In this document: positions 1 through 64,000 of the stretch, in pieces | How positions within the stretch are numbered: position 1 is the first letter of the stretch | Layout: each line of letters begins with the position of its first letter | Origin: Acidovorax sp. 210-6 | Lineage (GTDB): Bacteria; Pseudomonadota; Gammaproteobacteria; Burkholderiales; Burkholderiaceae_C | Assembly: GCF_010020825.1 (NCBI RefSeq) | Contig: NZ_JAACJE010000001.1 | Coordinates: forward strand, 3,410,001-3,474,000 | Length of the DNA stretch: 64,000 bases | Direction: 5' to 3' | Notes under the pieces: model-generated | Database searches by the model: none | What the model saw: the letters and a program-made list of their open reading frames with translations, nothing else | What the model was told of the DNA's origin: nothing | Translations under genes and position numbers: made by a program

Positions 1-2137
1 GCTGCGTGTACTGCTGCCCACTGCCCACATGGGTGATGACCAGCGTGTCCGGCCGGCGCTCGGGCAGGCCAAAGCCCTTGCGCGTTTCGGTGCGCAGCAG
101 GTGCTTCATGGACACGGTTTCCCCGGCGCGCAGCAGCGTGCGGTCGAACACGGTGTGCGCACGCGCATCCGGCTGCGGGCCGCTGCTGGTGGGCAGGTTG
201 AAGCGCCAGGGCTCGATGCCGCGCTGCCACTCGCTCCAGGCAAAGGCCATGTCTTCCACACCGTCGGTGCCGCGCAGGCGCGCACTGACAAAGTAGCCGG
301 CGCCAGCGTCACCGCCGTTCTCGCAATAAGGCGCCTCGGGTGACAGGCCTTCGATCCGCGCCAGGCCCTGGGCATCGGTGGTGCCGGTGGCCAGTTCCTT
401 GCCGCTGCAGTCGGACACACGCACCTGCGCGCCCGCCACGGGCAGCCCCCGGTCGAGCGAGGTCACCCACACCAACGCGTTCTCGCGCCCCAGCTTGAAG
501 TGCACGCCCAGGTTGGTGACCAGGGCCATGCTGCGCACGTACATGGTGCGCTCTTTGCCATGGCGCTCGTCCAGCAGCGAGGCACCCAGCAGCGGCGAGG
601 CGATCTCGACCACGTGGAAGCCCGGCGCCAGCGGGATGCCCACCACCTCGAAAGGCCGCTTATCGCCCTTGTCGGGGCGGGGCAGGTCCAGCGCGCGCAC
701 GCCCGGCTGGCCGCCCAGCAGCGAGAGCATGCGCGTTTGCACCACGCTTTTGTCCTCCTGCTCCAGCACCTTGGGCAGGGCGCCCTTCACCTCGCGCCGC
801 GCCTGGCTGCGGTCGATGAAAAAGCGGTCGTAGCGCTGCACCTTGTGGAACCAGGCAATGATGTCCGCGTCCTGCGTGGGCCGCAGCGTGCTGACCTTGC
901 CACGGGGCGGCTGAGCGTCCGTGCCCGCCTGCAGCCCCTGCACGCGCAGGTCGGGCTCCACGTTGCGCAGCGTGACGGGAAACAGCGCCGGGCCCTGCGG
1001 GCCTTCGGCAAAGCGCTCGACGATGCCAAAGGGCGACGCTGCAAACTTGGCCAGCGGCGGCAAACCACCCGTAGCCACCTTGAGCGGAAAGCTCTGCGCA
1101 TTGGCCAAGGGCCGGCCCGAGGCGTCCTTCAGGTCCTTGGGCAACTCCAGCGCGTAGGTCGTGCTCTCGGTCAGGGGCGGGGCAAACTGCACGCTGCTCA
1201 CCAGCTCGTCGGCCTGGTGTGCTTGCGCCTCGCCGCCGTCGTCTTCCTGCAGCCGGGGCTTGACCACCTCTTGGGCCGACTTGAGCCGCAGGCCCGCCGC
1301 CAGCTTGCGCGGTACCGGGGCACTGAACGTCACCGTGAGCGGGCGGATCGGCAGGCAGGCAGCCTGGGCGTTTTCGCGCTCGCAGGTGAATTCGGCGGTG
1401 AACGGCGCACGCACCTGGTAGGTGAAGCGCTTTTCCACCGCATTGGGCACGCCGCTGGGCGTGGCCACCCCCTTGCCCCACACCAACTGCACCTTGGTCG
1501 AAGGCGTAAAGCGCCGGGCGCAGGCCAGCGTCTGCACCGCCAGCGGCTCCTGCGCCGCACGTCGCTCCAGGCCCTGGGCCTTGAGCAGGGCCGCACGCTC
1601 CTTGCCATCCACCAGGCGCACCGGCACGCGCTCGCCCACGCCGTCGAGCTGGCACCAGGCATAGGCCTGCACGCTCTCCAGTGTGGCGGGGCCGTTGAGC
1701 TGCAGCACGAAATACTGCTCTTCGTCGATGGGCTCGTAGGTGCCGGGACGCAGGTTCTGCACGAAAGGCCCGCCGCTATTGAATTGATAGCTAGCAGCGC
1801 CCTTCAATGGGGCGCCAGAGGCCGATTTGAAGTCAGGCTTGATGTGTGCCGTGCAGCGCACCCCCGGTGGCAGGTCGCGCTCGAAGTCATACACCCATTC
1901 GCGCTCGCTGGTCCAGCGGCCCGTGCCCTTGCTGACCTGCGCGTCGCTGCAGCGCAGTTCCAGCGGCGCCGGGGCCTTGGGATCACCGAAGGTGATGGCG
2001 GCACTGTCGAACTTGGCCACCACCTGGCGCACCCGCGCCACCTCACCCTGCGGCGAAAACTGGGTGATCTGCAAAGCCTGGGCGCTGCCAGCGGCCAGCA
2101 GGCCGAGCAGCCAGAGACTTTTTGGGATGGATTTCAC
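1..2137 (-). CDS. Bacterial alpha-2-macroglobulin family protein (5' part, runs off the window)
   Basis: The frame stays open for 712 codons from a GTG at 2137 to the window edge, so the C-terminal part is missing. The start follows a G-rich ribosome site and opens a signal peptide (MKSIPKSLWLLGLLAAGSAQA), implying export to the periplasm. Family resemblance rests on the long beta-rich macroglobulin-type sequence and on FDRTLLRAGETVSMKHLLR near residues 680-700, the bacterial A2M counterpart of DRxxYRPGETVxxK. Such proteins trap proteases and are often paired with penicillin-binding protein 1C; that partner, if present, would lie beyond base 1. The thioester region is not in view. A 49 bp repeat lies in frame at about residues 105-121. 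A shorter, class without thioester cannot be excluded. Confidence 0.85.
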   Translation of the reverse strand, partial: MKSIPKSLWLLGLLAAGSAQALQITQFSPQGEVARVRQVVAKFDSAAITFGDPKAPAPLELRCSDAQVSKGTGRWTSEREWVYDFERDLPPGVRCTAHIKPDFKSASGAPLKGAASYQFNSGGPFVQNLRPGTYEPIDEEQYFVLQLNGPATLESVQAYAWCQLDGVGERVPVRLVDGKERAALLKAQGLERRAAQEPLAVQTLACARRFTPSTKVQLVWGKGVATPSGVPNAVEKRFTYQVRAPFTAEFTCERENAQAACLPIRPLTVTFSAPVPRKLAAGLRLKSAQEVVKPRLQEDDGGEAQAHQADELVSSVQFAPPLTESTTYALELPKDLKDASGRPLANAQSFPLKVATGGLPPLAKFAASPFGIVERFAEGPQGPALFPVTLRNVEPDLRVQGLQAGTDAQPPRGKVSTLRPTQDADIIAWFHKVQRYDRFFIDRSQARREVKGALPKVLEQEDKSVVQTRMLSLLGGQPGVRALDLPRPDKGDKRPFEVVGIPLAPGFHVVEIASPLLGASLLDERHGKERTMYVRSMALVTNLGVHFKLGRENALVWVTSLDRGLPVAGAQVRVSDCSGKELATGTTDAQGLARIEGLSPEAPYCENGGDAGAGYFVSARLRGTDGVEDMAFAWSEWQRGIEPWRFNLPTSSGPQPDARAHTVFDRTLLRAGETVSMKHLLRTETRKGFGLPERRPDTLVITHVGSGQQYTQ
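1775..1823 (+). repeat. 49 bp two-hairpin repeat, copy 1 (inside the A2M gene)
   Basis: It begins GCTATTGAATTGATAGC (first hairpin) and continues through a GCGC...GGCGC pair to CAGAGGCC. It matches six other 48-49 bp copies in the window in length and layout. It lies in frame inside the macroglobulin gene and is read as part of the protein. Confidence 0.8.
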
Positions 2138-2295
2138 ACTGCCCCCTCACGAATAGAACCTGCAAGCGTACCCAATGCACTGGGCAGGCATATGGCCGTT
2201 GCATGTGCTTACACATTGTTCGGGCCGCCTCCAGCGCCCCGGTCATGGGACCTGCCTAGAATCCGCCCCCACCATGACACAAGAGAGGGAAGCGG

Positions 2296-2835
2296 ATGAT
2301 CAAGAAGATAGCCATTGTCGTGGCGGTGGTGGCTGCCGGGTGGTACTCGCAAGTCGGCGGGCGACAAATCAACGAAAGCCAGGTGCAGGACTTTTACCGC
2401 CAGGAGTCCCAGGCGTTCTATGCCCGCGACCCCGAAGCCATGTGCAAGCTCATCAGCACCAAGTTCCATGGTACTGAGCGCATCAAGATGATGGGCGAGA
2501 GCCGGGAAGCGACGACCACCCGCGACCAAACCTGTGAAAGCTACCGCGCGGCCTTTGATTCTTTCGAAAAAATGGGCGGCAAGATGGGCGGCATTCTGTC
2601 GATGGAATACTCGCAAAACATCGACCACATCGAAATCGCTCCCCACCGCAAGAGCGCCCGTGTGACCGGCACCAAGACCCTGAAAATGGGCGGCGCGATC
2701 ATGGAATTCAACATCCGCTTCACCGAGGACATCGAGCGCGAATGGGGCCAGGCCAAGATGGTGCGCTCCGATACCACCACCCGCGTGGTCATGATGGGCG
2801 ACAGCGGCATGAAGCAGAGCGACTTCTTCCGCTAG
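2296..2835 (+). CDS. Hypothetical exported or membrane-anchored protein, 179 aa
   Basis: I do not recognise a named family. The ATG at 2296 has a good ribosome site (GAGAGGGAAG) just upstream. The N-terminus MIKKIAIVVAVVAAGWY is a short hydrophobic segment that could be an uncleaved anchor or signal peptide. The rest is soluble and charged, with a QVQDFYRQESQAFYARD helix and a beta-rich remainder resembling small NTF2-like or SnoaL-like folds; that comparison is only an impression. It is divergent from the macroglobulin gene (158 bases apart) and sits alone before the c-di-GMP gene. Confidence 0.8.
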   Translation: MIKKIAIVVAVVAAGWYSQVGGRQINESQVQDFYRQESQAFYARDPEAMCKLISTKFHGTERIKMMGESREATTTRDQTCESYRAAFDSFEKMGGKMGGILSMEYSQNIDHIEIAPHRKSARVTGTKTLKMGGAIMEFNIRFTEDIEREWGQAKMVRSDTTTRVVMMGDSGMKQSDFFR

Positions 2836-2946
2836 GCTTTGCAGACACCGGCGGATCGGTGAAAACCCATACCGCCGCAACGGTTCGTTGGCTTGTCAGC
2901 CTGGCACGGCTGTGCCATCCTGCGGCAAGAAATTTTTGCCCCGCCC

Positions 2947-5900
2947 ATGCCGCTTGACACTCCCTTTGCCCAAGAGCTCTGCGACCTGTTGCACGCAGAG
3001 TTGGGCTTGGTGTGCAGCTTCATGGATGCCGACGGGCGCATCGTGGCGTCCAGCGAGCGCCAGCGCCTGGGCAGCATCCACCCGATAGCGCAGCGCATTG
3101 CGCGCGGCGAGATGGACGAATACCGCGTGAGCGCAGAGGAAGCGCGGCAGTCCACCACCGTGCGCGAAGGCATCAACATGGGCATAGACCTGGCGGGCCG
3201 ACGCCTGGCCTGTTTTGCCATTGCCGGGCCGCTGGACGTGGTGCGGCCACTGGCACGGATTGTGTGCTTTTGCGTGACCTCCTTGCTGCAGATCCGTCAG
3301 GAGGAGCCTCCTGCACTGGCGCCACAGCCACCAGGCACCAGCACCGACCTGATCGAGCTGCTCAGCCATGCCAGCCAGACCGTCGAATCCAGCCTGGCCC
3401 GGCTGCACGAAGCCGTCAACCACATCGACCAGGGCATCACCCTGTTCGACCCACAGCTGCGGCTCGTGGTGTGGAACCAGCGCTTCCTCGAGCTGATTGG
3501 CTGGCCCACGGATGCCGCCTGCCTGGGCCAGCCCATGACGGCCTTGCTGCGCAGCTACGCGCAGCACACCGGCCAGGCCACTGACGATGAGGCGCTGCAG
3601 GCCCTGGTGGCCCGCCGGGTGGAGCGGGTGCGCGAAGGCCAGACCAACCACTTTGAATACGCCAGCCCCACGGGGACCGTGCTGGCCGTTGTGGACCGGC
3701 CACTGGCCGATGGCAGCGTGGTGTCCACCTACACCGACATCACCGAGAAGCACCGCGCCGATGCCGCCCTGCGCGAAGCCTACGCCCATGCCGAACGCCT
3801 GGTGCAAGAGCGTACGCGCCAGATCTCCGACTTTGCCAACCTGTCTTCCGACTGGTTTTGGGAGCAGGACGCGGACTTTCGCTTTACCCGCTTTTTCGGC
3901 CACTCCACAGAAAAGCTGCGCCGCAACCCCAAGGACTTCGAAGGCAAGCGGCGCTGGGACATGCCCATCCAGGGCGTATCCCCCGAACAACTGGCAGAAC
4001 ACATTGCCTGCCATGAACGGCATGAGCCATTTCGCCGCTTCGAGTATGAAATCACGGCGGCCGACGGAAGCATCCAGTACTTCTCGGTCAGCGGCGCCCC
4101 CCGGTTCGATGACCAAGGCCGCTTTCTGGGCTACCACGGCATGGGCAGCAACCTGACCGAACTGCGCCGTGCCGAGTTGGCCATCCATGAACGCGAACGC
4201 CAACTCGCCCAGATCGTGGACGGCACACCACTGGCCACCTTCGTCATTGACGTACAGCACCGCGCCACCCACTGGAACCGTGCCTGCACGGCACTCACCG
4301 GCGTAGATGCCGCCACGGTCATCGGCCGTGGCGAGGTCTGGCGCGCGGTGTACCCCAGCCAGCGCCCGACCTTGGCCGACCTGTTGGTGGACCAGGCCAG
4401 CGACGAAACGCTGGCCGAGCATTACACCTATTTCAGACAATCGGTCTTGATGGCAGGCGCACTGGAAGCCGAGCTCCTGCTCCCCGGCGATGGACAGGGA
4501 CGCGAAGATCGATGGCTGTACGTCACGGCCGCACCGCTGCGCAATGCGCGAGGCGAATTGACGGGCGCCATCGAAACCCTGCAGAACGTGACCGGGCGCA
4601 AGCGCGACCAACGGCTGCTGGAAGAACGCAGCAGCGCGCTGCAACAGGCCTACGAGCAAATGGAGCAGCGCGTACAGGAGCGCACCGAGGAGCTGTCACG
4701 GCAACTGAGCTTCATGCAGCAACTCATCGAGGCCATCCCCAGCCCGTTGTTCTACAAGGACGCCCAGGCACGCTATCTGGGCTGCAACAGTGCCTTTGAA
4801 GCCTTCATCGGCGCACCCGCGTCGAGCATCATTGGAAAGACGCCGCACGACATTGCGCCCCCCGCTCTGGCAGACCGCTATCTGGCCGCCGACCGGGAAA
4901 TTCTGGACCAGCCAGGCAAACAAATCTACGAAAGCCAGGTACGCCACGCCGACGGACAGCTGCACGACGTGATGTTCCACAAGGCCACCTTCACCCACCC
5001 CGACGGCAGCGTGGGCGGACTGGTGGGCGTGATGCTGGACATCACCGAGCGCAAGCGCATGGAGAACGACCTGCGCCAGGCAGCCACGGTGTTCGACAAC
5101 AGCGCCGAGGGTGTGATCATCGCCGAGAAGAACGGCACCATCATCGGCGTGAACCGGGCGTTCTGCACCATCACCGGCTATGCGCGCGACGAGGTGATCG
5201 GCCAGTCGCCGCGCATGCTCCAGTCCGGGCGGCACGACCGCCGGTTCTACAGCGGCATGTGGGAGACGATCGGCCAGCATGGCCGCTGGCAGGGCGAGGT
5301 TTGGAACCGGCGCAAGAACGGCAAGGTGTACCCACAGTGGCTGTCCATCACGGCCGTGCGCGACGCCCAAGGCCAGCCCACCCACTATGTGGCCACCTTC
5401 TCGGACATCACGCACCAGAAGCAGAACGAGGAACGCATCCAATTGCTGGCGTTCTCCGACCCGCTGACGGGCCTGCCCAACCGCAGGCTGCTGCTGGACC
5501 GCCTGGAGCACGCGCTGATCGTGAGTGCGCGCAATCAGCAGCGCGGAGCGCTGTTCTTCATCGATCTGGACGACTTCAAGGGCCTCAACGACACGCGTGG
5601 ACACTACATCGGCGACCTGCTGCTGCAACACGTGGGCAAGCGCCTGGTGGCCTGCGTGAGCGAGGGCGACACCGTGGCCCGGCTCGGTGGGGACGAGTTC
5701 GTCATCATGCTCGAAGGCCTGGGGCAGGATGCGATGCAGGCACTCAAGCAGGCCGAGGCCGTGGGTGCCAAGATTCTGCTGGCCCTCAACGAACCCTACA
5801 CGCTGCAGGGCACGGTGCACCACAACACGCCCAGCATTGGCGTAGCGCTGTTTGGTGAGCCCCAGGGCACTGTGGAAGATCTGCTCAAGCAGGCCGACCT

Positions 5901-6780
5901 GGCCATGTACCGGGCCAAGGCTTCGGGCCGCAACGCGCTGTGCTTTTTCGACCCACAGATGCAGTCGACGCTGGCCGAGCGCGTGGGGCTGGAGAAAGAG
6001 CTGCGCGCAGCACTGGAGGGCCAGGATTTCGTGCTGCATTACCAACCCCAGGTGAACGAGGCCGGCGCCATGATCGGCGTGGAGGCGCTGGTGCGCTGGC
6101 AGCACCCGCAGCGCGGCACCGTGTCACCCGCCGAGTTCATCCCACTGGCAGAGGACACGGGGCTGATCCTGCCTCTCGGGCGCTGGGTGCTGGAAACCGC
6201 CTGCCGCCAACTGGCCGTGTGGGCCCAGCGCACGGACCGTAAGCACCTGACCATGGCGGTCAATGTCAGCGCCCGGCAGTTCCACCATGCGGGGTTTGTG
6301 GAGCAGGTGCTCGGCGTGCTGGAGCAGACCGGCGCACCGGCCCAAAGGCTCAAGCTGGAACTGACCGAAAGCCTCCTGATCACCAACGTGGAGGAAGTGG
6401 TCACCAAGATGGATGCGCTCAAGGCACGGGGCGTGTGCTTTTCGCTCGACGATTTCGGGACCGGCTATTCCTCGCTGGCCTACCTCAAGCGCCTGCCGCT
6501 GGACCAGCTCAAGATCGACCAGGGCTTTGTCCGCCATGTGCTGACCGAAGCCAACGACGCCGCCATCGCCCGCATGGTCATTGCGCTGTCCGAAAGCCTG
6601 GGGCTGGAAGTCATTGCCGAAGGCGTGGAGCATGTGGAGCAGCGCGATTTCCTGGCGCGCCACGGCTGCCATGCCTACCAGGGTTATTTCTTCAGCCGCC
6701 CCCTGCCGATCAATGCCCTGGAAGCCTACGCCGATGCCCGGCAGGCAGCCACCTACTTGTTGGCTGGCGAAGGCATTTGA
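2947..6780 (+). CDS. Diacid-sensor-like / multi-PAS / GGDEF / EAL c-di-GMP protein, 1277 aa
   Basis: Predicted to make and/or degrade cyclic di-GMP in the cytoplasm; no membrane segment is seen. Order: an N-terminal domain (about 5-117) resembling the sugar-diacid recognition domain of CdaR (GRIVASSERQRLGS, REGINMGIDL); at least five PAS-like segments starting near 150, 300, 420, 590 and 712, joined by coiled-coil linkers; GGDEF (836-998) with intact RLGGDEF near 912; EAL (1012-1260) with EALVRW, NVSARQF, ELTES, DDFGTGYSSL, KID and EGVE all present. Both catalytic domains therefore look active. I chose the ATG at 2947; a TTG at 2893 is in frame but would add an unlikely leader. The presumed ligand of the N-terminal domain is an inference. 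Confidence 0.93.
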   Translation: MPLDTPFAQELCDLLHAELGLVCSFMDADGRIVASSERQRLGSIHPIAQRIARGEMDEYRVSAEEARQSTTVREGINMGIDLAGRRLACFAIAGPLDVVRPLARIVCFCVTSLLQIRQEEPPALAPQPPGTSTDLIELLSHASQTVESSLARLHEAVNHIDQGITLFDPQLRLVVWNQRFLELIGWPTDAACLGQPMTALLRSYAQHTGQATDDEALQALVARRVERVREGQTNHFEYASPTGTVLAVVDRPLADGSVVSTYTDITEKHRADAALREAYAHAERLVQERTRQISDFANLSSDWFWEQDADFRFTRFFGHSTEKLRRNPKDFEGKRRWDMPIQGVSPEQLAEHIACHERHEPFRRFEYEITAADGSIQYFSVSGAPRFDDQGRFLGYHGMGSNLTELRRAELAIHERERQLAQIVDGTPLATFVIDVQHRATHWNRACTALTGVDAATVIGRGEVWRAVYPSQRPTLADLLVDQASDETLAEHYTYFRQSVLMAGALEAELLLPGDGQGREDRWLYVTAAPLRNARGELTGAIETLQNVTGRKRDQRLLEERSSALQQAYEQMEQRVQERTEELSRQLSFMQQLIEAIPSPLFYKDAQARYLGCNSAFEAFIGAPASSIIGKTPHDIAPPALADRYLAADREILDQPGKQIYESQVRHADGQLHDVMFHKATFTHPDGSVGGLVGVMLDITERKRMENDLRQAATVFDNSAEGVIIAEKNGTIIGVNRAFCTITGYARDEVIGQSPRMLQSGRHDRRFYSGMWETIGQHGRWQGEVWNRRKNGKVYPQWLSITAVRDAQGQPTHYVATFSDITHQKQNEERIQLLAFSDPLTGLPNRRLLLDRLEHALIVSARNQQRGALFFIDLDDFKGLNDTRGHYIGDLLLQHVGKRLVACVSEGDTVARLGGDEFVIMLEGLGQDAMQALKQAEAVGAKILLALNEPYTLQGTVHHNTPSIGVALFGEPQGTVEDLLKQADLAMYRAKASGRNALCFFDPQMQSTLAERVGLEKELRAALEGQDFVLHYQPQVNEAGAMIGVEALVRWQHPQRGTVSPAEFIPLAEDTGLILPLGRWVLETACRQLAVWAQRTDRKHLTMAVNVSARQFHHAGFVEQVLGVLEQTGAPAQRLKLELTESLLITNVEEVVTKMDALKARGVCFSLDDFGTGYSSLAYLKRLPLDQLKIDQGFVRHVLTEANDAAIARMVIALSESLGLEVIAEGVEHVEQRDFLARHGCHAYQGYFFSRPLPINALEAYADARQAATYLLAGEGI

Positions 6781-6795
6781 GTTCCGATCGACGCG

Positions 6796-8256
<1,461 letters not shown>

Positions 8257-8307
8257 GGGAGGGCAATAATCCGGTGGAACAGACACCCGGAACACCCGGA
8301 TGCCGCA

Positions 8308-9438
8308 ATGCAAGAGACGCAAATTTTATCGACCCTTCCAGACACACCTGCCACAGCGCGCCAAGCCCTGACGGCCGGACGCGCACTGGTGTTCGATGCC
8401 TGCCACGCCGGAGTAGTGCTGCGCGCGGTGCTGTTTGTCGAGGCGGTGATCGCCGTGGGCGCACTTTTCGGCGCGGACTCTCCGCCCGACTGGCTGGCCC
8501 GACTGGCCCTGCTCACGGGCGTGGCACTGCCCGCCACGCTGGCGTGGCTGGTCGCTGCCTGCAGCCTCAAGCAGTGGCTCGAACGTCTGAGCACGCATGG
8601 CCAGTACACCGCAGGTGTGGTGCTGGGCGCGCTGGCGGGACTGGGCGCCTGTGGCATCACGCAGGTGGTTGCCACCACCGAGCACGCACCCTGGATCGCC
8701 AGTGCTGCCAGTGGCGCATTGCTGTCCGCGCTGCTGGTGGCGGCGCTGGTGCTGCGCGCGCGCGGGCGCACCCCTGCAGCCACCACGGCACGCCTGACCG
8801 AGCTGCAGTCGCGCATTCGCCCACACTTTCTTTTCAACTCGCTCAACAGTGCCATTGCGCTGGTGCGTGACGAGCCCGCCAAAGCCGAGTCGCTGCTGGA
8901 AGATCTGAGCGATCTGTTCCGCTCGGCCCTGGTCGAACAAGGCGAAGCCGTGACCTTGGCCGACGAGATCCGGCTCGCGCGCCGCTACCTGGCCATCGAG
9001 CAGGTGCGCTTTGGCGAGCGACTGCGCGTGCAATGGCAGCTCGACCCCCGTGCCGATGCAGCCCTGCTCCCCCCGCTGTTGTTGCAGCCGCTGGTGGAAA
9101 ACGCCGTCAAGCACGGGGTAGAACCCAGCACCCTGGGCGGCAAGCTGCGCGTGCTGACCGAACTGCGTGGCAGCCGGGTGGTGGTACGCATCACCAACAC
9201 CCTACCCGACGAGCGCTCCAGCAAGGGCGATGTGTCCCGCGGCAACGGCATTGCATTGGCCAACGTGCGCGCCCGCCTGTCGCTGCTGCACGACGTACAG
9301 GCCGACTTCAGCGCAGGCGTGCAGGACGGCCTGTACCAGGTGCGCCTGAGCCTGCCCGCTCCGCCCAATGTGCAGCAAGCTGCCACACCCTCACGCCCTT
9401 CTCGCAAGAAACGCCATGAACATTCTGGTCGTCGATGA
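8308..9438 (+). CDS. LytS/AlgZ-type membrane sensor histidine kinase, 376 aa
   Basis: Sensor half of a two-component system. The N-terminal 150 residues hold about four hydrophobic segments ([16 protein letters not shown] and following) and no large periplasmic domain. Next come the His_kinase (PF06580 type) phosphoacceptor box [15 protein letters not shown] near residue 171 and the N-box [14 protein letters not shown] near 262; the ATPase domain has the short form typical of this class. The ATG at 8308 is chosen because it starts just before the hydrophobic region. The gene overlaps its response regulator by 23 bases, so the two are translated together. The signal sensed is unknown. Confidence 0.92.
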
Positions 9439-10177
9439 TGAAACGCTGGCACGCAACCGCCTGCGCACCCTGCTGGCCGATTGCGCAGCCCAGCCACCCC
9501 ACATGGTGCGAGAAGCAGCGAGCGCCACAGAGGCCCTCGGGCTGCTGTCCCCCAGCGGCGGACAGGCCTTCGATTTGCTGCTGCTGGACATCCACATGCC
9601 CGGGCAGGACGGCCTGTGCCTGGCGCAGAACCTGCGCGCGCTGAGCCACCCTCCGGCCGTGGTGTTTGTGACGGCCCATGCCGACCATGCGGTCAGCGCG
9701 TTCGAGCTGGATGCCATCGACTACCTCACCAAACCTGTGCGCCTGGAGCGACTGCAGCAGGCCCTGGCCAAGGTGCAGCGTACGCAGCGCCCTGCCCTGG
9801 TCGCGGCACCGCAACCCGCACTCAGTGAGGATGCATCGGGCGAAGTGCTGCTGATCCAGGACCGCGGACGCACCGAGCGCGTTCCACTGACCGAAGTGAT
9901 GTACTTCAAGGCAGAGCAAAAGTACGTCACCGTGCGCACCACGGCGCGCAGCTATGTGCTGGACGGCTCTCTCAGCGAGCTGGAAGCGCGCTTTCCTGGC
10001 CGCTTTCTGCGCATCCACCGCAACGCACTGGTAGCGCGGCGTGCACTGCGTGCCCTGGAGCGTCACCATGATCCCGAGGAGGGCGAAGGCTGGGCCGTGC
10101 GCCTGCATGGCCTGGCCGAGCTGCTGACCGTTTCGCGCCGCCAGGTGGCGGTGGTGCGCGAAGTGCTCTCGCAATAA
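9416..10177 (+). CDS. LytR/AlgR-type response regulator, 253 aa
   Basis: The receiver domain begins [16 protein letters not shown] with the acidic pair and has the phosphoacceptor aspartate in LLLLDIHMPGQDG near residue 57, the FVTAHADHAV threonine and the YLTKPV lysine. A LytTR DNA-binding domain follows from about residue 140 (YFKAEQKYVTVRTTARSYVLDGS; FLRIHRNALVAR). It overlaps the kinase gene and is its obvious partner. In AlgR-type regulators the LytTR domain binds direct repeats upstream of target genes; no target is apparent here. Confidence 0.93.
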   Translation: MNILVVDDETLARNRLRTLLADCAAQPPHMVREAASATEALGLLSPSGGQAFDLLLLDIHMPGQDGLCLAQNLRALSHPPAVVFVTAHADHAVSAFELDAIDYLTKPVRLERLQQALAKVQRTQRPALVAAPQPALSEDASGEVLLIQDRGRTERVPLTEVMYFKAEQKYVTVRTTARSYVLDGSLSELEARFPGRFLRIHRNALVARRALRALERHHDPEEGEGWAVRLHGLAELLTVSRRQVAVVREVLSQ

Positions 10178-10184
10178 GCCACGT

Positions 10185-10895
10185 TCAGGTCGGCAGCGGG
10201 CCGTCCAGTCGGGGGGCCATGTCTTCCACCACGCCACTGTCGATGCGCCGCTGGACAAGGCGCAGCCAGGATGCAGGCAAAGGCAGCGCCAGCATCGGGC
10301 GCAGGCGCTCGGGGTCCTGTTCGGGCGCGTACAAGGCATCCAGAAGGTGCGCCATGGACCATTGCGGATGCGGCCGCTCTTGCAGCGCCATGGGGGCGCC
10401 GGCCCACAGATCGCCCTCCTGCAACACGCGGTAGTACCAGCCCGTGCGGCGGCTGGCCTGCACCTGGCGCGCCATGTCGGCACGGGCAAAACGCTCGTTG
10501 AGCTTCCAGCAGGGCTGGCGGGCCTGGCTCACTTCGAGCAGCGCCTCGCCCACGCGCCAGTGGTCGCCCAAGCAGACATCTGCCTCGGTCAAGCCCCGGG
10601 TATGCAGGTTTTCGCCAAAGGCTCCCGGCACATGCAGCAAAGGGTGTGCGCCCAGCACAGCCTGCCAATGGGCACTGTGTTCTTGCGGGTAGTGGTGTAT
10701 GGCCTTGTCGGGCCCGCCATGCACGCGCAGGTCGCCTTGCGCATCCCCCACCAAGCCCAACACGGTGGCACGCACCCTGCCAACCACCGGGCGCTTGTCA
10801 ATGCCGCTGCGGCTGCCCCGTGCATAGGCTTGCACCGCCCCCACGCACACAGCCAACAGTTCGCAGGCGGAACCTTGGCTACTGGCCCAGGCCAC
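10185..10895 (-). CDS. MOSC domain protein (YiiM-like), 236 aa
   Basis: MOSC domains occur in sulphur-carrier proteins and molybdenum-linked reductases; YiiM-type proteins are linked to reduction of N-hydroxylated compounds. Supporting motifs are LRVHGGPDKAIHHYP, GAFGENLHTRGL (GENL is a MOSC hallmark), CLGDHWRVG and EVSQARQPCWKL with the conserved cysteine. It starts inside the end of the upstream CZB gene (17 base overlap), so both are probably one transcript. It converges on the response regulator gene with 7 bases between the stops. Confidence 0.88.
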   Translation of the reverse strand: MAWASSQGSACELLAVCVGAVQAYARGSRSGIDKRPVVGRVRATVLGLVGDAQGDLRVHGGPDKAIHHYPQEHSAHWQAVLGAHPLLHVPGAFGENLHTRGLTEADVCLGDHWRVGEALLEVSQARQPCWKLNERFARADMARQVQASRRTGWYYRVLQEGDLWAGAPMALQERPHPQWSMAHLLDALYAPEQDPERLRPMLALPLPASWLRLVQRRIDSGVVEDMAPRLDGPLPT

Positions 10896-11364
10896 GGCGC
10901 AGTTCCTTGAGCAGCAGCGTGACCTGGTTGGAGGCGTGCCGGTAGCCGCCCTGGAAGAGTTGCAGTGCCTTTTCCCGCTCGCCCGCCTGGCTCAGCGACA
11001 CCACCGCCGCCGCTTGCGCGTGGAAGTAGCGGTGCCGGGACACCAGCATCTCGAACGCCGGATACTGGCCCAGCATGTCCTTGCCCGTGCCTTGGAGCCA
11101 CTGCCCCAGCGGGCAGCAATCGGCATCGCCCACCTGCGCGGGGTCCAAGACTTCGGTGGACGTGCCTTCCACCACCTGGCGCAAGCGCTCCTTCCAGGCG
11201 TCATGGCTGACGATGGCGGCATCGATATCGAACTCCGTCATCAGCGTCGCGGCGTACTCCGGATCCAGCACCAGCTCGCTGGCGTTGTCCTCGTAGGCCC
11301 AGGTGGTTTCGGGGCTGGACGAGTCCTGCTCCTTGAACTTGAAAAAGCGGCTGAAAAATCCCAT
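10879..11364 (-). CDS. CZB (chemoreceptor zinc-binding) domain protein, 161 aa
   Basis: The C-terminal two thirds match the CZB domain found on chemoreceptors and diguanylate cyclases: a histidine in VSHDAWKERLRQ, a cysteine in CCPLGQWL and the pair in RHRYFHAQAA form the expected Zn ligand set. The N-terminal segment (MGFFSRFFKF plus acidic linker) has no transmembrane span or partner domain, so this is a stand-alone CZB protein, perhaps a zinc or redox sensor acting in trans on chemotaxis or c-di-GMP enzymes. The start at 11364 is chosen over longer forms because the upstream stretch is unlike coding sequence. Confidence 0.85.
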   Translation of the reverse strand: MGFFSRFFKFKEQDSSSPETTWAYEDNASELVLDPEYAATLMTEFDIDAAIVSHDAWKERLRQVVEGTSTEVLDPAQVGDADCCPLGQWLQGTGKDMLGQYPAFEMLVSRHRYFHAQAAAVVSLSQAGEREKALQLFQGGYRHASNQVTLLLKELRRGLGQ

Positions 11365-11636
11365 GCGAACCTCTGGTGCTGGTGGCTTCCTGGGCCGCGC
11401 TGGCCCACGCAAAACATTGTTTTTTGGCGATCGAGAAGCATTTTGTGACACCGAAGACGCTTTGACCAGGGGTTTTCCCGCCTTTCGAGGAAAGCAACGC
11501 CCCCATGTCGGGCTTGTGGGCATGCATGCGACACGTCAGCGCGCTGCCCTTGTGCGTGAAGCCCTGGGCATGCACAGGCACAATCAGCGGCTACCATCGC
11601 CGTTTCCACCGCCCTCCCCTGCGACGAACCTAGCCC

Positions 11637-12857
11637 ATGCCTGCTTTTTCCTTTGAAGCCCTGGACGATCAGGGCCTAACCCGCAAGGGCGTGCTCGAAG
11701 CGGACACCGCAAAAGCCGCGCGCAGCCAGTTGCGCGCGCAGGCGTTGGTGCCACTGACCGTGCAGGCGGTGGGAGAAGGCAGCGCCAGCGGCCCCGCGTC
11801 CAGCGCCTGGTTCACACGCCCGGTCTTCAACGCCACGGCGCTGGCCATCTGGACACGCCAGCTCGCAGGGCTGGTGTCCTCGGGCCTGCCGCTGGAGCGC
11901 GCATTGACGGCCCTGGCCGACGAAGCCGAGCATGAGGGCCAGCGCAATCTGGTGGCCGGGCTGCGCGCCGAGGTGAATGCAGGCTCCACCTTCGCGCGCG
12001 CGCTGCAGCAGCACCCGCGCGAGTTTTCCGACATTTACTGCGCCGTGATCAGCGCGGGGGAGCACAGTGGCCACCTGGCCCAGGTGCTGGAGCGCCTGGC
12101 CGATGACCTGGAGGAGCGCCAGGCGCTCAAGGCCAAGCTGCTGGGCGCAGCGCTGTACCCTGCCATCGTTACCGTGGTGGCTATCTTGATCGTGCTGTTT
12201 CTGGTCACCTACGTGGTACCGCAGGTGGCGGGGGTGTTTGCAGGCACCAAGCGCCAGCTCCCGATGCTGACCGTGGCCATGCTGGCCATCAGCGCGTTTG
12301 TGCGCAGCCATGGTCTGTGGATGGGCGGGCTGCTGGCACTGGGCCTGCTGGGCGGGCGCTGGGCGCTGCGCATGGACAGCGTGCGCACCCGCTTCGACGC
12401 TGCCGTACTGCGTCTGCCGCTGCTGGGCCGCCTGGCCCGAGGCTACAACGCGGCGCGCTTTGCCGGTACGCTGGCCATGCTGGCTGGCGCAGGGGTACCC
12501 ATCCTCAAGGCACTGCAGGCCGCTGCCGAAACGCTGAACAACCGCGCCCTGCGGGCCGACGCGCTCGACGCCCTCGTCATGGTGCGCGAAGGCGCTCCCC
12601 TGGCCTCCGCCCTGGCGCAGAAAAAACGTTTTCCCAGCCTGTTGCCCATGTTTGCGCGCCTCGGCGAGCAGACAGGTCAGTTGCCCGTGATGCTGCAACG
12701 TGCGGCCCAGCAGTTCTCGACCGAGGTCCAGCGCCGCTCCATGCAGCTGGCCACCTTGCTGGAACCCCTGCTGATCGTGACCATGGGCCTGGTGGTGCTG
12801 CTGATCGTGCTGGCAGTGCTGCAACCCATCATCGAACTCAACCAATTCATGAAGTAG
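11637..12857 (+). CDS. Type II secretion / type IV pilus assembly platform protein (GspF/PilC family), 406 aa
   Basis: Inner-membrane platform protein that couples the assembly ATPase to pseudopilus growth. The N-terminus MPAFSFEALDDQGLTRKG is typical of GspF. Two T2SSF domains follow (about 70-190 and 275-395), separated by membrane spans at YPAIVTVVAILIVLFLVTYVV and GLWMGGLLALGLLGG, with a last span LLIVTMGLVVLLIVLAVL. The repeated SAGEHSGHL and LGEQTGQLP motifs mark the two domains. No other secretion genes are in the window, so the rest of the machine must be encoded elsewhere. The next gene starts 8 bases after its stop. Confidence 0.93.
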   Translation: MPAFSFEALDDQGLTRKGVLEADTAKAARSQLRAQALVPLTVQAVGEGSASGPASSAWFTRPVFNATALAIWTRQLAGLVSSGLPLERALTALADEAEHEGQRNLVAGLRAEVNAGSTFARALQQHPREFSDIYCAVISAGEHSGHLAQVLERLADDLEERQALKAKLLGAALYPAIVTVVAILIVLFLVTYVVPQVAGVFAGTKRQLPMLTVAMLAISAFVRSHGLWMGGLLALGLLGGRWALRMDSVRTRFDAAVLRLPLLGRLARGYNAARFAGTLAMLAGAGVPILKALQAAAETLNNRALRADALDALVMVREGAPLASALAQKKRFPSLLPMFARLGEQTGQLPVMLQRAAQQFSTEVQRRSMQLATLLEPLLIVTMGLVVLLIVLAVLQPIIELNQFMK

Positions 12858-12865
12858 GCCCCACG

Positions 12866-13771
12866 ATGGCGCAGACCTTGGACGACAAGCTGGTGGTGGC
12901 GATTTCCTCGCGCGCCTTGTTTGATTTCGAGGAAGAAAACCGCCTGTTCGATCAGGGCGATGCACGGGCCTACATGCAGCTGCAACTGGAGCGGCTGGAC
13001 GCCCCCGCTGCGCCAGGCGTGGCTTTTTCGCTGGTACGCAAGCTGCTCGCCTTCAACACACCAGACCAGCAGCGGGTGGAGGTGGTGGTGCTGTCGCGCA
13101 ACGACCCCACCAGCGGCATGCGCGTGTTCCGCTCGGCGCGCGCCCATGGCCTGGCCAGCGTGCAGCGCGGCGTGTTCACCCAGGGGACGGCTCCCTTTCG
13201 CTACCTGCGCCCGCTGGGCGCACATCTGTTCCTGTCAGCCAACGGGGCCGATGTGGCCCAGGCCTTGGCCATGGGCTACCCAGCCGCCCAGGTGGCCACC
13301 CAGTCAGCCCAGGCCAGCGCCGCGCACCCGCACGAGGTGCGCATTGCCTTTGACGGCGACGCGGTGCTGTTTTCCGACGAGGCCGAGCGGGTGTTCCAGT
13401 CCGCCGGGCTGGATGCCTTTCAGGCGCACGAGCAGGAAAAAGCCCATCTGCCGCTGCCGCCGGGGCCGTTCAAGCCATTTTTGTCGGCCCTGCACCGCCT
13501 GCAACGCAGCAGCCCGGGCGAGATGCGCATCCGCACCGCGCTGGTCACGGCACGCAGCGCCCCGGCGCACGAGCGCGCCATCCAGACGCTGATGAGCTGG
13601 AACATTGCGGTGGATGAAGCCATGTTCCTGGGCGGGCTGCCCAAGGGCGAGTTTTTGCGCGAGTTCGAGCCCGATTTCTTCTTTGACGACCAGACCGGCC
13701 ATGTGCGCTCGGCCGCGCAGCATGTACCTGCAGGACATGTGAGCAGCGGCATCACCAATCCAACGGTCTGA
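12866..13771 (+). CDS. 5'-nucleotidase (cytosolic, HAD-like PF06189 family), 301 aa
   Basis: Expected to remove the phosphate from nucleoside 5'-monophosphates in the cytoplasm. Markers are RIAFDGDAVLFSDEAERVFQ, the aspartate motif of this family, with AHGLASVQRGVFTQG, PFKPFLSALHRLQ, RTALVTARSAPAHERAI and GGLPKGEFL. The length agrees with family members. It starts 8 bases after the GspF-like gene and is probably co-transcribed, though no functional link is apparent. The C-terminal tail after QHVPAGHVSSG is short and poorly conserved. Confidence 0.9.
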   Translation: MAQTLDDKLVVAISSRALFDFEEENRLFDQGDARAYMQLQLERLDAPAAPGVAFSLVRKLLAFNTPDQQRVEVVVLSRNDPTSGMRVFRSARAHGLASVQRGVFTQGTAPFRYLRPLGAHLFLSANGADVAQALAMGYPAAQVATQSAQASAAHPHEVRIAFDGDAVLFSDEAERVFQSAGLDAFQAHEQEKAHLPLPPGPFKPFLSALHRLQRSSPGEMRIRTALVTARSAPAHERAIQTLMSWNIAVDEAMFLGGLPKGEFLREFEPDFFFDDQTGHVRSAAQHVPAGHVSSGITNPTV

Positions 13772-13786
13772 TTATTAGGTCAAAAA

Positions 13787-13835
13787 TGCCTATATCGCCC
13801 GCTGAATAAGCGCGGAAAGCTACATTTTTTATAGC
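13787..13835 (-). repeat. 49 bp two-hairpin repeat, copy 2 (intergenic)
   Basis: On the minus strand it reads GCTATAAAAAATGTAGC, then a GCGC-rich second hairpin. It fills the gap between the nucleotidase stop and the convergent small gene. AT-rich loops and the palindromes could also work as a weak bidirectional terminator. Confidence 0.75.
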
Positions 13836-13849
13836 AGAACCACGACGGA

Positions 13850-14281
13850 CTACAAGCCCCCCGTGCGCTTGACCTTGGGATCGGAGTAGGTCAGCGGCTC
13901 GTTCTTGGCCTGGGGAGCCATGCGTTCCTGCAACGTGGCCTTGTTGACCTCCTGCGCCAACTCAATGGCGCTGCCGCTGGCGCGCCAGAGGGATTGCAGA
14001 TGTTCCAGCAACTGCTTGTAGAGCGGCTCCTTCGGGGGCTCGGGAGGCTCTTCCACCGTTTCCTTCTTCTGGACCATGGTCCAGTCGCGGTTGGGGGCGT
14101 CGGGATCGGAAGGTTTCTCGGGCGCCTTGACGACAGCCCCTTCACCCAGACGGTCCATGGACTCCACGGGGTTGGGGTTGTTGATGGGGCGTACAGGTAC
14201 CGCCCCGGAAGCTCCGGTGGAATACAGATCTGCGCCCTGGGGACGCCAGATCGGAGATCGGTCGACAGGTGGCAGTTGCAT
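13850..14281 (-). CDS. Hypothetical proline-rich soluble protein, 143 aa
   Basis: No family recognised. The start at 14281 (MQLPPVDRSPIW) is preceded by a purine-rich site (CAGAGG) and is preferred to the longer frame starting at 14326. The sequence has a disordered, Pro/Glu-rich middle (KKETVEEPPEPPKEPLY) and a helical segment KQLLEHLQSLWRASGSAIEL. There is no signal peptide or membrane span. Codon use is like its neighbours, so it is probably a real gene of unknown role. Confidence 0.65.
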   Translation of the reverse strand: MQLPPVDRSPIWRPQGADLYSTGASGAVPVRPINNPNPVESMDRLGEGAVVKAPEKPSDPDAPNRDWTMVQKKETVEEPPEPPKEPLYKQLLEHLQSLWRASGSAIELAQEVNKATLQERMAPQAKNEPLTYSDPKVKRTGGL

Positions 14282-14429
14282 GATGGGGCCTCTGGGAAAA
14301 GTTACACGACGGGGCTTTAACCCCATCTCGCGCCTCCATTTCGGCGAAAAGAAGGGGGAATTGAGGTCTTATTACCATTTGTAACAAATTGACCGTTACC
14401 TCCGCTACTACGCCAACCCACCAGCAGCG

Positions 14430-14915
14430 CTACAAAAACCGCTCCAGCAGCTTGCGCGAGGCTTTGTCCAGCGCGGTGGAGTCGGGAATGGCGTACTGCA
14501 CGCCCTCGGCACTGGCCACCAGCAGCTTGGTGCGCCCATGCAGGCGGCGGATGTCTTCCTCGCCCTTGAGGGTGAAGCGCGTAGGACCGCGATCGGTTTC
14601 TACCGACCAGGTGCTGGGCGTGGAGAAGCTAGACACCCCGCTGATTTTCACGATAGTGGGCACAAACTCGCGCACCGCCAGTTCTTCTTCGACCATGGCG
14701 CGGGCCGCTTCGGGCAGCGCATCGAAACGGTCGAGCCAGATCAGCTCATGCCCATCGGAACCCACGATCGAAAGCCCTTCCTGCGGCGCGGCCAGCGGAA
14801 AAGCCCGCACGGGCACCACGCCGCTGTGCACAGTGCCGTCAGGCAGGGTCAACACCAGGCGACCATGGGCGTCGCGGTGCAGCTGCAGGGAAATGGAAAC
14901 ATTGGGGTGTTGCAT
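14430..14915 (-). CDS. DUF1854 family protein, cyanophycin-associated, 161 aa
   Basis: Small cytoplasmic protein with the DUF1854 pattern: GVVPVRAFPLAAPQEGLSIV, GHELIWLDRFDAL, the ISGVSSFSTPSTWSVETDRG core and FTLKGEEDIRRL. Proteins of this family are commonly found next to cyanophycin synthetases and a dedicated ABC transporter, exactly as here; the molecular role is not established. It begins 9 bases after the stop of the ABC transporter gene, so the two form one operon. Confidence 0.88.
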   Translation of the reverse strand: MQHPNVSISLQLHRDAHGRLVLTLPDGTVHSGVVPVRAFPLAAPQEGLSIVGSDGHELIWLDRFDALPEAARAMVEEELAVREFVPTIVKISGVSSFSTPSTWSVETDRGPTRFTLKGEEDIRRLHGRTKLLVASAEGVQYAIPDSTALDKASRKLLERFL

Positions 14916-14924
14916 GGTGTTCTT

Positions 14925-17228
14925 TCATTGCCCGGCCGGGTGAGCGCTGTGCTGCAAGCTGCTGTCGATGACCACGCCAGCAGCCTGCGCGTCTTCTTCG
15001 GCGCGGCGCACCTGGGCCTGGTACAACCGCCAATAGGCACCTTGCTGCTCCATGAGTGCGTCGTGCGGGCCCACCTCGACGACCTCTCCGCGATCCATCA
15101 CCACCAGGCGGTCGGCCTTGCGCAGAGTGGACAGGCGGTGCGCAATGGCAATGGTGGTGCGGCCTTGTACCAGGTTGTCCAGCGCTTTCTGGATTTCCTT
15201 TTCGGTCTCGGTGTCCACGGCCGAGGTAGCCTCGTCCAGAATGAGGATGCGCGGGTCGATCAGCAGCGCCCTGGCAATGCTGATGCGCTGGCGCTCGCCG
15301 CCCGAGAGGCCCTGGCCGCGCTCGCCCACCAGCGAGTCGTAGCCATGCGGCAGGCGCAGGATGAACTCGTGCGCATGCGCTGCGCGTGCGGCCGCGATGA
15401 TTTCTTTGCGCGTGGCGTCCGGCTTGCCGTAGGCAATGTTCTCGGCAATCGTGCCAAAGAACAGGAAGGGTTCCTGGAGCACCAGCCCGATGTGGCGCCG
15501 GTAGTCGGCCACGGCAAAGCGGCGCAAATCGACGCCATCAACCTGGATCGAACCTTCGCTCACATCGTAGAAGCGACAGATCAGGTTGACCAGGGTGCTC
15601 TTGCCCGATCCGCTGTGCCCCACCAAGCCGATCATCTCGCCGGGGCGGATGTCCAGATCCAAATTGCGAATGACCGCACGGCTGCCGTAGCGAAAGCCTA
15701 CGCCGCGCATGGCGATGGCGCCCTGCACCTGTGCCAGCTTCACGGGCTGTGCCGGGTCGGGCACGTTGCTGACATGGTCCAGGATGTCAAAGATGCGCTT
15801 GGCCCCGGCCGCCGCTTTCTGCGTGACCGAGACAATGCGGCTCATCGAATCGAGCCGCCCATAAAAACGCCCGATATAGGCAATGAAGGCCGTGAGCACA
15901 CCGACCGTGATCTCACTGCGCGAGACCAGCCAAATGCCAAAGGCCCAGACCACCAGCAGTCCCATTTCGGTAAGCAGGGACACCGTGGGCGAAAACAGCG
16001 ACCAGGTGCGGTTGAGCTTGTCGTTCACCTCCAGGTTGTGCTGATTGGCATCGCGAAAGCGCTGGGCCTCCCGGCTCTCCTGCGCGAAGGCCTTGACCAC
16101 ACGGATACCCGGAATGGTGTCGGCCAACACGTTGGTCACCTCGCTCCAGACGCGGTCGATCTTCTCAAAGCCGGTGCGCAGGCGGTCGCGCACGGTGTGG
16201 ATCAGCCAGCCGATGAACGGCAGCGGCACCAGCGTCACCAGCGCCAGCGCGGGGTTGATGGAAAAAAGGATGACCGCTGTCATCACGATCATGAGCACGT
16301 CGGTCAGAAAGTCGAGCGCGTGCAGGGAGAGGAACACGTTGATGCGGTCGGTCTCCGAGCCAATGCGCGCCATGAGGTCGCCAGTGCGCTTGCCGCCAAA
16401 GTAGTCCAGCGACAGGCGCAGCAGGTGCTCATAGGTGGTGGTGCGCAGATCAGCGCCAATGCGCTCGGACACCAGCGCCAGGATGTAGGTGCGCGCCCAG
16501 CCCAGCCCCCAGGCCACGAGTGCAGAAGCCAGCAACCCGGACAGGTACAGCAGCACCAGCATGGGGTCGATCTTCTGGCCGTTCTGGAACGGGATCAGGA
16601 TCTCGTCCATCAGCGGAATCGTCAGGTACGGCGGCACCAGCGTTGCCGCCGTGGAGGCCAGTGTGAGCGCAAAGCCCGCCGCCAGTTGCCCACGGTAGGG
16701 GTGCGCGAACCGCCACAGGCGCAGCAGCACCCAGGTGGAGGGCTGCGGGGCCTGCGCACGCGCACAAGCGGGGCATTCTTCGCTGTCGGGGGGCAGTTCG
16801 GCGTTGCAGACGGGGCAGCGTGCTTCTTCCGGCACTGCACTCTGCGCACCTGCGGCGCTCTGGGCCACCTGCTCGAAGCGCTGAATCAGCAGCAGTGCCT
16901 GGGCCTGCGCCCCCAGCGTGAATCGCCACAACGCCAGGCGCTGCTGAGCGTCGTGCAGCTCCAGAGTGCCTACCCCAGCGTGGTCTCCCATGCGCAGCAC
17001 AAGGTGCGGAGCAATATCCCAGGTCTGCCAATCGTTCTGTCCGGGAGCCAGAGCCAGCAGGCGACGGGTTGTCACCACGATCACCCCCTCACCAAAGCGC
17101 AGCGCACCGTCAAGGTCAACCGCCAGCGCCGCCCGCACGTTCTCGTCGGAAGCGAGCATGGCCCGCAAACCCGCCCCAAAGGGGCCCTGAAAAACACCCG
17201 ATGTATCCAATGGATGGTGATGTTGCAT
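14925..17228 (-). CDS. Cyanophycin-associated ABC exporter with N-terminal zinc ribbon, 767 aa
   Basis: Fused half-transporter of the exporter type. The N-terminal 130 residues form a soluble beta-rich domain unlike ordinary exporters. A zinc ribbon with two CPxC knuckles (CPVCNAELPPDSEECPAC) follows near 138-155. Next come six membrane helices (about 165-470) and an ATPase domain with Walker A GHSGSGKST near 538, signature LSGGERQRIS near 643, Walker B ILILDEAT and the H-loop IAHRLST. The start at 17228 (MQHHHPLD) is chosen because the upstream frame lacks support. It diverges from cphA' (232 bases between starts). Substrate unknown; location suggests cyanophycin metabolism. Confidence 0.92.
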   Translation of the reverse strand: MQHHHPLDTSGVFQGPFGAGLRAMLASDENVRAALAVDLDGALRFGEGVIVVTTRRLLALAPGQNDWQTWDIAPHLVLRMGDHAGVGTLELHDAQQRLALWRFTLGAQAQALLLIQRFEQVAQSAAGAQSAVPEEARCPVCNAELPPDSEECPACARAQAPQPSTWVLLRLWRFAHPYRGQLAAGFALTLASTAATLVPPYLTIPLMDEILIPFQNGQKIDPMLVLLYLSGLLASALVAWGLGWARTYILALVSERIGADLRTTTYEHLLRLSLDYFGGKRTGDLMARIGSETDRINVFLSLHALDFLTDVLMIVMTAVILFSINPALALVTLVPLPFIGWLIHTVRDRLRTGFEKIDRVWSEVTNVLADTIPGIRVVKAFAQESREAQRFRDANQHNLEVNDKLNRTWSLFSPTVSLLTEMGLLVVWAFGIWLVSRSEITVGVLTAFIAYIGRFYGRLDSMSRIVSVTQKAAAGAKRIFDILDHVSNVPDPAQPVKLAQVQGAIAMRGVGFRYGSRAVIRNLDLDIRPGEMIGLVGHSGSGKSTLVNLICRFYDVSEGSIQVDGVDLRRFAVADYRRHIGLVLQEPFLFFGTIAENIAYGKPDATRKEIIAAARAAHAHEFILRLPHGYDSLVGERGQGLSGGERQRISIARALLIDPRILILDEATSAVDTETEKEIQKALDNLVQGRTTIAIAHRLSTLRKADRLVVMDRGEVVEVGPHDALMEQQGAYWRLYQAQVRRAEEDAQAAGVVIDSSLQHSAHPAGQ

Positions 17229-17460
17229 TGTGGTCTTGTAATTGCACCCCCGGGCCCTGCCTGTGTGAGCGCCCAGCGATATGGGAATTCTCTCCGAAGT
17301 ACCCCTACACGGCAGCAAGGCTGTCCGGGCATCTCGACTTAACGCCCCACCCCCTGCCGTGGCTGACATGCCTGTAACCATGGCAATCTGACGCACAATC
17401 CTGAAATCACCCTACCCTGGGTCTGAAATTCTCTCGTCCGGCAAACCACCCTTGCACCCC

Positions 17461-19668
17461 ATGGCGAAATTCAACGACATCCAACTACTGCGCATCAACT
17501 ACCTGCGCGGCCCCAACCTGTGGACTTACCGTCCGGTGCTCGAAGTCTGGCTGGACCTCGGCGCGCTCGAAGACCACCCTTCCCATCAGATCCCCGGTTT
17601 CAATGAGCGCCTGACCGCATGGCTGCCTGCGCTGATCGAGCACCACTGCGGCGTGGGTGAGCGCGGAGGCTTTCTGCAACGGCTGCAAGAGGGCACCTGG
17701 TGCGGTCATGTGCTGGAGCACATCGTCATTGAGCTGCTGAACCTCGCCGGCATGCCCACTGGCTTTGGCCAGACGCGCAGCACCTCGACACGCGGCGTGT
17801 ATCGCATGGTGTTTCGCGCACGCGACGAGCAAGTGGCCCGCGTGGCGCTGGCACAGGGCCACCGCCTGATCATGGCCGCCATCAACGATGAGCCTTTCGA
17901 CGTACAGGCCGCCGTGGCACGCGTGCGCACCGAGGTGGATGAACGCTACCTGGGCCCCAGCACGGCCTGCATCGTCACCGCCGCCACCGACCGGGGCATT
18001 CCGCACATCCGGTTGAACGACGGCAACCTGGTTCAACTGGGCTATGGAGCCGCCCAGCGCCGCATCTGGACCGCAGAGACGGAGCGCACCAGCGCTATCG
18101 CCGAGGGCATTGCCTCGGACAAGGATCTGACCAAGAGCCTGCTCAAATCCTGCGGGGTTCCCATTCCCGAGGGCCAGATCGTCAACAGTCCCGCCGAAGC
18201 CTGGGAGGCCGCGCAGGACATCGGCTTGCCCGTGGTCGTCAAACCCTCGGATGGCAACCATGGCAGGGGCGTGAGTCTGGACCTGCGCAAACAGGAAGAC
18301 ATCGAGGCCGCCTACCACGTGGCCTACCCCGAGGGCAGCGACGTGATGGTCGAGCGCTACATCCCCGGCGACGAACACCGCCTGCTGGTGGTGGACGGCA
18401 AGCTGGTAGCCGCCGCGCGGGGTGAGCTGGTCTGCATCACCGGCAACGGCCATTCCACGGTCACCGAACTGATTGAAACCCAGCTCAACTCGGACCCACG
18501 CCGCGGCTACGAGGAGGAATACCCCCTGGAAATCATCGACGTGGCCACCGACTCCAAGGTGCAGCTGGAACTCAAGCGCCAGGATCTGGATGCTCAGTCG
18601 GTGCCTGCAGCCGGCCGCGTGGTGGTGGTGCAGCGCAACGGCAACATGGCCGTGGACTGCACCGATGAGGTGCACCCCGAAGTAGCCCACATGGCGGCCT
18701 TGGCGGCCAAGGTGGTGGGACTGGACATTGCTGGCATCGACCTGGTGGCGCAGGACATCAGCAAGCCCCTGCAGGCGCAGGGCGGTGCCATCGTGGAGGT
18801 GAACGCCGGCCCCGGCCTGCTGATGCACCTCAAGCCCGCCGTGGGTGCGCCCCGCCCCGTGGGGCAGGCCATCGTGGAACACCTGTTCCCTGCCGAAGAA
18901 CACGACGACGCGGACCAACCCGCCGGGCGCATCCCCGTGGTGGGGGTGGCGGGTACGCAGAACACCACCTTGATTGCTCGCCTGGTGGCTTGGTTGCTGC
19001 ACCTGAGCGGAAAGCACACCGGGCTGGCGTGCCGCGAAGGCCTGTTCCTGGACCGCCGCCGCGTCGAATCCACCGACAGCACGCATTGGGAGCCCGCGTA
19101 TCGTCTGCTGATGAACAAGATGGTGCAGGCCGCCGTCATCGAAAACGACGCCCGCGTGATCCTGCGCGACGGTCTGGCCTACGACCGCTGCCAGGTCGGC
19201 GTGGTCACCGACATGCTGGGCGCAGAGGGCCTGGCCGAATTCGACGTGCACGAGCAGCCCCAGATGACCAAGGTCCTGCGCACCCAGGTCGATGTGGTGC
19301 TACCCAGCGGCGCGGCGGTACTCCATGCAGCCCATGCCCAGGTGGCCGAGCTGGCCCCGTTGTGCGATGGCGCCGTGGTGCTGTACGCGCAGGACGGCGG
19401 ACTCGATGTAATTGTCCAGCACCGCACACAGGACCAGGGCCGCGCGGTATTCATCAAGGGCGGACGTGTCGTGCTGACCACCGGCGGCAACGAGCAAGCC
19501 ATCGCCCCTTTGAGCGCACTGTGCTTTGGCCGCAGCGCCACGCCACCCGATACCGACGCCCTGCTGGCCGCCATAGCTGCCGCATGGGCGCTGGACATTG
19601 CCCCGGACCTCATCGTTGCGGGCATCAAGACCTTTGAACCCGATCAAGCTGCCGCCCAGGCTGCGTAG
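17461..19668 (+). CDS. cphA': Cyanophycin synthetase-like protein CphA' with degenerate Mur-ligase site, 735 aa
   Basis: Paralogue of the downstream cphA. The N-terminal domain and the ATP-grasp domain (VVVKPSDGNHGRGVSLD near 258; EVNAGPGLLMHLKP) are well kept. The Mur-ligase-like region is not: where CphA has GTNGKTT this protein has GTQNTTL near residue 498, so the lysine of the phosphate loop is gone. The C-terminal Mur domain (the DYGHNPDA region) is missing, giving 735 instead of about 860 residues. A tandem cphA'-cphA arrangement is known in other betaproteobacteria such as Cupriavidus. Probably catalytically partial or a modulating subunit. The ATG at 17461 is chosen over a TTG at 17452. 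Confidence 0.9.
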   Translation: MAKFNDIQLLRINYLRGPNLWTYRPVLEVWLDLGALEDHPSHQIPGFNERLTAWLPALIEHHCGVGERGGFLQRLQEGTWCGHVLEHIVIELLNLAGMPTGFGQTRSTSTRGVYRMVFRARDEQVARVALAQGHRLIMAAINDEPFDVQAAVARVRTEVDERYLGPSTACIVTAATDRGIPHIRLNDGNLVQLGYGAAQRRIWTAETERTSAIAEGIASDKDLTKSLLKSCGVPIPEGQIVNSPAEAWEAAQDIGLPVVVKPSDGNHGRGVSLDLRKQEDIEAAYHVAYPEGSDVMVERYIPGDEHRLLVVDGKLVAAARGELVCITGNGHSTVTELIETQLNSDPRRGYEEEYPLEIIDVATDSKVQLELKRQDLDAQSVPAAGRVVVVQRNGNMAVDCTDEVHPEVAHMAALAAKVVGLDIAGIDLVAQDISKPLQAQGGAIVEVNAGPGLLMHLKPAVGAPRPVGQAIVEHLFPAEEHDDADQPAGRIPVVGVAGTQNTTLIARLVAWLLHLSGKHTGLACREGLFLDRRRVESTDSTHWEPAYRLLMNKMVQAAVIENDARVILRDGLAYDRCQVGVVTDMLGAEGLAEFDVHEQPQMTKVLRTQVDVVLPSGAAVLHAAHAQVAELAPLCDGAVVLYAQDGGLDVIVQHRTQDQGRAVFIKGGRVVLTTGGNEQAIAPLSALCFGRSATPPDTDALLAAIAAAWALDIAPDLIVAGIKTFEPDQAAAQAA

Positions 19669-19707
19669 ACCGCCGACGCATTGGCAGAAAAAAAAGGAAA
19701 TATCCCC

Positions 19708-22287
19708 ATGGATGTCACCCGCATCAGGGCCTTGCGTGGGCCCAATCTCTGGAGCCGCCACCTGGCCATTGAGGCCGTGGTTTCCTGCAGCGCGCAGGAA
19801 TGCACCATGTCGCGCATCGACGGCTTCGAGGCCCGCCTGCGCGCCCTGTTTCCAGCCATTGGCGTGCTGCAGCCCCAGGGCGGCGAGACCGATCTCTCGC
19901 TCGCCCACGTGTTGCAAGCGGCCGCGCTGGCGCTGCAGGCTCAGGCCGGTTGCCCGGTGAGTTTCGCGCGCACCACGCCCACCGTGGATTCAGGAGTGTT
20001 TTTAGTCGTCGTGGAATACACCGAAGAAGAGGTGGGCCGCGAGGCCTTCCAGTACGCCCGGCAATTGGTACAGGCGGCCCTCGATGGCAACTCCTTCAAC
20101 ACCGAAGCCGCTATTGCCCACCTGCGCGATCTGGACGAAGACGTCCGCCTGGGCCCCAGCACGGGGGCCATCGTCCAGGCCGCCGTGGATCGAGGCATCC
20201 CCTACCGCCGCCTCACCCAGGGCAGTCTGGTTCAGTTGGGTTGGGGCTCCAAGCAGCGGCGCATCCAGGCGGCCGAAATCGATTCCACCAGCGCCGTGGC
20301 CGAATCCATCGGCCAGGACAAGGACCTGACCAAGCGCCTGCTACACGCCGCCGGTGTGCCCGTACCGCTGGGCCAGCCGGTCGAAACGGTGGACGAGGCC
20401 TGGGCCGTGGCCCAGAAGGTCGGCCTGCCTGTGGTCGTCAAGCCCCAGGACGGCAACCAGGGCAAGGGCGTCACGGTCAACATCACCGACCGCGCGCAAC
20501 TCGAAGAGGCCTACAAAAACGCCGCCGACTATGGCACCGTGATGGTCGAGCGCTTCCTGCCCGGGCAGGATTTTCGCCTGCTCGTGGTGGGTGACCAGCT
20601 CGTGGCCGCCGCCCGCCGTGAACCACCCCAGGTGCTGGGCGACGGTGAGCGCACAGTGCGCGAGCTGGTGGACATCGTCAACCAAGACCCGCGTCGGGGT
20701 GAGGGCCACGGCACGGCACTGACCAAAATCCGCCTCGACGATATCGCCATCTCGCGCCTGGCGTTGCAAAACCTCACACCCGATTCGGTGCCCGAGAAGG
20801 GCCAGCGCGTGGTACTGCGCAACAACGCGAACCTCTCCACCGGCGGCACTGCCACTGACGTGACCGATGACGTACACCCTGAAGTCGCCGCACGCGCCGT
20901 GGCTGCGGCCCAGATGGTGGGCCTGCACATCTGCGGCGTGGACATGGTGGCCGAAACCGTGCTGCGCCCGCTCGAAGAGCAGGGCGGTGGCTTTGTCGAG
21001 GTGAACGCCGCCCCCGGCCTGCGCATGCACCTGGCGCCCAGCTACGGCAAACCGCGCGCCATCGGCCAGGCCATCGTCGATCGTCTTTACGCCCACGGCC
21101 AGGACGGCCGCATTCCCGTGGTGGCCGTCACCGGCACCAACGGCAAGACCACCACGGCACGCCTGATCGCCCACCTGTTCTCGGCACAGGGCCTGCGCGT
21201 GGGCATGACCAACACCGACGGTGTGTATGTGAACGGCCGCCAAATCGACAGCGGCGATTGCAGCGGCCCCAAGAGCGCACGCAACGTGCTGCTGCACCCC
21301 GAGGTGGATGCAGCGGTGTTCGAGACCGCGCGTGGCGGCATCCTGCGCGAAGGCCTGGGCTTTGACCGCTGCCAGGTGGCCGTAGTCACCAACATCGGCG
21401 AAGGCGACCACCTGGGCCTGAACTACATCACCACAGTGGAAGACCTGGCGGTGCTCAAGCGCGTGATCGTGCAAAACGTGGCCCCCACAGGCTACGCCGT
21501 GCTCAACGCCATGGACCCTATCGTCGCCGCCATGGCCAGTGTGTGCCCTGGCAAGGTCATCTACTTTGCCAGCGACCGGCTGCACCCGGTCATGGTCACG
21601 CACCGGGCCCAGCGGCACCGCACCGTGTATGTCGATGGTGACTCCATCGTGGCAGCCGAAGGCTCCTGGCGTGAAACCATCCACCTGCGCGATGTGCCCA
21701 TCACGCGGGGGGGCAAGATCCTGTTCCAGGTCGAAAACGTCATGGCTGCGGTGGCTGCGGCCTGGGGCGCTGGCCTGCCCTGGCAGACCATTCGCCGGGG
21801 CCTCTCGGGCTTTGTCAACGACAGCGACAACGCACCTGGCCGCTTCAACCTGATGGATTACCACGGCGCCACCGTGATTGCCGATTACGGCCACAACCCC
21901 GACGCCATGCGCGCCTTGGTACAGGCCGTGAATGCCCTGCCCGGCAAGCGCCGCAGTGTGGTCATCAGCGGCGCTGGCGACCGCCGCGACGAGGACATCC
22001 GCGTGCAAACCGTGATCCTGGGCGCCGCCTTCGACGACGTGATCCTGTACCAGGACGCCGCCCAGCGCGGCCGCGCAGATGGCGAGGTCATCGGACTGCT
22101 GCGCGAAGGACTGGCAGGCGCCACACGCACGCAGCATGTGGAAGAAATCCGAGGCGAGTTCCTGGCCATCGACACCGCACTTGCTCGCCTGCAACCGGGC
22201 GACCTGTGCCTGGTGCTGGTCGATCAGGTGGAAGAAGCCCTGGCCCACCTCGCGCAGCGCTGCGCAGAACCGCGGTTGAGCGCATGA
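19708..22287 (+). CDS. cphA: Cyanophycin synthetase, 859 aa
   Basis: Builds multi-L-arginyl-poly-L-aspartate (cyanophycin), a nitrogen reserve polymer, from Asp, Arg and ATP. The N-terminal domain is followed by the ATP-grasp domain (VVVKPQDGNQGKGVTVN near 245) and by a Mur-ligase-like domain with intact P-loop VTGTNGKTTTARL near 476, AVFETARGGILREGLGFD, and the C-terminal motif VIADYGHNPDAMRAL near 726. All three catalytic modules look complete. The ATG at 19708 has a clear ribosome site (AAAAGGAAAT); the TTG at 19681 is rejected. It lies 39 bases after cphA' and overlaps creA by 4 bases. Confidence 0.97.
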   Translation: MDVTRIRALRGPNLWSRHLAIEAVVSCSAQECTMSRIDGFEARLRALFPAIGVLQPQGGETDLSLAHVLQAAALALQAQAGCPVSFARTTPTVDSGVFLVVVEYTEEEVGREAFQYARQLVQAALDGNSFNTEAAIAHLRDLDEDVRLGPSTGAIVQAAVDRGIPYRRLTQGSLVQLGWGSKQRRIQAAEIDSTSAVAESIGQDKDLTKRLLHAAGVPVPLGQPVETVDEAWAVAQKVGLPVVVKPQDGNQGKGVTVNITDRAQLEEAYKNAADYGTVMVERFLPGQDFRLLVVGDQLVAAARREPPQVLGDGERTVRELVDIVNQDPRRGEGHGTALTKIRLDDIAISRLALQNLTPDSVPEKGQRVVLRNNANLSTGGTATDVTDDVHPEVAARAVAAAQMVGLHICGVDMVAETVLRPLEEQGGGFVEVNAAPGLRMHLAPSYGKPRAIGQAIVDRLYAHGQDGRIPVVAVTGTNGKTTTARLIAHLFSAQGLRVGMTNTDGVYVNGRQIDSGDCSGPKSARNVLLHPEVDAAVFETARGGILREGLGFDRCQVAVVTNIGEGDHLGLNYITTVEDLAVLKRVIVQNVAPTGYAVLNAMDPIVAAMASVCPGKVIYFASDRLHPVMVTHRAQRHRTVYVDGDSIVAAEGSWRETIHLRDVPITRGGKILFQVENVMAAVAAAWGAGLPWQTIRRGLSGFVNDSDNAPGRFNLMDYHGATVIADYGHNPDAMRALVQAVNALPGKRRSVVISGAGDRRDEDIRVQTVILGAAFDDVILYQDAAQRGRADGEVIGLLREGLAGATRTQHVEEIRGEFLAIDTALARLQPGDLCLVLVDQVEEALAHLAQRCAEPRLSA

Positions 22288-22763
22288 GACGCAGTGCGCT
22301 GGCCCTGCCCGCCTTCCTGCTGGCCCTGGCTGCTCAGGCAGCCTCGGGCGAAAAGATTGGCGCCGTGGACACCGCCTTCCAGTGGATTGGGCGGGACCAC
22401 GACATTCTGGTGGAGGCCTACGACGACCCGGCCGTGCAGGGCGTGACCTGCTACGTTTCGCGTGCTCGCAAAGGTGGCATCAAGGGCACCCTGGGTCTTG
22501 CAGAAGACCGCGCCGAGGCCTCCATTGCCTGTCGGCAGGTAGGCCCCATCAGCATCCCCGAGCCGCTCAAGAAGCAGGAAGAAGTGTTCAGCGAACGCAT
22601 GTCCATCCTGTTCAAGCGCCTGCGCATCGTGCGCATGGTGGACACGCAGCGCAATGTGCTGGTGTACCTGACCTACTCCGAAAAACTGATCGACGGCTCG
22701 CCGCAGAACAGCGTCACGGCGGTGCCCGTGGAGCGCAGCCTGCCAATTCCCATCAGACCATGA
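22284..22763 (+). CDS. creA: CreA family exported protein, 159 aa
   Basis: The protein starts with a signal peptide (MRRSALALPAFLLALAAQA) and continues with the CreA pattern: GEKIGAVDTAFQWIGRDHDI, VQGVTCYVSRARKGGIKG, EDRAEASIACRQVGPI, RMSILFKRLRIVRMVD and a final YSEKLIDGSPQNSV. CreA proteins are conserved periplasmic proteins of unknown function. Its ATG overlaps the cphA stop (ATGA), so it is translationally coupled to cyanophycin synthetase, an odd pairing with no known biochemical basis. Confidence 0.92.
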   Translation: MRRSALALPAFLLALAAQAASGEKIGAVDTAFQWIGRDHDILVEAYDDPAVQGVTCYVSRARKGGIKGTLGLAEDRAEASIACRQVGPISIPEPLKKQEEVFSERMSILFKRLRIVRMVDTQRNVLVYLTYSEKLIDGSPQNSVTAVPVERSLPIPIRP

Positions 22764-22778
22764 GCCAAGGCTGCGCCG

Positions 22779-23651
22779 TCAGCCCGCTTCAAGGGTATGC
22801 GTGGCGTTGCGATCCTGCCCCATCAAATCCACCATGCACGGAAGCGCCTCGCGCAACGCTGCGTGCAAAGTGTGCGGCGGATTGATGACGAACATGCCGC
22901 TCGCAGCAAGGCCGGGACGCTCACCCGCCCCTGATTTCACCGTCAGGGACGCATGCAACCAGTTCTTCCCGGCTTTGCTGGCGACCGATTTCAACCGCCG
23001 GGGCAGGTCGTGCGCCTCCGGGCGCGGAATGATGGGGTACCACACGGCGTAGGTTCCCGTGGCAAAGCGCTTGAGGGCATCCTGCAGCATGTCGGGCACA
23101 CGGGCGTAGTCGCTCTTGAGTTCATAGCTGGGATCACACAGAAGCAGCGCCCGGCGCGATGGTGGCGGCAGAAAGCGGCGCACCCCTTCAAATCCGTCCT
23201 CCTGCAGCACTGCCACCTGGCGCCCTGCATTCAGTTGCGCCACATTGCCTGCCAGCGCACGCAGATCAGTCGGGTGCAGCTCGAACAACTTCAGTTTGTC
23301 GCGCTCGCGCAACAGATGCTGCAGGATGAACGGAGAACCAGGGTAAACCCTGATTTGCACCCCTTGATTGAAACCCCGCACCAGTTCAAGGTAGTTCTGC
23401 AAAAGCGAGGGAAGCGGCGCGGCAGAGGGTGCACTGGCAGCCGCGGCCAGTTTGAGAACCCCTTCCTCGGCTTCGGCACTGGTGCGCGCATAGTCACCAT
23501 CCAGCCTGTATAGACCGGCACCGGCGTGGGTATCCAGCACCATCAGGGCCGTGTCCTTCGCGATGAGGTGCTGCAGGGTGGCAATCAGCACGGAGTGCTT
23601 GAGCACGTCGGCATGGTTGCCGGCATGGAAGGCGTGGCGGTAACTGAACAT
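22779..23651 (-). CDS. rlmJ: 23S rRNA (adenine-2030-N6)-methyltransferase
   Basis: Methylates A2030 of 23S rRNA. The start MFSYRHAFHAGNHADVLKH is characteristic of RlmJ. The SAM site DTHAGAGLYRL and the FQEDGF-like LQEDGFEGVRRFLP follow. The catalytic motif reads LLCDPSYELKSDY, where family members normally have DPPYE: a serine replaces the second proline. The length (290 aa) is as expected. It converges on creA and is divergent from the kinase gene. Confidence 0.93.
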   Translation of the reverse strand: MFSYRHAFHAGNHADVLKHSVLIATLQHLIAKDTALMVLDTHAGAGLYRLDGDYARTSAEAEEGVLKLAAAASAPSAAPLPSLLQNYLELVRGFNQGVQIRVYPGSPFILQHLLRERDKLKLFELHPTDLRALAGNVAQLNAGRQVAVLQEDGFEGVRRFLPPPSRRALLLCDPSYELKSDYARVPDMLQDALKRFATGTYAVWYPIIPRPEAHDLPRRLKSVASKAGKNWLHASLTVKSGAGERPGLAASGMFVINPPHTLHAALREALPCMVDLMGQDRNATHTLEAG

Positions 23652-23892
23652 ACGTCAATGGTAACCCCCGCATCCCCCATGTGGATGCGCAGCACGGTGC
23701 TAGACCGGGTTGTGCGGGCCTGCACAGCGGGCACAATCGTGGAAAAAGTCGGCAGGCAGCGTGTGTTTTTTCCCACCAGATACGTTTTGTTGTCGGTGGG
23801 GCTGCGCACAGCGGCGATGATGGCCCCTGCTTTCTTGTAGCTCCAACCTGCGTAGGCTGTCCCCGCAGCTTTGGCTCTATGGATTTCTCACC

Positions 23893-25824
23893 ATGACCGA
23901 CCTCGTTACCGAGCACCCCTCCCCAACGGCAATGCATGTCGATGCCTTGCCAGTGGGCACGCGCCTGGGAGAGTTTGAAATCCTGGCTCTCCTGGGGGTG
24001 GGTGGCTTTGGCATGGTGTACAAGGCATTCGACCATTCCCTGCACCGGGCCGTGGCCATCAAGGAATTCATGCCTGCAGCGCTGGCCACCCGCGGTGGCG
24101 ATGGCGCTCTGGTACCGCGCTCGCCTGCGGACCAGCCTGCTTTCCACGCAGGCCTGAAGTCTTTTGTGGGTGAAGCGCGGTTGCTGGCCCAATTCGACCA
24201 CCCCTCCCTGGTCAAGGTGTTCCGCTTCTGGGAAGCCAACCATACGGCCTACATGGTCATGCCCTTGTACAGCGGCATGACGTTCAAGCAAGCGCGCGCC
24301 CAGATGCGAACGCCCCCCCCAGAGGCTTGGCTGCGCAAGGTACTTTGGTGTGTGCTGGGAGCGCTGCGCGTGCTGCACGGCGGTCAGACGCTGCATCGCG
24401 ACATTTCTCCCGACAACATTTTCTTGCAGGACTTTGGCCCGCCTGTATTGCTGGATCTGGGTGCTGCACGCCATGCCATCAACGACCGGGACCGCAAGCA
24501 TACGGCCGTGCTCAAGGTGAACTACGCACCGATCGAGCAGTATTCCGAAGGCGACCTCGAGCTGGTGCAGGGGCCATGGAGCGACCTGTACTCCCTTGCA
24601 GCAGTGGTGCACGGCTGCCTTTGCAACGATACGCCCCTGCCGTCCACGCTGCGCGCCATCCGTGACCGTATGGTGCCCTTTGCCCGAGTCGCCAAGACGG
24701 TGCGCAAACAGTTCGGACAAGAGTATTCCCCAGCGTTTGTCGATGCGATCACCAAGGCCTTGTCCTTGCAGCCCCAAGACCGACCGCAGAGCATTGACGA
24801 GTTCCTGCAATTGATGGAAATGACCACGGCGCCTGCCGGGCTGGAGTTGTTTGACTTCCGTGCCGAGCTCGGCGACCTTTGGGTCGAGCCGACCGACCAG
24901 CCGGGGCCGGGCATTGTGGTGCCTACCGTGGACTTGACGTCCGAAGTCATGGGCAAGCTCAACAAGCCGATTCCGCCTGCGCCTGTCCCGACACCTGCTG
25001 CTGAACCCACTCCACCCGCTCCGGCCATGCTGGACGCGCAGGACACCGTGGCGCTGGACGCCGGCGACACCGTACTCATGGAAGACGTGGCCGACAGTTC
25101 CCTCCTTGACGCGGTGGAGGCGTCCCAGCCGCCGATGCCTCCGGGCACCAAGCGTTACGGACTGGAATCCGAGCGTGAGCGACCATCGCGCCCCACCCCT
25201 CTGCACAAAGGCGCACCCAAGACGGCTGCACGAAAGCCCGCTACGGGTGCAGGTGTGGCTTGGTGGGCCATCGGCGTGGCAGCACTCGTCGTGATGGCGG
25301 GTGGCGCCTACGGATGGCGCAGCCATGTGGCCGGCAAGGCGCCGCCGCCCAAGGACGACATCATCACTGAACTCGCCGAGCCGGCATCCGCTCCAGCATC
25401 AATGCCTGCCTTGGATGCCACTGCAACAGCGGTGGCGCCTGCTGGCTCTGAACCAGCCTCCGATACGGTGGGCGCTGCTTCGGCGTCGGAAGTAGCGTCT
25501 AGTCCGGCTCCTGCCTTTGTAGCGGCCTCTGACCCCCGTGCAGCCTCGCGTGTGACGCAACGCCGCAAGGCTGCTGCAGCAGCAGCCGCGCCCCCCCCGG
25601 CACCCGAGCCCGCACCGCCCCCACCGCCCGCGCCCGAACCAGCACCCGCGCCTCCACCGCCCAAACCCGCACCGCCGGTGCGGCTGTGCGAAGGAGAGTC
25701 GTTCTTCACCCGCAGCATGTGCCTGCGCGAGCAATGCCGCAAACCCGGCAATGCCGCCTTGCCTGTCTGCGTGGAGTTCCGCCGCCAGATGGAGCCACTG
25801 GAGAATCGCCAGCTTGCCAATTGA
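23893..25824 (+). CDS. Membrane-anchored Ser/Thr protein kinase, 643 aa
   Basis: The Hanks-type kinase domain occupies about residues 24-300: glycine loop GVGGFGMVYKA (35-45), ATP lysine in AIKEF (57), catalytic loop HRDISPDN (169) and metal motif DLGAARH (188). HRDISPDN and DLG replace the more usual HRDLKPxN and DFG, but the catalytic Asp and Asn are present. A disordered Pro-rich linker leads to one membrane span (VAWWAIGVAALVVMAGGAYGW, 455-475). The outside part is Ala/Pro-rich and ends in a small domain with four cysteines (CEGESFFTRSMCLREQCRK...VC). The target and outside signal are unknown. It stands alone between rlmJ and the rplM leader. Confidence 0.92.
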   Translation: MTDLVTEHPSPTAMHVDALPVGTRLGEFEILALLGVGGFGMVYKAFDHSLHRAVAIKEFMPAALATRGGDGALVPRSPADQPAFHAGLKSFVGEARLLAQFDHPSLVKVFRFWEANHTAYMVMPLYSGMTFKQARAQMRTPPPEAWLRKVLWCVLGALRVLHGGQTLHRDISPDNIFLQDFGPPVLLDLGAARHAINDRDRKHTAVLKVNYAPIEQYSEGDLELVQGPWSDLYSLAAVVHGCLCNDTPLPSTLRAIRDRMVPFARVAKTVRKQFGQEYSPAFVDAITKALSLQPQDRPQSIDEFLQLMEMTTAPAGLELFDFRAELGDLWVEPTDQPGPGIVVPTVDLTSEVMGKLNKPIPPAPVPTPAAEPTPPAPAMLDAQDTVALDAGDTVLMEDVADSSLLDAVEASQPPMPPGTKRYGLESERERPSRPTPLHKGAPKTAARKPATGAGVAWWAIGVAALVVMAGGAYGWRSHVAGKAPPPKDDIITELAEPASAPASMPALDATATAVAPAGSEPASDTVGAASASEVASSPAPAFVAASDPRAASRVTQRRKAAAAAAAPPPAPEPAPPPPPAPEPAPAPPPPKPAPPVRLCEGESFFTRSMCLREQCRKPGNAALPVCVEFRRQMEPLENRQLAN

Positions 25825-25872
25825 GGGATTTCGCCCCTTGCGGCACCCCTGGTGTTGATGAGGCGAGTTTTG

Positions 25873-25878
25873 TATAAT
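25873..25878 (+). promoter_or_regulatory. Candidate -10 element for rplM-rpsI
   Basis: A consensus TATAAT lies at 25873-25878 about 175 bases before rplM. The best -35-like hexamer, TTGATG at 25855-25860, has a spacer of only 12 bases, so the -35 assignment is uncertain. Placement just upstream of a folded leader supports it. Confidence 0.6.
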
Positions 25879-25884
25879 GGCAGG

Positions 25885-26028
25885 CTTCGCAGCGAACTGG
25901 TGCTCCGCGGCGAAGTGGGTTTGCCCTACGCGGGCGCGCCCAGGTCCCACCTAAGAGGTTTCCGCCTGAGAGAAACACCGACCGTGGAAAAGAGCCCGCA
26001 GGACACCGGCCCCTATTTTTTGGCCGGT
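25885..26028 (+). promoter_or_regulatory. Highly structured 5' leader of rplM (candidate ribosomal-protein autoregulatory RNA)
   Basis: Four consecutive stem-loops can be drawn by eye: CTTCGC (25885-25890) with GCGAAG (25910-25915); GTGGG (25915-25919) with CCCAC (25946-25950), enclosing GCCC/GGGC; GTTTC (25958-25962) with GAAAC (25972-25976); ACCGGCC (26005-26011) with GGCCGGT (26022-26028), with a U-rich loop. The first two compete for G25915. L13 is known to regulate its own operon in E. coli; that this RNA does so here is an inference. Confidence 0.5.
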
Positions 26029-26051
26029 CAAACCCTCGAAAGAGAACTCTC

Positions 26052-26480
26052 ATGTCTACATTCAGCGCAAAACCCGCTGAGGTGGTGCACGAGTGGTTTG
26101 TGATTGACGCCACCGACAAGGTGCTCGGTCGGGTAGCCAGCGAAGTTGCCCTCCGTCTGCGCGGCAAACACAAAGCCATTTACACGCCTCACGTCGATAC
26201 CGGTGACTTCATCGTCATCATCAACGCATCCAAGCTCAAGGTCACCGGCACCAAGTCGCTCGACAAGGTGTACTACCGTCACTCGGGTTACCCCGGCGGT
26301 ATCACGGCCACGAACTTCCGCGACATGCAAGCCAAGCACCCCGGCCGCGCGCTGGAAAAGGCCGTCAAGGGCATGCTGCCCAAGGGCCCGCTGGGTTACG
26401 CCATGATCAAGAAACTCAAGGTGTACGGTGGTGCAGAGCATCCCCACACCGCCCAACAGCCCAAAGTGCTGGAACTGTAA
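26052..26480 (+). CDS. rplM: 50S ribosomal protein L13
   Basis: Component of the large ribosomal subunit. The 142 aa sequence carries the L13 signature: [42 protein letters not shown] and [20 protein letters not shown]. The length is normal and the start at 26052 follows AAAGAGA. It forms the standard two-gene operon with rpsI, 11 bases downstream. Confidence 0.99.
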
Positions 26481-26491
26481 GGAGCCTTGAG

Positions 26492-26884
26492 ATGATTGGT
26501 GATTGGAACAATGGCACCGGCCGTCGCAAATCCAGCGTCGCCCGCGTGTTTCTGAAAAAAGGCTCTGGCAAGATCACGATCAACGGCAAGGACATCCAGT
26601 CCTATTTCGGCCGTGAAACCTCGATCATGATCGCCAAGCAACCCCTGGCGCTGACCAACAACCTCGAAGCCTTCGATGTGCAGGTCAACGTCAATGGCGG
26701 CGGTGAATCCGGCCAGGCCGGTGCCACCCGCCACGGCATCACCCGTGCGCTGATCGACTACGACGCCTCGCTCAAGCCCGCGCTGAGCCAAGCCGGTTTC
26801 GTGACGCGCGATGCACGCGAAGTCGAGCGCAAGAAGGTCGGTCTGCGTGGCGCCCGCCGCGCAAAGCAGTTCTCCAAGCGCTGA
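26492..26884 (+). CDS. rpsI: 30S ribosomal protein S9
   Basis: Small-subunit ribosomal protein, 130 aa, with [15 protein letters not shown] near the start, [19 protein letters not shown] in the middle and the conserved basic tail ending KQFSKR that reaches towards the P-site tRNA. Co-transcribed with rplM; a strong intrinsic terminator follows 27 bases after the stop. Confidence 0.99.
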
Positions 26885-26911
26885 TCCGCTGCGACTGCAC
26901 GCCTTCCCTGC

Positions 26912-26952
26912 AAAACCGCCACGGTGCAAACCGCTGGCGGTTTTGTTTTTTT
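26912..26952 (+). terminator. Intrinsic terminator after rpsI
   Basis: AAAACCGCC (26912-26920) pairs with GGCGGTTTT (26936-26944) around a 15-base loop, followed by G and a run of T to 26952. Confidence 0.9.
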
Positions 26953-27011
26953 GGGCGCACTTGCCCCAGAGGGTATAGTCCGGGCCTTCGATCGCCAAGG
27001 AGACCGATCCC

Positions 27012-27749
27012 ATGCGTTTTCGTCTGCTGCGACGCCGCTTGACCGTCAGCGCCCCCCGGATGGCCGTGCGCAGTGCGCTGCCTTGGCCTTTGCGCTGGTT
27101 CCTGCTGGCGCTGATGCTGGGGTTCTCCGCAGCATTGGCGCTGTGGGCTTTTGAGTTTGGGCGCTCCATTGCCGGGCTGGATGCAGGAAGCCGAGAAGAA
27201 CTCAAGCATCTGCGCGCCGAGGTGCAGCGCCTGCAGGACGAGTCCCAACGGCATCAGGCCCTTGTGGACACCTCGGGAAGCCTCTTGCTGGCCGAAAGGA
27301 CCGCCCTGGAGCAACTCACCGCAAGATTGCGCCAGGCCGAGGCAGAAAACCGTTCGCTGCGCGAAGACCTGGGCCTGTTTGAAAAACTCATCCCGGCTGG
27401 CGCCGACACCAACGGCGTCGCCATCAGAGGCCTTCAGGCTGAAGTCATCGCAGGAGTGCATCTGCGATGGCAAGCACTCGTGATGCGCACCCTCAAGAAT
27501 GCTCCAGAATTCAAGGGGCAGGTGGAGTTGGTGCTGACCGGCACACGCGAAGGCCAGCCTTGGACCCGCACATTCCCAGGCCAAGGCCAGGCACTGCAGC
27601 TGCGCCAATACCGGCGCCTGGAAGGCATGATCGACCTCCCCCCCCATACCGTGGTAAAAACCGTCACCGTCCGCGTGCTGGAAGGTGGCACAGCACGGGC
27701 CACCCAGACACTTGCGCTGGAAGACACTGCGGCAAGCCCTGCCAGTTAG
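27012..27749 (+). CDS. Coiled-coil membrane protein (DUF6776-like), 245 aa
   Basis: A basic N-terminus is followed by one membrane span (LRWFLLALMLGFSAALALWAF, about 28-48) and a long coiled coil (about 55-118: EELKHLRAEVQRLQDESQRH, LTARLRQAEAENRSLREDL). The C-terminal half is a beta-rich domain outside the membrane (VELVLTGTREGQPWTRTF, MIDLPPHTVVKTVTVRV). The architecture matches an uncharacterised Burkholderiales family found before bactofilin genes. With bactofilin 43 bases downstream, a role in envelope or shape organisation is plausible but unproven. Confidence 0.8.
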   Translation: MRFRLLRRRLTVSAPRMAVRSALPWPLRWFLLALMLGFSAALALWAFEFGRSIAGLDAGSREELKHLRAEVQRLQDESQRHQALVDTSGSLLLAERTALEQLTARLRQAEAENRSLREDLGLFEKLIPAGADTNGVAIRGLQAEVIAGVHLRWQALVMRTLKNAPEFKGQVELVLTGTREGQPWTRTFPGQGQALQLRQYRRLEGMIDLPPHTVVKTVTVRVLEGGTARATQTLALEDTAASPAS

Positions 27750-27792
27750 CGCGCTCCGGCGCAGCGTCCAGCCCGCCATTGGAGTATTGAAC

Positions 27793-28191
27793 ATGTTTTC
27801 CCGCAACAAACAACCTCCCATCAAAAGCCTGATCGCAGAAGGCAGCCGCATTGAAGGCAATGTGCTGTTCACCGATGGCTTGCGCATCGATGGCGAAGTG
27901 GTCGGCGACGTGCGCGTGGGCCAAGGCACGCCGGGCCTGCTGGTGATCTCAGCCACCGCCAAGGTGGAAGGCGCGGTGCATGCCGACCATGTCATCGTCA
28001 ACGGCCAGATCCATGGCCCGGTACATGCCGGCACCATGCTGGAACTTCAGCCCAAAGCGCGCATTGCCGGGGATGTTTACTACAAAACCCTGGAAATGCA
28101 CCAAGGCGCCACCATCTGCGGAAAGATGTTTCCAGCCGATGCCGTGGTGGAAGAAAAGCCCACATTGAAGCTGGCGGCAAACAACCCTTGA
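27793..28191 (+). CDS. Bactofilin (polymer-forming cytoskeletal protein), 132 aa
   Basis: Bactofilins polymerise without nucleotides into filaments that anchor wall enzymes or stalk proteins. The central beta-helix repeats are visible: EGSRIEGNVLFTDGLRIDGEV, VISATAKVEGAVHADHVIVN, LQPKARIAGDVYYKTLEMH, GATICGKM. The short polar tails are typical. The ATG at 27793 begins MFSRNKQPPIKSLI. Bactofilin genes often neighbour M23 peptidase genes; one lies 1.6 kb away here on the other strand. Confidence 0.95.
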   Translation: MFSRNKQPPIKSLIAEGSRIEGNVLFTDGLRIDGEVVGDVRVGQGTPGLLVISATAKVEGAVHADHVIVNGQIHGPVHAGTMLELQPKARIAGDVYYKTLEMHQGATICGKMFPADAVVEEKPTLKLAANNP

Positions 28192-28254
28192 GGGTGAACA
28201 ATTGCGCGCTTTGCAGTAGCATTGCGCCCCAAAGTCCTATCCCGGAGCCCCGCC

Positions 28255-28623
28255 ATGAGTGCCGCAGTCCAAGATTCCCCCGAAGAAGTCATGCCCGACC
28301 CCATCCTCTTCACCGAGAGCGCGGCCGCCAAAGTGGCCGATCTCATCGCTGAAGAAGGCAACCCCGATCTCAAACTGCGCGTCTTCGTGCAGGGCGGCGG
28401 CTGTTCGGGTTTTCAGTACGGCTTCACTTTCGATGAGATCGTCAACGAGGACGATACGGTGATGACCAAGAACGGCGTGTCTCTGCTGATTGACGCCATG
28501 AGCTACCAGTACCTGGTGGGCGCCGAAATCGACTACAAGGAAGACCTGCAGGGCGCCCAGTTCGTGATCAAGAACCCTGGCGCATCGTCCACCTGCGGCT
28601 GCGGCTCCAGCTTCTCGACCTGA
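28255..28623 (+). CDS. erpA: Iron-sulfur cluster insertion protein ErpA
   Basis: A-type carrier that delivers [Fe-S] clusters to apoproteins. The 122 aa product has the three cluster cysteines in [11 protein letters not shown] and TCGCGSSF at the usual spacing and the family pattern [18 protein letters not shown]. The start at 28255 (MSAAVQDSP) has GGAG upstream; the frame is open further upstream but without support. It converges with anmK, stops 31 bases apart. Confidence 0.96.
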
Positions 28624-28654
28624 AAAACCACACCCGCCAGCAACGCTGGTGGAA

Positions 28655-29764
28655 TCAAGCGGGGTAGATCGCCCCGAGCACACGGGCGCCTTGGGCGCCC
28701 GTTGCGCTGGGCAGGTTGCCGGGCAGGCCCAGAAGGCACTGGCGCGCCAGCCAGGCAAAGGCGGCAGCCTCCACCTGCTGCGCGGGCAGGCCCAGCGTAT
28801 CGGTAGGCTGCACACGCAGGTTCGGCAACAGCGCCTGCAGGCGTGCCATCAGGCGGCCATTGAAAGCCCCACCGCCACACACAGCAAGCAGAATGCTATT
28901 ATTTTGATAGCGCATAGCGCTTTCTGCACAAGCGCTGGCGGTCAATTCGAGCATTGTCGCCTGCACATCGGCCGCAGACGCGGATGGGCAGTGGCGCAGG
29001 TGTTGCTCCAGCCACGAAGGGTTGAACAGGTCGCGCCCGGTGCTTTTGGGCGGGCTTTGATGCAGGTAGGGCTCAGCCTGCATCTGTTGCAGCAACGCAG
29101 GCAGCACCTGACCACTGGCCGCCCAGGCGCCGTCGCGGTCAAAGGGCTCGCCGCGATGCTGCTGGCACCAGTGGTCCATCAATGCATTGCCAGGGCCGCA
29201 GTCAAAGCCCAGCACGCTGCCGTCGGCACGCAGCACGCTCAGGTTGGCGATGCCACCGATGTTCAGCACCAAGGCATCCTGGCCCGGTTGGCCAAACTGG
29301 AACTGGTGAAAGGCAGGCACCAGTGGCGCGCCCTGGCCGCCGGCGGCGACATCGCGGCTGCGCAGGTCGGCGACCACGCGGATGCCCGTGCATTCAGCCA
29401 GCAGCGCCGGATTGTTGAGCTGCAGGGTGTAACCCGTTCCGTCAAAGGCGCCAGGGCGGTGGCGCACGGTCTGTCCATGCGCTCCGATGGCCTGCACCGC
29501 GCTGGCGGGGATATCGGCAGCCTGCAGCACGGCCTGCACCGCCTGCGCATAGCAGCGCGCCAGCGCATTGGCGGCCAGCGCGGCGCGGTGCAGTTCGTCG
29601 GCTCCGCTGGTGTTGAGCGCCAGCAGTTCACTGCGCAGGTCAGGGTCAAAACCCAGGGCGTGGTGTCGCAGCACCTGGCAGCGCGGCCCGGAAAAGTCGG
29701 CCAGTACGGCATCCACGCCGTCCAGCGAGGTGCCGGACATCAGGCCGATATACAGATCGGACAT
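28655..29764 (-). CDS. anmK: Anhydro-N-acetylmuramic acid kinase
   Basis: Phosphorylates and opens 1,6-anhydro-MurNAc to MurNAc-6-phosphate in peptidoglycan recycling. The ATP-binding start YIGLMSGTSLDGVDAVL is diagnostic; GAHGQTVRHRP, VLNIGGIANLSVL, GFDCGPGNALMD and LAVCGGGAFNGRLM follow. The length, 369 aa, is normal. A 49 bp repeat lies in frame at about residues 274-290 (around SACAESAMRYQNNSIL), between well-conserved motifs, without disrupting the frame. Downstream of the M23 peptidase on the same strand (32 base gap), so the two probably form an operon. Confidence 0.96.
   Translation of the reverse strand: MSDLYIGLMSGTSLDGVDAVLADFSGPRCQVLRHHALGFDPDLRSELLALNTSGADELHRAALAANALARCYAQAVQAVLQAADIPASAVQAIGAHGQTVRHRPGAFDGTGYTLQLNNPALLAECTGIRVVADLRSRDVAAGGQGAPLVPAFHQFQFGQPGQDALVLNIGGIANLSVLRADGSVLGFDCGPGNALMDHWCQQHRGEPFDRDGAWAASGQVLPALLQQMQAEPYLHQSPPKSTGRDLFNPSWLEQHLRHCPSASAADVQATMLELTASACAESAMRYQNNSILLAVCGGGAFNGRLMARLQALLPNLRVQPTDTLGLPAQQVEAAAFAWLARQCLLGLPGNLPSATGAQGARVLGAIYPA
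28895..28943 (+). repeat. 49 bp two-hairpin repeat, copy 3 (inside anmK)
   Basis: It begins GCTATTATTTTGATAGC, then TAGCGC paired with AGCGCT near the end. Same length and layout as the other copies; antisense to anmK and translated as part of it. Confidence 0.8.
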
Positions 29765-29796
29765 GGCTTTGGTGGCACCTCAGCGGCCCAGGCGCT

Positions 29797-31158
29797 TTAC
29801 TCTGCGCTGGCCTGCTCGATGAGCGCGGCCGAAGACAGCTCGATGCGCATGGTGCTGGCCAAGCGGTCAAAGGCTGGGCGTGCGGCGGCAGACACCGGTG
29901 CGGCGGCCTCACTCTGGCGGGCGATGACCATCGGGTCCTGGTGCTGGCCATCGACGCGGAATTCGAAGTGCAGGTGCGGCCCGGTCGCCCACCCCGTGGC
30001 GCCCACCGTACCGATGTTCTGCCCCTGGGAAACGGACTGGCCCTTCTTCACGTCGATGCGGTTCAGGTGCGCATACACGGTGACATGCTGGTTGCGGTGC
30101 TTGACATAGACCACGTTGCCAAAGCCATTTTGAACCCCAGCAAAGTCCACCACACCGTCACCCACGGTGCGCACCGGGGTGCCTGTCGGAGCCGCAAAAT
30201 CGGTCCCCAGGTGGGCACGCCACTTTTGCAGAATGGGGTGAAAGCGCATGGCAAAGCCGCTGGTTACCCGGGAAAACTCCAGCGGCGAGGCCAGGTAGGC
30301 GCGGCGCTTGCTCTGACCGTCGAGCGTGTAATAGGCGCCTTTGTCCGAGCCGGGCTCCTGGAACCACAGAGCCTGGTGGGTTTTGCCGTTGTTGACGAAT
30401 TCTGCGCTGAGCACACGGCCGGAGCGCAGGGGCTCGCCATCGGCCACCAGGGTTTCGTACACGACCGAGAAACGGTCGCCCTTGCGCAGGGCACGTCGGA
30501 AGTCGATGTCAGCCGAGAACAACTCGGCCAGTTGCACGGCCACGCCATCAGGGATGTTGGACGCATCCGTCGCGGCAAACAGCGAGCTGTGGATGACGCC
30601 CCCCGCCAAGCGCGTGGAGGCCGTCAGCGGCGCCGTCTCGATGCGCGAAACAAAACCCTTGTCGGTCTTCTCGACCACCAGGCGCTTGAAGTTGCCGCTG
30701 TCGTCATGGGCCCAACGCGCCGTCAGGCGCTGCAGGCTGTGGTCGTCGCTGGTTTCGGCAGACACCAGGCGTCCAGTGCGACCCAGCAGATTGCGCTGCA
30801 CCAGCGTGTCACGGCGCAGAAAGGCCGCGGCCAGCGGATCGGCCACACCCATGCGCTGCAAGAGTGATTCGGCCGTATCCGTGCTGCGCACCTGTTCCGA
30901 ACGGTAGAGAGAGAAGCCGCCGGTATCGGTCAAATCCGCGAGCGCCACCCCCGAGGCCAGGGATTCCACTGGCAGCTCCACCAGACGCACTGGCAGGTCG
31001 GCAGGGTCCGGCCCCAGCGAGGCGACGGCAAACGCGCCACCGCCGCCCGTCAACAGGACGGCTGCAACAAAAGCGGTGATACGACGGGGGTGTTTTTGAA
31101 TGCCTTGGGCAATTCGCTCCAGCAAGGCGGTGCGTGCGGTGGTCAGGCCGTGTGTCAA
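29797..31158 (-). CDS. M23 family peptidoglycan endopeptidase, 453 aa
   Basis: LytM-type metallopeptidase that cuts peptide cross-bridges in the periplasm. A membrane anchor or signal (RITAFVAAVLLTGGGGAFAVA) is followed by a long N-terminal region with an OapA/LysM-like segment, then the catalytic domain with HLGTDFAAPTGTPV (HxxxD zinc ligands) and GPHLHFEFRV (HxH). All ligands are present. No ATG is available: I take the TTG at 31158, which follows GGGGAT and starts LTHGLTTARTALL; the frame stays open to another TTG at 31227. It is divergent from tyrS. Confidence 0.92.
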   Translation of the reverse strand: MTHGLTTARTALLERIAQGIQKHPRRITAFVAAVLLTGGGGAFAVASLGPDPADLPVRLVELPVESLASGVALADLTDTGGFSLYRSEQVRSTDTAESLLQRMGVADPLAAAFLRRDTLVQRNLLGRTGRLVSAETSDDHSLQRLTARWAHDDSGNFKRLVVEKTDKGFVSRIETAPLTASTRLAGGVIHSSLFAATDASNIPDGVAVQLAELFSADIDFRRALRKGDRFSVVYETLVADGEPLRSGRVLSAEFVNNGKTHQALWFQEPGSDKGAYYTLDGQSKRRAYLASPLEFSRVTSGFAMRFHPILQKWRAHLGTDFAAPTGTPVRTVGDGVVDFAGVQNGFGNVVYVKHRNQHVTVYAHLNRIDVKKGQSVSQGQNIGTVGATGWATGPHLHFEFRVDGQHQDPMVIARQSEAAAPVSAAARPAFDRLASTMRIELSSAALIEQASAE

Positions 31159-31347
31159 AAGTCGATCCCCAGGTCTGCAAGGCAGCCCACGCGCTACCGG
31201 CGGTGCCGGGTAGCGCGGGCGCGCCAAAGAATGTCAGGCGGCAGGCAGCGCCGGCAGGCGGCGCTGGGCGGGCACGTAAAATCCCCACTCCTGCAATGTG
31301 CGCGCAAGTATAGCGAAGCGCTTTGAGAGCACACCCTAGAAAACCCT

Positions 31348-32577
31348 ATGAATTCATCTGCTGAAAACACACCACTGTCCGAGGGCGTGGCCCGGGCGCT
31401 TGAAGTCTCGCTGCGCGGCGTGGAGGAACTGCTGCCCCGTGACGAATGGGTGAAGAAACTCCAGCGCTCCGAGGCCACGGGCCAGCCGCTGCGCATCAAG
31501 CTGGGCCTGGACCCCACAGCCCCCGACATCCACATCGGCCACACGGTAGTGCTCAACAAGATGCGCCAACTGCAGGACCTGGGGCACCAGGTGATCTTCC
31601 TGATCGGCGACTTCACCACCCTGATCGGCGACCCCTCGGGGCGCAACAGCACGCGCCCGCCGCTCACGCCCGAGCAGATCAAGGTCAACGCCGAAACCTA
31701 CTACCGCCAGGCCAGCCTGGTGCTGGACCCGGCCCGGACCGAGATCCGCTACAACAGCGAATGGAGCGAGCCCCTGGGCGCCACCGGCATGATCCAGCTG
31801 GCCGCCAAGTACACCGTGGCGCGCATGATGGAGCGCGATGACTTCCACAAGCGCTTCAATGCAGGCCAGTCGATCAGCGTGCACGAATTTCTGTACCCGC
31901 TGATGCAGGGCTACGACTCGGTGGCGCTCAAGAGCGACCTGGAGCTGGGCGGCACGGACCAGAAGTTCAACCTGCTCATGGGCCGCCATCTGCAGCAGGA
32001 ATATGGCCAGGAGCCGCAGTGCATTCTGACCATGCCGCTGCTGGTGGGGCTGGACGGCGTGGACAAGATGTCCAAGTCCAAGAACAACTACATCGGCATC
32101 ACCGAGGACGCCAACACCATGTTCGCCAAGGTGCTGTCGATCTCGGACGACCTGATGTGGGACTGGTACACGCTGCTGTCCTTCAAGAGCCTGGCCGAGA
32201 TCGCCGCGCTCAAGGCCGAGATCGCCGGCGGGCGCAACCCCAAGGATGCCAAGGTGATGCTCGCCAAGGAGATCACGGCGCGCTTCCACAACGCCGCTGC
32301 GGCCGACGCGGCGGAGCAGGATTTCATCAACCGCAGCAAGGGCGGCATTCCTGACGACATTCCCGAGGTGGCGCTTTCGGGCGCGCCGCTGGGCATCGGC
32401 GCGCTGCTCAAGCAGGCCCACCTGGCCCCCTCGAGCAGCGAGGCCAACCGCCTGATCGACGGTGGCGGCGTGCGCGTCGATGGCGCGGTGGTCAGCGACA
32501 AGGGTCTGAAGCTGGGCGCAGGCAGCTACGTGGTGCAGGTGGGCAAGCGCAAGTTCGCGCGGGTGTCCATTTCGTAG
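31348..32577 (+). CDS. tyrS: Tyrosyl-tRNA synthetase
   Basis: Charges tRNA-Tyr. The 409 aa protein has the class I HIGH motif ([14 protein letters not shown]), the KMSKS loop ([14 protein letters not shown]), the substrate region [13 protein letters not shown] and a C-terminal S4 RNA-binding domain ([20 protein letters not shown]). The start at 31348 lacks a clear Shine-Dalgarno site. It belongs to the TyrS form whose motif spacing places KMSKS near residue 240. Confidence 0.98.
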
Positions 32578-32584
32578 TCTTTTT

Positions 32585-32633
32585 GGCCTTCAAGGCTTGC
32601 CATTCAAGCGCAAGTAGCTATATTTTTAATAGC
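32585..32633 (-). repeat. 49 bp two-hairpin repeat, copy 4 (between tyrS and the PEBP gene)
   Basis: On the minus strand it reads GCTATTAAAAATATAGC and then a second stem, ending GGCC. It occupies nearly all of the gap between the convergent stops, where it may serve as a bidirectional terminator. Confidence 0.8.
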
Positions 32634-32635
32634 AT

Positions 32636-33133
32636 TCACGCCCGGCCATAGGTGGCCGTGAAGCTGGCCTTGGCCAGGCTGTGGGCATTGACCATGAAGC
32701 CCGCGAGCGCGGCCGTGGCATCGTCGGGAATGTCCAGTCGCGGCACCGAGAGCGCGTGCACGGTGAAGATATAGCGGTGTGGCTTGTCGCCCGGTGGCGG
32801 GCACATGCCGCCCCAGGCCATGGCACCGTAGTCGTTGCGGATCTGGCGCGCGCCCTGCGGCAGTTGCGCACTGCCCTTGGCGCCTGCATTCGGTGCCAGC
32901 GCCGTCGTATCGGCCGGCAGGTCCACCACAAACCAATGCCACCACCCCGAGCCTGTGGGCGCATCGGGGTCGTACACGGTCAGTGCAAAACTCTTGGCGC
33001 CCTCGGGTGCGCCGCTCCATTGCAGTGCGGGCGATTCGTTGCGCCCCGAGCAGCCAAAGCCATCGAACTCGAAGTGCTGCGGCACCGTGCCGCCGCTGGG
33101 AATGTCGGGACTGGTGAGGGTGAAAGTGCTCAT
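32636..33133 (-). CDS. YbhB/YbcL family PEBP-like protein, 165 aa
   Basis: Phosphatidylethanolamine-binding-protein fold, a cytoplasmic protein of unknown bacterial role. The ligand site motifs are present: LTVYDPDAPTGSGWWHWFVV, and WGGMCPPPGDKPHRYIFTVHAL. The start at 33133 (MSTFTLTSPDIPSG) is the usual family N-terminus; the frame is open 15 codons further upstream without support. Converges on tyrS. Confidence 0.93.
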   Translation of the reverse strand: MSTFTLTSPDIPSGGTVPQHFEFDGFGCSGRNESPALQWSGAPEGAKSFALTVYDPDAPTGSGWWHWFVVDLPADTTALAPNAGAKGSAQLPQGARQIRNDYGAMAWGGMCPPPGDKPHRYIFTVHALSVPRLDIPDDATAALAGFMVNAHSLAKASFTATYGRA

Positions 33134-33202
33134 GCGTGCCTCCTGTGGTTTGACCCCGGCAAGTATGCCGCCTCGCACCCTGTGCGGCCAGACCTGGATG
33201 GC

Positions 33203-35107
33203 TCAGTTCGGGCCCTTGAAACTGCGTGTGCTGTAGAACGCTGGATCCAGCGGCTGGAGCAAGGGCAGTCCGCTGGCCGCGTCCTTGGGCTGGGCTTCGA
33301 TGTAGCTCAGAAACACATCGGCATCGAGCACGCCCACATCAAGCCGCCGCGCAGCGGGCACTGCGGCCAGGGTCTTGTAGCCGTCACCCCCGCGTGCATT
33401 GAAGCTCAGGGCGAACATGCGGTAGGTTCTGGCCCTGTCCAGGGGAGCCCATTGGCCTGTGCGCGCGTCACGCACCTCGATGCGGCTGACGCGCTGGCCC
33501 CGGGCCGCCGTGGCGTCCACATCAAAGCGCAACCCGGCGGTGTAGGGATAGGGGCCGGTGGAGCCGCCCGGCCCATAGACGGCCTCCAGGCCATCTTCCA
33601 GCATGGCATGCACCTCGTCGCCGGTGATATCCAGGCGGTGCAGCATGTTGCCAAAAGGCAGTACCTGCATCACGTCGGATGCCGTGACCTGCCCTTGCAG
33701 CGCCCCGCGCACGCCACCCGCGCTTTGCAGCGCGACGTCTGCGCCGCCGTACCTGGCCTGCGCCACTTCCAGATAGGCCTGCGCCACCAATTGCTGAATA
33801 TCGCCGCCATGCGCGTTGACCCTGGGCTGCGCATTGCATGCCACGCTGGATTGGCTGTGATCGCCCGCCGCAGCCTCGGCACCAGGCACACGGCGCATGC
33901 ACAGCTCGGCTGGCGCCGTGGCCACCACGGTCTGGTTGAAACGTGCCACCCGCTCCTGGTAGGGCTGGAGCATGGCCGCCGCAGCCGCTTGCGGCGCCGT
34001 GGCATGCAGCACGCCGCTGGCTTCCACACGGGCCCGCAGCGCCTTGTTCTCTTCGTCCGAAGGGGCCTTGCCGGCGATGGTGAAGTGCTCACCGATGAGG
34101 ACATGCGGACGCCCTTCGCATGCCAGCACCTCGCCCTGCGCATCGAACTGCACCCGGAGTTCACCCACCACCTGCGCATACTCCCAGGCCTGGACGATGC
34201 AGACGGTCTTGCCATCCCTGTCCTTGCTGCGCGTGGGATAGGGCCCCGCCGGTGAGCCCACGCCCAGGGTCTGGAGCTGTTGCGGCCCCAGCAGCGTGTG
34301 CGAATCGCCGCCCACAATCACATCCACGCCACGCAGCCTGCCCGCCAGCCGCTGGTCGTTGCCGTAGCCGATGTGGCTCATCAGCACGATCTTGTTCACA
34401 CCCTGCGCGTGCAAGCGGTCGATCTCACGCTGCGCCGCGATGGCCTCGTCCTCGAACGTGGTGTCTGGATCAGGGCTGGAGGATGCCTTGGTTTTCTGCG
34501 CCACCGTCAGGCCCACCAGGCCGATGGGCTGCCCTCCCCGCTCCAGCACCACGGACGGCTGCACCGCACCCGGCGCCCTGGAGGGATGCAGCGCCGAGCC
34601 AGCACCAAAGTGCACATTGGCACTCAGCGCGGGGGTCTTGCACGGCCCTTGGCGCAGCAGATCAAGAAAGCCCTTGAGCCCTGCGTCGCCTTTGTCGAAC
34701 TCGTGGTTACCCAGAGTGAACGCATCGAAGCACACCGTGTTCATCAGCGCGGCATCCGCCGCACCTGCAGCGCCTGCGCGGTTGAAGTAGAGCGTGCCCG
34801 TCAGCGCATCCCCCGCATGGAGCTTGAGCACCTGGGGACCGGCTGCCTGGGACAGCGACTCGAATGCGGCCGCCACGCGCGCAAAACCGGCGGCATCGAC
34901 CGCCACAGCCACCGGCGCACCCGTCCCCGCATCCAGTTGCAAGGTCCTGGGCTGGGGCTCCAGGTGCGAGTGGTGGTCATTGATGTGCAGCAGGGTCAGC
35001 GTGTAGGGCCGTGCGCCCTCCCGCAGACCGGCACAGGACGACAGCAAACCCGCCGCCAGCAGAGCCCACGCAAGGGTACGAAAACGGTTTTTCCAGAATC
35101 CAGGCAT
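33203..35107 (-). CDS. UshA-like 5'-nucleotidase / cyclic phosphodiesterase lipoprotein, 634 aa
   Basis: The signal peptide ends in a lipobox (LLSSC), so the enzyme should be a lipoprotein facing the periplasm. The metallophosphatase domain has HINDHHSH, LHAGDALTG, LGNHEFDKG, LMSHIGYG and VGGDSHT, giving the two-metal site. The C-terminal 5'-nucleotidase domain has SAGGVRGALQGQVTASDV, VLPFGNML and FALSFNARGGDGYKTL, including the base-stacking aromatic. It would release phosphate and nucleosides from nucleotides outside the cell membrane. It follows the ABC operon on the same strand (102 base gap), so it may be read from it. Confidence 0.92.
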   Translation of the reverse strand: MPGFWKNRFRTLAWALLAAGLLSSCAGLREGARPYTLTLLHINDHHSHLEPQPRTLQLDAGTGAPVAVAVDAAGFARVAAAFESLSQAAGPQVLKLHAGDALTGTLYFNRAGAAGAADAALMNTVCFDAFTLGNHEFDKGDAGLKGFLDLLRQGPCKTPALSANVHFGAGSALHPSRAPGAVQPSVVLERGGQPIGLVGLTVAQKTKASSSPDPDTTFEDEAIAAQREIDRLHAQGVNKIVLMSHIGYGNDQRLAGRLRGVDVIVGGDSHTLLGPQQLQTLGVGSPAGPYPTRSKDRDGKTVCIVQAWEYAQVVGELRVQFDAQGEVLACEGRPHVLIGEHFTIAGKAPSDEENKALRARVEASGVLHATAPQAAAAAMLQPYQERVARFNQTVVATAPAELCMRRVPGAEAAAGDHSQSSVACNAQPRVNAHGGDIQQLVAQAYLEVAQARYGGADVALQSAGGVRGALQGQVTASDVMQVLPFGNMLHRLDITGDEVHAMLEDGLEAVYGPGGSTGPYPYTAGLRFDVDATAARGQRVSRIEVRDARTGQWAPLDRARTYRMFALSFNARGGDGYKTLAAVPAARRLDVGVLDADVFLSYIEAQPKDAASGLPLLQPLDPAFYSTRSFKGPN

Positions 35108-35209
35108 AGCCACACTCCCATCCACCGCCCATGCAGCGCCCGCATGTCGGCGCGGTGGATCCTTGCCTGCGATGTTAAGGCGATGTGCAGGGGACTTTGC
35201 AGCGCTGCC

Positions 35210-36235
35210 TCACACCGGGAGCCGCCCTTCCTCCACCGCGTGGCAAGCAATGCGAATACCGCCCAGGGTGAGGAGCTGGGGCCGCTCGGTGCGGCAGCGC
35301 TCGTTGACATGCGGGCAGCGCGGGTTGAAGGCGCAGCCCGGTGGCGGGTTCAGCGGGTTGGGCACTTCACCCTGTACGGGGGTGCGCGCCTTGCCGGTGT
35401 CATGCATCTTGGGGATGGCGTCCAGCAACATGCGCGTGTAGGGGTGGCGCGGGTTGTCGAACAGGGTGTGCTTGTCGGCCAGCTCCACCAGGCGCCCCAG
35501 GTACATCACGCCCACCTGGTCGCTCACGTGGCGCACCACGGCCAGGTTGTGGCTGATGAACAGGTAGGTGAGTTGCTGCTCGCGCTGCAGATCCTTCATG
35601 ATGTTGAGCACTTGCGCCTGCACCGACACGTCCAGCGCGCTGGTGGGCTCATCGCACACCAGGAACTCGGGCTTGGTGGCCAGGGCACGGGCAATGGAGA
35701 TGCGCTGGCGCTGGCCGCCAGAGAACTGGTGCGGGTACTTGGCCATGTCCAGCGGCGACAGGCCGACGGACTGCAGCAACTCGCCCACACGTGCCTTGAG
35801 CTGCGCCTTGTCGGTGATGAGGCCATGCTCCTTGAGGGGTTCGCCAATGATGTCTTCCACCAACCAGCGCGGGTTGAGGCTGGCGTACGGGTCCTGGAAA
35901 ATCATTTGGATGCGTCGGCGCATGGCCTTGGCGTTGTTGCCCTTGAAGGCGGCATGTGCATCCTGCCCGTCGAAGGTGAGGCCCCCACGCGTGGGCTCGT
36001 ACAAGCCCACCAGCAGGCGCGCCACGGTGCTCTTGCCGCAGCCCGACTCGCCCACCAGGGCCAGGGTCTTGCCCTTTTCGATCTCGAAGCTCACGCCATC
36101 GACGGCATGCAGCAGCGTGCGCGGCTTGCCTTCGAGCACGCGGTTGAGCCAGGGGGCGGACACATCAAAGGTGCGCGCCAGGTCGTGCGCCTGCACCAGG
36201 GGCTGGGGGGCGGTGTTCAGGGCGGCGGCGCTCAT
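35210..36235 (-). CDS. Peptide ABC transporter ATP-binding protein (DppF/OppF type), 341 aa
   Basis: Second ATPase of the peptide importer. Walker [19 protein letters not shown]-loop [12 protein letters not shown], signature [15 protein letters not shown], Walker [13 protein letters not shown] and H-loop ISHNLAV are intact. The oligopeptide C-terminal extension carries four cysteines ([14 protein letters not shown]...C) that can bind an Fe-S cluster in this family. The ATG overlaps the stop of the DppD-type gene by 4 bases. Confidence 0.95.
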
Positions 36236-37209
36236 GCGGTCACCTCGCTGTGTGCGGCGTGCAGCCAGCAGGCAGCGCGTGTGGCACCCGCGGCCATCAG
36301 GTCGGGGCGATCCTGCAGGCAGCGGTCGAAGGTGCGGGTGCAGCGCGGATTGAAGGCGCAGCCCTTGGGGATGGCGTTGAGGCGGGGCATGGCTCCGTCG
36401 ATCTGGTTGAGGCGCTCGCGGTCTTGCTCCATGTCGGGGATGGAGGCCATGAGGCCCACGGTGTAAGGATGGGCGGGGTGGTTGATAACTTCGTGCACGG
36501 GGCCAATCTCGGCAATGCGGCCTGCGTACAGCACGGCCACACGGTCGCAGGTTTCGGCGATCACGCCCATGTCGTGCGTGATGAGCATGACCGCAGCGCC
36601 GCGCGATTTGCAGATGTTCTTGAGCAACTGGATGATCTGCGCCTGGATGGACACGTCCAGCGCCGTGGTGGGCTCGTCGGCGACGATGAGCTTGGGCTCG
36701 GCCGCCAGGGCCAGCGCAATCACCACGCGCTGGCGCATGCCGCCGGAGAACTGGTGCGGGTAGTGATCGATGCGCTGCTCGGCCGCCGGAATACCGGTGT
36801 CGCGCAGCAACTGGATGGCCCGCTCGCGTGCCTCAGCGGGGGTGACGGGCAGGTGCGTGAGGATGGTTTCGGTGAGCTGCCGCCCCACGGTGTACAGCGG
36901 GTTGAGCGAGGTCAGCGGGTCCTGGAAGATGGCACCGATGTGCCGCCCGCGGATGTGGCGCATCTGCTCATGGCCGAGGTTGTCGATGCGCTGGCCTTCG
37001 AGCACGATCTGGCCCGAGGCCACGCGGCCCGGCGGCTCCAGCAGGCCGATGATGGCCGCGCCGGTGAGCGATTTGCCCGCGCCCGATTCGCCCACCACAC
37101 CCAGGATCTCGCCGGGAGCGATGGAGAAGGAGATGTCGTCCAGGGCCCGCAGGGTGCCGCGACGGCCTGGAAATTCGACGACGAGGTTTTTGACTTCTAG
37201 AAGAGACAT
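36232..37209 (-). CDS. Peptide ABC transporter ATP-binding protein (DppD/OppD type), 325 aa
   Basis: First ATPase of the importer. Walker [18 protein letters not shown]-loop [13 protein letters not shown], signature [15 protein letters not shown], Walker [13 protein letters not shown] and H-loop ITHDMGV are complete, and the cysteine-containing C-terminal extension [16 protein letters not shown] is present. It is separated from the upstream DppC-type gene by 178 bases that hold a GC-rich hairpin repeat, unlike the tight spacing to DppF. Confidence 0.95.
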
Positions 37210-37267
37210 ATCAGTGATTCACAGTGCTGTGCGCTGCACGCAGTCCATAGAAAGGGCATGGCCCAGG

Positions 37268-37372
37268 CCAGCGGCCACCGTGCAAGGGCCGCCCCGCCGC
37301 ACGGGTGGCGTCCCCCTTCCGCATCGCGCAGCGATGCCAGAGAAGGGGGAAGCGGCGCAGCCGCTCAGGGGG
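37268..37372 (-). repeat. GC-rich post-stop hairpin repeat, copy 1
   Basis: On the minus strand it starts with a CCCCCTGAGCGGC stem (CGGC-TGCG-CCGC hairpin), then CCCCCTTCTCT, a GC hairpin and GGAAGGGGGA, ending in a C/G-rich tail. It lies 15 bases after the DppC-type stop codon in the same orientation. Copies at 54030-54140 and 55165-55272 share the order and most bases. Confidence 0.85.
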
Positions 37373-37387
37373 ATGTTCGCCATCTTT

Positions 37388-38299
37388 TCAGCGCAGACGT
37401 GGGTTGAGAGCGTCACGCAGCCAGTCGCCGAGCAGATTCACGGACAACGCGATCAACACCAGCATGGCGCCGGGGAAGACGGTGATCCACCATTCGCCCG
37501 AGAACAGGTAATCGTTGCCGATGCGGATCAAGGTGCCCAGCGAGGGCGAGGTGGGCGGCGCGCCCACACCCAGGAAGGACAGCGTGGCCTCGGTGATGAT
37601 GGCCGTGGCCACCTGGATGGTGGCCAGCACCAGCACCGGGCCCATCACGTTGGGCAGCACATGCTTGCGCATGATGCGCAGCGGCGCCACGCCGGTGACG
37701 CGCGCGGCCTGCACGTATTCCTTGTTGCGCTCCACCAGCGTGGAGCCGCGCACCGTGCGGGCGTACTGCACCCAGCCGGTGAGCGAGATGGACAGGATCA
37801 GCACCCCAAAGGCCAGGGATTCGTGCGCATTGGGAAACAGCGCCCGGCCCACGCCCGCGATCAGCAGCGCCACCAGAATGGCCGGGAACGACAGCATCAC
37901 GTCGCATAGGCGCATGAGCACGGCATCGATCCAACCGCCCTTGAAGCCCGCCAGCAGCCCGAACGACACGCCCACCACCACCGACAGCACGACCGAGGCT
38001 ACGCCCACCACCAGCGAGATGCGGGCGCCGTAGATGAGCGCCGAGAGGATGTCGCGGCCCTGGTCATCCGTGCCCAGGGGATAGGTGCCGCGCCCTTCAG
38101 GCATCCAGGCGGGGGGCAAGCGCGCATCGCCGAGGTTGAGGGTGGCCAGATCAAACGGGTTGTGGGGCGCCACCCAGCCGGCAAAAACGGAGCAGAACAC
38201 ACACACGAAAGCGATCAGGGCCGCCACGATCGCCATGGGCGAGGTGCGGAAGCTGTGGCCGACATCGCTGTCAAGCCAGCGGGCAAGGGTGTTTTTCAT
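37388..38299 (-). CDS. Peptide ABC transporter permease (DppC type), 303 aa
   Basis: Inner-membrane permease with six predicted helices. The first is AIVAALIAFVCVFCSVFAGWV near the N-terminus. PLGTDDQGRDILSALIYGAR is the DppC hallmark, and the cytoplasmic coupling loop EYVQAARVTGVAPLRIMRKHVLPNV contacts the ATPases. Normal length. Second permease of the operon, but separated from the first (DppB type) by an amidohydrolase and a binding-protein gene. Confidence 0.95.
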   Translation of the reverse strand: MKNTLARWLDSDVGHSFRTSPMAIVAALIAFVCVFCSVFAGWVAPHNPFDLATLNLGDARLPPAWMPEGRGTYPLGTDDQGRDILSALIYGARISLVVGVASVVLSVVVGVSFGLLAGFKGGWIDAVLMRLCDVMLSFPAILVALLIAGVGRALFPNAHESLAFGVLILSISLTGWVQYARTVRGSTLVERNKEYVQAARVTGVAPLRIMRKHVLPNVMGPVLVLATIQVATAIITEATLSFLGVGAPPTSPSLGTLIRIGNDYLFSGEWWITVFPGAMLVLIALSVNLLGDWLRDALNPRLR

Positions 38300-38399
38300 T
38301 GTGGAAAATCAGTGTCCGGGGGCCACGCACCACCGGGATGGTGGTGGTGCGCTGCCTCCGGTCTTGGATCAGTGGGAAAAAAAGAAAACGGTCGTCGGC

Positions 38400-39980
38400 T
38401 TACTGCACGCTCATCCACTTGAAGGGCATGAAGTTGTCGGCCAGTTGCACCAGCTTGACCTTGTTGCTCACCCCCCAGGCCAGGGCCTGCTGGTGCAGGG
38501 GCAGGTGGCCGATGTCGGCCGAATGCAGGTCGAAGGCCTCGCGGATCATGGCATTGCGCTTGTCCTTGTCGGTCTCGGACTGGATCTTGAGCGTGAGCTC
38601 ATCCACCTTGGGGTTGCAGTAGGCCCCCAGGTTGAACTGGCCCGATCCCTTGTCGTCCACGCAACGCATCAGCGCATTGAGGGCGTTGTGTGCGTCGTAG
38701 GTGCCGGGGGTCCAGCCCAGCATGTAGAAACTGGTGTCGCGGCGCAGGATCTTGGGGAAATAGGTGCCCTTGGTTTCGGCCTGCAGGTTGATCTTGACGC
38801 CAATGCGCGAGAGGTTGGCGGCCACCGTCTCGCAGATGAGGCGGTCGTTCACATAGCGGTCGTTCGGACAGTTGAGGGCCACCTCAAAACCACTGGGGTA
38901 GCCTGCCTCGGCGAGCAGTTTCTTGGCAGCTTCCACATCATGGGGCAGGCGCTTGTTCTGGTCCGTGCTGAAGCCGTTGATGCCTGGCCCCACCATCAGC
39001 GCAGTGGGGTTGGACGCGCCGCGCATCACCACGCGCTTGATGCCGTCGATGTCGATGGCCTGGTAGAAAGCCTGGCGCACGCGCTTGTCCTTGAAGGGGT
39101 TCTTGCCCTTGACGTTGGAGTACAGCAGTTCGTCACGCTTTTGGTCCATGCCCAGGAAGATGGTGCGCAGCTCGGGGCCGGTGACGGCACGCACGCTGCC
39201 GCTGGCATTGACGCGGGCAATGTCCTGCACCGGCACGGGTTCCATCACGTCCACCTCGCCCGACAGCAGCGCGGCCACGCGCGTGGCATCGTTGCCGATG
39301 GGGGTGAAGACGACTTCGGCGGCGTTGCCCTCGATCTTGTCCCAGTAGCCCCCATGGCGCGTGAACACGGTGCGTACGTTGGGCTGGCGCTCGCGCACGC
39401 GGAACGGGCCGGTGCCGTTGGCCTTGAACGAAGCGGTGTTCTCGATGCCCTTGCGCCGGTCCACCGGGCGCTCGGCCTTGTTGGCCTCGCACCATTTCTT
39501 GCTCATGATGTACACGAGCGAAATCACGTCGGGCAGGATGGGGAACGGTGCCTTGGTTTCAATCTCCACGGCGTGGTCGCCCACCTTGCGCACTTCCTTG
39601 ATGTCGTTGGTGTAGCTGCGCATGTCCGAACCGTCACCAGCAGCACGCGCGAACGAAAACACCACATCGTCGGCAGTGAACGGCGTGCCGTCGTGGAACT
39701 GCACGCCCTTGCGCAGTTCGAAGCGCCAGACCGTCGGTGCGGTCTGCTTCCAACTGGTCGCCAGGGCAGGCGCCAGGCCCAGGTCCTTGCCCCGGCCCAC
39801 CAGCGGCTCATACACGTTGCCCGTCACGCTCAGTTGCAGCGATTCGTTGAGCGAATGCGGGTCCATGGACAGCGCATCCCCTTGGTTGGCAATGCGGACG
39901 GTTTGCGCATTTGCTACCAAATTCATAGCGCATAGCGCCGTAAATACGGCGCTGTAAGCCATTTTCTTATTGAACTTCAT
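38400..39980 (-). CDS. Peptide ABC transporter substrate-binding protein (SBP family 5), 526 aa
   Basis: Periplasmic binding protein that delivers peptides to the permeases. SBP family 5 pattern: PHSLNESLQLSVTGNVYEPL, ALATSWKQTAPTVWRFELR, VQFHDGTPFTADDVVFSFAR, KRVRQAFYQAIDIDGIKR, AAKKLLAEAGYPSGFEV and the C-terminal HLPLHQQALAWGV. The start at 39980 gives MKFNKKMAYSAVFTAL, a signal peptide cleaved near ANA-QT. Most of that signal peptide is encoded by a 48 bp repeat. It is a full-length paralogue of the frameshifted gene at 42351-43930. Confidence 0.95.
   Translation of the reverse strand: MKFNKKMAYSAVFTALCAMNLVANAQTVRIANQGDALSMDPHSLNESLQLSVTGNVYEPLVGRGKDLGLAPALATSWKQTAPTVWRFELRKGVQFHDGTPFTADDVVFSFARAAGDGSDMRSYTNDIKEVRKVGDHAVEIETKAPFPILPDVISLVYIMSKKWCEANKAERPVDRRKGIENTASFKANGTGPFRVRERQPNVRTVFTRHGGYWDKIEGNAAEVVFTPIGNDATRVAALLSGEVDVMEPVPVQDIARVNASGSVRAVTGPELRTIFLGMDQKRDELLYSNVKGKNPFKDKRVRQAFYQAIDIDGIKRVVMRGASNPTALMVGPGINGFSTDQNKRLPHDVEAAKKLLAEAGYPSGFEVALNCPNDRYVNDRLICETVAANLSRIGVKINLQAETKGTYFPKILRRDTSFYMLGWTPGTYDAHNALNALMRCVDDKGSGQFNLGAYCNPKVDELTLKIQSETDKDKRNAMIREAFDLHSADIGHLPLHQQALAWGVSNKVKLVQLADNFMPFKWMSVQ
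39913..39960 (+). repeat. 48 bp two-hairpin repeat, copy 5 (encodes the signal peptide core of a binding protein)
   Basis: Starts GCTACCAAATTCATAGC, then TAGCGCCGTAAATACGGCGCT, a perfect GCGCCGT/ACGGCGC stem. Antisense to the gene and covering codons 7-23 of the signal peptide. Confidence 0.8.
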
Positions 39981-40036
39981 GGCATGTCTCCTGGTGGTGG
40001 ATGAAAGCGTCGAATCGGGTGTGCTGCGCGCAGTGG

Positions 40037-41257
40037 TCACGCCGCCGCAGGCAGGGGCATGGACTGCTCGATCAGGCTGGCGTGCAGGGCGGAGCCCAGC
40101 GGCAGGATGTCGTCGTTGAAGTCGTAGCGGCTGTTGTGCAGCGCGCTGCCGCTGGCGCCCGTACCCTGGCCGATGCGCAGGTAGGCGCCGGGCTTGCTCT
40201 GCAGCATGAAGGAAAAATCCTCTGCGCCCATGCTGGGCTCCAGGTCGCGCACCACATGGTCCGCGCCCACCAGCATCTCGGCGACGTCGCCCGCAAACTG
40301 CGCCTCGGCCTCGGTGTTGATGGTGGCCGGGTAGATGCGTTCGTAATGCACCGTGGCCGTGGCGCCAAAGCCCAGGGCGATGGCGTTGCACATTTCCTTG
40401 AGGCGCTTCTCCACCAGTTCCTGCACCTGGGGATCAAAGGTGCGCACCGTGCCCACAATACGCGCCGCGCCCGGCAGCACGCTGAAGGCGCCCATGTCGC
40501 CTGCGTGGATGGCGCACAGGCTGATCACCGCGCTTTCGATGGGGCGCACGTTGCGCGAAACAATGCTCTGCGCTGCCGTGATGATGTGCGCCGCCACCAG
40601 CACCACGTCCACCGTCTGGTAGGCGTGTGCGCCGTGGCCGCCGCGGCCGGTGATCTCGATGGTGATGCGATCGGCCGCCGCCATCATGGGGCCGGAGTTG
40701 ATGCCCACCATGCCCGGGCGCAGTTGCGGCCAGTTGTGCATCGCATAGATGGATTGCACGGGAAAGCGCTCGAACAGGCCGTCTTCCATCATCACGCGCG
40801 CACCACCGAAGCCCTCTTCGCCGGGCTGGAAGACCAGCACGGCCGTGCCGTCAAAACGACGGGTCTCGGCCAGGTAGCGTGCGGCCCCCACCAGCATGGC
40901 GGTGTGACCGTCGTGCCCGCAACCATGCATGAGCCCGCTCTTGCAGGATTTCCAGGGAAACTCGTTGTCTTCGGTAATGGGCAACGCATCCATGTCGGCA
41001 CGCAGGCCCACCATGGCGCCACTGGCGCGGGTCTGGCCATGGATGACGCCCACCACGCCGGTACGGCCCAAGCCTTCATGGATTTCATCGACACCACACA
41101 AGCGCAACGCTTCCTTGACGCGGGCGCTGGTGTAGTGCTCCTCGAAGCCCAGCTCGGGATGGGCATGCAGGTCGCGGCGCAAGGCCGTGAGTTCCGGAAG
41201 GAACTGCGCGATGTGCGCAAAGGCCCTGCCACCAGCTTTCAGGCGCAGCTGTGCCAT
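40037..41257 (-). CDS. M20 family amidohydrolase (hippurate hydrolase / aminoacylase type), 406 aa
   Basis: Di-metal hydrolase of N-acyl amino acids or small peptides, cytoplasmic. The metal site motifs are LRADMDALPI, HGCGHDGHTAML, QPGEEGFGGARVMMEDGL, the dimer-domain ITGRGGHGAHAY, and the last ligands in MGAEDFSFML and ALHNSRYDFND. All are present. It starts 1 base after the DppB-type stop and precedes a binding-protein gene, so it likely acts on the imported peptide or acyl amino acid; the true substrate is not evident. Confidence 0.93.
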   Translation of the reverse strand: MAQLRLKAGGRAFAHIAQFLPELTALRRDLHAHPELGFEEHYTSARVKEALRLCGVDEIHEGLGRTGVVGVIHGQTRASGAMVGLRADMDALPITEDNEFPWKSCKSGLMHGCGHDGHTAMLVGAARYLAETRRFDGTAVLVFQPGEEGFGGARVMMEDGLFERFPVQSIYAMHNWPQLRPGMVGINSGPMMAAADRITIEITGRGGHGAHAYQTVDVVLVAAHIITAAQSIVSRNVRPIESAVISLCAIHAGDMGAFSVLPGAARIVGTVRTFDPQVQELVEKRLKEMCNAIALGFGATATVHYERIYPATINTEAEAQFAGDVAEMLVGADHVVRDLEPSMGAEDFSFMLQSKPGAYLRIGQGTGASGSALHNSRYDFNDDILPLGSALHASLIEQSMPLPAAA

Positions 41258-41258
41258 C

Positions 41259-42239
41259 TCAATGCCCCCCGGCTTTGCCTACGCGCAGCCGTGGGTCCAC
41301 GGCGAAATACAGCAGATCCACAACCAAGTTGATGACCACGAAGATCAGTGCGATCAGGCACAGGTAGGCAGCCATCACCGGAATGTCGGCAAAGGTGACT
41401 GCCTGGATGAACAACAGCCCCATGCCTGGCCACTGGAACACGGTCTCGGTGATGATGGCGAAGGCGATCAAGCCGCCCAGTTGCAGGCCGGTGATGGTCA
41501 TTACCGGCACCAGCGTGTTTTTCAGCGCATGGCCGAAATGGATGGCGCGATCGGTCAGGCCGCGGGCACGCGCAAACTTGATGTAATCGGTGCGCAGGAC
41601 TTCCAGCATTTCAGCCCGCACCAGGCGCATGATGAGCGTGAGCTGAAAGATCGCCAAGGTGACTGCGGGAAGCGTGATGTGGTGCCAGCCCTTGGCGCTC
41701 AGCAGGCCGGTGCTCCACCAGCCCATCTGCGTCACGGGGCCCCGACCAAAGCTGGGGAACCAGCCCAGGGTGACGGAAAACACCAGGATCAGCAAAATGC
41801 CGATCAAAAAGGTGGGCAAGGAGACCCCCAGAAGGGAGAAAGTCATGAACACCTGGCTCATGAAAGTGCCGCGCTTGAGCGCCGCATACACGCCCATGGG
41901 CACTCCGACCAAGAGGGCCAGGAAGGCGGCCACCAGGGCCAGTTCCAGGGTGGCAGGGAAACGCTCGGCAATGAGTCGGGACACCTTGGCGCCCTGGCGC
42001 AGGCTCAGGCCAAACTCGCCCTGTGCGGCGTTGACGAGGAAGTGTCCGAACTGAACGAAGAACGGTTGATCCAGCCCCAACTGCGCACGCAGTTCCCGAA
42101 TCTGCTCGGGCGTGGCGTCCTGTCCGAGCAGGAAAACCACGGGATCCCCCACATACTGGAACAGCATGAAGGAGATGAAGGCCACCGTGACCATGACGAT
42201 CACTGCCTGGATTAGGCGGCGCAGGATGAAAGCTAGCAT
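41259..42239 (-). CDS. Peptide ABC transporter permease (DppB type), 326 aa
   Basis: Six-helix permease. The first helix (LIQAVIVMVTVAFISFMLF) begins right after the N-terminal basic residues, as in DppB. Family motifs: GDPVVFLLGQDATPEQIRELR, FGLSLRQG, and the coupling loop DYIKFARARGLTDRAIHFGHAL. Normal length. First intact gene of the operon after the frameshifted binding protein; its stop is directly followed by the amidohydrolase start. Confidence 0.95.
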   Translation of the reverse strand: MLAFILRRLIQAVIVMVTVAFISFMLFQYVGDPVVFLLGQDATPEQIRELRAQLGLDQPFFVQFGHFLVNAAQGEFGLSLRQGAKVSRLIAERFPATLELALVAAFLALLVGVPMGVYAALKRGTFMSQVFMTFSLLGVSLPTFLIGILLILVFSVTLGWFPSFGRGPVTQMGWWSTGLLSAKGWHHITLPAVTLAIFQLTLIMRLVRAEMLEVLRTDYIKFARARGLTDRAIHFGHALKNTLVPVMTITGLQLGGLIAFAIITETVFQWPGMGLLFIQAVTFADIPVMAAYLCLIALIFVVINLVVDLLYFAVDPRLRVGKAGGH

Positions 42240-42350
42240 CGGTGTAGGAGTCGAGTGGGTTTCGGTCAGCCTGCCCAGGCTGCTTTTGGCGGCCTGGGCG
42301 TCATACGGTGTACAGCCGGTGGTGCAGGGTAGGCACGACCGGCCACGGGA

Positions 42351-43930
42351 TCAATTGATCTTCACCGTTAGCATGTCCACGCGGTTGTCGGCACGATGGA
42401 CCAATTCCACATTCTTCTTCATGGCCCAGGGGATGACCTGGTCGTGCAACGGAATGTGCGATACGGTGTCATTGGACAACTGCAGCGCCTCGGTCAGCAT
42501 GCGCGCGCGCACGGGTGCGTCGGTTTCGACCTTCACGCGATCGACCAGGTAGTCCATGCGCTCGTTGCTGTAACGGCCGACGTTGTAGTTGCCGTCGCCC
42601 CCTGACCCACGGTGCGTACCAGCGACTGCAGGCTGTATAGCGCGTCAAAGGTCGGAACGCCCCAGCCGAGCATGTAGATGCTGGCTTCGTAGCGCTGAAT
42701 CATGGGGAAGTAGTTCACCAGCGGCATGGTGCGCAGCTTGGCCTTGACACCCACACGCGCCCACATCGCGGTCACCGCCTGGCAGATGGCTTCGTCGTTG
42801 ATGTAACGGTTGTTGGGGCAGGCGAAGTCCACTTCAAAACCGCTGGGGTAGCCCGCGTCTGCCAGGAGCTTCTTGGCCGCTTCCACATCGTAGGGGAAGC
42901 GCTTGGCCACGCCTTCCGTCCAGCCTGCCACCTGGGGCGCCACCAGCGCACCGGTGGGCTTGCCCAGACCCCGCATGATGTTGCGCGAAATCGTGTCCAC
43001 ATCAATGGCTTGGTACAAGGCCTTGCGCACGCGCACGTCCTTCAGCGGATTCTTGCCCTTGACGTTAGAACCCGGCAACTCTTCACGGAACTGGTCCATG
43101 CCAAGGAAGATGGTGCGGTTTTCCAGTCCATCGATCACCTTGAGATCGGCGCTGGCACGCAGGCGGCCCAGGTCCTGGGGCGTGGGATCCAGCACCATGT
43201 CCACCTCGCCCGACAGCAGCGCAGCAATGCGTGTGGCAGCGGACTTGATCGGGGTGTACACAATCTCCGTCACATTGCCTTCCATCTTGCCCCACCAATT
43301 GGGGTTTCGCTTGAAAACCATGCGCTGGTCAGGCTGCCAGGACGTCAGCACATACGGCCCGGTCCCCATGGCATTGCGGTGGGCAAAATTCTCGTCCGCC
43401 GCCTTCATGTCCTTGGGGTCCACCGACTTGTTCTTCTCGGCCCAAGCCTTGCTCATCATGCGCAGCTCCGTCATCTGGCGCAGCAGCACGGGGTTGGGGC
43501 CTTTGAGGATGACGTCGATGGTGTGGCTGTCCACCTTCACCACTTTGTCGATGCCCTGGACATAGGGCGAGAAGTTGGAGGTCTTGGCCATGGCGCGGTT
43601 CAGCGAGAACACAGCGTCATCGGCGGTGAATGGCGTACCGTCGCTGAATTTCACTTCCTTGCGCAGATTGAAGCGCACCTGGGTAGGCGAGATTTCTTTC
43701 CAGGACGTTGCCAACACCGGTTCGACCGCGAAAGTCTTGCTGTTGTAGTACACCAGGCTTTCGTACACATTGGCATGCAGACCGTTTTGCAGCGCATTGT
43801 TTTGGGAATGGATATCCCAGGTCGCGATTTCCCCTTGGCTGGCCCATTTGAAGGTCTTGGCATGCACGCCGGGCGCCGCAGCCAAGGCCGCAGCCGCTGC
43901 CAGCGTCAACAGACTGATTTTGAACTTCAT
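42351..43930 (-). pseudogene. Peptide ABC transporter substrate-binding protein with a one-base frameshift
   Basis: The frame runs from MKFKISLLTLAAAAALAAAP (signal peptide) to about 42600, where the sense shifts: after SLQSLVRTVGQG the natural sequence GDGNYNVGRYSNERMDYL continues in another frame and ends VDMLTVKIN at 42351. The break is at a run of five C at 42598-42602; a sixth would restore 526 codons, exactly the length of the paralogue at 38400-39980, whose C-terminus it then matches (SHIPLHDQVIPWAM against GHLPLHQQALAWGV). As given, translation would end at 42533 with a foreign tail. Either a real recent mutation or a sequencing error in a homopolymer. Confidence 0.85.
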
Positions 43931-44160
43931 GAAACCCCTCGTATTGAAAAAAGGTAACTATGCAACAAGGCATAAGCTCATGCCAATGGGTTATCCCTTA
44001 TTACCCAAGACCATCAGGGGACATCGGAAAGGCCTTGCTTGACAAGCCTCGAAATAGACGTTGTCGCCAATCAGTTGGGGAGCGCCTGATGTCCGCACTG
44101 ATTCTGCAAATCCAAAGCCACTCAGCACTTTTGAATGGCATGAAAACCACGCACCAATAG

Positions 44161-44188
44161 AAAAAGCCAGCCCGAAGGCTGGCTTTTT
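44161..44188 (-). terminator. Intrinsic terminator after the porin gene (bidirectional)
   Basis: Perfect 12 bp stem: AAAAAGCCAGCC, loop CGAA, GGCTGGCTTTTT. On the minus strand it ends in a T run, 36 bases after the porin stop. Between here and the binding-protein start (43931-44160) I see no gene. Confidence 0.93.
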
Positions 44189-44224
44189 GATTCTGCTGGA
44201 ATACTGGCTCAGGCCAGCATGCCA

Positions 44225-45163
44225 TTAGAAGTTGTGGCGAACGCCCACGCCGAAGTGGCTCTTGGCGCCGGTAGCGTAGCCACCAGCAGCAGCGCCGTTG
44301 GCGTCGCCGTCCTTGTAGTACGCAACGTATGCGAAGGTGCGCTTGGACAGAGCGTACTTGCCTTCCAGCAGGAAGTCGGTGTTCTTCATGCCGTCGCCGT
44401 TTTGGCGAGCGATGTCAGCCGTGACGGAGAAAGCGCCCAGAGGAACGGTAGCGCCCAGGGTGAAACCCTTGCTCTCGCCAGCGGGGTTCTGGATAGAAGC
44501 AGCAACCTTGAAGCTGCCGAAGTCATAGCTGCCGCCCAGAGCGTAGTTGCCCTTGGCGTTGTTGACCTTGTTGTAAATGAACGAAGCCACGACGGGGCCT
44601 TGAGCGTAGATAGCGTTCAGGTCGTACTTGGCGTTGCCACCGCGGTCGGGCTTGAAGATGTAGCCCAGGGTGCCGCTGAAGCCATTGGCAGCGAAGGTGT
44701 ACTGCAACACGCTGTTGTCACGCACATCACCACCCATGGAGGCCATGAACTGGTTGATCGTGGCCGAGTAGTTGGCGGCGCCGGTCAGTTCCCAGGCAGC
44801 AATACCGTAGAGGCTGGGGTTCAGGGTGCGGCCCATCTGGACGCGACCAAAGCCGCCCTGCAGAGCCATCCAAGCGGCACGGCTCCACATCTGGCCGCCG
44901 CTCTTGTTACCCGAACCATCTTCCATGCTCAGGCCGTGCTCGAAGTTGAACGAAGCCTTCAGACCACCGCCCAGGTCTTCCACGCCACGCACGCCCAGAC
45001 GGCTGGTGCCGTTGTTCATAACGCCAGAACCGGACATCTGGAAGGAGACGCCATCGGACTTAACCAAGCCCATGTCGGCCACGCCGTACAGAGTGACGGA
45101 AGATTGAGCCATGGCGGCGCCGGAAGCAGCCAGCACGGCCAGGGCGATCAGGGATTTTTTCAT
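44225..45163 (-). CDS. Outer-membrane porin (Omp32-type, Gram-negative porin family), 312 aa
   Basis: The signal peptide MKKSLIALAVLAASGAAMA is cleaved before QSSVTLYGVADMGL, the standard start of beta-proteobacterial trimeric porins. The barrel pattern continues (GVMNNGTSRLGVRGVEDLG with the constriction-loop lead-in, RAAWMALQGGFGRVQMGR) and ends in VGVRHNF; the terminal Phe is the outer-membrane assembly signal. Slightly shorter than the usual 330-350 aa. Own transcription unit with a strong terminator. Confidence 0.95.
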   Translation of the reverse strand: MKKSLIALAVLAASGAAMAQSSVTLYGVADMGLVKSDGVSFQMSGSGVMNNGTSRLGVRGVEDLGGGLKASFNFEHGLSMEDGSGNKSGGQMWSRAAWMALQGGFGRVQMGRTLNPSLYGIAAWELTGAANYSATINQFMASMGGDVRDNSVLQYTFAANGFSGTLGYIFKPDRGGNAKYDLNAIYAQGPVVASFIYNKVNNAKGNYALGGSYDFGSFKVAASIQNPAGESKGFTLGATVPLGAFSVTADIARQNGDGMKNTDFLLEGKYALSKRTFAYVAYYKDGDANGAAAGGYATGAKSHFGVGVRHNF

Positions 45164-45488
45164 TGCGAGTTACTCCAAGGTTAAACATAGGGCGCCGGTA
45201 CGGGGGGTCTGGGGGTGGTTTGCACCTTGGCAATCCCGCCGGTTCCCCGGGCCAACCTCCTGGTGGGGAAGTTGTTGCTATTGCACCAGACGTCGGCGGG
45301 TTTCGCAAAGGAAATCACCCACAAGGCGCCTTAAAAAAGGATTTCGTTGTCCTGTTGCAACACCGCGCCGTCTGCCTGCACAATGGACGCAACGCAGGGG
45401 CAGCGAGCCCGGTGCTCCTCGAGCAGCTTGTTGTTTTTTTGTATCAATATGAAAAGTGTGTTGTGAAAAGCACGGGAAACTTAGCCCC
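45164..45488. other. Gene-free divergent region between the porin and coq7 genes
   Basis: 325 bases upstream of two divergent genes. It should hold both promoters, but no convincing -10/-35 pair stands out. CTCCTGGTGGGG near 45258-45270 and an AT-rich stretch at 45430-45460 (TTGTTTTTTTGTATCAATATG) are the most promoter-like parts. No coding frame with support was seen. Confidence 0.5.
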
Positions 45489-46106
45489 ATGGATCGCCTA
45501 TTGATTGCGTTGGACACTACGCTGCGCACCTTGTGGGCGGCACCGAGGGCCGGGGAAGCCTCCCCGGCTGAGAGCATTCCGGATGCGCCACTGGCACCGG
45601 CCGACAGGCAGCAGTCCGTGGCATTGATGCGCGTGAACCATGTGGGTGAGGTCTGTGCACAGGCGCTGTACACCGGCCAGGCTGCGGTCACACGCGACGA
45701 ATCCCTGCGCCTGCAATTGCTGGAAGCCGCCCGCGAGGAAACGGACCACCTGGCCTGGACGCAGGAGCGCATCCGAACCCTGGGGGGACGCGAAAGCCTG
45801 CTCAATCCCCTGTGGTTTGCCGGTGCCTTTGGGCTCGGGGTGCTGGCCGCCAGCATCAGCGACAAGGTCAGCCTGGGCTTTGTGGCAGAGACCGAGGACC
45901 AGGTCGCCGCACACCTGGACAGTCACTTGCAACGACTGCCTGCCCAGGACACCCGCTCACGCACCATTGTGGCGCGCATGAAGTCCGACGAAGAGCGCCA
46001 CGCGGCCTGGGCGCGCCGCGCCGGTGCGGTGGAGCTGCCCCCCCCGGCGCGCTGGCTGATGCGCGCAGCGGCCAAGGTGATGACCTCCACAGCGCACCAT
46101 ATTTGA
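45489..46106 (+). CDS. coq7: 2-polyprenyl-3-methyl-6-methoxy-1,4-benzoquinone monooxygenase (ubiquinone synthesis)
   Basis: Di-iron hydroxylase of ubiquinone biosynthesis. The two repeats carrying metal ligands are visible: [17 protein letters not shown] with [14 protein letters not shown], and [16 protein letters not shown] with [16 protein letters not shown]. The ATG at 45489 ([15 protein letters not shown]) gives the normal 205 aa. The presence of ubiquinone synthesis fits an aerobic proteobacterium. Two bases separate its stop from the convergent OsmC-type gene. Confidence 0.95.
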
Positions 46107-46108
46107 TC

Positions 46109-46558
46109 TCAGGCCTCGATCAAATCGAAGCTGGTGACGATCTCGGCGGTTTTTCCCAGCATGATGCTGGCGGAACAGTATTTCTCGTGGCTCAGGGCGA
46201 TGGCGCGCTCCACGGCCGTGGCGGGGATGCCCTTGCCTGTGACCGTGAAATGCATGTGGATGCGCGTGAAGACCTTGGGATCGGTGCTGGCGCGTTCGGC
46301 CGAGAGCTTGACGCTACAGCCGCGCACGTCGTGCCGCCCACGGCGCAGGATCAGCACCACATCGTAGGCGGTGCATCCGCCCGTGCCGGCCAACAGCGTT
46401 TCCATGGGCCGGGGTGCCAGATTTTGTCCGCCCAGCGCTGGTTGCGCCGCGTCGGGCGCGCCATCCATGGCCAACACATGACCGCTGCCGGTTTCGGCCA
46501 CAAACCCCATTCCGGAGCGGGTGCCTGCGGCACCCGTCCAGCTCACTGTGCATTCCAT
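46109..46558 (-). CDS. OsmC family protein (YhfA-like), 149 aa
   Basis: OsmC/Ohr-fold proteins use two cysteines to reduce organic or lipid peroxides. Here one cysteine lies in LLAGTGGCTAYDVVLIL and the other in LSHEKYCSASIML, at the expected places; the YhfA branch shares the GGCTAYDVV motif. The start at 46558 (MECTVSWTG) gives the normal length, whereas the frame open to 46714 has no support. Convergent with coq7. Confidence 0.92.
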   Translation of the reverse strand: MECTVSWTGAAGTRSGMGFVAETGSGHVLAMDGAPDAAQPALGGQNLAPRPMETLLAGTGGCTAYDVVLILRRGRHDVRGCSVKLSAERASTDPKVFTRIHMHFTVTGKGIPATAVERAIALSHEKYCSASIMLGKTAEIVTSFDLIEA

Positions 46559-46644
46559 TGTTCCTCCTGCGTGGTGTTCTTGCGACAAATGTAACAGCCG
46601 CATCAAAGAAGCGGTATTCATGCTGCAGCGCAACAGACTTGCGC

Positions 46645-46743
46645 TACACTGACGCCATGCGCTGCCCATGGGCAGTGCGCCAATTGTCTCCTCCACCTCC
46701 CTGGTGGATTCCACCCCGGGCCTTACCGCCTGGGGTTTTTTTT
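46645..46743 (+). promoter_or_regulatory. Candidate leader or small RNA with intrinsic terminator before ilvA
   Basis: A possible -10 (TACACT, 46645-46650) is followed by the 14 bp palindrome CTGCCCATGGGCAG, a CCACC-TCCCT-GGTGG hairpin and then a clear terminator: CCCCGGGC (46714-46721) pairs with GCCTGGGG (46728-46735; one G-U), followed by eight T to 46743. It ends 102 bases before ilvA, as an attenuator would, but a stand-alone small RNA of about 90 bases fits equally well. No branched-chain-codon-rich leader peptide was seen. Confidence 0.5.
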
Positions 46744-46845
46744 GTGTGCATGGCGACCCCCCTGTGGTGCGTGCTGCGGTATGGCAAGCGCCTATGATGT
46801 GTGCCCCGCCCTGTCCCTGCCGTGGCGGTGATGTCCTTTTCTGCC

Positions 46846-48408
46846 ATGAACCAGCCCCTGACCCCCCTGGATTACCTCAAGAAGATCCTGACCGCACGCG
46901 TCTATGACGTGGCGGTCGAATCCGACCTGGAGCCTGCCCGCAACCTCAGCCGCCGCCTGCACAACAAGGTGCTGCTCAAACGCGAGGACCAGCAACCCGT
47001 GTTCAGCTTCAAACTGCGCGGGGCCTACAACAAGATGGCACAGTTGGCGCCCGAGCAGTTGCAGCGCGGCGTGATCTGCGCCTCGGCGGGCAACCATGCC
47101 CAGGGCGTGGCCATGAGCGCGCACAAACTGGGTACGCGCGCCGTCATCGTGATGCCCACCACCACGCCGGCCGTCAAGATCGACGCCGTGCGCGCCCTGG
47201 GTGGCGAGGTGGTGCTGCACGGTGACAGCTATTCGGATGCGTACGGCCACGCCGTGGAATTGCAGCAGGCCCAGGGCCTGACCTTTGTCCACCCCTTTGA
47301 TGACCCGGACGTGATTGCCGGCCAGGGCACGATCGCCATGGAAATCCTGCGCCAGTTACAACCTTTGGGCAGCACCAGGCTGGATGCGGTGTTCGTGGCC
47401 ATTGGCGGCGGCGGGCTGATCAGCGGCGTGGCCAACTACATCAAGGCCGTGCGGCCCGAGGTCAAGGTCATTGGCGTGCAGATGAACGATTCCGACGCCA
47501 TGATGCAGTCGGTGCACGCCGGAGAGCGCGTTCAGCTCGCCGACGTGGGCCTGTTCTCCGACGGCACGGCGGTCAAGCTGGTGGGCGAGGAAACCTTCCG
47601 CATCGCCAGCGGCCTGGTGGACGAGTTCGTGACCGTGGACACCGACGCGGTGTGCGCGGCCATCAAAGACATCTTTGTGGACACGCGCAGCATCGTCGAG
47701 CCCGCTGGCGCGTTGGCCGTAGCCGCCATCAAGCAGTACGTGGCCACGCACAAGACCAAGGGCGAGACCTACGCTGCCATCCTGTGCGGCGCCAACATGA
47801 ACTTCGACCGCCTGCGCTTCGTGGCCGAGCGCGCTGAGGTGGGCGAGGAACGCGAAGCGCTGCTGGCGGTCACCATCCCCGAGGAGCGCGGGAGCTTTCG
47901 CCGCTTTTGCGAAGTGATCGGCAGCCTGCCCGGCGGGCCGCGCAATGTGACCGAGTTCAACTACCGCATCAGCGACAGCGCACGGGCGCATGTGTTTGTG
48001 GGCCTCACCGCGCACGGCAAGGGCGAGTCGGAAAAGATCGCCAAGAACTTTACCCGCCACGGCTTCGAGGCGCTGGACCTCACGCACGACGAGTTGGCCA
48101 AGGAGCATTTGCGCCACCTGGTGGGCGGGCGCTCGGCACTGGCGCAGGAGGAGCGACTGCTGCGCTTTGTCTTTCCGGAGCGACCCGGCGCACTGTTCAA
48201 GTTCCTGAGCCTGATGCAGCCCACCTGGAACATCTCGCTGTTCCACTACCGCAACCAGGGCGCAGACTACGGCCGCATCCTCGTGGGCATGCAGGTGCCC
48301 GCGAGCGACGCGCAGGCGTTCGAGGCTTTCCTCGCCACCCTGGGCTACCCCTATGTGGAAGAAACCCAGAACCCGGCCTACCGCCTGTTCCTGCAAGCCA
48401 ATTCTTGA
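46846..48408 (+). CDS. ilvA: Threonine ammonia-lyase, biosynthetic
   Basis: PLP enzyme making 2-oxobutanoate from threonine, the first step of isoleucine synthesis. The Schiff-base lysine lies in PVFSFKLRGAYNKM; the glycine-rich phosphate cup is IGGGGLISGVANYIK, and SAGNHAQGVAMSA is present. The C-terminal 200 residues hold two ACT-like regulatory domains (AVTIPEERGSFRRFCEVIGS; FVFPERPGALFKFLSLM), the sites of isoleucine feedback in this long class. ATGs at 46831 and 46846 are both possible; I prefer MNQPLTPLDYLKKIL. Confidence 0.96.
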   Translation: MNQPLTPLDYLKKILTARVYDVAVESDLEPARNLSRRLHNKVLLKREDQQPVFSFKLRGAYNKMAQLAPEQLQRGVICASAGNHAQGVAMSAHKLGTRAVIVMPTTTPAVKIDAVRALGGEVVLHGDSYSDAYGHAVELQQAQGLTFVHPFDDPDVIAGQGTIAMEILRQLQPLGSTRLDAVFVAIGGGGLISGVANYIKAVRPEVKVIGVQMNDSDAMMQSVHAGERVQLADVGLFSDGTAVKLVGEETFRIASGLVDEFVTVDTDAVCAAIKDIFVDTRSIVEPAGALAVAAIKQYVATHKTKGETYAAILCGANMNFDRLRFVAERAEVGEEREALLAVTIPEERGSFRRFCEVIGSLPGGPRNVTEFNYRISDSARAHVFVGLTAHGKGESEKIAKNFTRHGFEALDLTHDELAKEHLRHLVGGRSALAQEERLLRFVFPERPGALFKFLSLMQPTWNISLFHYRNQGADYGRILVGMQVPASDAQAFEAFLATLGYPYVEETQNPAYRLFLQANS

Positions 48409-48416
48409 TGAAATAT

Positions 48417-48464
48417 GGCTCTAACACTTATTTTTAGGGCGCTAGCAGCTATTGTTTTTATAGC
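48417..48464 (-). repeat. 48 bp two-hairpin repeat, copy 6 (directly before cobS)
   Basis: On the minus strand it reads GCTATAAAAACAATAGC, then TAGCGC...AGTGTTAGAGCC. Its edge is directly followed by the cobS start codon at 48465. Confidence 0.8.
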
Positions 48465-49280
48465 ATGACACAAGCCCTGCGCCACTACCTGCTGGCCGTG
48501 CAGTTCTTCACCCGCATTCCCATCACGGGGCGGCTGGCACAGTGGGTGGGGTACAGCCCGGCCATGCTGCGCGCCAGCAGCGCGCATTTTCCGGGCGTGG
48601 GCTGGCTGGTGGCGGCGGTGGCGGTGGCCTGCCATGCCGCCCTGATGACCGGGCTGGGCACCGGCCCCCTGGTGCCCTGGGTGGCGGCAGTGTTCAGCAC
48701 GGTAGCCACGGTGCTGGTCACCGGGGGCTTTCACGAAGACGGCCTGGCCGACGTGGCCGACGGCCTGGGCGGCAGTGCCGAGCGCGAGCGCGCGCTGGAC
48801 ATCATGAAGGATTCGCGCATCGGCGCCTACGGCGCCATGGCGCTGGTGCTGGCACTGCTGGCCAAAACCAGCCTGCTGGCGCACCTGGGCACGCAGGGCA
48901 TGGTACCGGTGCTGACAGCGCTGGTGGGCGGGCATGTGCTCTCGCGCTTTTGGCCACTGCTCATCATCCGTGGCCTGCCCCATGTAGGCGACACGGCGCG
49001 GTCCAAAAGCAAGCCGCTGGCAGACCAGATCACGCTACCCGCGCTGGGTGCCGGATTGTTGTGGTGTTTTTTACCTCTAACGCTTGTCTGGCAAGCGCAA
49101 GGCGCTCTGTTTTTTATAGCATGCACCGGCCTGAGCTCAATAGCTGCCGCCTGGATGGCACGCTGGTTTGCGCAGCGCTTGCAGGGTTTTACTGGCGACT
49201 GCCTGGGCGCCACGCAGCAGGTGAGTGAAATCGGCTTCTACCTGGGCGCAGCGCTGGCGCTGGGGCCTGCCCTGGCATGA
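48465..49280 (+). CDS. cobS: Adenosylcobinamide-GDP ribazoletransferase (cobalamin synthase)
   Basis: Membrane enzyme joining adenosylcobinamide-GDP and alpha-ribazole in the last steps of vitamin B12 assembly. Signature: FFTRIPI near the N-terminus, GGFHEDGLADVADGLGG with its acidic Mg-binding motif, and RIGAYGAMALVLALLAKTSLL. Multiple membrane spans. At 271 aa it is somewhat longer than usual; a 49 bp repeat at about codons 203-219 (LPLTLVWQAQGALFFIA) accounts for part of this. It overlaps cobC by 4 bases. Confidence 0.95.
   Translation: MTQALRHYLLAVQFFTRIPITGRLAQWVGYSPAMLRASSAHFPGVGWLVAAVAVACHAALMTGLGTGPLVPWVAAVFSTVATVLVTGGFHEDGLADVADGLGGSAERERALDIMKDSRIGAYGAMALVLALLAKTSLLAHLGTQGMVPVLTALVGGHVLSRFWPLLIIRGLPHVGDTARSKSKPLADQITLPALGAGLLWCFLPLTLVWQAQGALFFIACTGLSSIAAAWMARWFAQRLQGFTGDCLGATQQVSEIGFYLGAALALGPALA
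49072..49120 (-). repeat. 49 bp two-hairpin repeat, copy 7 (inside cobS)
   Basis: On the minus strand it starts GCTATAAAAAACAGAGC, then a TTGCGCTTG...CAAGCG stem and TTAGAGGTA. Translated in frame as a hydrophobic stretch of CobS. Confidence 0.8.
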
Positions 49281-49852
49281 GCCCCCGGCTCTGGCTGGTG
49301 CGCCATGCGCCCCCGCTGGCAGCACAGGGGCTGTGCTACGGGCGGCTGAACCTTCCCGCCGACGCGCAGGCCACACGGGACAGCGCGCGTGCGCTGGCAG
49401 AGGCACTGCCCCAGCGTGTGCTCGCATGGCACTCACCGCTACAAAGATGCGAGCAGCTCGCGCACACCCTGCAAGCGCTGCGACCAGATTTGGCCTCCAA
49501 GCCCGATGTCCGCCTGCAGGAGCTGGACTTTGGCCGCTGGGAAGGCCAGGCCTGGAGCGCCCTGCCCCGCGCCGACATCGATGCCTGGACAACAGACTTT
49601 GCCCAACACCGACCTGGTGACGGCGAGAACCTGGCCACCATGGTGCAGCGCGTGGATGCGGCCCTTCAAGACGCCCGCCAGCAAGCGCTGCAGAGGCAGT
49701 ACGATGTGCTCTGGATCAGCCACGCGGGCGTGGCGCGCTGCGTGCAGTGGCTGCTGCAGCACCCTGCAGGTCCATTGCCCCAAGCCCATGAATGGCCGCG
49801 GGAGGCGCCCGCATTCGGGCGCTGGGTCTGCGTACCCCTGCCGCCTACTTGA
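49277..49852 (+). CDS. cobC: Histidine phosphatase, probable alpha-ribazole phosphatase
   Basis: Phosphoglycerate-mutase-like phosphatase with the phosphohistidine motif LVRHAPP near the N-terminus, [12 protein letters not shown], and the second histidine in [11 protein letters not shown]. Coupling to cobS by a 4 base overlap supports the removal of phosphate from alpha-ribazole-5'-phosphate; sequence alone would only say histidine phosphatase. The end overlaps the convergent chemoreceptor gene by 8 bases. Confidence 0.85.
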
Positions 49853-51509
49853 GCCGCAAGGCGCCCTTGGCGCGTGCCAGTGGCGCGGGTCTGGTACTTG
49901 GGGGTGCAGGAGCTGCCATCGGGGCCACTGACGCATGGCCCATGCCCGCGCCGCCACGCAGCTTGAACTGGCTGGCCGCACGCAACAGGCCACTGGCCTG
50001 TTCGCGCAGGGACTCCGAGGCGGCGGCAGACTCTTCGACCAAGGCGGCGTTCTGCTGGGTCATCTGGTCCAGTTGGCGCACGGCCTGGCTGACCTGCTCG
50101 ATGTTGTCGCGCTGCTCACTGGCCGAAGCGGTGATCTCGCCGATGATGTCCGACACGCGGCGCACGCTGTCCACGATTTCGTTCATGGTCTGGCCAGCCT
50201 GCCCTACCAGTGCGGAACCAGCCTCGACCCGCTCCACGCTGGACCCGATCAGCGCCTTGATTTCCTTGGCGGCATCGGCCGAACGCTGGGCCAGGCTACG
50301 CACCTCGCTGGCCACCACGGCAAAGCCACGGCCCTGCTCGCCCGCACGTGCGGCCTCCACGGCCGCATTGAGCGCCAGGATGTTGGTCTGGAACGCGATA
50401 CCATCGATCACGCCAGTGATGTCGGCGATCTTGCGTGAGCTGGTGGTGATCTGGTCCATGGTGCTGACGACCTGTGCCACCACCTCGCCCCCCCGTCCGG
50501 CCACCTGTGCGGCCGAGACCGCAAAGTCGCTGGCGTGGCGCGATGATTCAGCGCTGTGCTGTACGGTGCTGGTGAGTGTCTCCATGGAGGACGAGGTTTC
50601 TTCCAGGTTGGCTGCCGTCTGCTCGGTGCGGTGGCTCAGGTCCTGGTTGCCGTTGGCGATTTCGCTGCTCGCGGTGGAGATGTTGCCCGCCGCTTCCTGC
50701 ACCTGGCGCACCAGGTCGCGCAGCGATTCCTGCATGCGTGCCATGGCGGATACCAGTTGACCGACCTCGTCCTGCTGCTGCGTGTGCACGTCTTCAGTGA
50801 GGTCGCCGGCCGCAATGCGCTCGGCCAAACGGCTGGCGTCGCCCAGCGATTGCGTGATGGAGCGCACACTGAAATAGGTGAGCGGTATCAGCACCGCCAG
50901 CCCCAGCACCAGCCCCACGCCAATGAGCACGGCCATGGATGCGGTGCGCGTCTCGACTCCCACGCGGGCTTCGTCCATCTGGCTGCGCGCACTGGCCGCC
51001 AGATCGCCCAGCATCTTGTCGGCATCGTCGGTGTGCTTGCGCAGGCGGTTGGCATAGGCACCGCCGCCGGCCCCATCGAGTTGCGCGTTCTCAATCTGCT
51101 GGAAGATGGGGGTGATCCCCGTGTCGTACTGCTGCAGCTCTTCCAGGGCCTTGTCGATGGTGCCAGTGAACTGCGCATCCTGTGCCTGGCGCTGGCGCAC
51201 CTCGCCCAGATCCTTGCGCAGCTTGCCCATGGTGCCAGCCCAGTCCTCACGCAGCTTGGCCACCTCGACGCTGTTGTTGAAATTGATGATGATGTCTTTT
51301 TCAACGCGGCGCACGTGCCCCAACAGGGTGCGCAGGTCCGACATGTCGGTGAGGGTCTGTACTCGGAGCGAAAACAGCTCCTGCAAGGTGCCCCGTGTGC
51401 GGTCCAGCGCCACATAGCCCATGGCGCCAATCACGATCAGCAACACCAGTGCAAACCCCGTGCCGAAGTACAAGCGCGCACGGATCGAGAGTCGGCCAAG
51501 CAGATTCAT
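49845..51509 (-). CDS. Methyl-accepting chemotaxis protein, 554 aa
   Basis: Transmembrane chemoreceptor. The first span is [20 protein letters not shown] (about 15-34), the periplasmic domain is a four-helix-bundle type (about 35-190), the second span is [19 protein letters not shown], then a HAMP domain and the cytoplasmic signalling hairpin with [18 protein letters not shown] and [16 protein letters not shown]. The C-terminus has no CheR-tethering pentapeptide. The start at 51509 has a good ribosome site (GAAAGGG). The ligand is unknown. Confidence 0.95.
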
Positions 51510-51658
51510 GGCACCCTTTCCATCAAAACCATCAAGCACGGCAAGGCGCCTTCTGCAGCGTCTTACCCCTCCCGTAGCCTTGTGGGCTACCTTTGGTTGC
51601 AATATAGCCCAGCCCCCTGTTGCCGTATCACAGGGTTATCACGGCTGGGCACAGGTGC

Positions 51659-53794
<2,136 letters not shown>

Positions 53795-53971
53795 TCAGAT
53801 GCCGCGTTCGAGGATCAGCACAGCGAAGAAGACACCCGCCGCGATCATCGTCCACTTGAGAACGACAAAACCCAGGCGCTTGTAGCGCGCCTGCCCCGTG
53901 CCGGCATAAAAAGCAAAGCACAGCGCCGCCACAAACAGCAGCAGCATGATGAGCCAGCGGAACAGCAGCAT
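53795..53971 (-). CDS. Small two-span membrane protein, 58 aa
   Basis: A 59-codon frame from an ATG at 53971 (MLLFRWLIMLLLFVAALCF) to TGA at 53795. Two hydrophobic segments (residues 3-21 and about 41-53: WTMIAAGVFFAVLIL) flank a basic turn (GTGQARYKRLG), so a hairpin in the membrane is predicted. No named family is recognised. It lies between lpxC and thiC on the same strand, ending beside the thiC promoter. Hydrophobic pattern and in-frame codon use favour a real gene. Confidence 0.65.
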   Translation of the reverse strand: MLLFRWLIMLLLFVAALCFAFYAGTGQARYKRLGFVVLKWTMIAAGVFFAVLILERGI

Positions 53972-54029
53972 GCGCTCTATTCCCCGTGCAATGTGACGCC
54001 GAGGGCGATTGTCACTGGCGCGCTCCAGA

Positions 54030-54140
54030 CCAGCGGCCGCCGCGCAAGGGTCGCCCCGCCGCGCTGAGCAAGCGCTCCCCCTTCCCGCATCGCGCAGCGA
54101 GGCGAGAGAAGGGGGAAGGCGCGCAGCGCCACAGGGGGTT
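54030..54140 (-). repeat. GC-rich post-stop hairpin repeat, copy 2 (after lpxC)
   Basis: Minus strand: CCCCCTGTGGCGCTGCGCGC, CCCCCTTCTCTCGCC, GC hairpin, GGAAGGGGGA, then a GGCGGGGCGACCC tail. It begins 8 bases after the lpxC stop, in the same orientation as the gene. Confidence 0.85.
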
Positions 54141-54148
54141 GTTTCATG

Positions 54149-55072
54149 TCACCAGGCGCGCGCAGGTTGCGCGAAGCCGGTGGGCGCGAGGCGCTCGTTG
54201 TCAAAAGTGACGACCTCCCAGGCCTCCGGGTGGGCCTCCAGCTCCCGCAACAGCAGGTTGTTGAGCGCGTGGCCTGAGCGGAAGGCACTGTAGGCCGCCA
54301 GCAGGGGCTTGCCCACGAGGTACAGATCGCCCATGGCGTCCAGAATTTTGTGCTTGACGAACTCATCGTCGTAGCGCAGACCGTCGGCATTGAGCACCTT
54401 GTAATCGTCCATGACGATGGCGTTGTCCAGCCCGCCGCCCAGTGCCAGGCCGCTGGAGCGCATCATCTCCACGTCCTTGGTGAAGCCGAAGGTACGCGCG
54501 CGCGCGATGTCGCGGCTGTAGTTGCCGGTGCCGAGGTCGAATTCCACACACTGCCCCGTGGAATCGACCGCCGGATGGGCGAAATCGATCTCGAAGCGCA
54601 GCTTGAAGCCGTGGTAGGGCTCCAGGCGCGCCCACTTGGCCTGCGCGCCCTCGCCATGGCGCACTTCCACCGGCTGCTTGACGCGAATGAAACGCCGCGG
54701 CGCGTTCTGCAAGGCAATGCCTGCGCTCTGCAACAGGAAGACAAACGAGGCCGAGGAGCCGTCGAGAATGGGCACTTCTTCGGCGGTGATGTCCACATAC
54801 AGGTTGTCCACCCCGAGGCCCGCGCAGGCCGACATGAGGTGCTCTACCGTGTGCACCCGCGCGTCACCCACCGAGATGGTCGATGCCATGCGGGTGTCGG
54901 TCACCGCCAGGGTGGACACCGGAATGTCCACCGGCTCGGGCAGATCAATGCGCCGAAACACGATGCCGGTGTCGGGCTGCGCCGGGCGCAGGGTCAACTC
55001 CACGCGCTGACCGCTGTGCAGGCCCACGCCCACCGCACGGGTGAGGGACTTGAGGGTACGTTGCGCAAGCAT
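54149..55072 (-). CDS. lpxC: UDP-3-O-acyl-N-acetylglucosamine deacetylase
   Basis: Zinc deacetylase, the committed step of lipid A synthesis. Zn ligands lie in [14 protein letters not shown] and [12 protein letters not shown] (HxxxD), with the catalytic region [17 protein letters not shown] and the last histidine in [12 protein letters not shown]. Length is normal (307 aa). Last gene of the division and wall cluster, as in other proteobacteria; it follows ftsZ across a 208 base gap containing a post-stop hairpin repeat. Confidence 0.98.
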
Positions 55073-55164
55073 CCCGCAATTTTAGTGCGGCTGGCCCTCG
55101 GCCGCAGCACTGTTCAGCTATGGCTTCAATAGAAACAAAAACGCCCGCGCCTTAGCGCCCCAAG

Positions 55165-55272
55165 CCAGCGACCGCCGCGCAAGGGCCGCCCCGCCGCGCT
55201 GGCGGCGCCCCCCTTCCCGCGCTGCGCAGCAGCGCGAGAGAAGGGGGGAGCGGCGAAGCCGCTCGGGGGGTT
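55165..55272 (-). repeat. GC-rich post-stop hairpin repeat, copy 3 (after ftsZ)
   Basis: Minus strand: CCCCCCGAGCGGCTTCGCCG (stem AGCGGC with UUCG loop), CCCCCCTTCTCTCGCGCTG, GGAAGGGGGG and a CGGCGGGGCGGCCC tail. It begins 8 bases after the ftsZ stop, same orientation, and sits between ftsZ and lpxC. Confidence 0.88.
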
Positions 55273-55280
55273 GCTCCGAA

Positions 55281-56513
55281 TCAATCTGCCTGCTTGCGCA
55301 GGAAGGCCGGGATCTCCAGATCGTCCATACCGCCCGACACCAGCGCATCGACCCGCGCTGCAGCCTGCGTGCGGTTGGTGCGCCACACACTGGGCACCGC
55401 CATGTTGCCGTAGTCGGCGCCGCCAGCGGGAGCCGCCATGCCAGAAGCCATGCCCCCAGCGGCCATGCTGTTGCCCACCATGGGGTACGCCATGTTGTCG
55501 GTACCGGTGCGCAAGCCGCCCTGCACCACCGAAATGGGCTGGCGCCGCGCGTTGGCACGGGACAGGCCCGTGGCCACGACCGTGACACGCAGTTCGTCAC
55601 CCAGGCTGTCGTCGTAGGCAGCACCATAGATGACATGTGCATCGGGCGATGCGTAGGCGTTGATGGTGCTCATGGCCAGGCGCGATTCGGACAGCTTGAG
55701 GCTGCCACGTGCCGCCGTGACCAGCACCAGCACGCCCTTGGCGCCGGAGAGGTCGATGCCTTCGAGCAGCGGGCAGGCCACGGCCTGCTCGGCGGCGATG
55801 CGTGCGCGGTCCGGGCCGCTGGCGGTGGCGGTGCCCATCATGGCCTTGCCGGGTTCGCCCATCACGGTGCGCACGTCTTCAAAGTCCACGTTCACATGGC
55901 CGTACTCGTTGATGATCTCGGCAATCCCGCCCACGGCGTTTTTGAGCACGTCGTTGGCGTGGGCAAAGGCCTCGTCCTGGGTGATGTCGTCACCCAGCAC
56001 TTCCAGCAGCTTCTCGTTGAGCACCACGATCAGCGAATCGACATTGGCTTCCAGTTCAGCCAGGCCGTTGTCGGCGTTTTGCATGCGGCGGCCACCTTCC
56101 CAGTCGAAAGGCTTGGTCACCACGCCCACGGTGAGGATACCCATCTCCTTGGCCACACGCGCGATCACCGGGGCCGCGCCCGTGCCCGTGCCACCGCCCA
56201 TACCGGCGGTGATGAACAGCATGTGCGCGCCTTCAATGGCTGCGCGGATTTCCGCTTCGGCCGCCTCGGCAGCTTCGCGGGCCTTCTCGGGCTTGCTGCC
56301 TGCACCCAGGCCCGTGCCACCAAGCTGGACCACACGGTGCGCCGTGCTGCGCGCCAGGGCCTGTGCATCGGTGTTGGCGCTGATGAACTCCACGCCCTGC
56401 ACGCTGCGCGCAATCATGTGCTCGACGGCATTGCCACCGCCGCCGCCCACACCAATCACCTTGATCTGGGTACCCTGGTTGAAGTCTTCGGCTTCGATCA
56501 TTTCAATGGTCAT
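55281..56513 (-). CDS. ftsZ: Cell division protein FtsZ
   Basis: Tubulin-like GTPase that forms the Z ring. The nucleotide site is GVGGGGGNAVEHMI, the tubulin signature FITAGMGGGTGTGAAP, and the T7 loop region NVDFEDVRTVMGEPGKAMMG. The C-terminal peptide DDLEIPAFLRKQAD is the FtsA/ZipA-binding tail, after a Gly/Ala-rich linker. The ATG at 56513 is preceded by a strong GAGGAG ribosome site. Gap to ftsA is 164 bases. Confidence 0.99.
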   Translation of the reverse strand: MTIEMIEAEDFNQGTQIKVIGVGGGGGNAVEHMIARSVQGVEFISANTDAQALARSTAHRVVQLGGTGLGAGSKPEKAREAAEAAEAEIRAAIEGAHMLFITAGMGGGTGTGAAPVIARVAKEMGILTVGVVTKPFDWEGGRRMQNADNGLAELEANVDSLIVVLNEKLLEVLGDDITQDEAFAHANDVLKNAVGGIAEIINEYGHVNVDFEDVRTVMGEPGKAMMGTATASGPDRARIAAEQAVACPLLEGIDLSGAKGVLVLVTAARGSLKLSESRLAMSTINAYASPDAHVIYGAAYDDSLGDELRVTVVATGLSRANARRQPISVVQGGLRTGTDNMAYPMVGNSMAAGGMASGMAAPAGGADYGNMAVPSVWRTNRTQAAARVDALVSGGMDDLEIPAFLRKQAD

Positions 56514-56571
56514 CTTGCAGCTCCTCTTTCATCAATTCTCAAATGGGTTTCAGGTTCTTGTCTGGAAACGG

Positions 56572-56577
56572 TGTCAA
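56572..56577 (-). promoter_or_regulatory. Possible -35 element in the ftsA-ftsZ gap
   Basis: A consensus TTGACA occurs on the minus strand 59 bases before ftsZ. With a 17 base spacer the -10 would be CCTGAA, a poor match, so a separate ftsZ promoter is only suggested. Confidence 0.25.
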
Positions 56578-56677
56578 TTTCGGGGACTCGCGGGCGGTGG
56601 CGGCCCAGCACTGCGCCAGCGCCCGCGCAGTCTTCGTTGCGGGCTGGCCCGCGAAAGCCACAAGGGGAAGTTCATGG

Positions 56678-57907
56678 TCAGAAGTTCCCCACGATGAAGT
56701 CCTTGAGGCGGCCAAAGACCGACTGCACGGCGCCGCCCTTGTGCGCCACCTTGAAACCCCGCAGCCGGGCCAGGCGTGCCTCTTCGAGCAGGCCCATCAC
56801 CGTGGCGGCGCGCGGCTGGGCCACCATGTCGGCCAGCGCGCTCGAATACTTCGGAATGCCCCGGCGCACCGGCTTGAGGAAAATGTCTTCGCCCAGTTCC
56901 ACCATGCCCGGCATGACCACGCTGCCGCCGGTGAGCACGATGCCCGAGGACAGCACTTCCTCGTAGCCCGACTCACGGATGACCTGCTGCACGAGCGAGA
57001 AAATTTCCTCGACGCGCGGCTCGATCACACCCGCCAGCGCCTGCTTGCTGAGCATGCGCGGCCCCCGGTCGCCCAGGCCCGGCACCTCGACCTGTGCCTC
57101 GGGATCGGCCAGCAATTGCTTGGCAAAACCGCTTTCGACCTTGATGTCCTCGGCGTCCTTGGTGGGGGTGCGCAATGCCATCGCTATGTCGCTGGTGATG
57201 AGGTCACCCGCGATCGGAATGACGGCCGTGTGGCGGATTGCGCCACCGGTGAAGATGGCCACATCCGTGGTGCCCGCACCAATGTCCACCAATGCCACGC
57301 CCAGTTCGCGCTCGTCGTCCGTCAGCACGGCCTGGCTGCTGGCCAGCGGGTTGAGCAGCAGTTGCTCCACTTCCAGCCCACAGCGGCGCACGCACTTGAT
57401 GATGTTCTCCGCTGCGCTTTGCGCGCCTGTCACGATATGCACCTTGGCCTCCAGGCGGATGCCGCTCATGCCGATGGGCTCCTTCACGTCCTGCCCATCG
57501 ATCACGAACTCCTGCGGCTCCACCAGCAGCAATCGCTGGTCGCTGGAAATGTTGATGGCCTTGGCCGTTTCCACCACGCGCGCGACGTCGGCGGCGGTGA
57601 CTTCCTTGTCCTTGACGGCTACCATGCCGCTGGAATTGATGCCCCGGATATGGCTGCCCGTGATGCCGGTATAGACCCGCTGGATCTTGCAGTCGGCCAT
57701 CAGCTCGGCCTCTTTCAGCGCCTGCTGGATGCTTTGCACCGTGGCGTCGATATTGACCACCACACCGCGCTTGAGACCGTTGCTCGGCGCCACGCCCAAG
57801 CCTGCCAGCTTGAGTTCGCCGCCGGGCAACACCTCGGCCACCACGGCCATGATCTTGGCCGTGCCGATGTCCAGCCCTACCACCACATCTTTGTATTCTC
57901 TTGCCAT
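56678..57907 (-). CDS. ftsA: Cell division protein FtsA
   Basis: Actin-like ATPase tethering FtsZ to the membrane. Phosphate-1 motif VVVGLDIGTAKIMAVV at the N-terminus, then LVDIGAGTTDVAIFTGG (phosphate 2) and SGIVLTGGSVVMPGM (adenosine site). The C-terminal amphipathic targeting helix is at VFGRLKDFIVGNF. 409 aa, normal. Begins 34 bases after ftsQ. Confidence 0.98.
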   Translation of the reverse strand: MAREYKDVVVGLDIGTAKIMAVVAEVLPGGELKLAGLGVAPSNGLKRGVVVNIDATVQSIQQALKEAELMADCKIQRVYTGITGSHIRGINSSGMVAVKDKEVTAADVARVVETAKAINISSDQRLLLVEPQEFVIDGQDVKEPIGMSGIRLEAKVHIVTGAQSAAENIIKCVRRCGLEVEQLLLNPLASSQAVLTDDERELGVALVDIGAGTTDVAIFTGGAIRHTAVIPIAGDLITSDIAMALRTPTKDAEDIKVESGFAKQLLADPEAQVEVPGLGDRGPRMLSKQALAGVIEPRVEEIFSLVQQVIRESGYEEVLSSGIVLTGGSVVMPGMVELGEDIFLKPVRRGIPKYSSALADMVAQPRAATVMGLLEEARLARLRGFKVAHKGGAVQSVFGRLKDFIVGNF

Positions 57908-57941
57908 ATGCGTCTTGTGCCTTTTGTTCTGAGCGTGCCTG

Positions 57942-58739
57942 TCAGCGGCGCACGGTAGCGCCCTGCTGCCCCTCCAGCACCGTGGTCACCCCGCGCAGGC
58001 GCAGCGCGTAGCCGCTGCTGTGGCGCAGGTCTGCCGATTCCAGCGCGTCCGCGCGGCGCCCGTACTTGCCAGCCACTTGGGTGAGCGTGCGCACGAAGCG
58101 CTGCAGGCGCAGGGCCAGCTCTTCGTCGCTGCCTGCCCCCAGTTCGATCTCGGCTCCGCTGTCGAGCACCATGCGCCAGCTCCCCCGACGGTTGAACTCC
58201 AGCACCTGGATGTCCCAGTCAAGTGGCTCCACGATGTGCTGCAGCTTCGCGTGCATTTGCAGCATCTGCGCCGAAGCCCCCTCGGGCCCGGCCAGGCGTG
58301 GCAACAGGTCGTATTCGGGATCGTCGGCGCTGGCATCAAACACCTCGCCAAAATCATTGACCATGGTGGTGCTGGATTCCGCGCCCCAGTGGGCCACCGG
58401 GCGGTGCTCTTCCAGCAACACACGCAGCGTGCCGGGGTACTGGCGCTGCACCTGCGCCTTGCGCACCCAGGGCACCTGCTCGAAGGCGGCGCGGGCGGCC
58501 TGCAGGTTCAGCGTGAAGAAATTGCCTGTCAGGCGCGGTGCCACGTTGGCCCGCAGGGTCACGGCACTGTGGTGCGTCACATCACCCTCCACCACCAGCC
58601 GCGTGATGGCAAAGGCGGGCAGGCGCATGAGCCAGGCCGCCAAGGCTGCCAGCAGCAGGGCGGCGCAGCCCATGAACAGGGCCGTGGCGGTCCAGTTCAT
58701 GAGGCGCACATCCAGCGGTGCGGGCAGGGTTTGGTTCAC
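57942..58739 (-). CDS. ftsQ: Cell division protein FtsQ
   Basis: Bitopic division protein. GTG at 58739 overlaps the ddl stop (GTGA), which fixes the start: [16 protein letters not shown]. One membrane span ([21 protein letters not shown]) precedes the POTRA domain ([20 protein letters not shown]) and the FtsQ beta domain ([33 protein letters not shown]). 265 aa. The upstream-extended frame is a continuation without support. Confidence 0.96.
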
Positions 58740-59743
58740 GCCTGAACCTCCTGCGGCGGCGAGTCGAGCGCGGCGCTGGCCAGCAGGCGCAGGCACAGGT
58801 CTTCATAGCTGATGCCTGCGGCGCGCGCCGACATGGGCACCAGCGAGTGGCCGGTCATGCCGGGGGACGTGTTCATCTCCAGCAGGAAGGGCTTGCGGTC
58901 GCTGGCGCGCACCATCAGATCCGCGCGCCCCCAGCCGCGGCAACCCAGCGCACGGTAGGCGGCCAGCACGATGCGCTGGATCTCGCGTTCCTCGGCCTCG
59001 GGTAGTCCACTGGGACACTGGTATTTCACGTCGTCGGTGAAGTACTTGTTCTGATAGTCGTACGCACCGTCCGGCGCATTGATGCGAATCACCGGCAGCG
59101 CCACGGCATCTGCGCCCTGGCCCAGCACCGGGCAGGTGACTTCCTCGCCTTCGATGAATTCTTCGCACAGCACGTCGGGGTCGTAGCGCGCCGAGAGCCG
59201 CACGGCTTCCTGCATGTCCGAACACCCCTGCACCTTGGTCACTCCGATGGATGAGCCCTCGCGCGGCGGCTTGACGATCAGCGGCAGGCCCAGCTCGTCG
59301 GGCACGGTGCGCACGGTTTCACGGTTCTGGCGCTCGGGCGCCAGCCAGACGTAGCGTGGCGTGGGCAGTCCCTCGGCCAGCCAGACGCGCTTGGTCATCA
59401 CCTTGTCCATGGCAATGCTGGACGCCATGACGCCCGAACCGGTGTACGGAATGCCCAGCAACTCCAGCGCGCCCTGCACCGAGCCGTCTTCCCCATGCCG
59501 CCCGTGCAGCGCGATGAAGCAGCGCGCATAGCCAGCGCGCTTGAGTTCGCACAGTTCGGTGTGCGCGGGGTCGAAGGCATGGGCATCCACGCCGCGCGCG
59601 CGCAACGCCTGCAGCACACCCGCACCGGACATGAGCGAGACCTCGCGCTCAGCCGAGGTGCCGCCCATGAGCACGGCCACCTTGCCCAGCGCGGCCGGGG
59701 TGGGCAGAAGCTGCCCGGTGGTCTTGGCATCCATTGCGGTCAT
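58736..59743 (-). CDS. ddl: D-alanine--D-alanine ligase
   Basis: ATP-grasp ligase for the D-Ala-D-Ala end of peptidoglycan precursors. [70 protein letters not shown] and [18 protein letters not shown] are all present. The ATG at 59743 overlaps the murC stop (ATGA). 335 aa, with a short N-terminal extension before KVAVLMGG. Confidence 0.98.
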
Positions 59744-61173
59744 TGCGCTTTCTCCTCCTGCCCTCTTTGCTCTGTATTTGATAGCAACTCAACCAGTCTT
59801 CCCGGCATGTTGCCGATGGAGCCTGCGCCCATGCACAGCACCACGTCGCCGTCCTGCGCCATGGCTGCGATGGCCTGGGGCAGATCAGCCACGTCCTCCA
59901 CAAACAGGGGCTCCACACGCCCCACCACGCGCAGCGCACGCGCCAGCGATCGACCGTCGGCAGCCACCACGGGCGCCTCGCCTGCGGCATAGACTTCGGT
60001 GAGCAGCACGGCATCGGCGCTGCCGATGACCTTGACGAAGTCCTCGAAGCAGTCGCGCGTGCGCGTGTAGCGGTGTGGCTGGAAGGCCAGCACCAGACGC
60101 CGCCCGGCAAAGGCACCGCGCGCCGCCGCCAGCGTGGCCGCCATTTCCACAGGGTGGTGGCCGTAGTCATCGATCACGGTGAAGCGCCCACCATCCTTGG
60201 CGGGCAGGTCGCCATAGCCCTGAAAGCGCCGCCCGACGCCCCGGAAGCTGGCCAACGCACGCAGCACGGCCTCGTCGGGAATGTTCAGCTCCACCGCCAC
60301 GGCAATGGCCGACAGGGCGTTGAGCACGTTGTGCTCGCCCGCCAGGTTGAGCACCACCTCCAGGTCGGGCAGCGTCACGCCATTGCGGCGCTGCACGGTG
60401 AAGTGCATCTGCGCCCCCACAGCCCGCACGTTGACGGCGCGCACCTGCGCGTCCTCCGAAAAACCGTAGCTGGTGATGGGGCAGGACACCTCGGGCACGA
60501 TCTCGCGCACCGCCGGGTTGTCGATGCACAGAATGGCCGTGCCGTAGAACGGCATGCGGTGCAGGAAATCGACAAAGGCCTTTTTGAGCCGCGCGAAGTC
60601 GTGGCCGTAGGTCTCCATGTGGTCGGCGTCGATGTTGGTCACGACGGCCATCACGGGCAGCAGGTTGAGGAACGAGGCGTCGGATTCGTCAGCCTCGACC
60701 ACGATGTAGTCGCCGCTGCCCAGCTTGGCGTTGGCCCCGGCACTGTTCAGGCGCCCGCCGATGACGAACGTGGGGTCCAGTTCCCCCTCGGCCAGCACGC
60801 TGGTGACCAGGCTGGTGGTGGTGGTCTTGCCATGCGTGCCAGCAATGGCGATGCCGCGCTTGAGGCGCATGAGCTCGGCCAGCATGAGCGCCCTCGGCAC
60901 CACGGGGATTTTCTTTTCGCGCGCGGCCAGCACCTCGGGGTTGTCGCTTTTGACGGCGGTGGAGGTGACCACCGCATCCGCCCCGGCAATGTGCGCTGCC
61001 GCATGCCCCACAAAGGTCTGCATGCCCAGGCCCTGCAGGCGACGCAGCGTCGCGCTGTCGGACAGGTCCGAGCCCGAAATGCGGTAGCCCAGGTTGAACA
61101 GCACCTCGGCAATGCCGCTCATGCCAGCACCCCCAATGCCGACGAAATGGATGTGGCGGATGGCGTGTTTCAT
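59740..61173 (-). CDS. murC: UDP-N-acetylmuramate--L-alanine ligase
   Basis: Adds L-Ala to UDP-MurNAc. [19 protein letters not shown] at the N-terminus, P-loop [14 protein letters not shown] near 114, [14 protein letters not shown] and the C-terminal [12 protein letters not shown] and FQPHRYTRT are standard. 477 aa. The start is only one base from the edge of a 266 bp repeat element, whose end supplies the bases (GGACAGG) in the ribosome-site position. A half copy of the two-hairpin repeat lies near its 3' end. Confidence 0.98.
59769..59785. repeat. Half copy of the two-hairpin repeat (3' end of murC)
   Basis: GCTCTGTATTTGATAGC matches the first hairpin only and is nearly the same as the half copy in murG at 61534-61550. 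Confidence 0.5.
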
Positions 61174-61174
61174 A

Positions 61175-61440
61175 GAGCCTGTCCAAAGTCTTTTCGCGGC
61201 GCCCGCAAGGAAGCAAGAAGCCGCAATCTAGGCGCGTACCGCAGCCCATGCTGGTAGCCTGGGCAAGGTGCGCAACGACGAGTGCGGCTTCTTGCTGCCT
61301 TGCCCGAAGGGTTGCCCCGCAGAGGCAGCGCCTGCGGCGTTGCCCATCCTCGCCGCACACCAGTGCGGCTTGCGGCGGGCGCCTTGCATCCGCTGCCTCT
61401 GCGGGGCAACGGGCACCACGAAAAGACTTTGGACAGGCTC
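61175..61440. mobile_element. 266 bp MITE-like element between murG and murC
   Basis: Ends are perfect inverted repeats of 22 bp (61175-61196 and 61419-61440, beginning GAGCCTGTCCAAAGTC), extending to 31 bp with two mismatches. Inside are two further inverted pairs: 61205-61229 with 61279-61303 (core GCAAGAAGCCGCA) and 61311-61330 with 61391-61410 (GTTGCCCCGCAGAGGCAGCG). No supported coding frame, so it would be non-autonomous. It lies exactly in the murG-murC junction. The parent transposon family is not identified. Confidence 0.8.
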
Positions 61441-62500
61441 ATGCGAGCTCCTCACACGCGGTCACCACCTCGCGGGTGGCGTTGATCTTTTGCATTGTTT
61501 TGGCCTTCAGCGCCCGTTCCATCAGCGCTGTACGCTCTGTATTTTGTAGCATTTCGGCCAAGCTTTGGGGAGAAAGATCGCGTTGTTGCACCAACCATCC
61601 ACCCCCGGCCTGCACCAGGAACTGCGCGTTGGTGGTCTGGTGGTCGTCCACCGCCGCCGGAAACGGCACAAACACGGCGGCAGCGCCCACAGCGGCAATC
61701 TCTGTCACCGTGCTCGCGCCCGCGCGGCAGACGATGATGTCGGCCTGCGCGAAGGCGCTGGCCGTGTCTTCGATAAAGGGCGTCAGCTCGGCCTGCACAT
61801 CGGCGGCCTCGTAGTTGGCGCGCAGTTGCTCGATCTGCGCCGCGCCACTTTGGTGTGTGACCACAGGGCGCCGGTCCGGCGGGATGAGCGCCAGCGCCTG
61901 GGGCACGATGTCATTGAGCGCACGCGCCCCCAGGCTGCCACCCACCACCAGCAGGCGCAGCGGCCCGGTGCGGCCCGCAAAGCGCTCTTGCGGCGCCTCC
62001 TGGCGCGTGAAGGCAGCGCGCAGCGGGTTGCCCACCCACTGGCCTTTCTTGAGCACCTCCGGAAAGGCCGTGAACACGCGGTCGGCCACGCCCGCCAACA
62101 CCTTGTTGGCCATGCCAGCCACCGAGTTCTGCTCGTGCAGCACCAGCGGCTTGCCGGCCAACACAGCCATCATGCCGCCCGGAAAGCTGATGTAGCCGCC
62201 CAGGCCCACCACCACATCCGGCTGCACCCGGCGCACCACGCACCAAGCCTGCCAGAAGGCGCGCAGCAGCCGCAGGGGCAGCAGCGCCAGCGTGGCGAGG
62301 CCCTTGCCGCGCACACCGGAAAAGTCGATGGTCTCCAGCGCAAAACCATGCGGTGGCACGATGCGCGCCTCCATGCTGTCGGGTGCCCCCAGCCAGTGCA
62401 CACGCCAGCCGCGCGCACGCAGCTCCTCGGCCACGGCCAGACCGGGGAAGATGTGGCCGCCGGTGCCTCCGGCCATGATGAGGGCGGTCTTGGCGCTCAT
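61439..62500 (-). CDS. murG: UDP-N-acetylglucosamine--N-acetylmuramyl-(pentapeptide) pyrophosphoryl-undecaprenol N-acetylglucosamine transferase
   Basis: Makes lipid II from lipid I at the inner face of the membrane. GT28 motifs: MAGGTGGHIFPGLAVAEEL, GGYISFPGGMMAVL, LHEQNSVAGMANKVLA, VVGGSLGARALND and CRAGASTVTEIAAVG. The ATG at 62500 starts [12 protein letters not shown] and overlaps the stop of the small upstream ORF. The stop TGA at 61439-61441 is completed by the first two bases of the MITE-like element. 353 aa. Confidence 0.98.
   Translation of the reverse strand: MSAKTALIMAGGTGGHIFPGLAVAEELRARGWRVHWLGAPDSMEARIVPPHGFALETIDFSGVRGKGLATLALLPLRLLRAFWQAWCVVRRVQPDVVVGLGGYISFPGGMMAVLAGKPLVLHEQNSVAGMANKVLAGVADRVFTAFPEVLKKGQWVGNPLRAAFTRQEAPQERFAGRTGPLRLLVVGGSLGARALNDIVPQALALIPPDRRPVVTHQSGAAQIEQLRANYEAADVQAELTPFIEDTASAFAQADIIVCRAGASTVTEIAAVGAAAVFVPFPAAVDDHQTTNAQFLVQAGGGWLVQQRDLSPQSLAEMLQNTERTALMERALKAKTMQKINATREVVTACEELA
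61534..61550. repeat. Half copy of the two-hairpin repeat (3' end of murG)
   Basis: GCTCTGTATTTTGTAGC, differing from the murC half copy at two positions; only the first hairpin of the full repeat is present. Confidence 0.5.
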
Positions 62501-62667
62501 ACACGCCCTCCTCTCATCAGGCGCTTCGCGCCTGGCATTGCTGGCGCAATGCGCGGTTTGTTTTGGTGAAACAAACTGCTCATACGCGGCCTCCGCGCAT
62601 CGAATACTGCGCATTCGGCAGCGCTGGCGCGCTGCAGCAGCCCGTTTTGGTGAAACAAACTGCTCAT
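62497..62667 (-). CDS. Coupled small ORF between ftsW and murG, 56 aa
   Basis: The ATG at 62667 overlaps the ftsW stop (ATGA), with GGAGG upstream, and the TGA overlaps the murG ATG (ATGA), so the frame fits both neighbours exactly. The product is two 28-residue halves, each beginning MSSLFHQN, because of an exact 41 bp direct repeat 84 bases apart. The last six residues, MRGGRV, equal the FtsW C-terminus but with partly different codons. No family is known to me. It could be a real coupling peptide or a by-product of a duplication that kept the frames. Confidence 0.4.
62560..62600 (-). repeat. 41 bp direct repeat, downstream copy
   Basis: Identical to 62644-62684 over 41 bases; includes a GGAGG ribosome-like site, ATGAGC and the MSSLFHQN codons. 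Confidence 0.95.
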
Positions 62668-62684
62668 ACGCGGCCTCCGCGCAT
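62644..62684 (-). repeat. 41 bp direct repeat, copy overlapping the ftsW 3' end
   Basis: Covers the last six ftsW codons (MRGGRV) plus stop and the next 20 bases. The exact second copy lies at 62560-62600. Its ftsW part is also palindromic with the preceding bases (CTGCTCAT...ATGAGCAG). Confidence 0.95.
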
Positions 62685-63944
62685 GAGCAGCTTGTTTTCA
62701 TAATCAACCCGCAACACCACCGCGAGCGCCACCAGGTTCATCAGGATGGCCGAGCCGCCATAGCTCATGAGGGGCAGCGTCAGCCCCTTGGTGGGCAATG
62801 CGCCCAGATTCACGCCCATGTTGATGAAGGCTTGGAAACCGATCCAGATGGCCACGCCCTGGGCCACCAGGCCTGCGAACACGCGGTCCAGCGCAATCGC
62901 CTGGCGGCCGATGTGCATGATGCGCCGCGTCATCCAGAGGAAGGCCACGATGAGCACCAGCACGCCCACCAGACCGAATTCCTCGCCGATCACCGCCAGC
63001 AGGAAGTCGGTATGTGCTTCGGGCAGCCAGTGGAGCTTTTCCACGCTGCCACCCAGGCCTACGCCAAACACTTCGCCGCGGCCAAAGGCGATCAGTGCAT
63101 GCGAGAGTTGGTAGCCCTTGCCCAGCGCGTGCTGCTCGCTGAAGGGGTCCAGATAAGCAAACACACGCTCGCGCCGCCAGGGCGAGCTGACGATCATCAG
63201 CGCGAATGCCGCCACCAGAATGGCCGCGATGAGGAAGAACATGCGCGCATTCACGCCGCCCAGGAACAGAATGCCCATGGCGATGACGGCCACCACCATG
63301 AAGGCGCCCATGTCGGGCTCGGCAAGCAACAGCACCCCGACCACCGCCACCGCCGCCCCCATGGGCAGCACGGCGCGGAAGAAGCGCTCCTTCACATCCA
63401 TCTTGCGCACCATGTAGTCGGCGGCGTAGATGAGCACAGCGAACTTGGCCAGCTCCGACGGCTGGAAGCTGATGGGCCCCAGCGCCAGCCAGCGCCGCGC
63501 CCCGTTGACGACCTTGCCCACCCCCGGCACCAGCACCACGACCAGCATCAGCAGGGCCGCCCCAAAGAGCCAGGGGGCCAGCCGCTCCCAGGTGCGCATG
63601 GGCATCTGGAACGCCAGCAGCGCCGCCACGAAACCCATCACCAGGTAGAACGCGTGGCGCGTGAGGAAATGGGTGGGCGCGTAGTTGGAAAAGCGTGGGT
63701 TGCCCGGCAGCGCGATGGACGCCGAGTACACCATCACCAGTCCCCAGGACAACAGGGCCACCACCACCCACAGCAAGGCCTGGTCAAAACCCAGCACGCT
63801 GGCGGGGGTGGCCGTGGTCTGGCGGTACTCGGTACCGCCCACGCGCACGGGCAGTACATCGGCCGCCTGGCTGCGCGCGCTGCCCAGCCACTGCGTCAGG
63901 CGCTGCCATGGATTGCTTGGGGTGCGTGTGGCCGCGTTGCTCAT
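62664..63944 (-). CDS. ftsW: Lipid II polymerase / division protein FtsW
   Basis: SEDS glycosyltransferase of the divisome with about ten membrane spans. [21 protein letters not shown], the large-loop [56 protein letters not shown] and [15 protein letters not shown] are diagnostic. 426 aa with an extended N-terminal cytoplasmic tail. The ATG overlaps the murD stop (ATGA). The last codons are part of the 41 bp repeat. Confidence 0.98.
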
Positions 63945-64000
63945 ACGCCGCCTCCCAAGTCCTGGCCTGCGTCCTGCGCCAAGGCCTGCACGGTATCGAC
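63941..64000 (-). CDS. murD: C-terminal end of the upstream gene, probably murD (partial)
   Basis: Nineteen codons ([19 protein letters not shown]) and a TGA that overlaps the ftsW ATG. The stretch itself has no diagnostic motif; the call rests on the invariable murD-ftsW-murG order in this cluster. Confidence 0.6.

Follow-up and report, generated by a model that had tools for sequence, protein, structure and literature searches.

Elements that resemble the one described here in some of their features are known from several groups of bacteria. Chunjie, a MITE of Geobacter uraniireducens, measures 178–235 bp and has terminal inverted repeats (TIRs); the title of its original paper, as given in the reference list of a later review, speaks of an operon that was entered with its structure undisturbed, and the available text of that review states that Chunjie-1 disrupts one of two phosphate uptake operons (PMC10969869). 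The Correia (NEMIS) elements of Neisseria are also small and bounded by TIRs, and they may form part of an mRNA and adjoin a dcw gene, whereas they differ from the present element in using mostly TA targets, in measuring most commonly 104–108 or 153–157 bp, and in carrying an IHF site in their long forms (PMC2649163, available text). REP and BIME sequences, with their GTAG or CGTC tags, form hairpins that are likewise often arranged as inverted pairs and are widespread in Proteobacteria, REPs measuring 20–40 bp (PMC3733652, available text). Moreover, several families of hairpin repeats are described in Pseudomonas fluorescens (R0, R2, R6, R178 and others), and the ends of R0 and R2 are identical to those of an insertion sequence (IS) (PMC2718517, available text).

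The element reported here was found in a window of 64,000 nucleotides, corresponding to positions 3410001–3474000 of a contig in a genome of 4.2 Mb (G000). It separates two genes of the dcw cluster that we take to be murG and murC, the names given in the first-pass annotation (Table 1). Going by the title of its original paper, Chunjie offers a precedent for a MITE in an operon (PMC10969869, reference list), and the comparisons with Correia/NEMIS (PMC2649163, available text) and with the P. fluorescens R families (PMC2718517, available text) are made by described features. Identity with REP/BIME sequences is ruled out, since a 266-bp element with 31-bp TIRs and duplicated flanks is set here against a palindrome of 20–40 bp, and the structured hairpin tips discussed below are found inside elements of ~160–270 bp with terminal repeats and duplications (PMC3733652, available text). 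As far as these sources describe them, Correia elements, tagged REPs and the P. fluorescens repeats are the nearest known kinds seen for the tip-bearing elements. With MITEs of the IS5 family, the element has in common its terminal repeat and the 3-bp TNA duplication of its relatives, matching the ISs in loci L276 and L273, whereas it differs in its two tip-bearing inner hairpins, for which the tip model R1 finds no match in the IS stretches of L276 and L273 at E 0.1.

The features of a MITE are found together in this element, which is short, non-coding and bounded by arms of 31 nt that are 94% complementary, and which has dispersed copies with common ends, a target duplication and empty sites. 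It includes two further inverted repeats of 25 and 24 nt (92% each), and the stretch 61165–61450 is predicted to fold at −201.2 kcal/mol, compared with a shuffle mean of −124.0 (sd 5.3; z −14.5; 0 of 200 shuffles as low), which bears out the two strong inner hairpins noticed in the first-pass annotation.

Table 1. Positions, in the window, of the element and of its two flanking genes.
Feature	Positions	Strand	Details	Evidence or score
Non-autonomous element (MITE)	61175..61440		266 bp, non-coding, between murG and murC	inverted repeats, fold, empty sites, further copies
Terminal inverted repeat, murC side	61175..61205		begins GAGCCTGTCCAAAGTCTTTTCG	ends of the type of IS5-family IS in L276 and L273
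Terminal inverted repeat, murG side	61410..61440			
Inner hairpin 1	61204..61305	+	structured tip TAGGCG...GCAACGAC	model R1: 91.7 bits, E 3.6e-24 (hairpin among the 20 R1 was built from)
Inner hairpin 2	61310..61410	-	structured tip AAGGCG...GCAACGCC; opposite orientation	model R1: 97.8 bits, E 6e-26 (hairpin among the 20 R1 was built from)
3-bp flank ATA	61172..61174		target duplication copy, murC side	
3-bp flank ATG	61441..61443		target duplication copy, murG side	one mismatch relative to ATA
murG stop codon TGA	61439..61441	-	T is a flank base, GA are element bases	
murC start codon ATG	61171..61173	-	one base off the element end	
murC coding sequence (presumed)	59740..61173	-		
murG coding sequence (presumed)	61439..62500	-		start set by codon-usage script

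The reading favoured here, with a probability of about 0.8, is that a non-autonomous element whose ends are those of an IS5-family transposon entered an ATGA overlap between murG and murC and that stop and start were rebuilt; its mobilisation in trans, its subsequent history and a coupling role of its stem would complete this picture. The insertion itself is best seen in the junctions of relatives. A 471-base stretch of the murC 5' region was compared with 26 genomes of the same genus (probably Simplicispira) and matched in 25 of them, G019 giving no match and G016 a match of 29 bases, which left 24 readable junctions. The element is present at three of these (G000, G023 and G041), where 265 nt separate the murG stop from the murC start, while nineteen, assigned by eye and not by script, are of the ATGA type, i.e., ...ATGAA containing the murG TGA with a 4-nt overlap. 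The junction is also empty in the close relative G003 (94% over the murC stretch), and that of G015 reads TGATG. A MITE-like insertion at this coupling site had been proposed at first pass, with empty junctions in close relatives and a second copy in the genome as the checks to be made; both were found (the nineteen ATGA junctions and the TGATG junction among the 24; a full-length copy at 78% identity, together with partial copies), and the ends are of IS5 type. The remaining junction, that of G014 (locus L037), holds another spacer, of 79 nt, in which part of the murC start is apparently repeated and after which comes a strong GGAGG site.

The filled and empty alleles show how both codons were rebuilt. 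On the coding strand, G041 reads GAGC-TAT-GAGCC...GGCTC-TAT-GAAAC, with flanks TAT/TAT, and the element-free G017 has one TAT copy (GAGCTATGAAAC, GAGC-TAT-GAAAC); in G000 and G023 the left flank is CAT (CAT/TAT). The element entered the ATGA overlap, in G041 with a 3-bp duplication, TAT on the coding strand; there, the left TAT and the first bases of the element, GA, recreate the TGA stop of murG, and the right TAT followed by GAAAC keeps the ATG start of murC. The G and A of the murG stop are indeed bases of the element, and the earlier claim that both proteins were left unchanged agrees with the rebuilt stop and start. The excision given in the first-pass annotation has to be corrected, however: deleting 61175–61440 plus one base (61174–61440) gives GCA TAT GAA, which opens murG and leaves no ATGA, whereas removing 269 bases, that is, the element with one 3-bp duplication (e.g., 61174–61442), restores ...GAG CTC GCA TGA / ATG AAA. 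Two points count against the favoured reading, namely that the triplet duplicated at murG–murC is TAT and not the TNA of IS5-type insertion (TAT/TAT in G041, CAT/TAT in G000), and that its two copies differ in the own genome. The site is a clear example of a transposon entering a zero-space junction of essential genes, where the target triplet and its own first bases rebuild the codons.

Judged by its ends, which are common to IS5-family ISs, the element is probably derived from this family, presumably from the TNA-duplicating group that carries the label IS1031. An IS5-family IS in the congener G014 (L276) has the ends GAACGTGTTCACGATCTTTTC / GATCGTGAACACGTTC, like those of the element, with TAA flanks, and its protein matches DUF4096 and DDE_Tnp_1 in Pfam and transpos_IS5_3 in NCBIfam; an IS with such ends is also found on a Moraxella plasmid (L273). 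The element would have been moved in trans by a transposase of the IS5 family, and it looks orphaned in its own genome today, because a 99-residue query from the Moraxella-plasmid IS finds no transposase there at E 0.001. The end pattern of the element (at most one mismatch) occurs in 12 of the 26 genus genomes, in some cases as single ends, and other copies start with GAACC, GAGCC, GAACG or GAGCG. Flanks of type-1 copies were collected in 19 rows, including the G000 and G023 copies of the murG–murC site: 12 have identical 3-bp flanks (11 TNA, namely TAA, TTA or TGA, and one ATA, in G041) and seven have unequal ones, which speaks against the favoured reading. Plasmid spread of the exact element was considered and rejected, PLSDB having no match for the element or for its copy L002.

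In element-free alleles, the usual ribosome site of murC is a GAGGAG-like stretch within murG, and the best anti-SD pairing upstream of murC amounts to −5.9 to −9.3 kcal/mol in 19 of the 21 (weaker in G001, −1.9, and G012, −3.2). The first-pass annotation had suggested that the element supplies a new start signal for murC, a claim that holds weakly: with the element present, the best anti-SD pairing upstream of murC is −3.9 kcal/mol in G000 and G023 (−4.4 in G041), weaker than in those 19 empty alleles, and the GGACAGG at the element end is buried, since in the predicted mRNA every one of its bases pairs, within the outer stem, with element bases just past the murG stop. This outer stem would place the murC start beside the murG stop and keep the ribosome site of murC hidden; when translation of murG ends, the ribosome at its stop would occupy the opposite arm of the stem and leave the site partly open, and murC translation would stay tied to murG through the stem in place of the overlap. 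The idea of a latch opened by the ribosome arises because a stop-bound model, in which hard constraints forbid pairing at the ribosome-covered bases, makes the 18 bases UUUGGACAGGCUCUAUGA more often single-stranded, their mean unpaired probability going from 0.21 in the free RNA to 0.43–0.58 with a ribosome on the murG stop, a range that follows the bases covered. In this model, however, most of the G residues of GGACAGG find other pairing partners, the four of them being mostly paired (about 0.1–0.25 unpaired) with 12 nt covered. The modelling thus suggests that a ribosome halting on murG partly frees the buried murC site and, if such a stem latch works, translational coupling can outlast a long insertion.

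Among the alternatives, the one that survives best, at a little under even odds, is that the element is a neutral passenger, the weak start being sufficient for murC and the stem having no coupling role. The 79-nt spacer tolerated at the same junction in G014 fits this explanation, as does the orientation of the tip, which shows no bias relative to transcription (26 cases in the same and 26 in the opposite direction, counted for single-hairpin elements between codirectional genes). Stem pairing points the other way, as it has been kept in place by compensatory changes: among 110 stem pairs compared between G000 and G041, seven have changed on both sides and are still paired (1.15 expected), six are broken and three have changed on one side, and the comparison of G000 with G023 gives one double-changed pair that is kept and two that are broken. 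These double changes, however, are explained equally by selection acting on the stem and by one arm being copied from the other. The divergence of the element from that of G000, 1.9% in G023 and 11.3% in G041, also stands against neutrality when set beside 9.5% and 32% at murC fourfold sites. On the other hand, the spacers elsewhere in the cluster differ from those of G023 at 0/34, 5/164, 20/435 and 46/208 aligned sites, below which the 5/266 of the element does not clearly fall; because these spacers diverge comparably, constraint on the element is suggested at most, and the case for conservation stronger than neutral is ambiguous.

Less probable, and on balance unlikely, is a role by analogy with Correia (NEMIS) elements, in which RNase III would bind or cut the mRNA hairpin and so set the ratio of upstream to downstream message. 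The very stable long stems within the presumed operon transcript would suit such a role, RNase III is able to bind or cleave Correia elements, one of which provides the N. lactamica dcw gene dcaC with a promoter on its 5' side (PMC2649163, available text), but 61100–61520 contains no sigma-70-type promoter match. Moreover, no terminator-like or promoter-like site was found on the dcw sense strand in 61100–61520, and a terminator or promoter role in dcw was rejected; the three terminator-like sites of this interval (0.5 in shuffles) are all on the non-dcw strand.

Regarding the history of the murG–murC copies, the three elements form one clade (support 0.966) with a mutual identity of 89–98%, compared with at most 82% to the nine other copies compared. 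In the murC and murG trees, G041 groups with the element-free G004 (in that of murG, also with G017) and G000/G023 with the element-free G003, the murG tree nesting G003 beside G023 at 0.854. Because filled and empty hosts are mixed on these trees, simple inheritance of one insertion fails, and for the same reason the three copies would go back to one insertion that was then lost or replaced in some lines, or that was spread via recombination. Two independent insertions at the same site would account for the interleaved alleles and for the different flanks (CAT/TAT and TAT/TAT), although this is improbable given that none of the three elements has a closer relative outside this trio and that all have TGTCC in their ends, where other type-1 copies have TGTTC, TGTTT or TGTCT. 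As far as the trees and ends can tell, two hits fit less well than a single insertion after which the element was lost or its allele replaced in some lines, or than a transfer accompanied by recombination. That the 266 bp are an old spacer of the dcw cluster and not an insertion is hardly credible, since 21 of the 24 readable junctions, including that of the close relative G003, are without the element (20 overlapping genes and one different spacer) and no evidence in favour was found.

The inner hairpins of copies with different ends have a common folded tip, AGGCG...GCAAC. In an alignment of 20 hairpins (A1), 28 of the 32 predicted pairs have changed on both sides, and 91.3% of the cells pair, compared with 59.0% in shuffles (0 of 500 as high). 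Ten of the twelve invariant columns of A1 are imposed, because the pattern by which the hairpins were chosen demands them, requiring (A/T)AG(A/G)CG and CAACnnCG; among the columns free of the pattern, C25 and G69 are invariant, and G29, C32, C37, G38, C101 and C102 are found in at least 18 of 20. Type-1 elements picked by their ends alone bear the tip AG(A/G)CG...CAAC in 18 of 19 cases, although most of these loci had come from searches with the window element or with the tip itself. R1, the model built from A1, gives 34 matches in the own genome (weakest E 2.5e-7), which represent 25 elements, nine of them inverted pairs, and across the phylum it matches 47 of 299 genomes (own included) and 33 of 181 genera at E 0.001. 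The 30 R1 hits of L226–L244, a set that leans to the tip because R1 was trained on it, fit the strict tip pattern in 15 cases and AGGCG or AGACG plus CAAC in 27, the mean commonest-base frequency being 0.84 in the tip versus 0.51 in the arms.

A pattern scan of named genomes found at least 120 stretches, by title mostly Betaproteobacteria among the matches listed. The latter also include five contigs (L122, L138, L156, L176 and L207) of one MAG labelled Planctomycetota which, together with a MAG labelled Desulfovibrionaceae, may reflect binning errors. Plasmid matches covering 20–75% of the query, obtained with a Simplicispira copy and with L235, a query that its plasmid hits suggest to be of Pseudomonas type, come from Azotobacter, P. 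aeruginosa, Halomonas, Cupriavidus, Comamonas, Mitsuaria, Martelella and Variovorax, that of P. aeruginosa PA83 lying between two codirectional genes. The ends of tip-bearing elements vary (GARCSTGTT..., TAGGGCCTGTT..., CTAGTGTC..., GGCGACGCTGAATAAG...), and GARCSTGTT is the only type tied to a transposase. The hits in L018 (2578–2680), L100 and L066 are flanked by sequence of the ATTCCATTTC type, a possible further end family of the tip. A sense-RNA function of the tip finds no support in the even split of its orientation. When 10 loci were searched in Rfam at E ≤ 1, the sole match to overlap an element was that of a miRNA model, in L019, which scored 30.9 bits against a threshold of 70; another 14 loci, searched at E ≤ 0.5, gave nothing at an element. 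No report of such a tip was found in a literature search that covered mainly open-access papers, and the available text of the 2024 review of prokaryotic MITEs mentions no such common core (PMC10969869). Tentatively, and with the odds leaning against it, the tip can be read as an old independent structured module in many unrelated short transposons of Pseudomonadota, with the consensus nAGGCGC-nnn-hairpin-nnn-GCAACnnnGC and stems rewritten in each lineage but kept paired, jointly with the reading of the murG–murC outer stem as a latch opened by the ribosome. If the tip is a real module, it would be a widespread structured element missing from Rfam and would call for a binding partner.

Sitting exactly in a stop codon does not set the murG–murC element apart, as such placement is predicted by the availability of sites. 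Each of the four TNA triplets is a stop codon on one strand or the other, which allows elements of this kind to insert where genes end and do no harm; relatives that duplicate TA and begin with G rebuild TAG. Related elements were found in stop codons in 17 of 51 testable cases, whereas the TA/TNA sites available outside genes predict 15.8 (P 0.35), and special targeting of stop codons was therefore rejected. The 51 are the facing gene contexts among 67 listed, the murG–murC site itself standing outside them, and 76 of the 157 elements with defined ends were left out for having no recognisable equal flanks; the counts are approximate, because gene ends come from a simple codon-usage caller trained on the window. 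In L186 (1537–1808) and L223 (1518–1789), the element lies between two convergent genes and completes a TAG stop at either end, one for each gene, and it therefore makes up the whole intergenic region.

Other repeats occur in the same cluster. Between ftsW and murG, 62560–62684 contains two identical 41-nt direct repeats spaced by 84 nt; 62520–62665 has no second match in the genome, and 62527–62661 is a gap in the G023 alignment. Moreover, two related repeats (47 nt at 89%, 65 nt at 78%) are located at 54020–54141 and 55155–55273, near the lpxC and ftsZ ends, and the lpxC–ftsZ spacer is the one that differs from that of G023 at 46 of 208 aligned sites.
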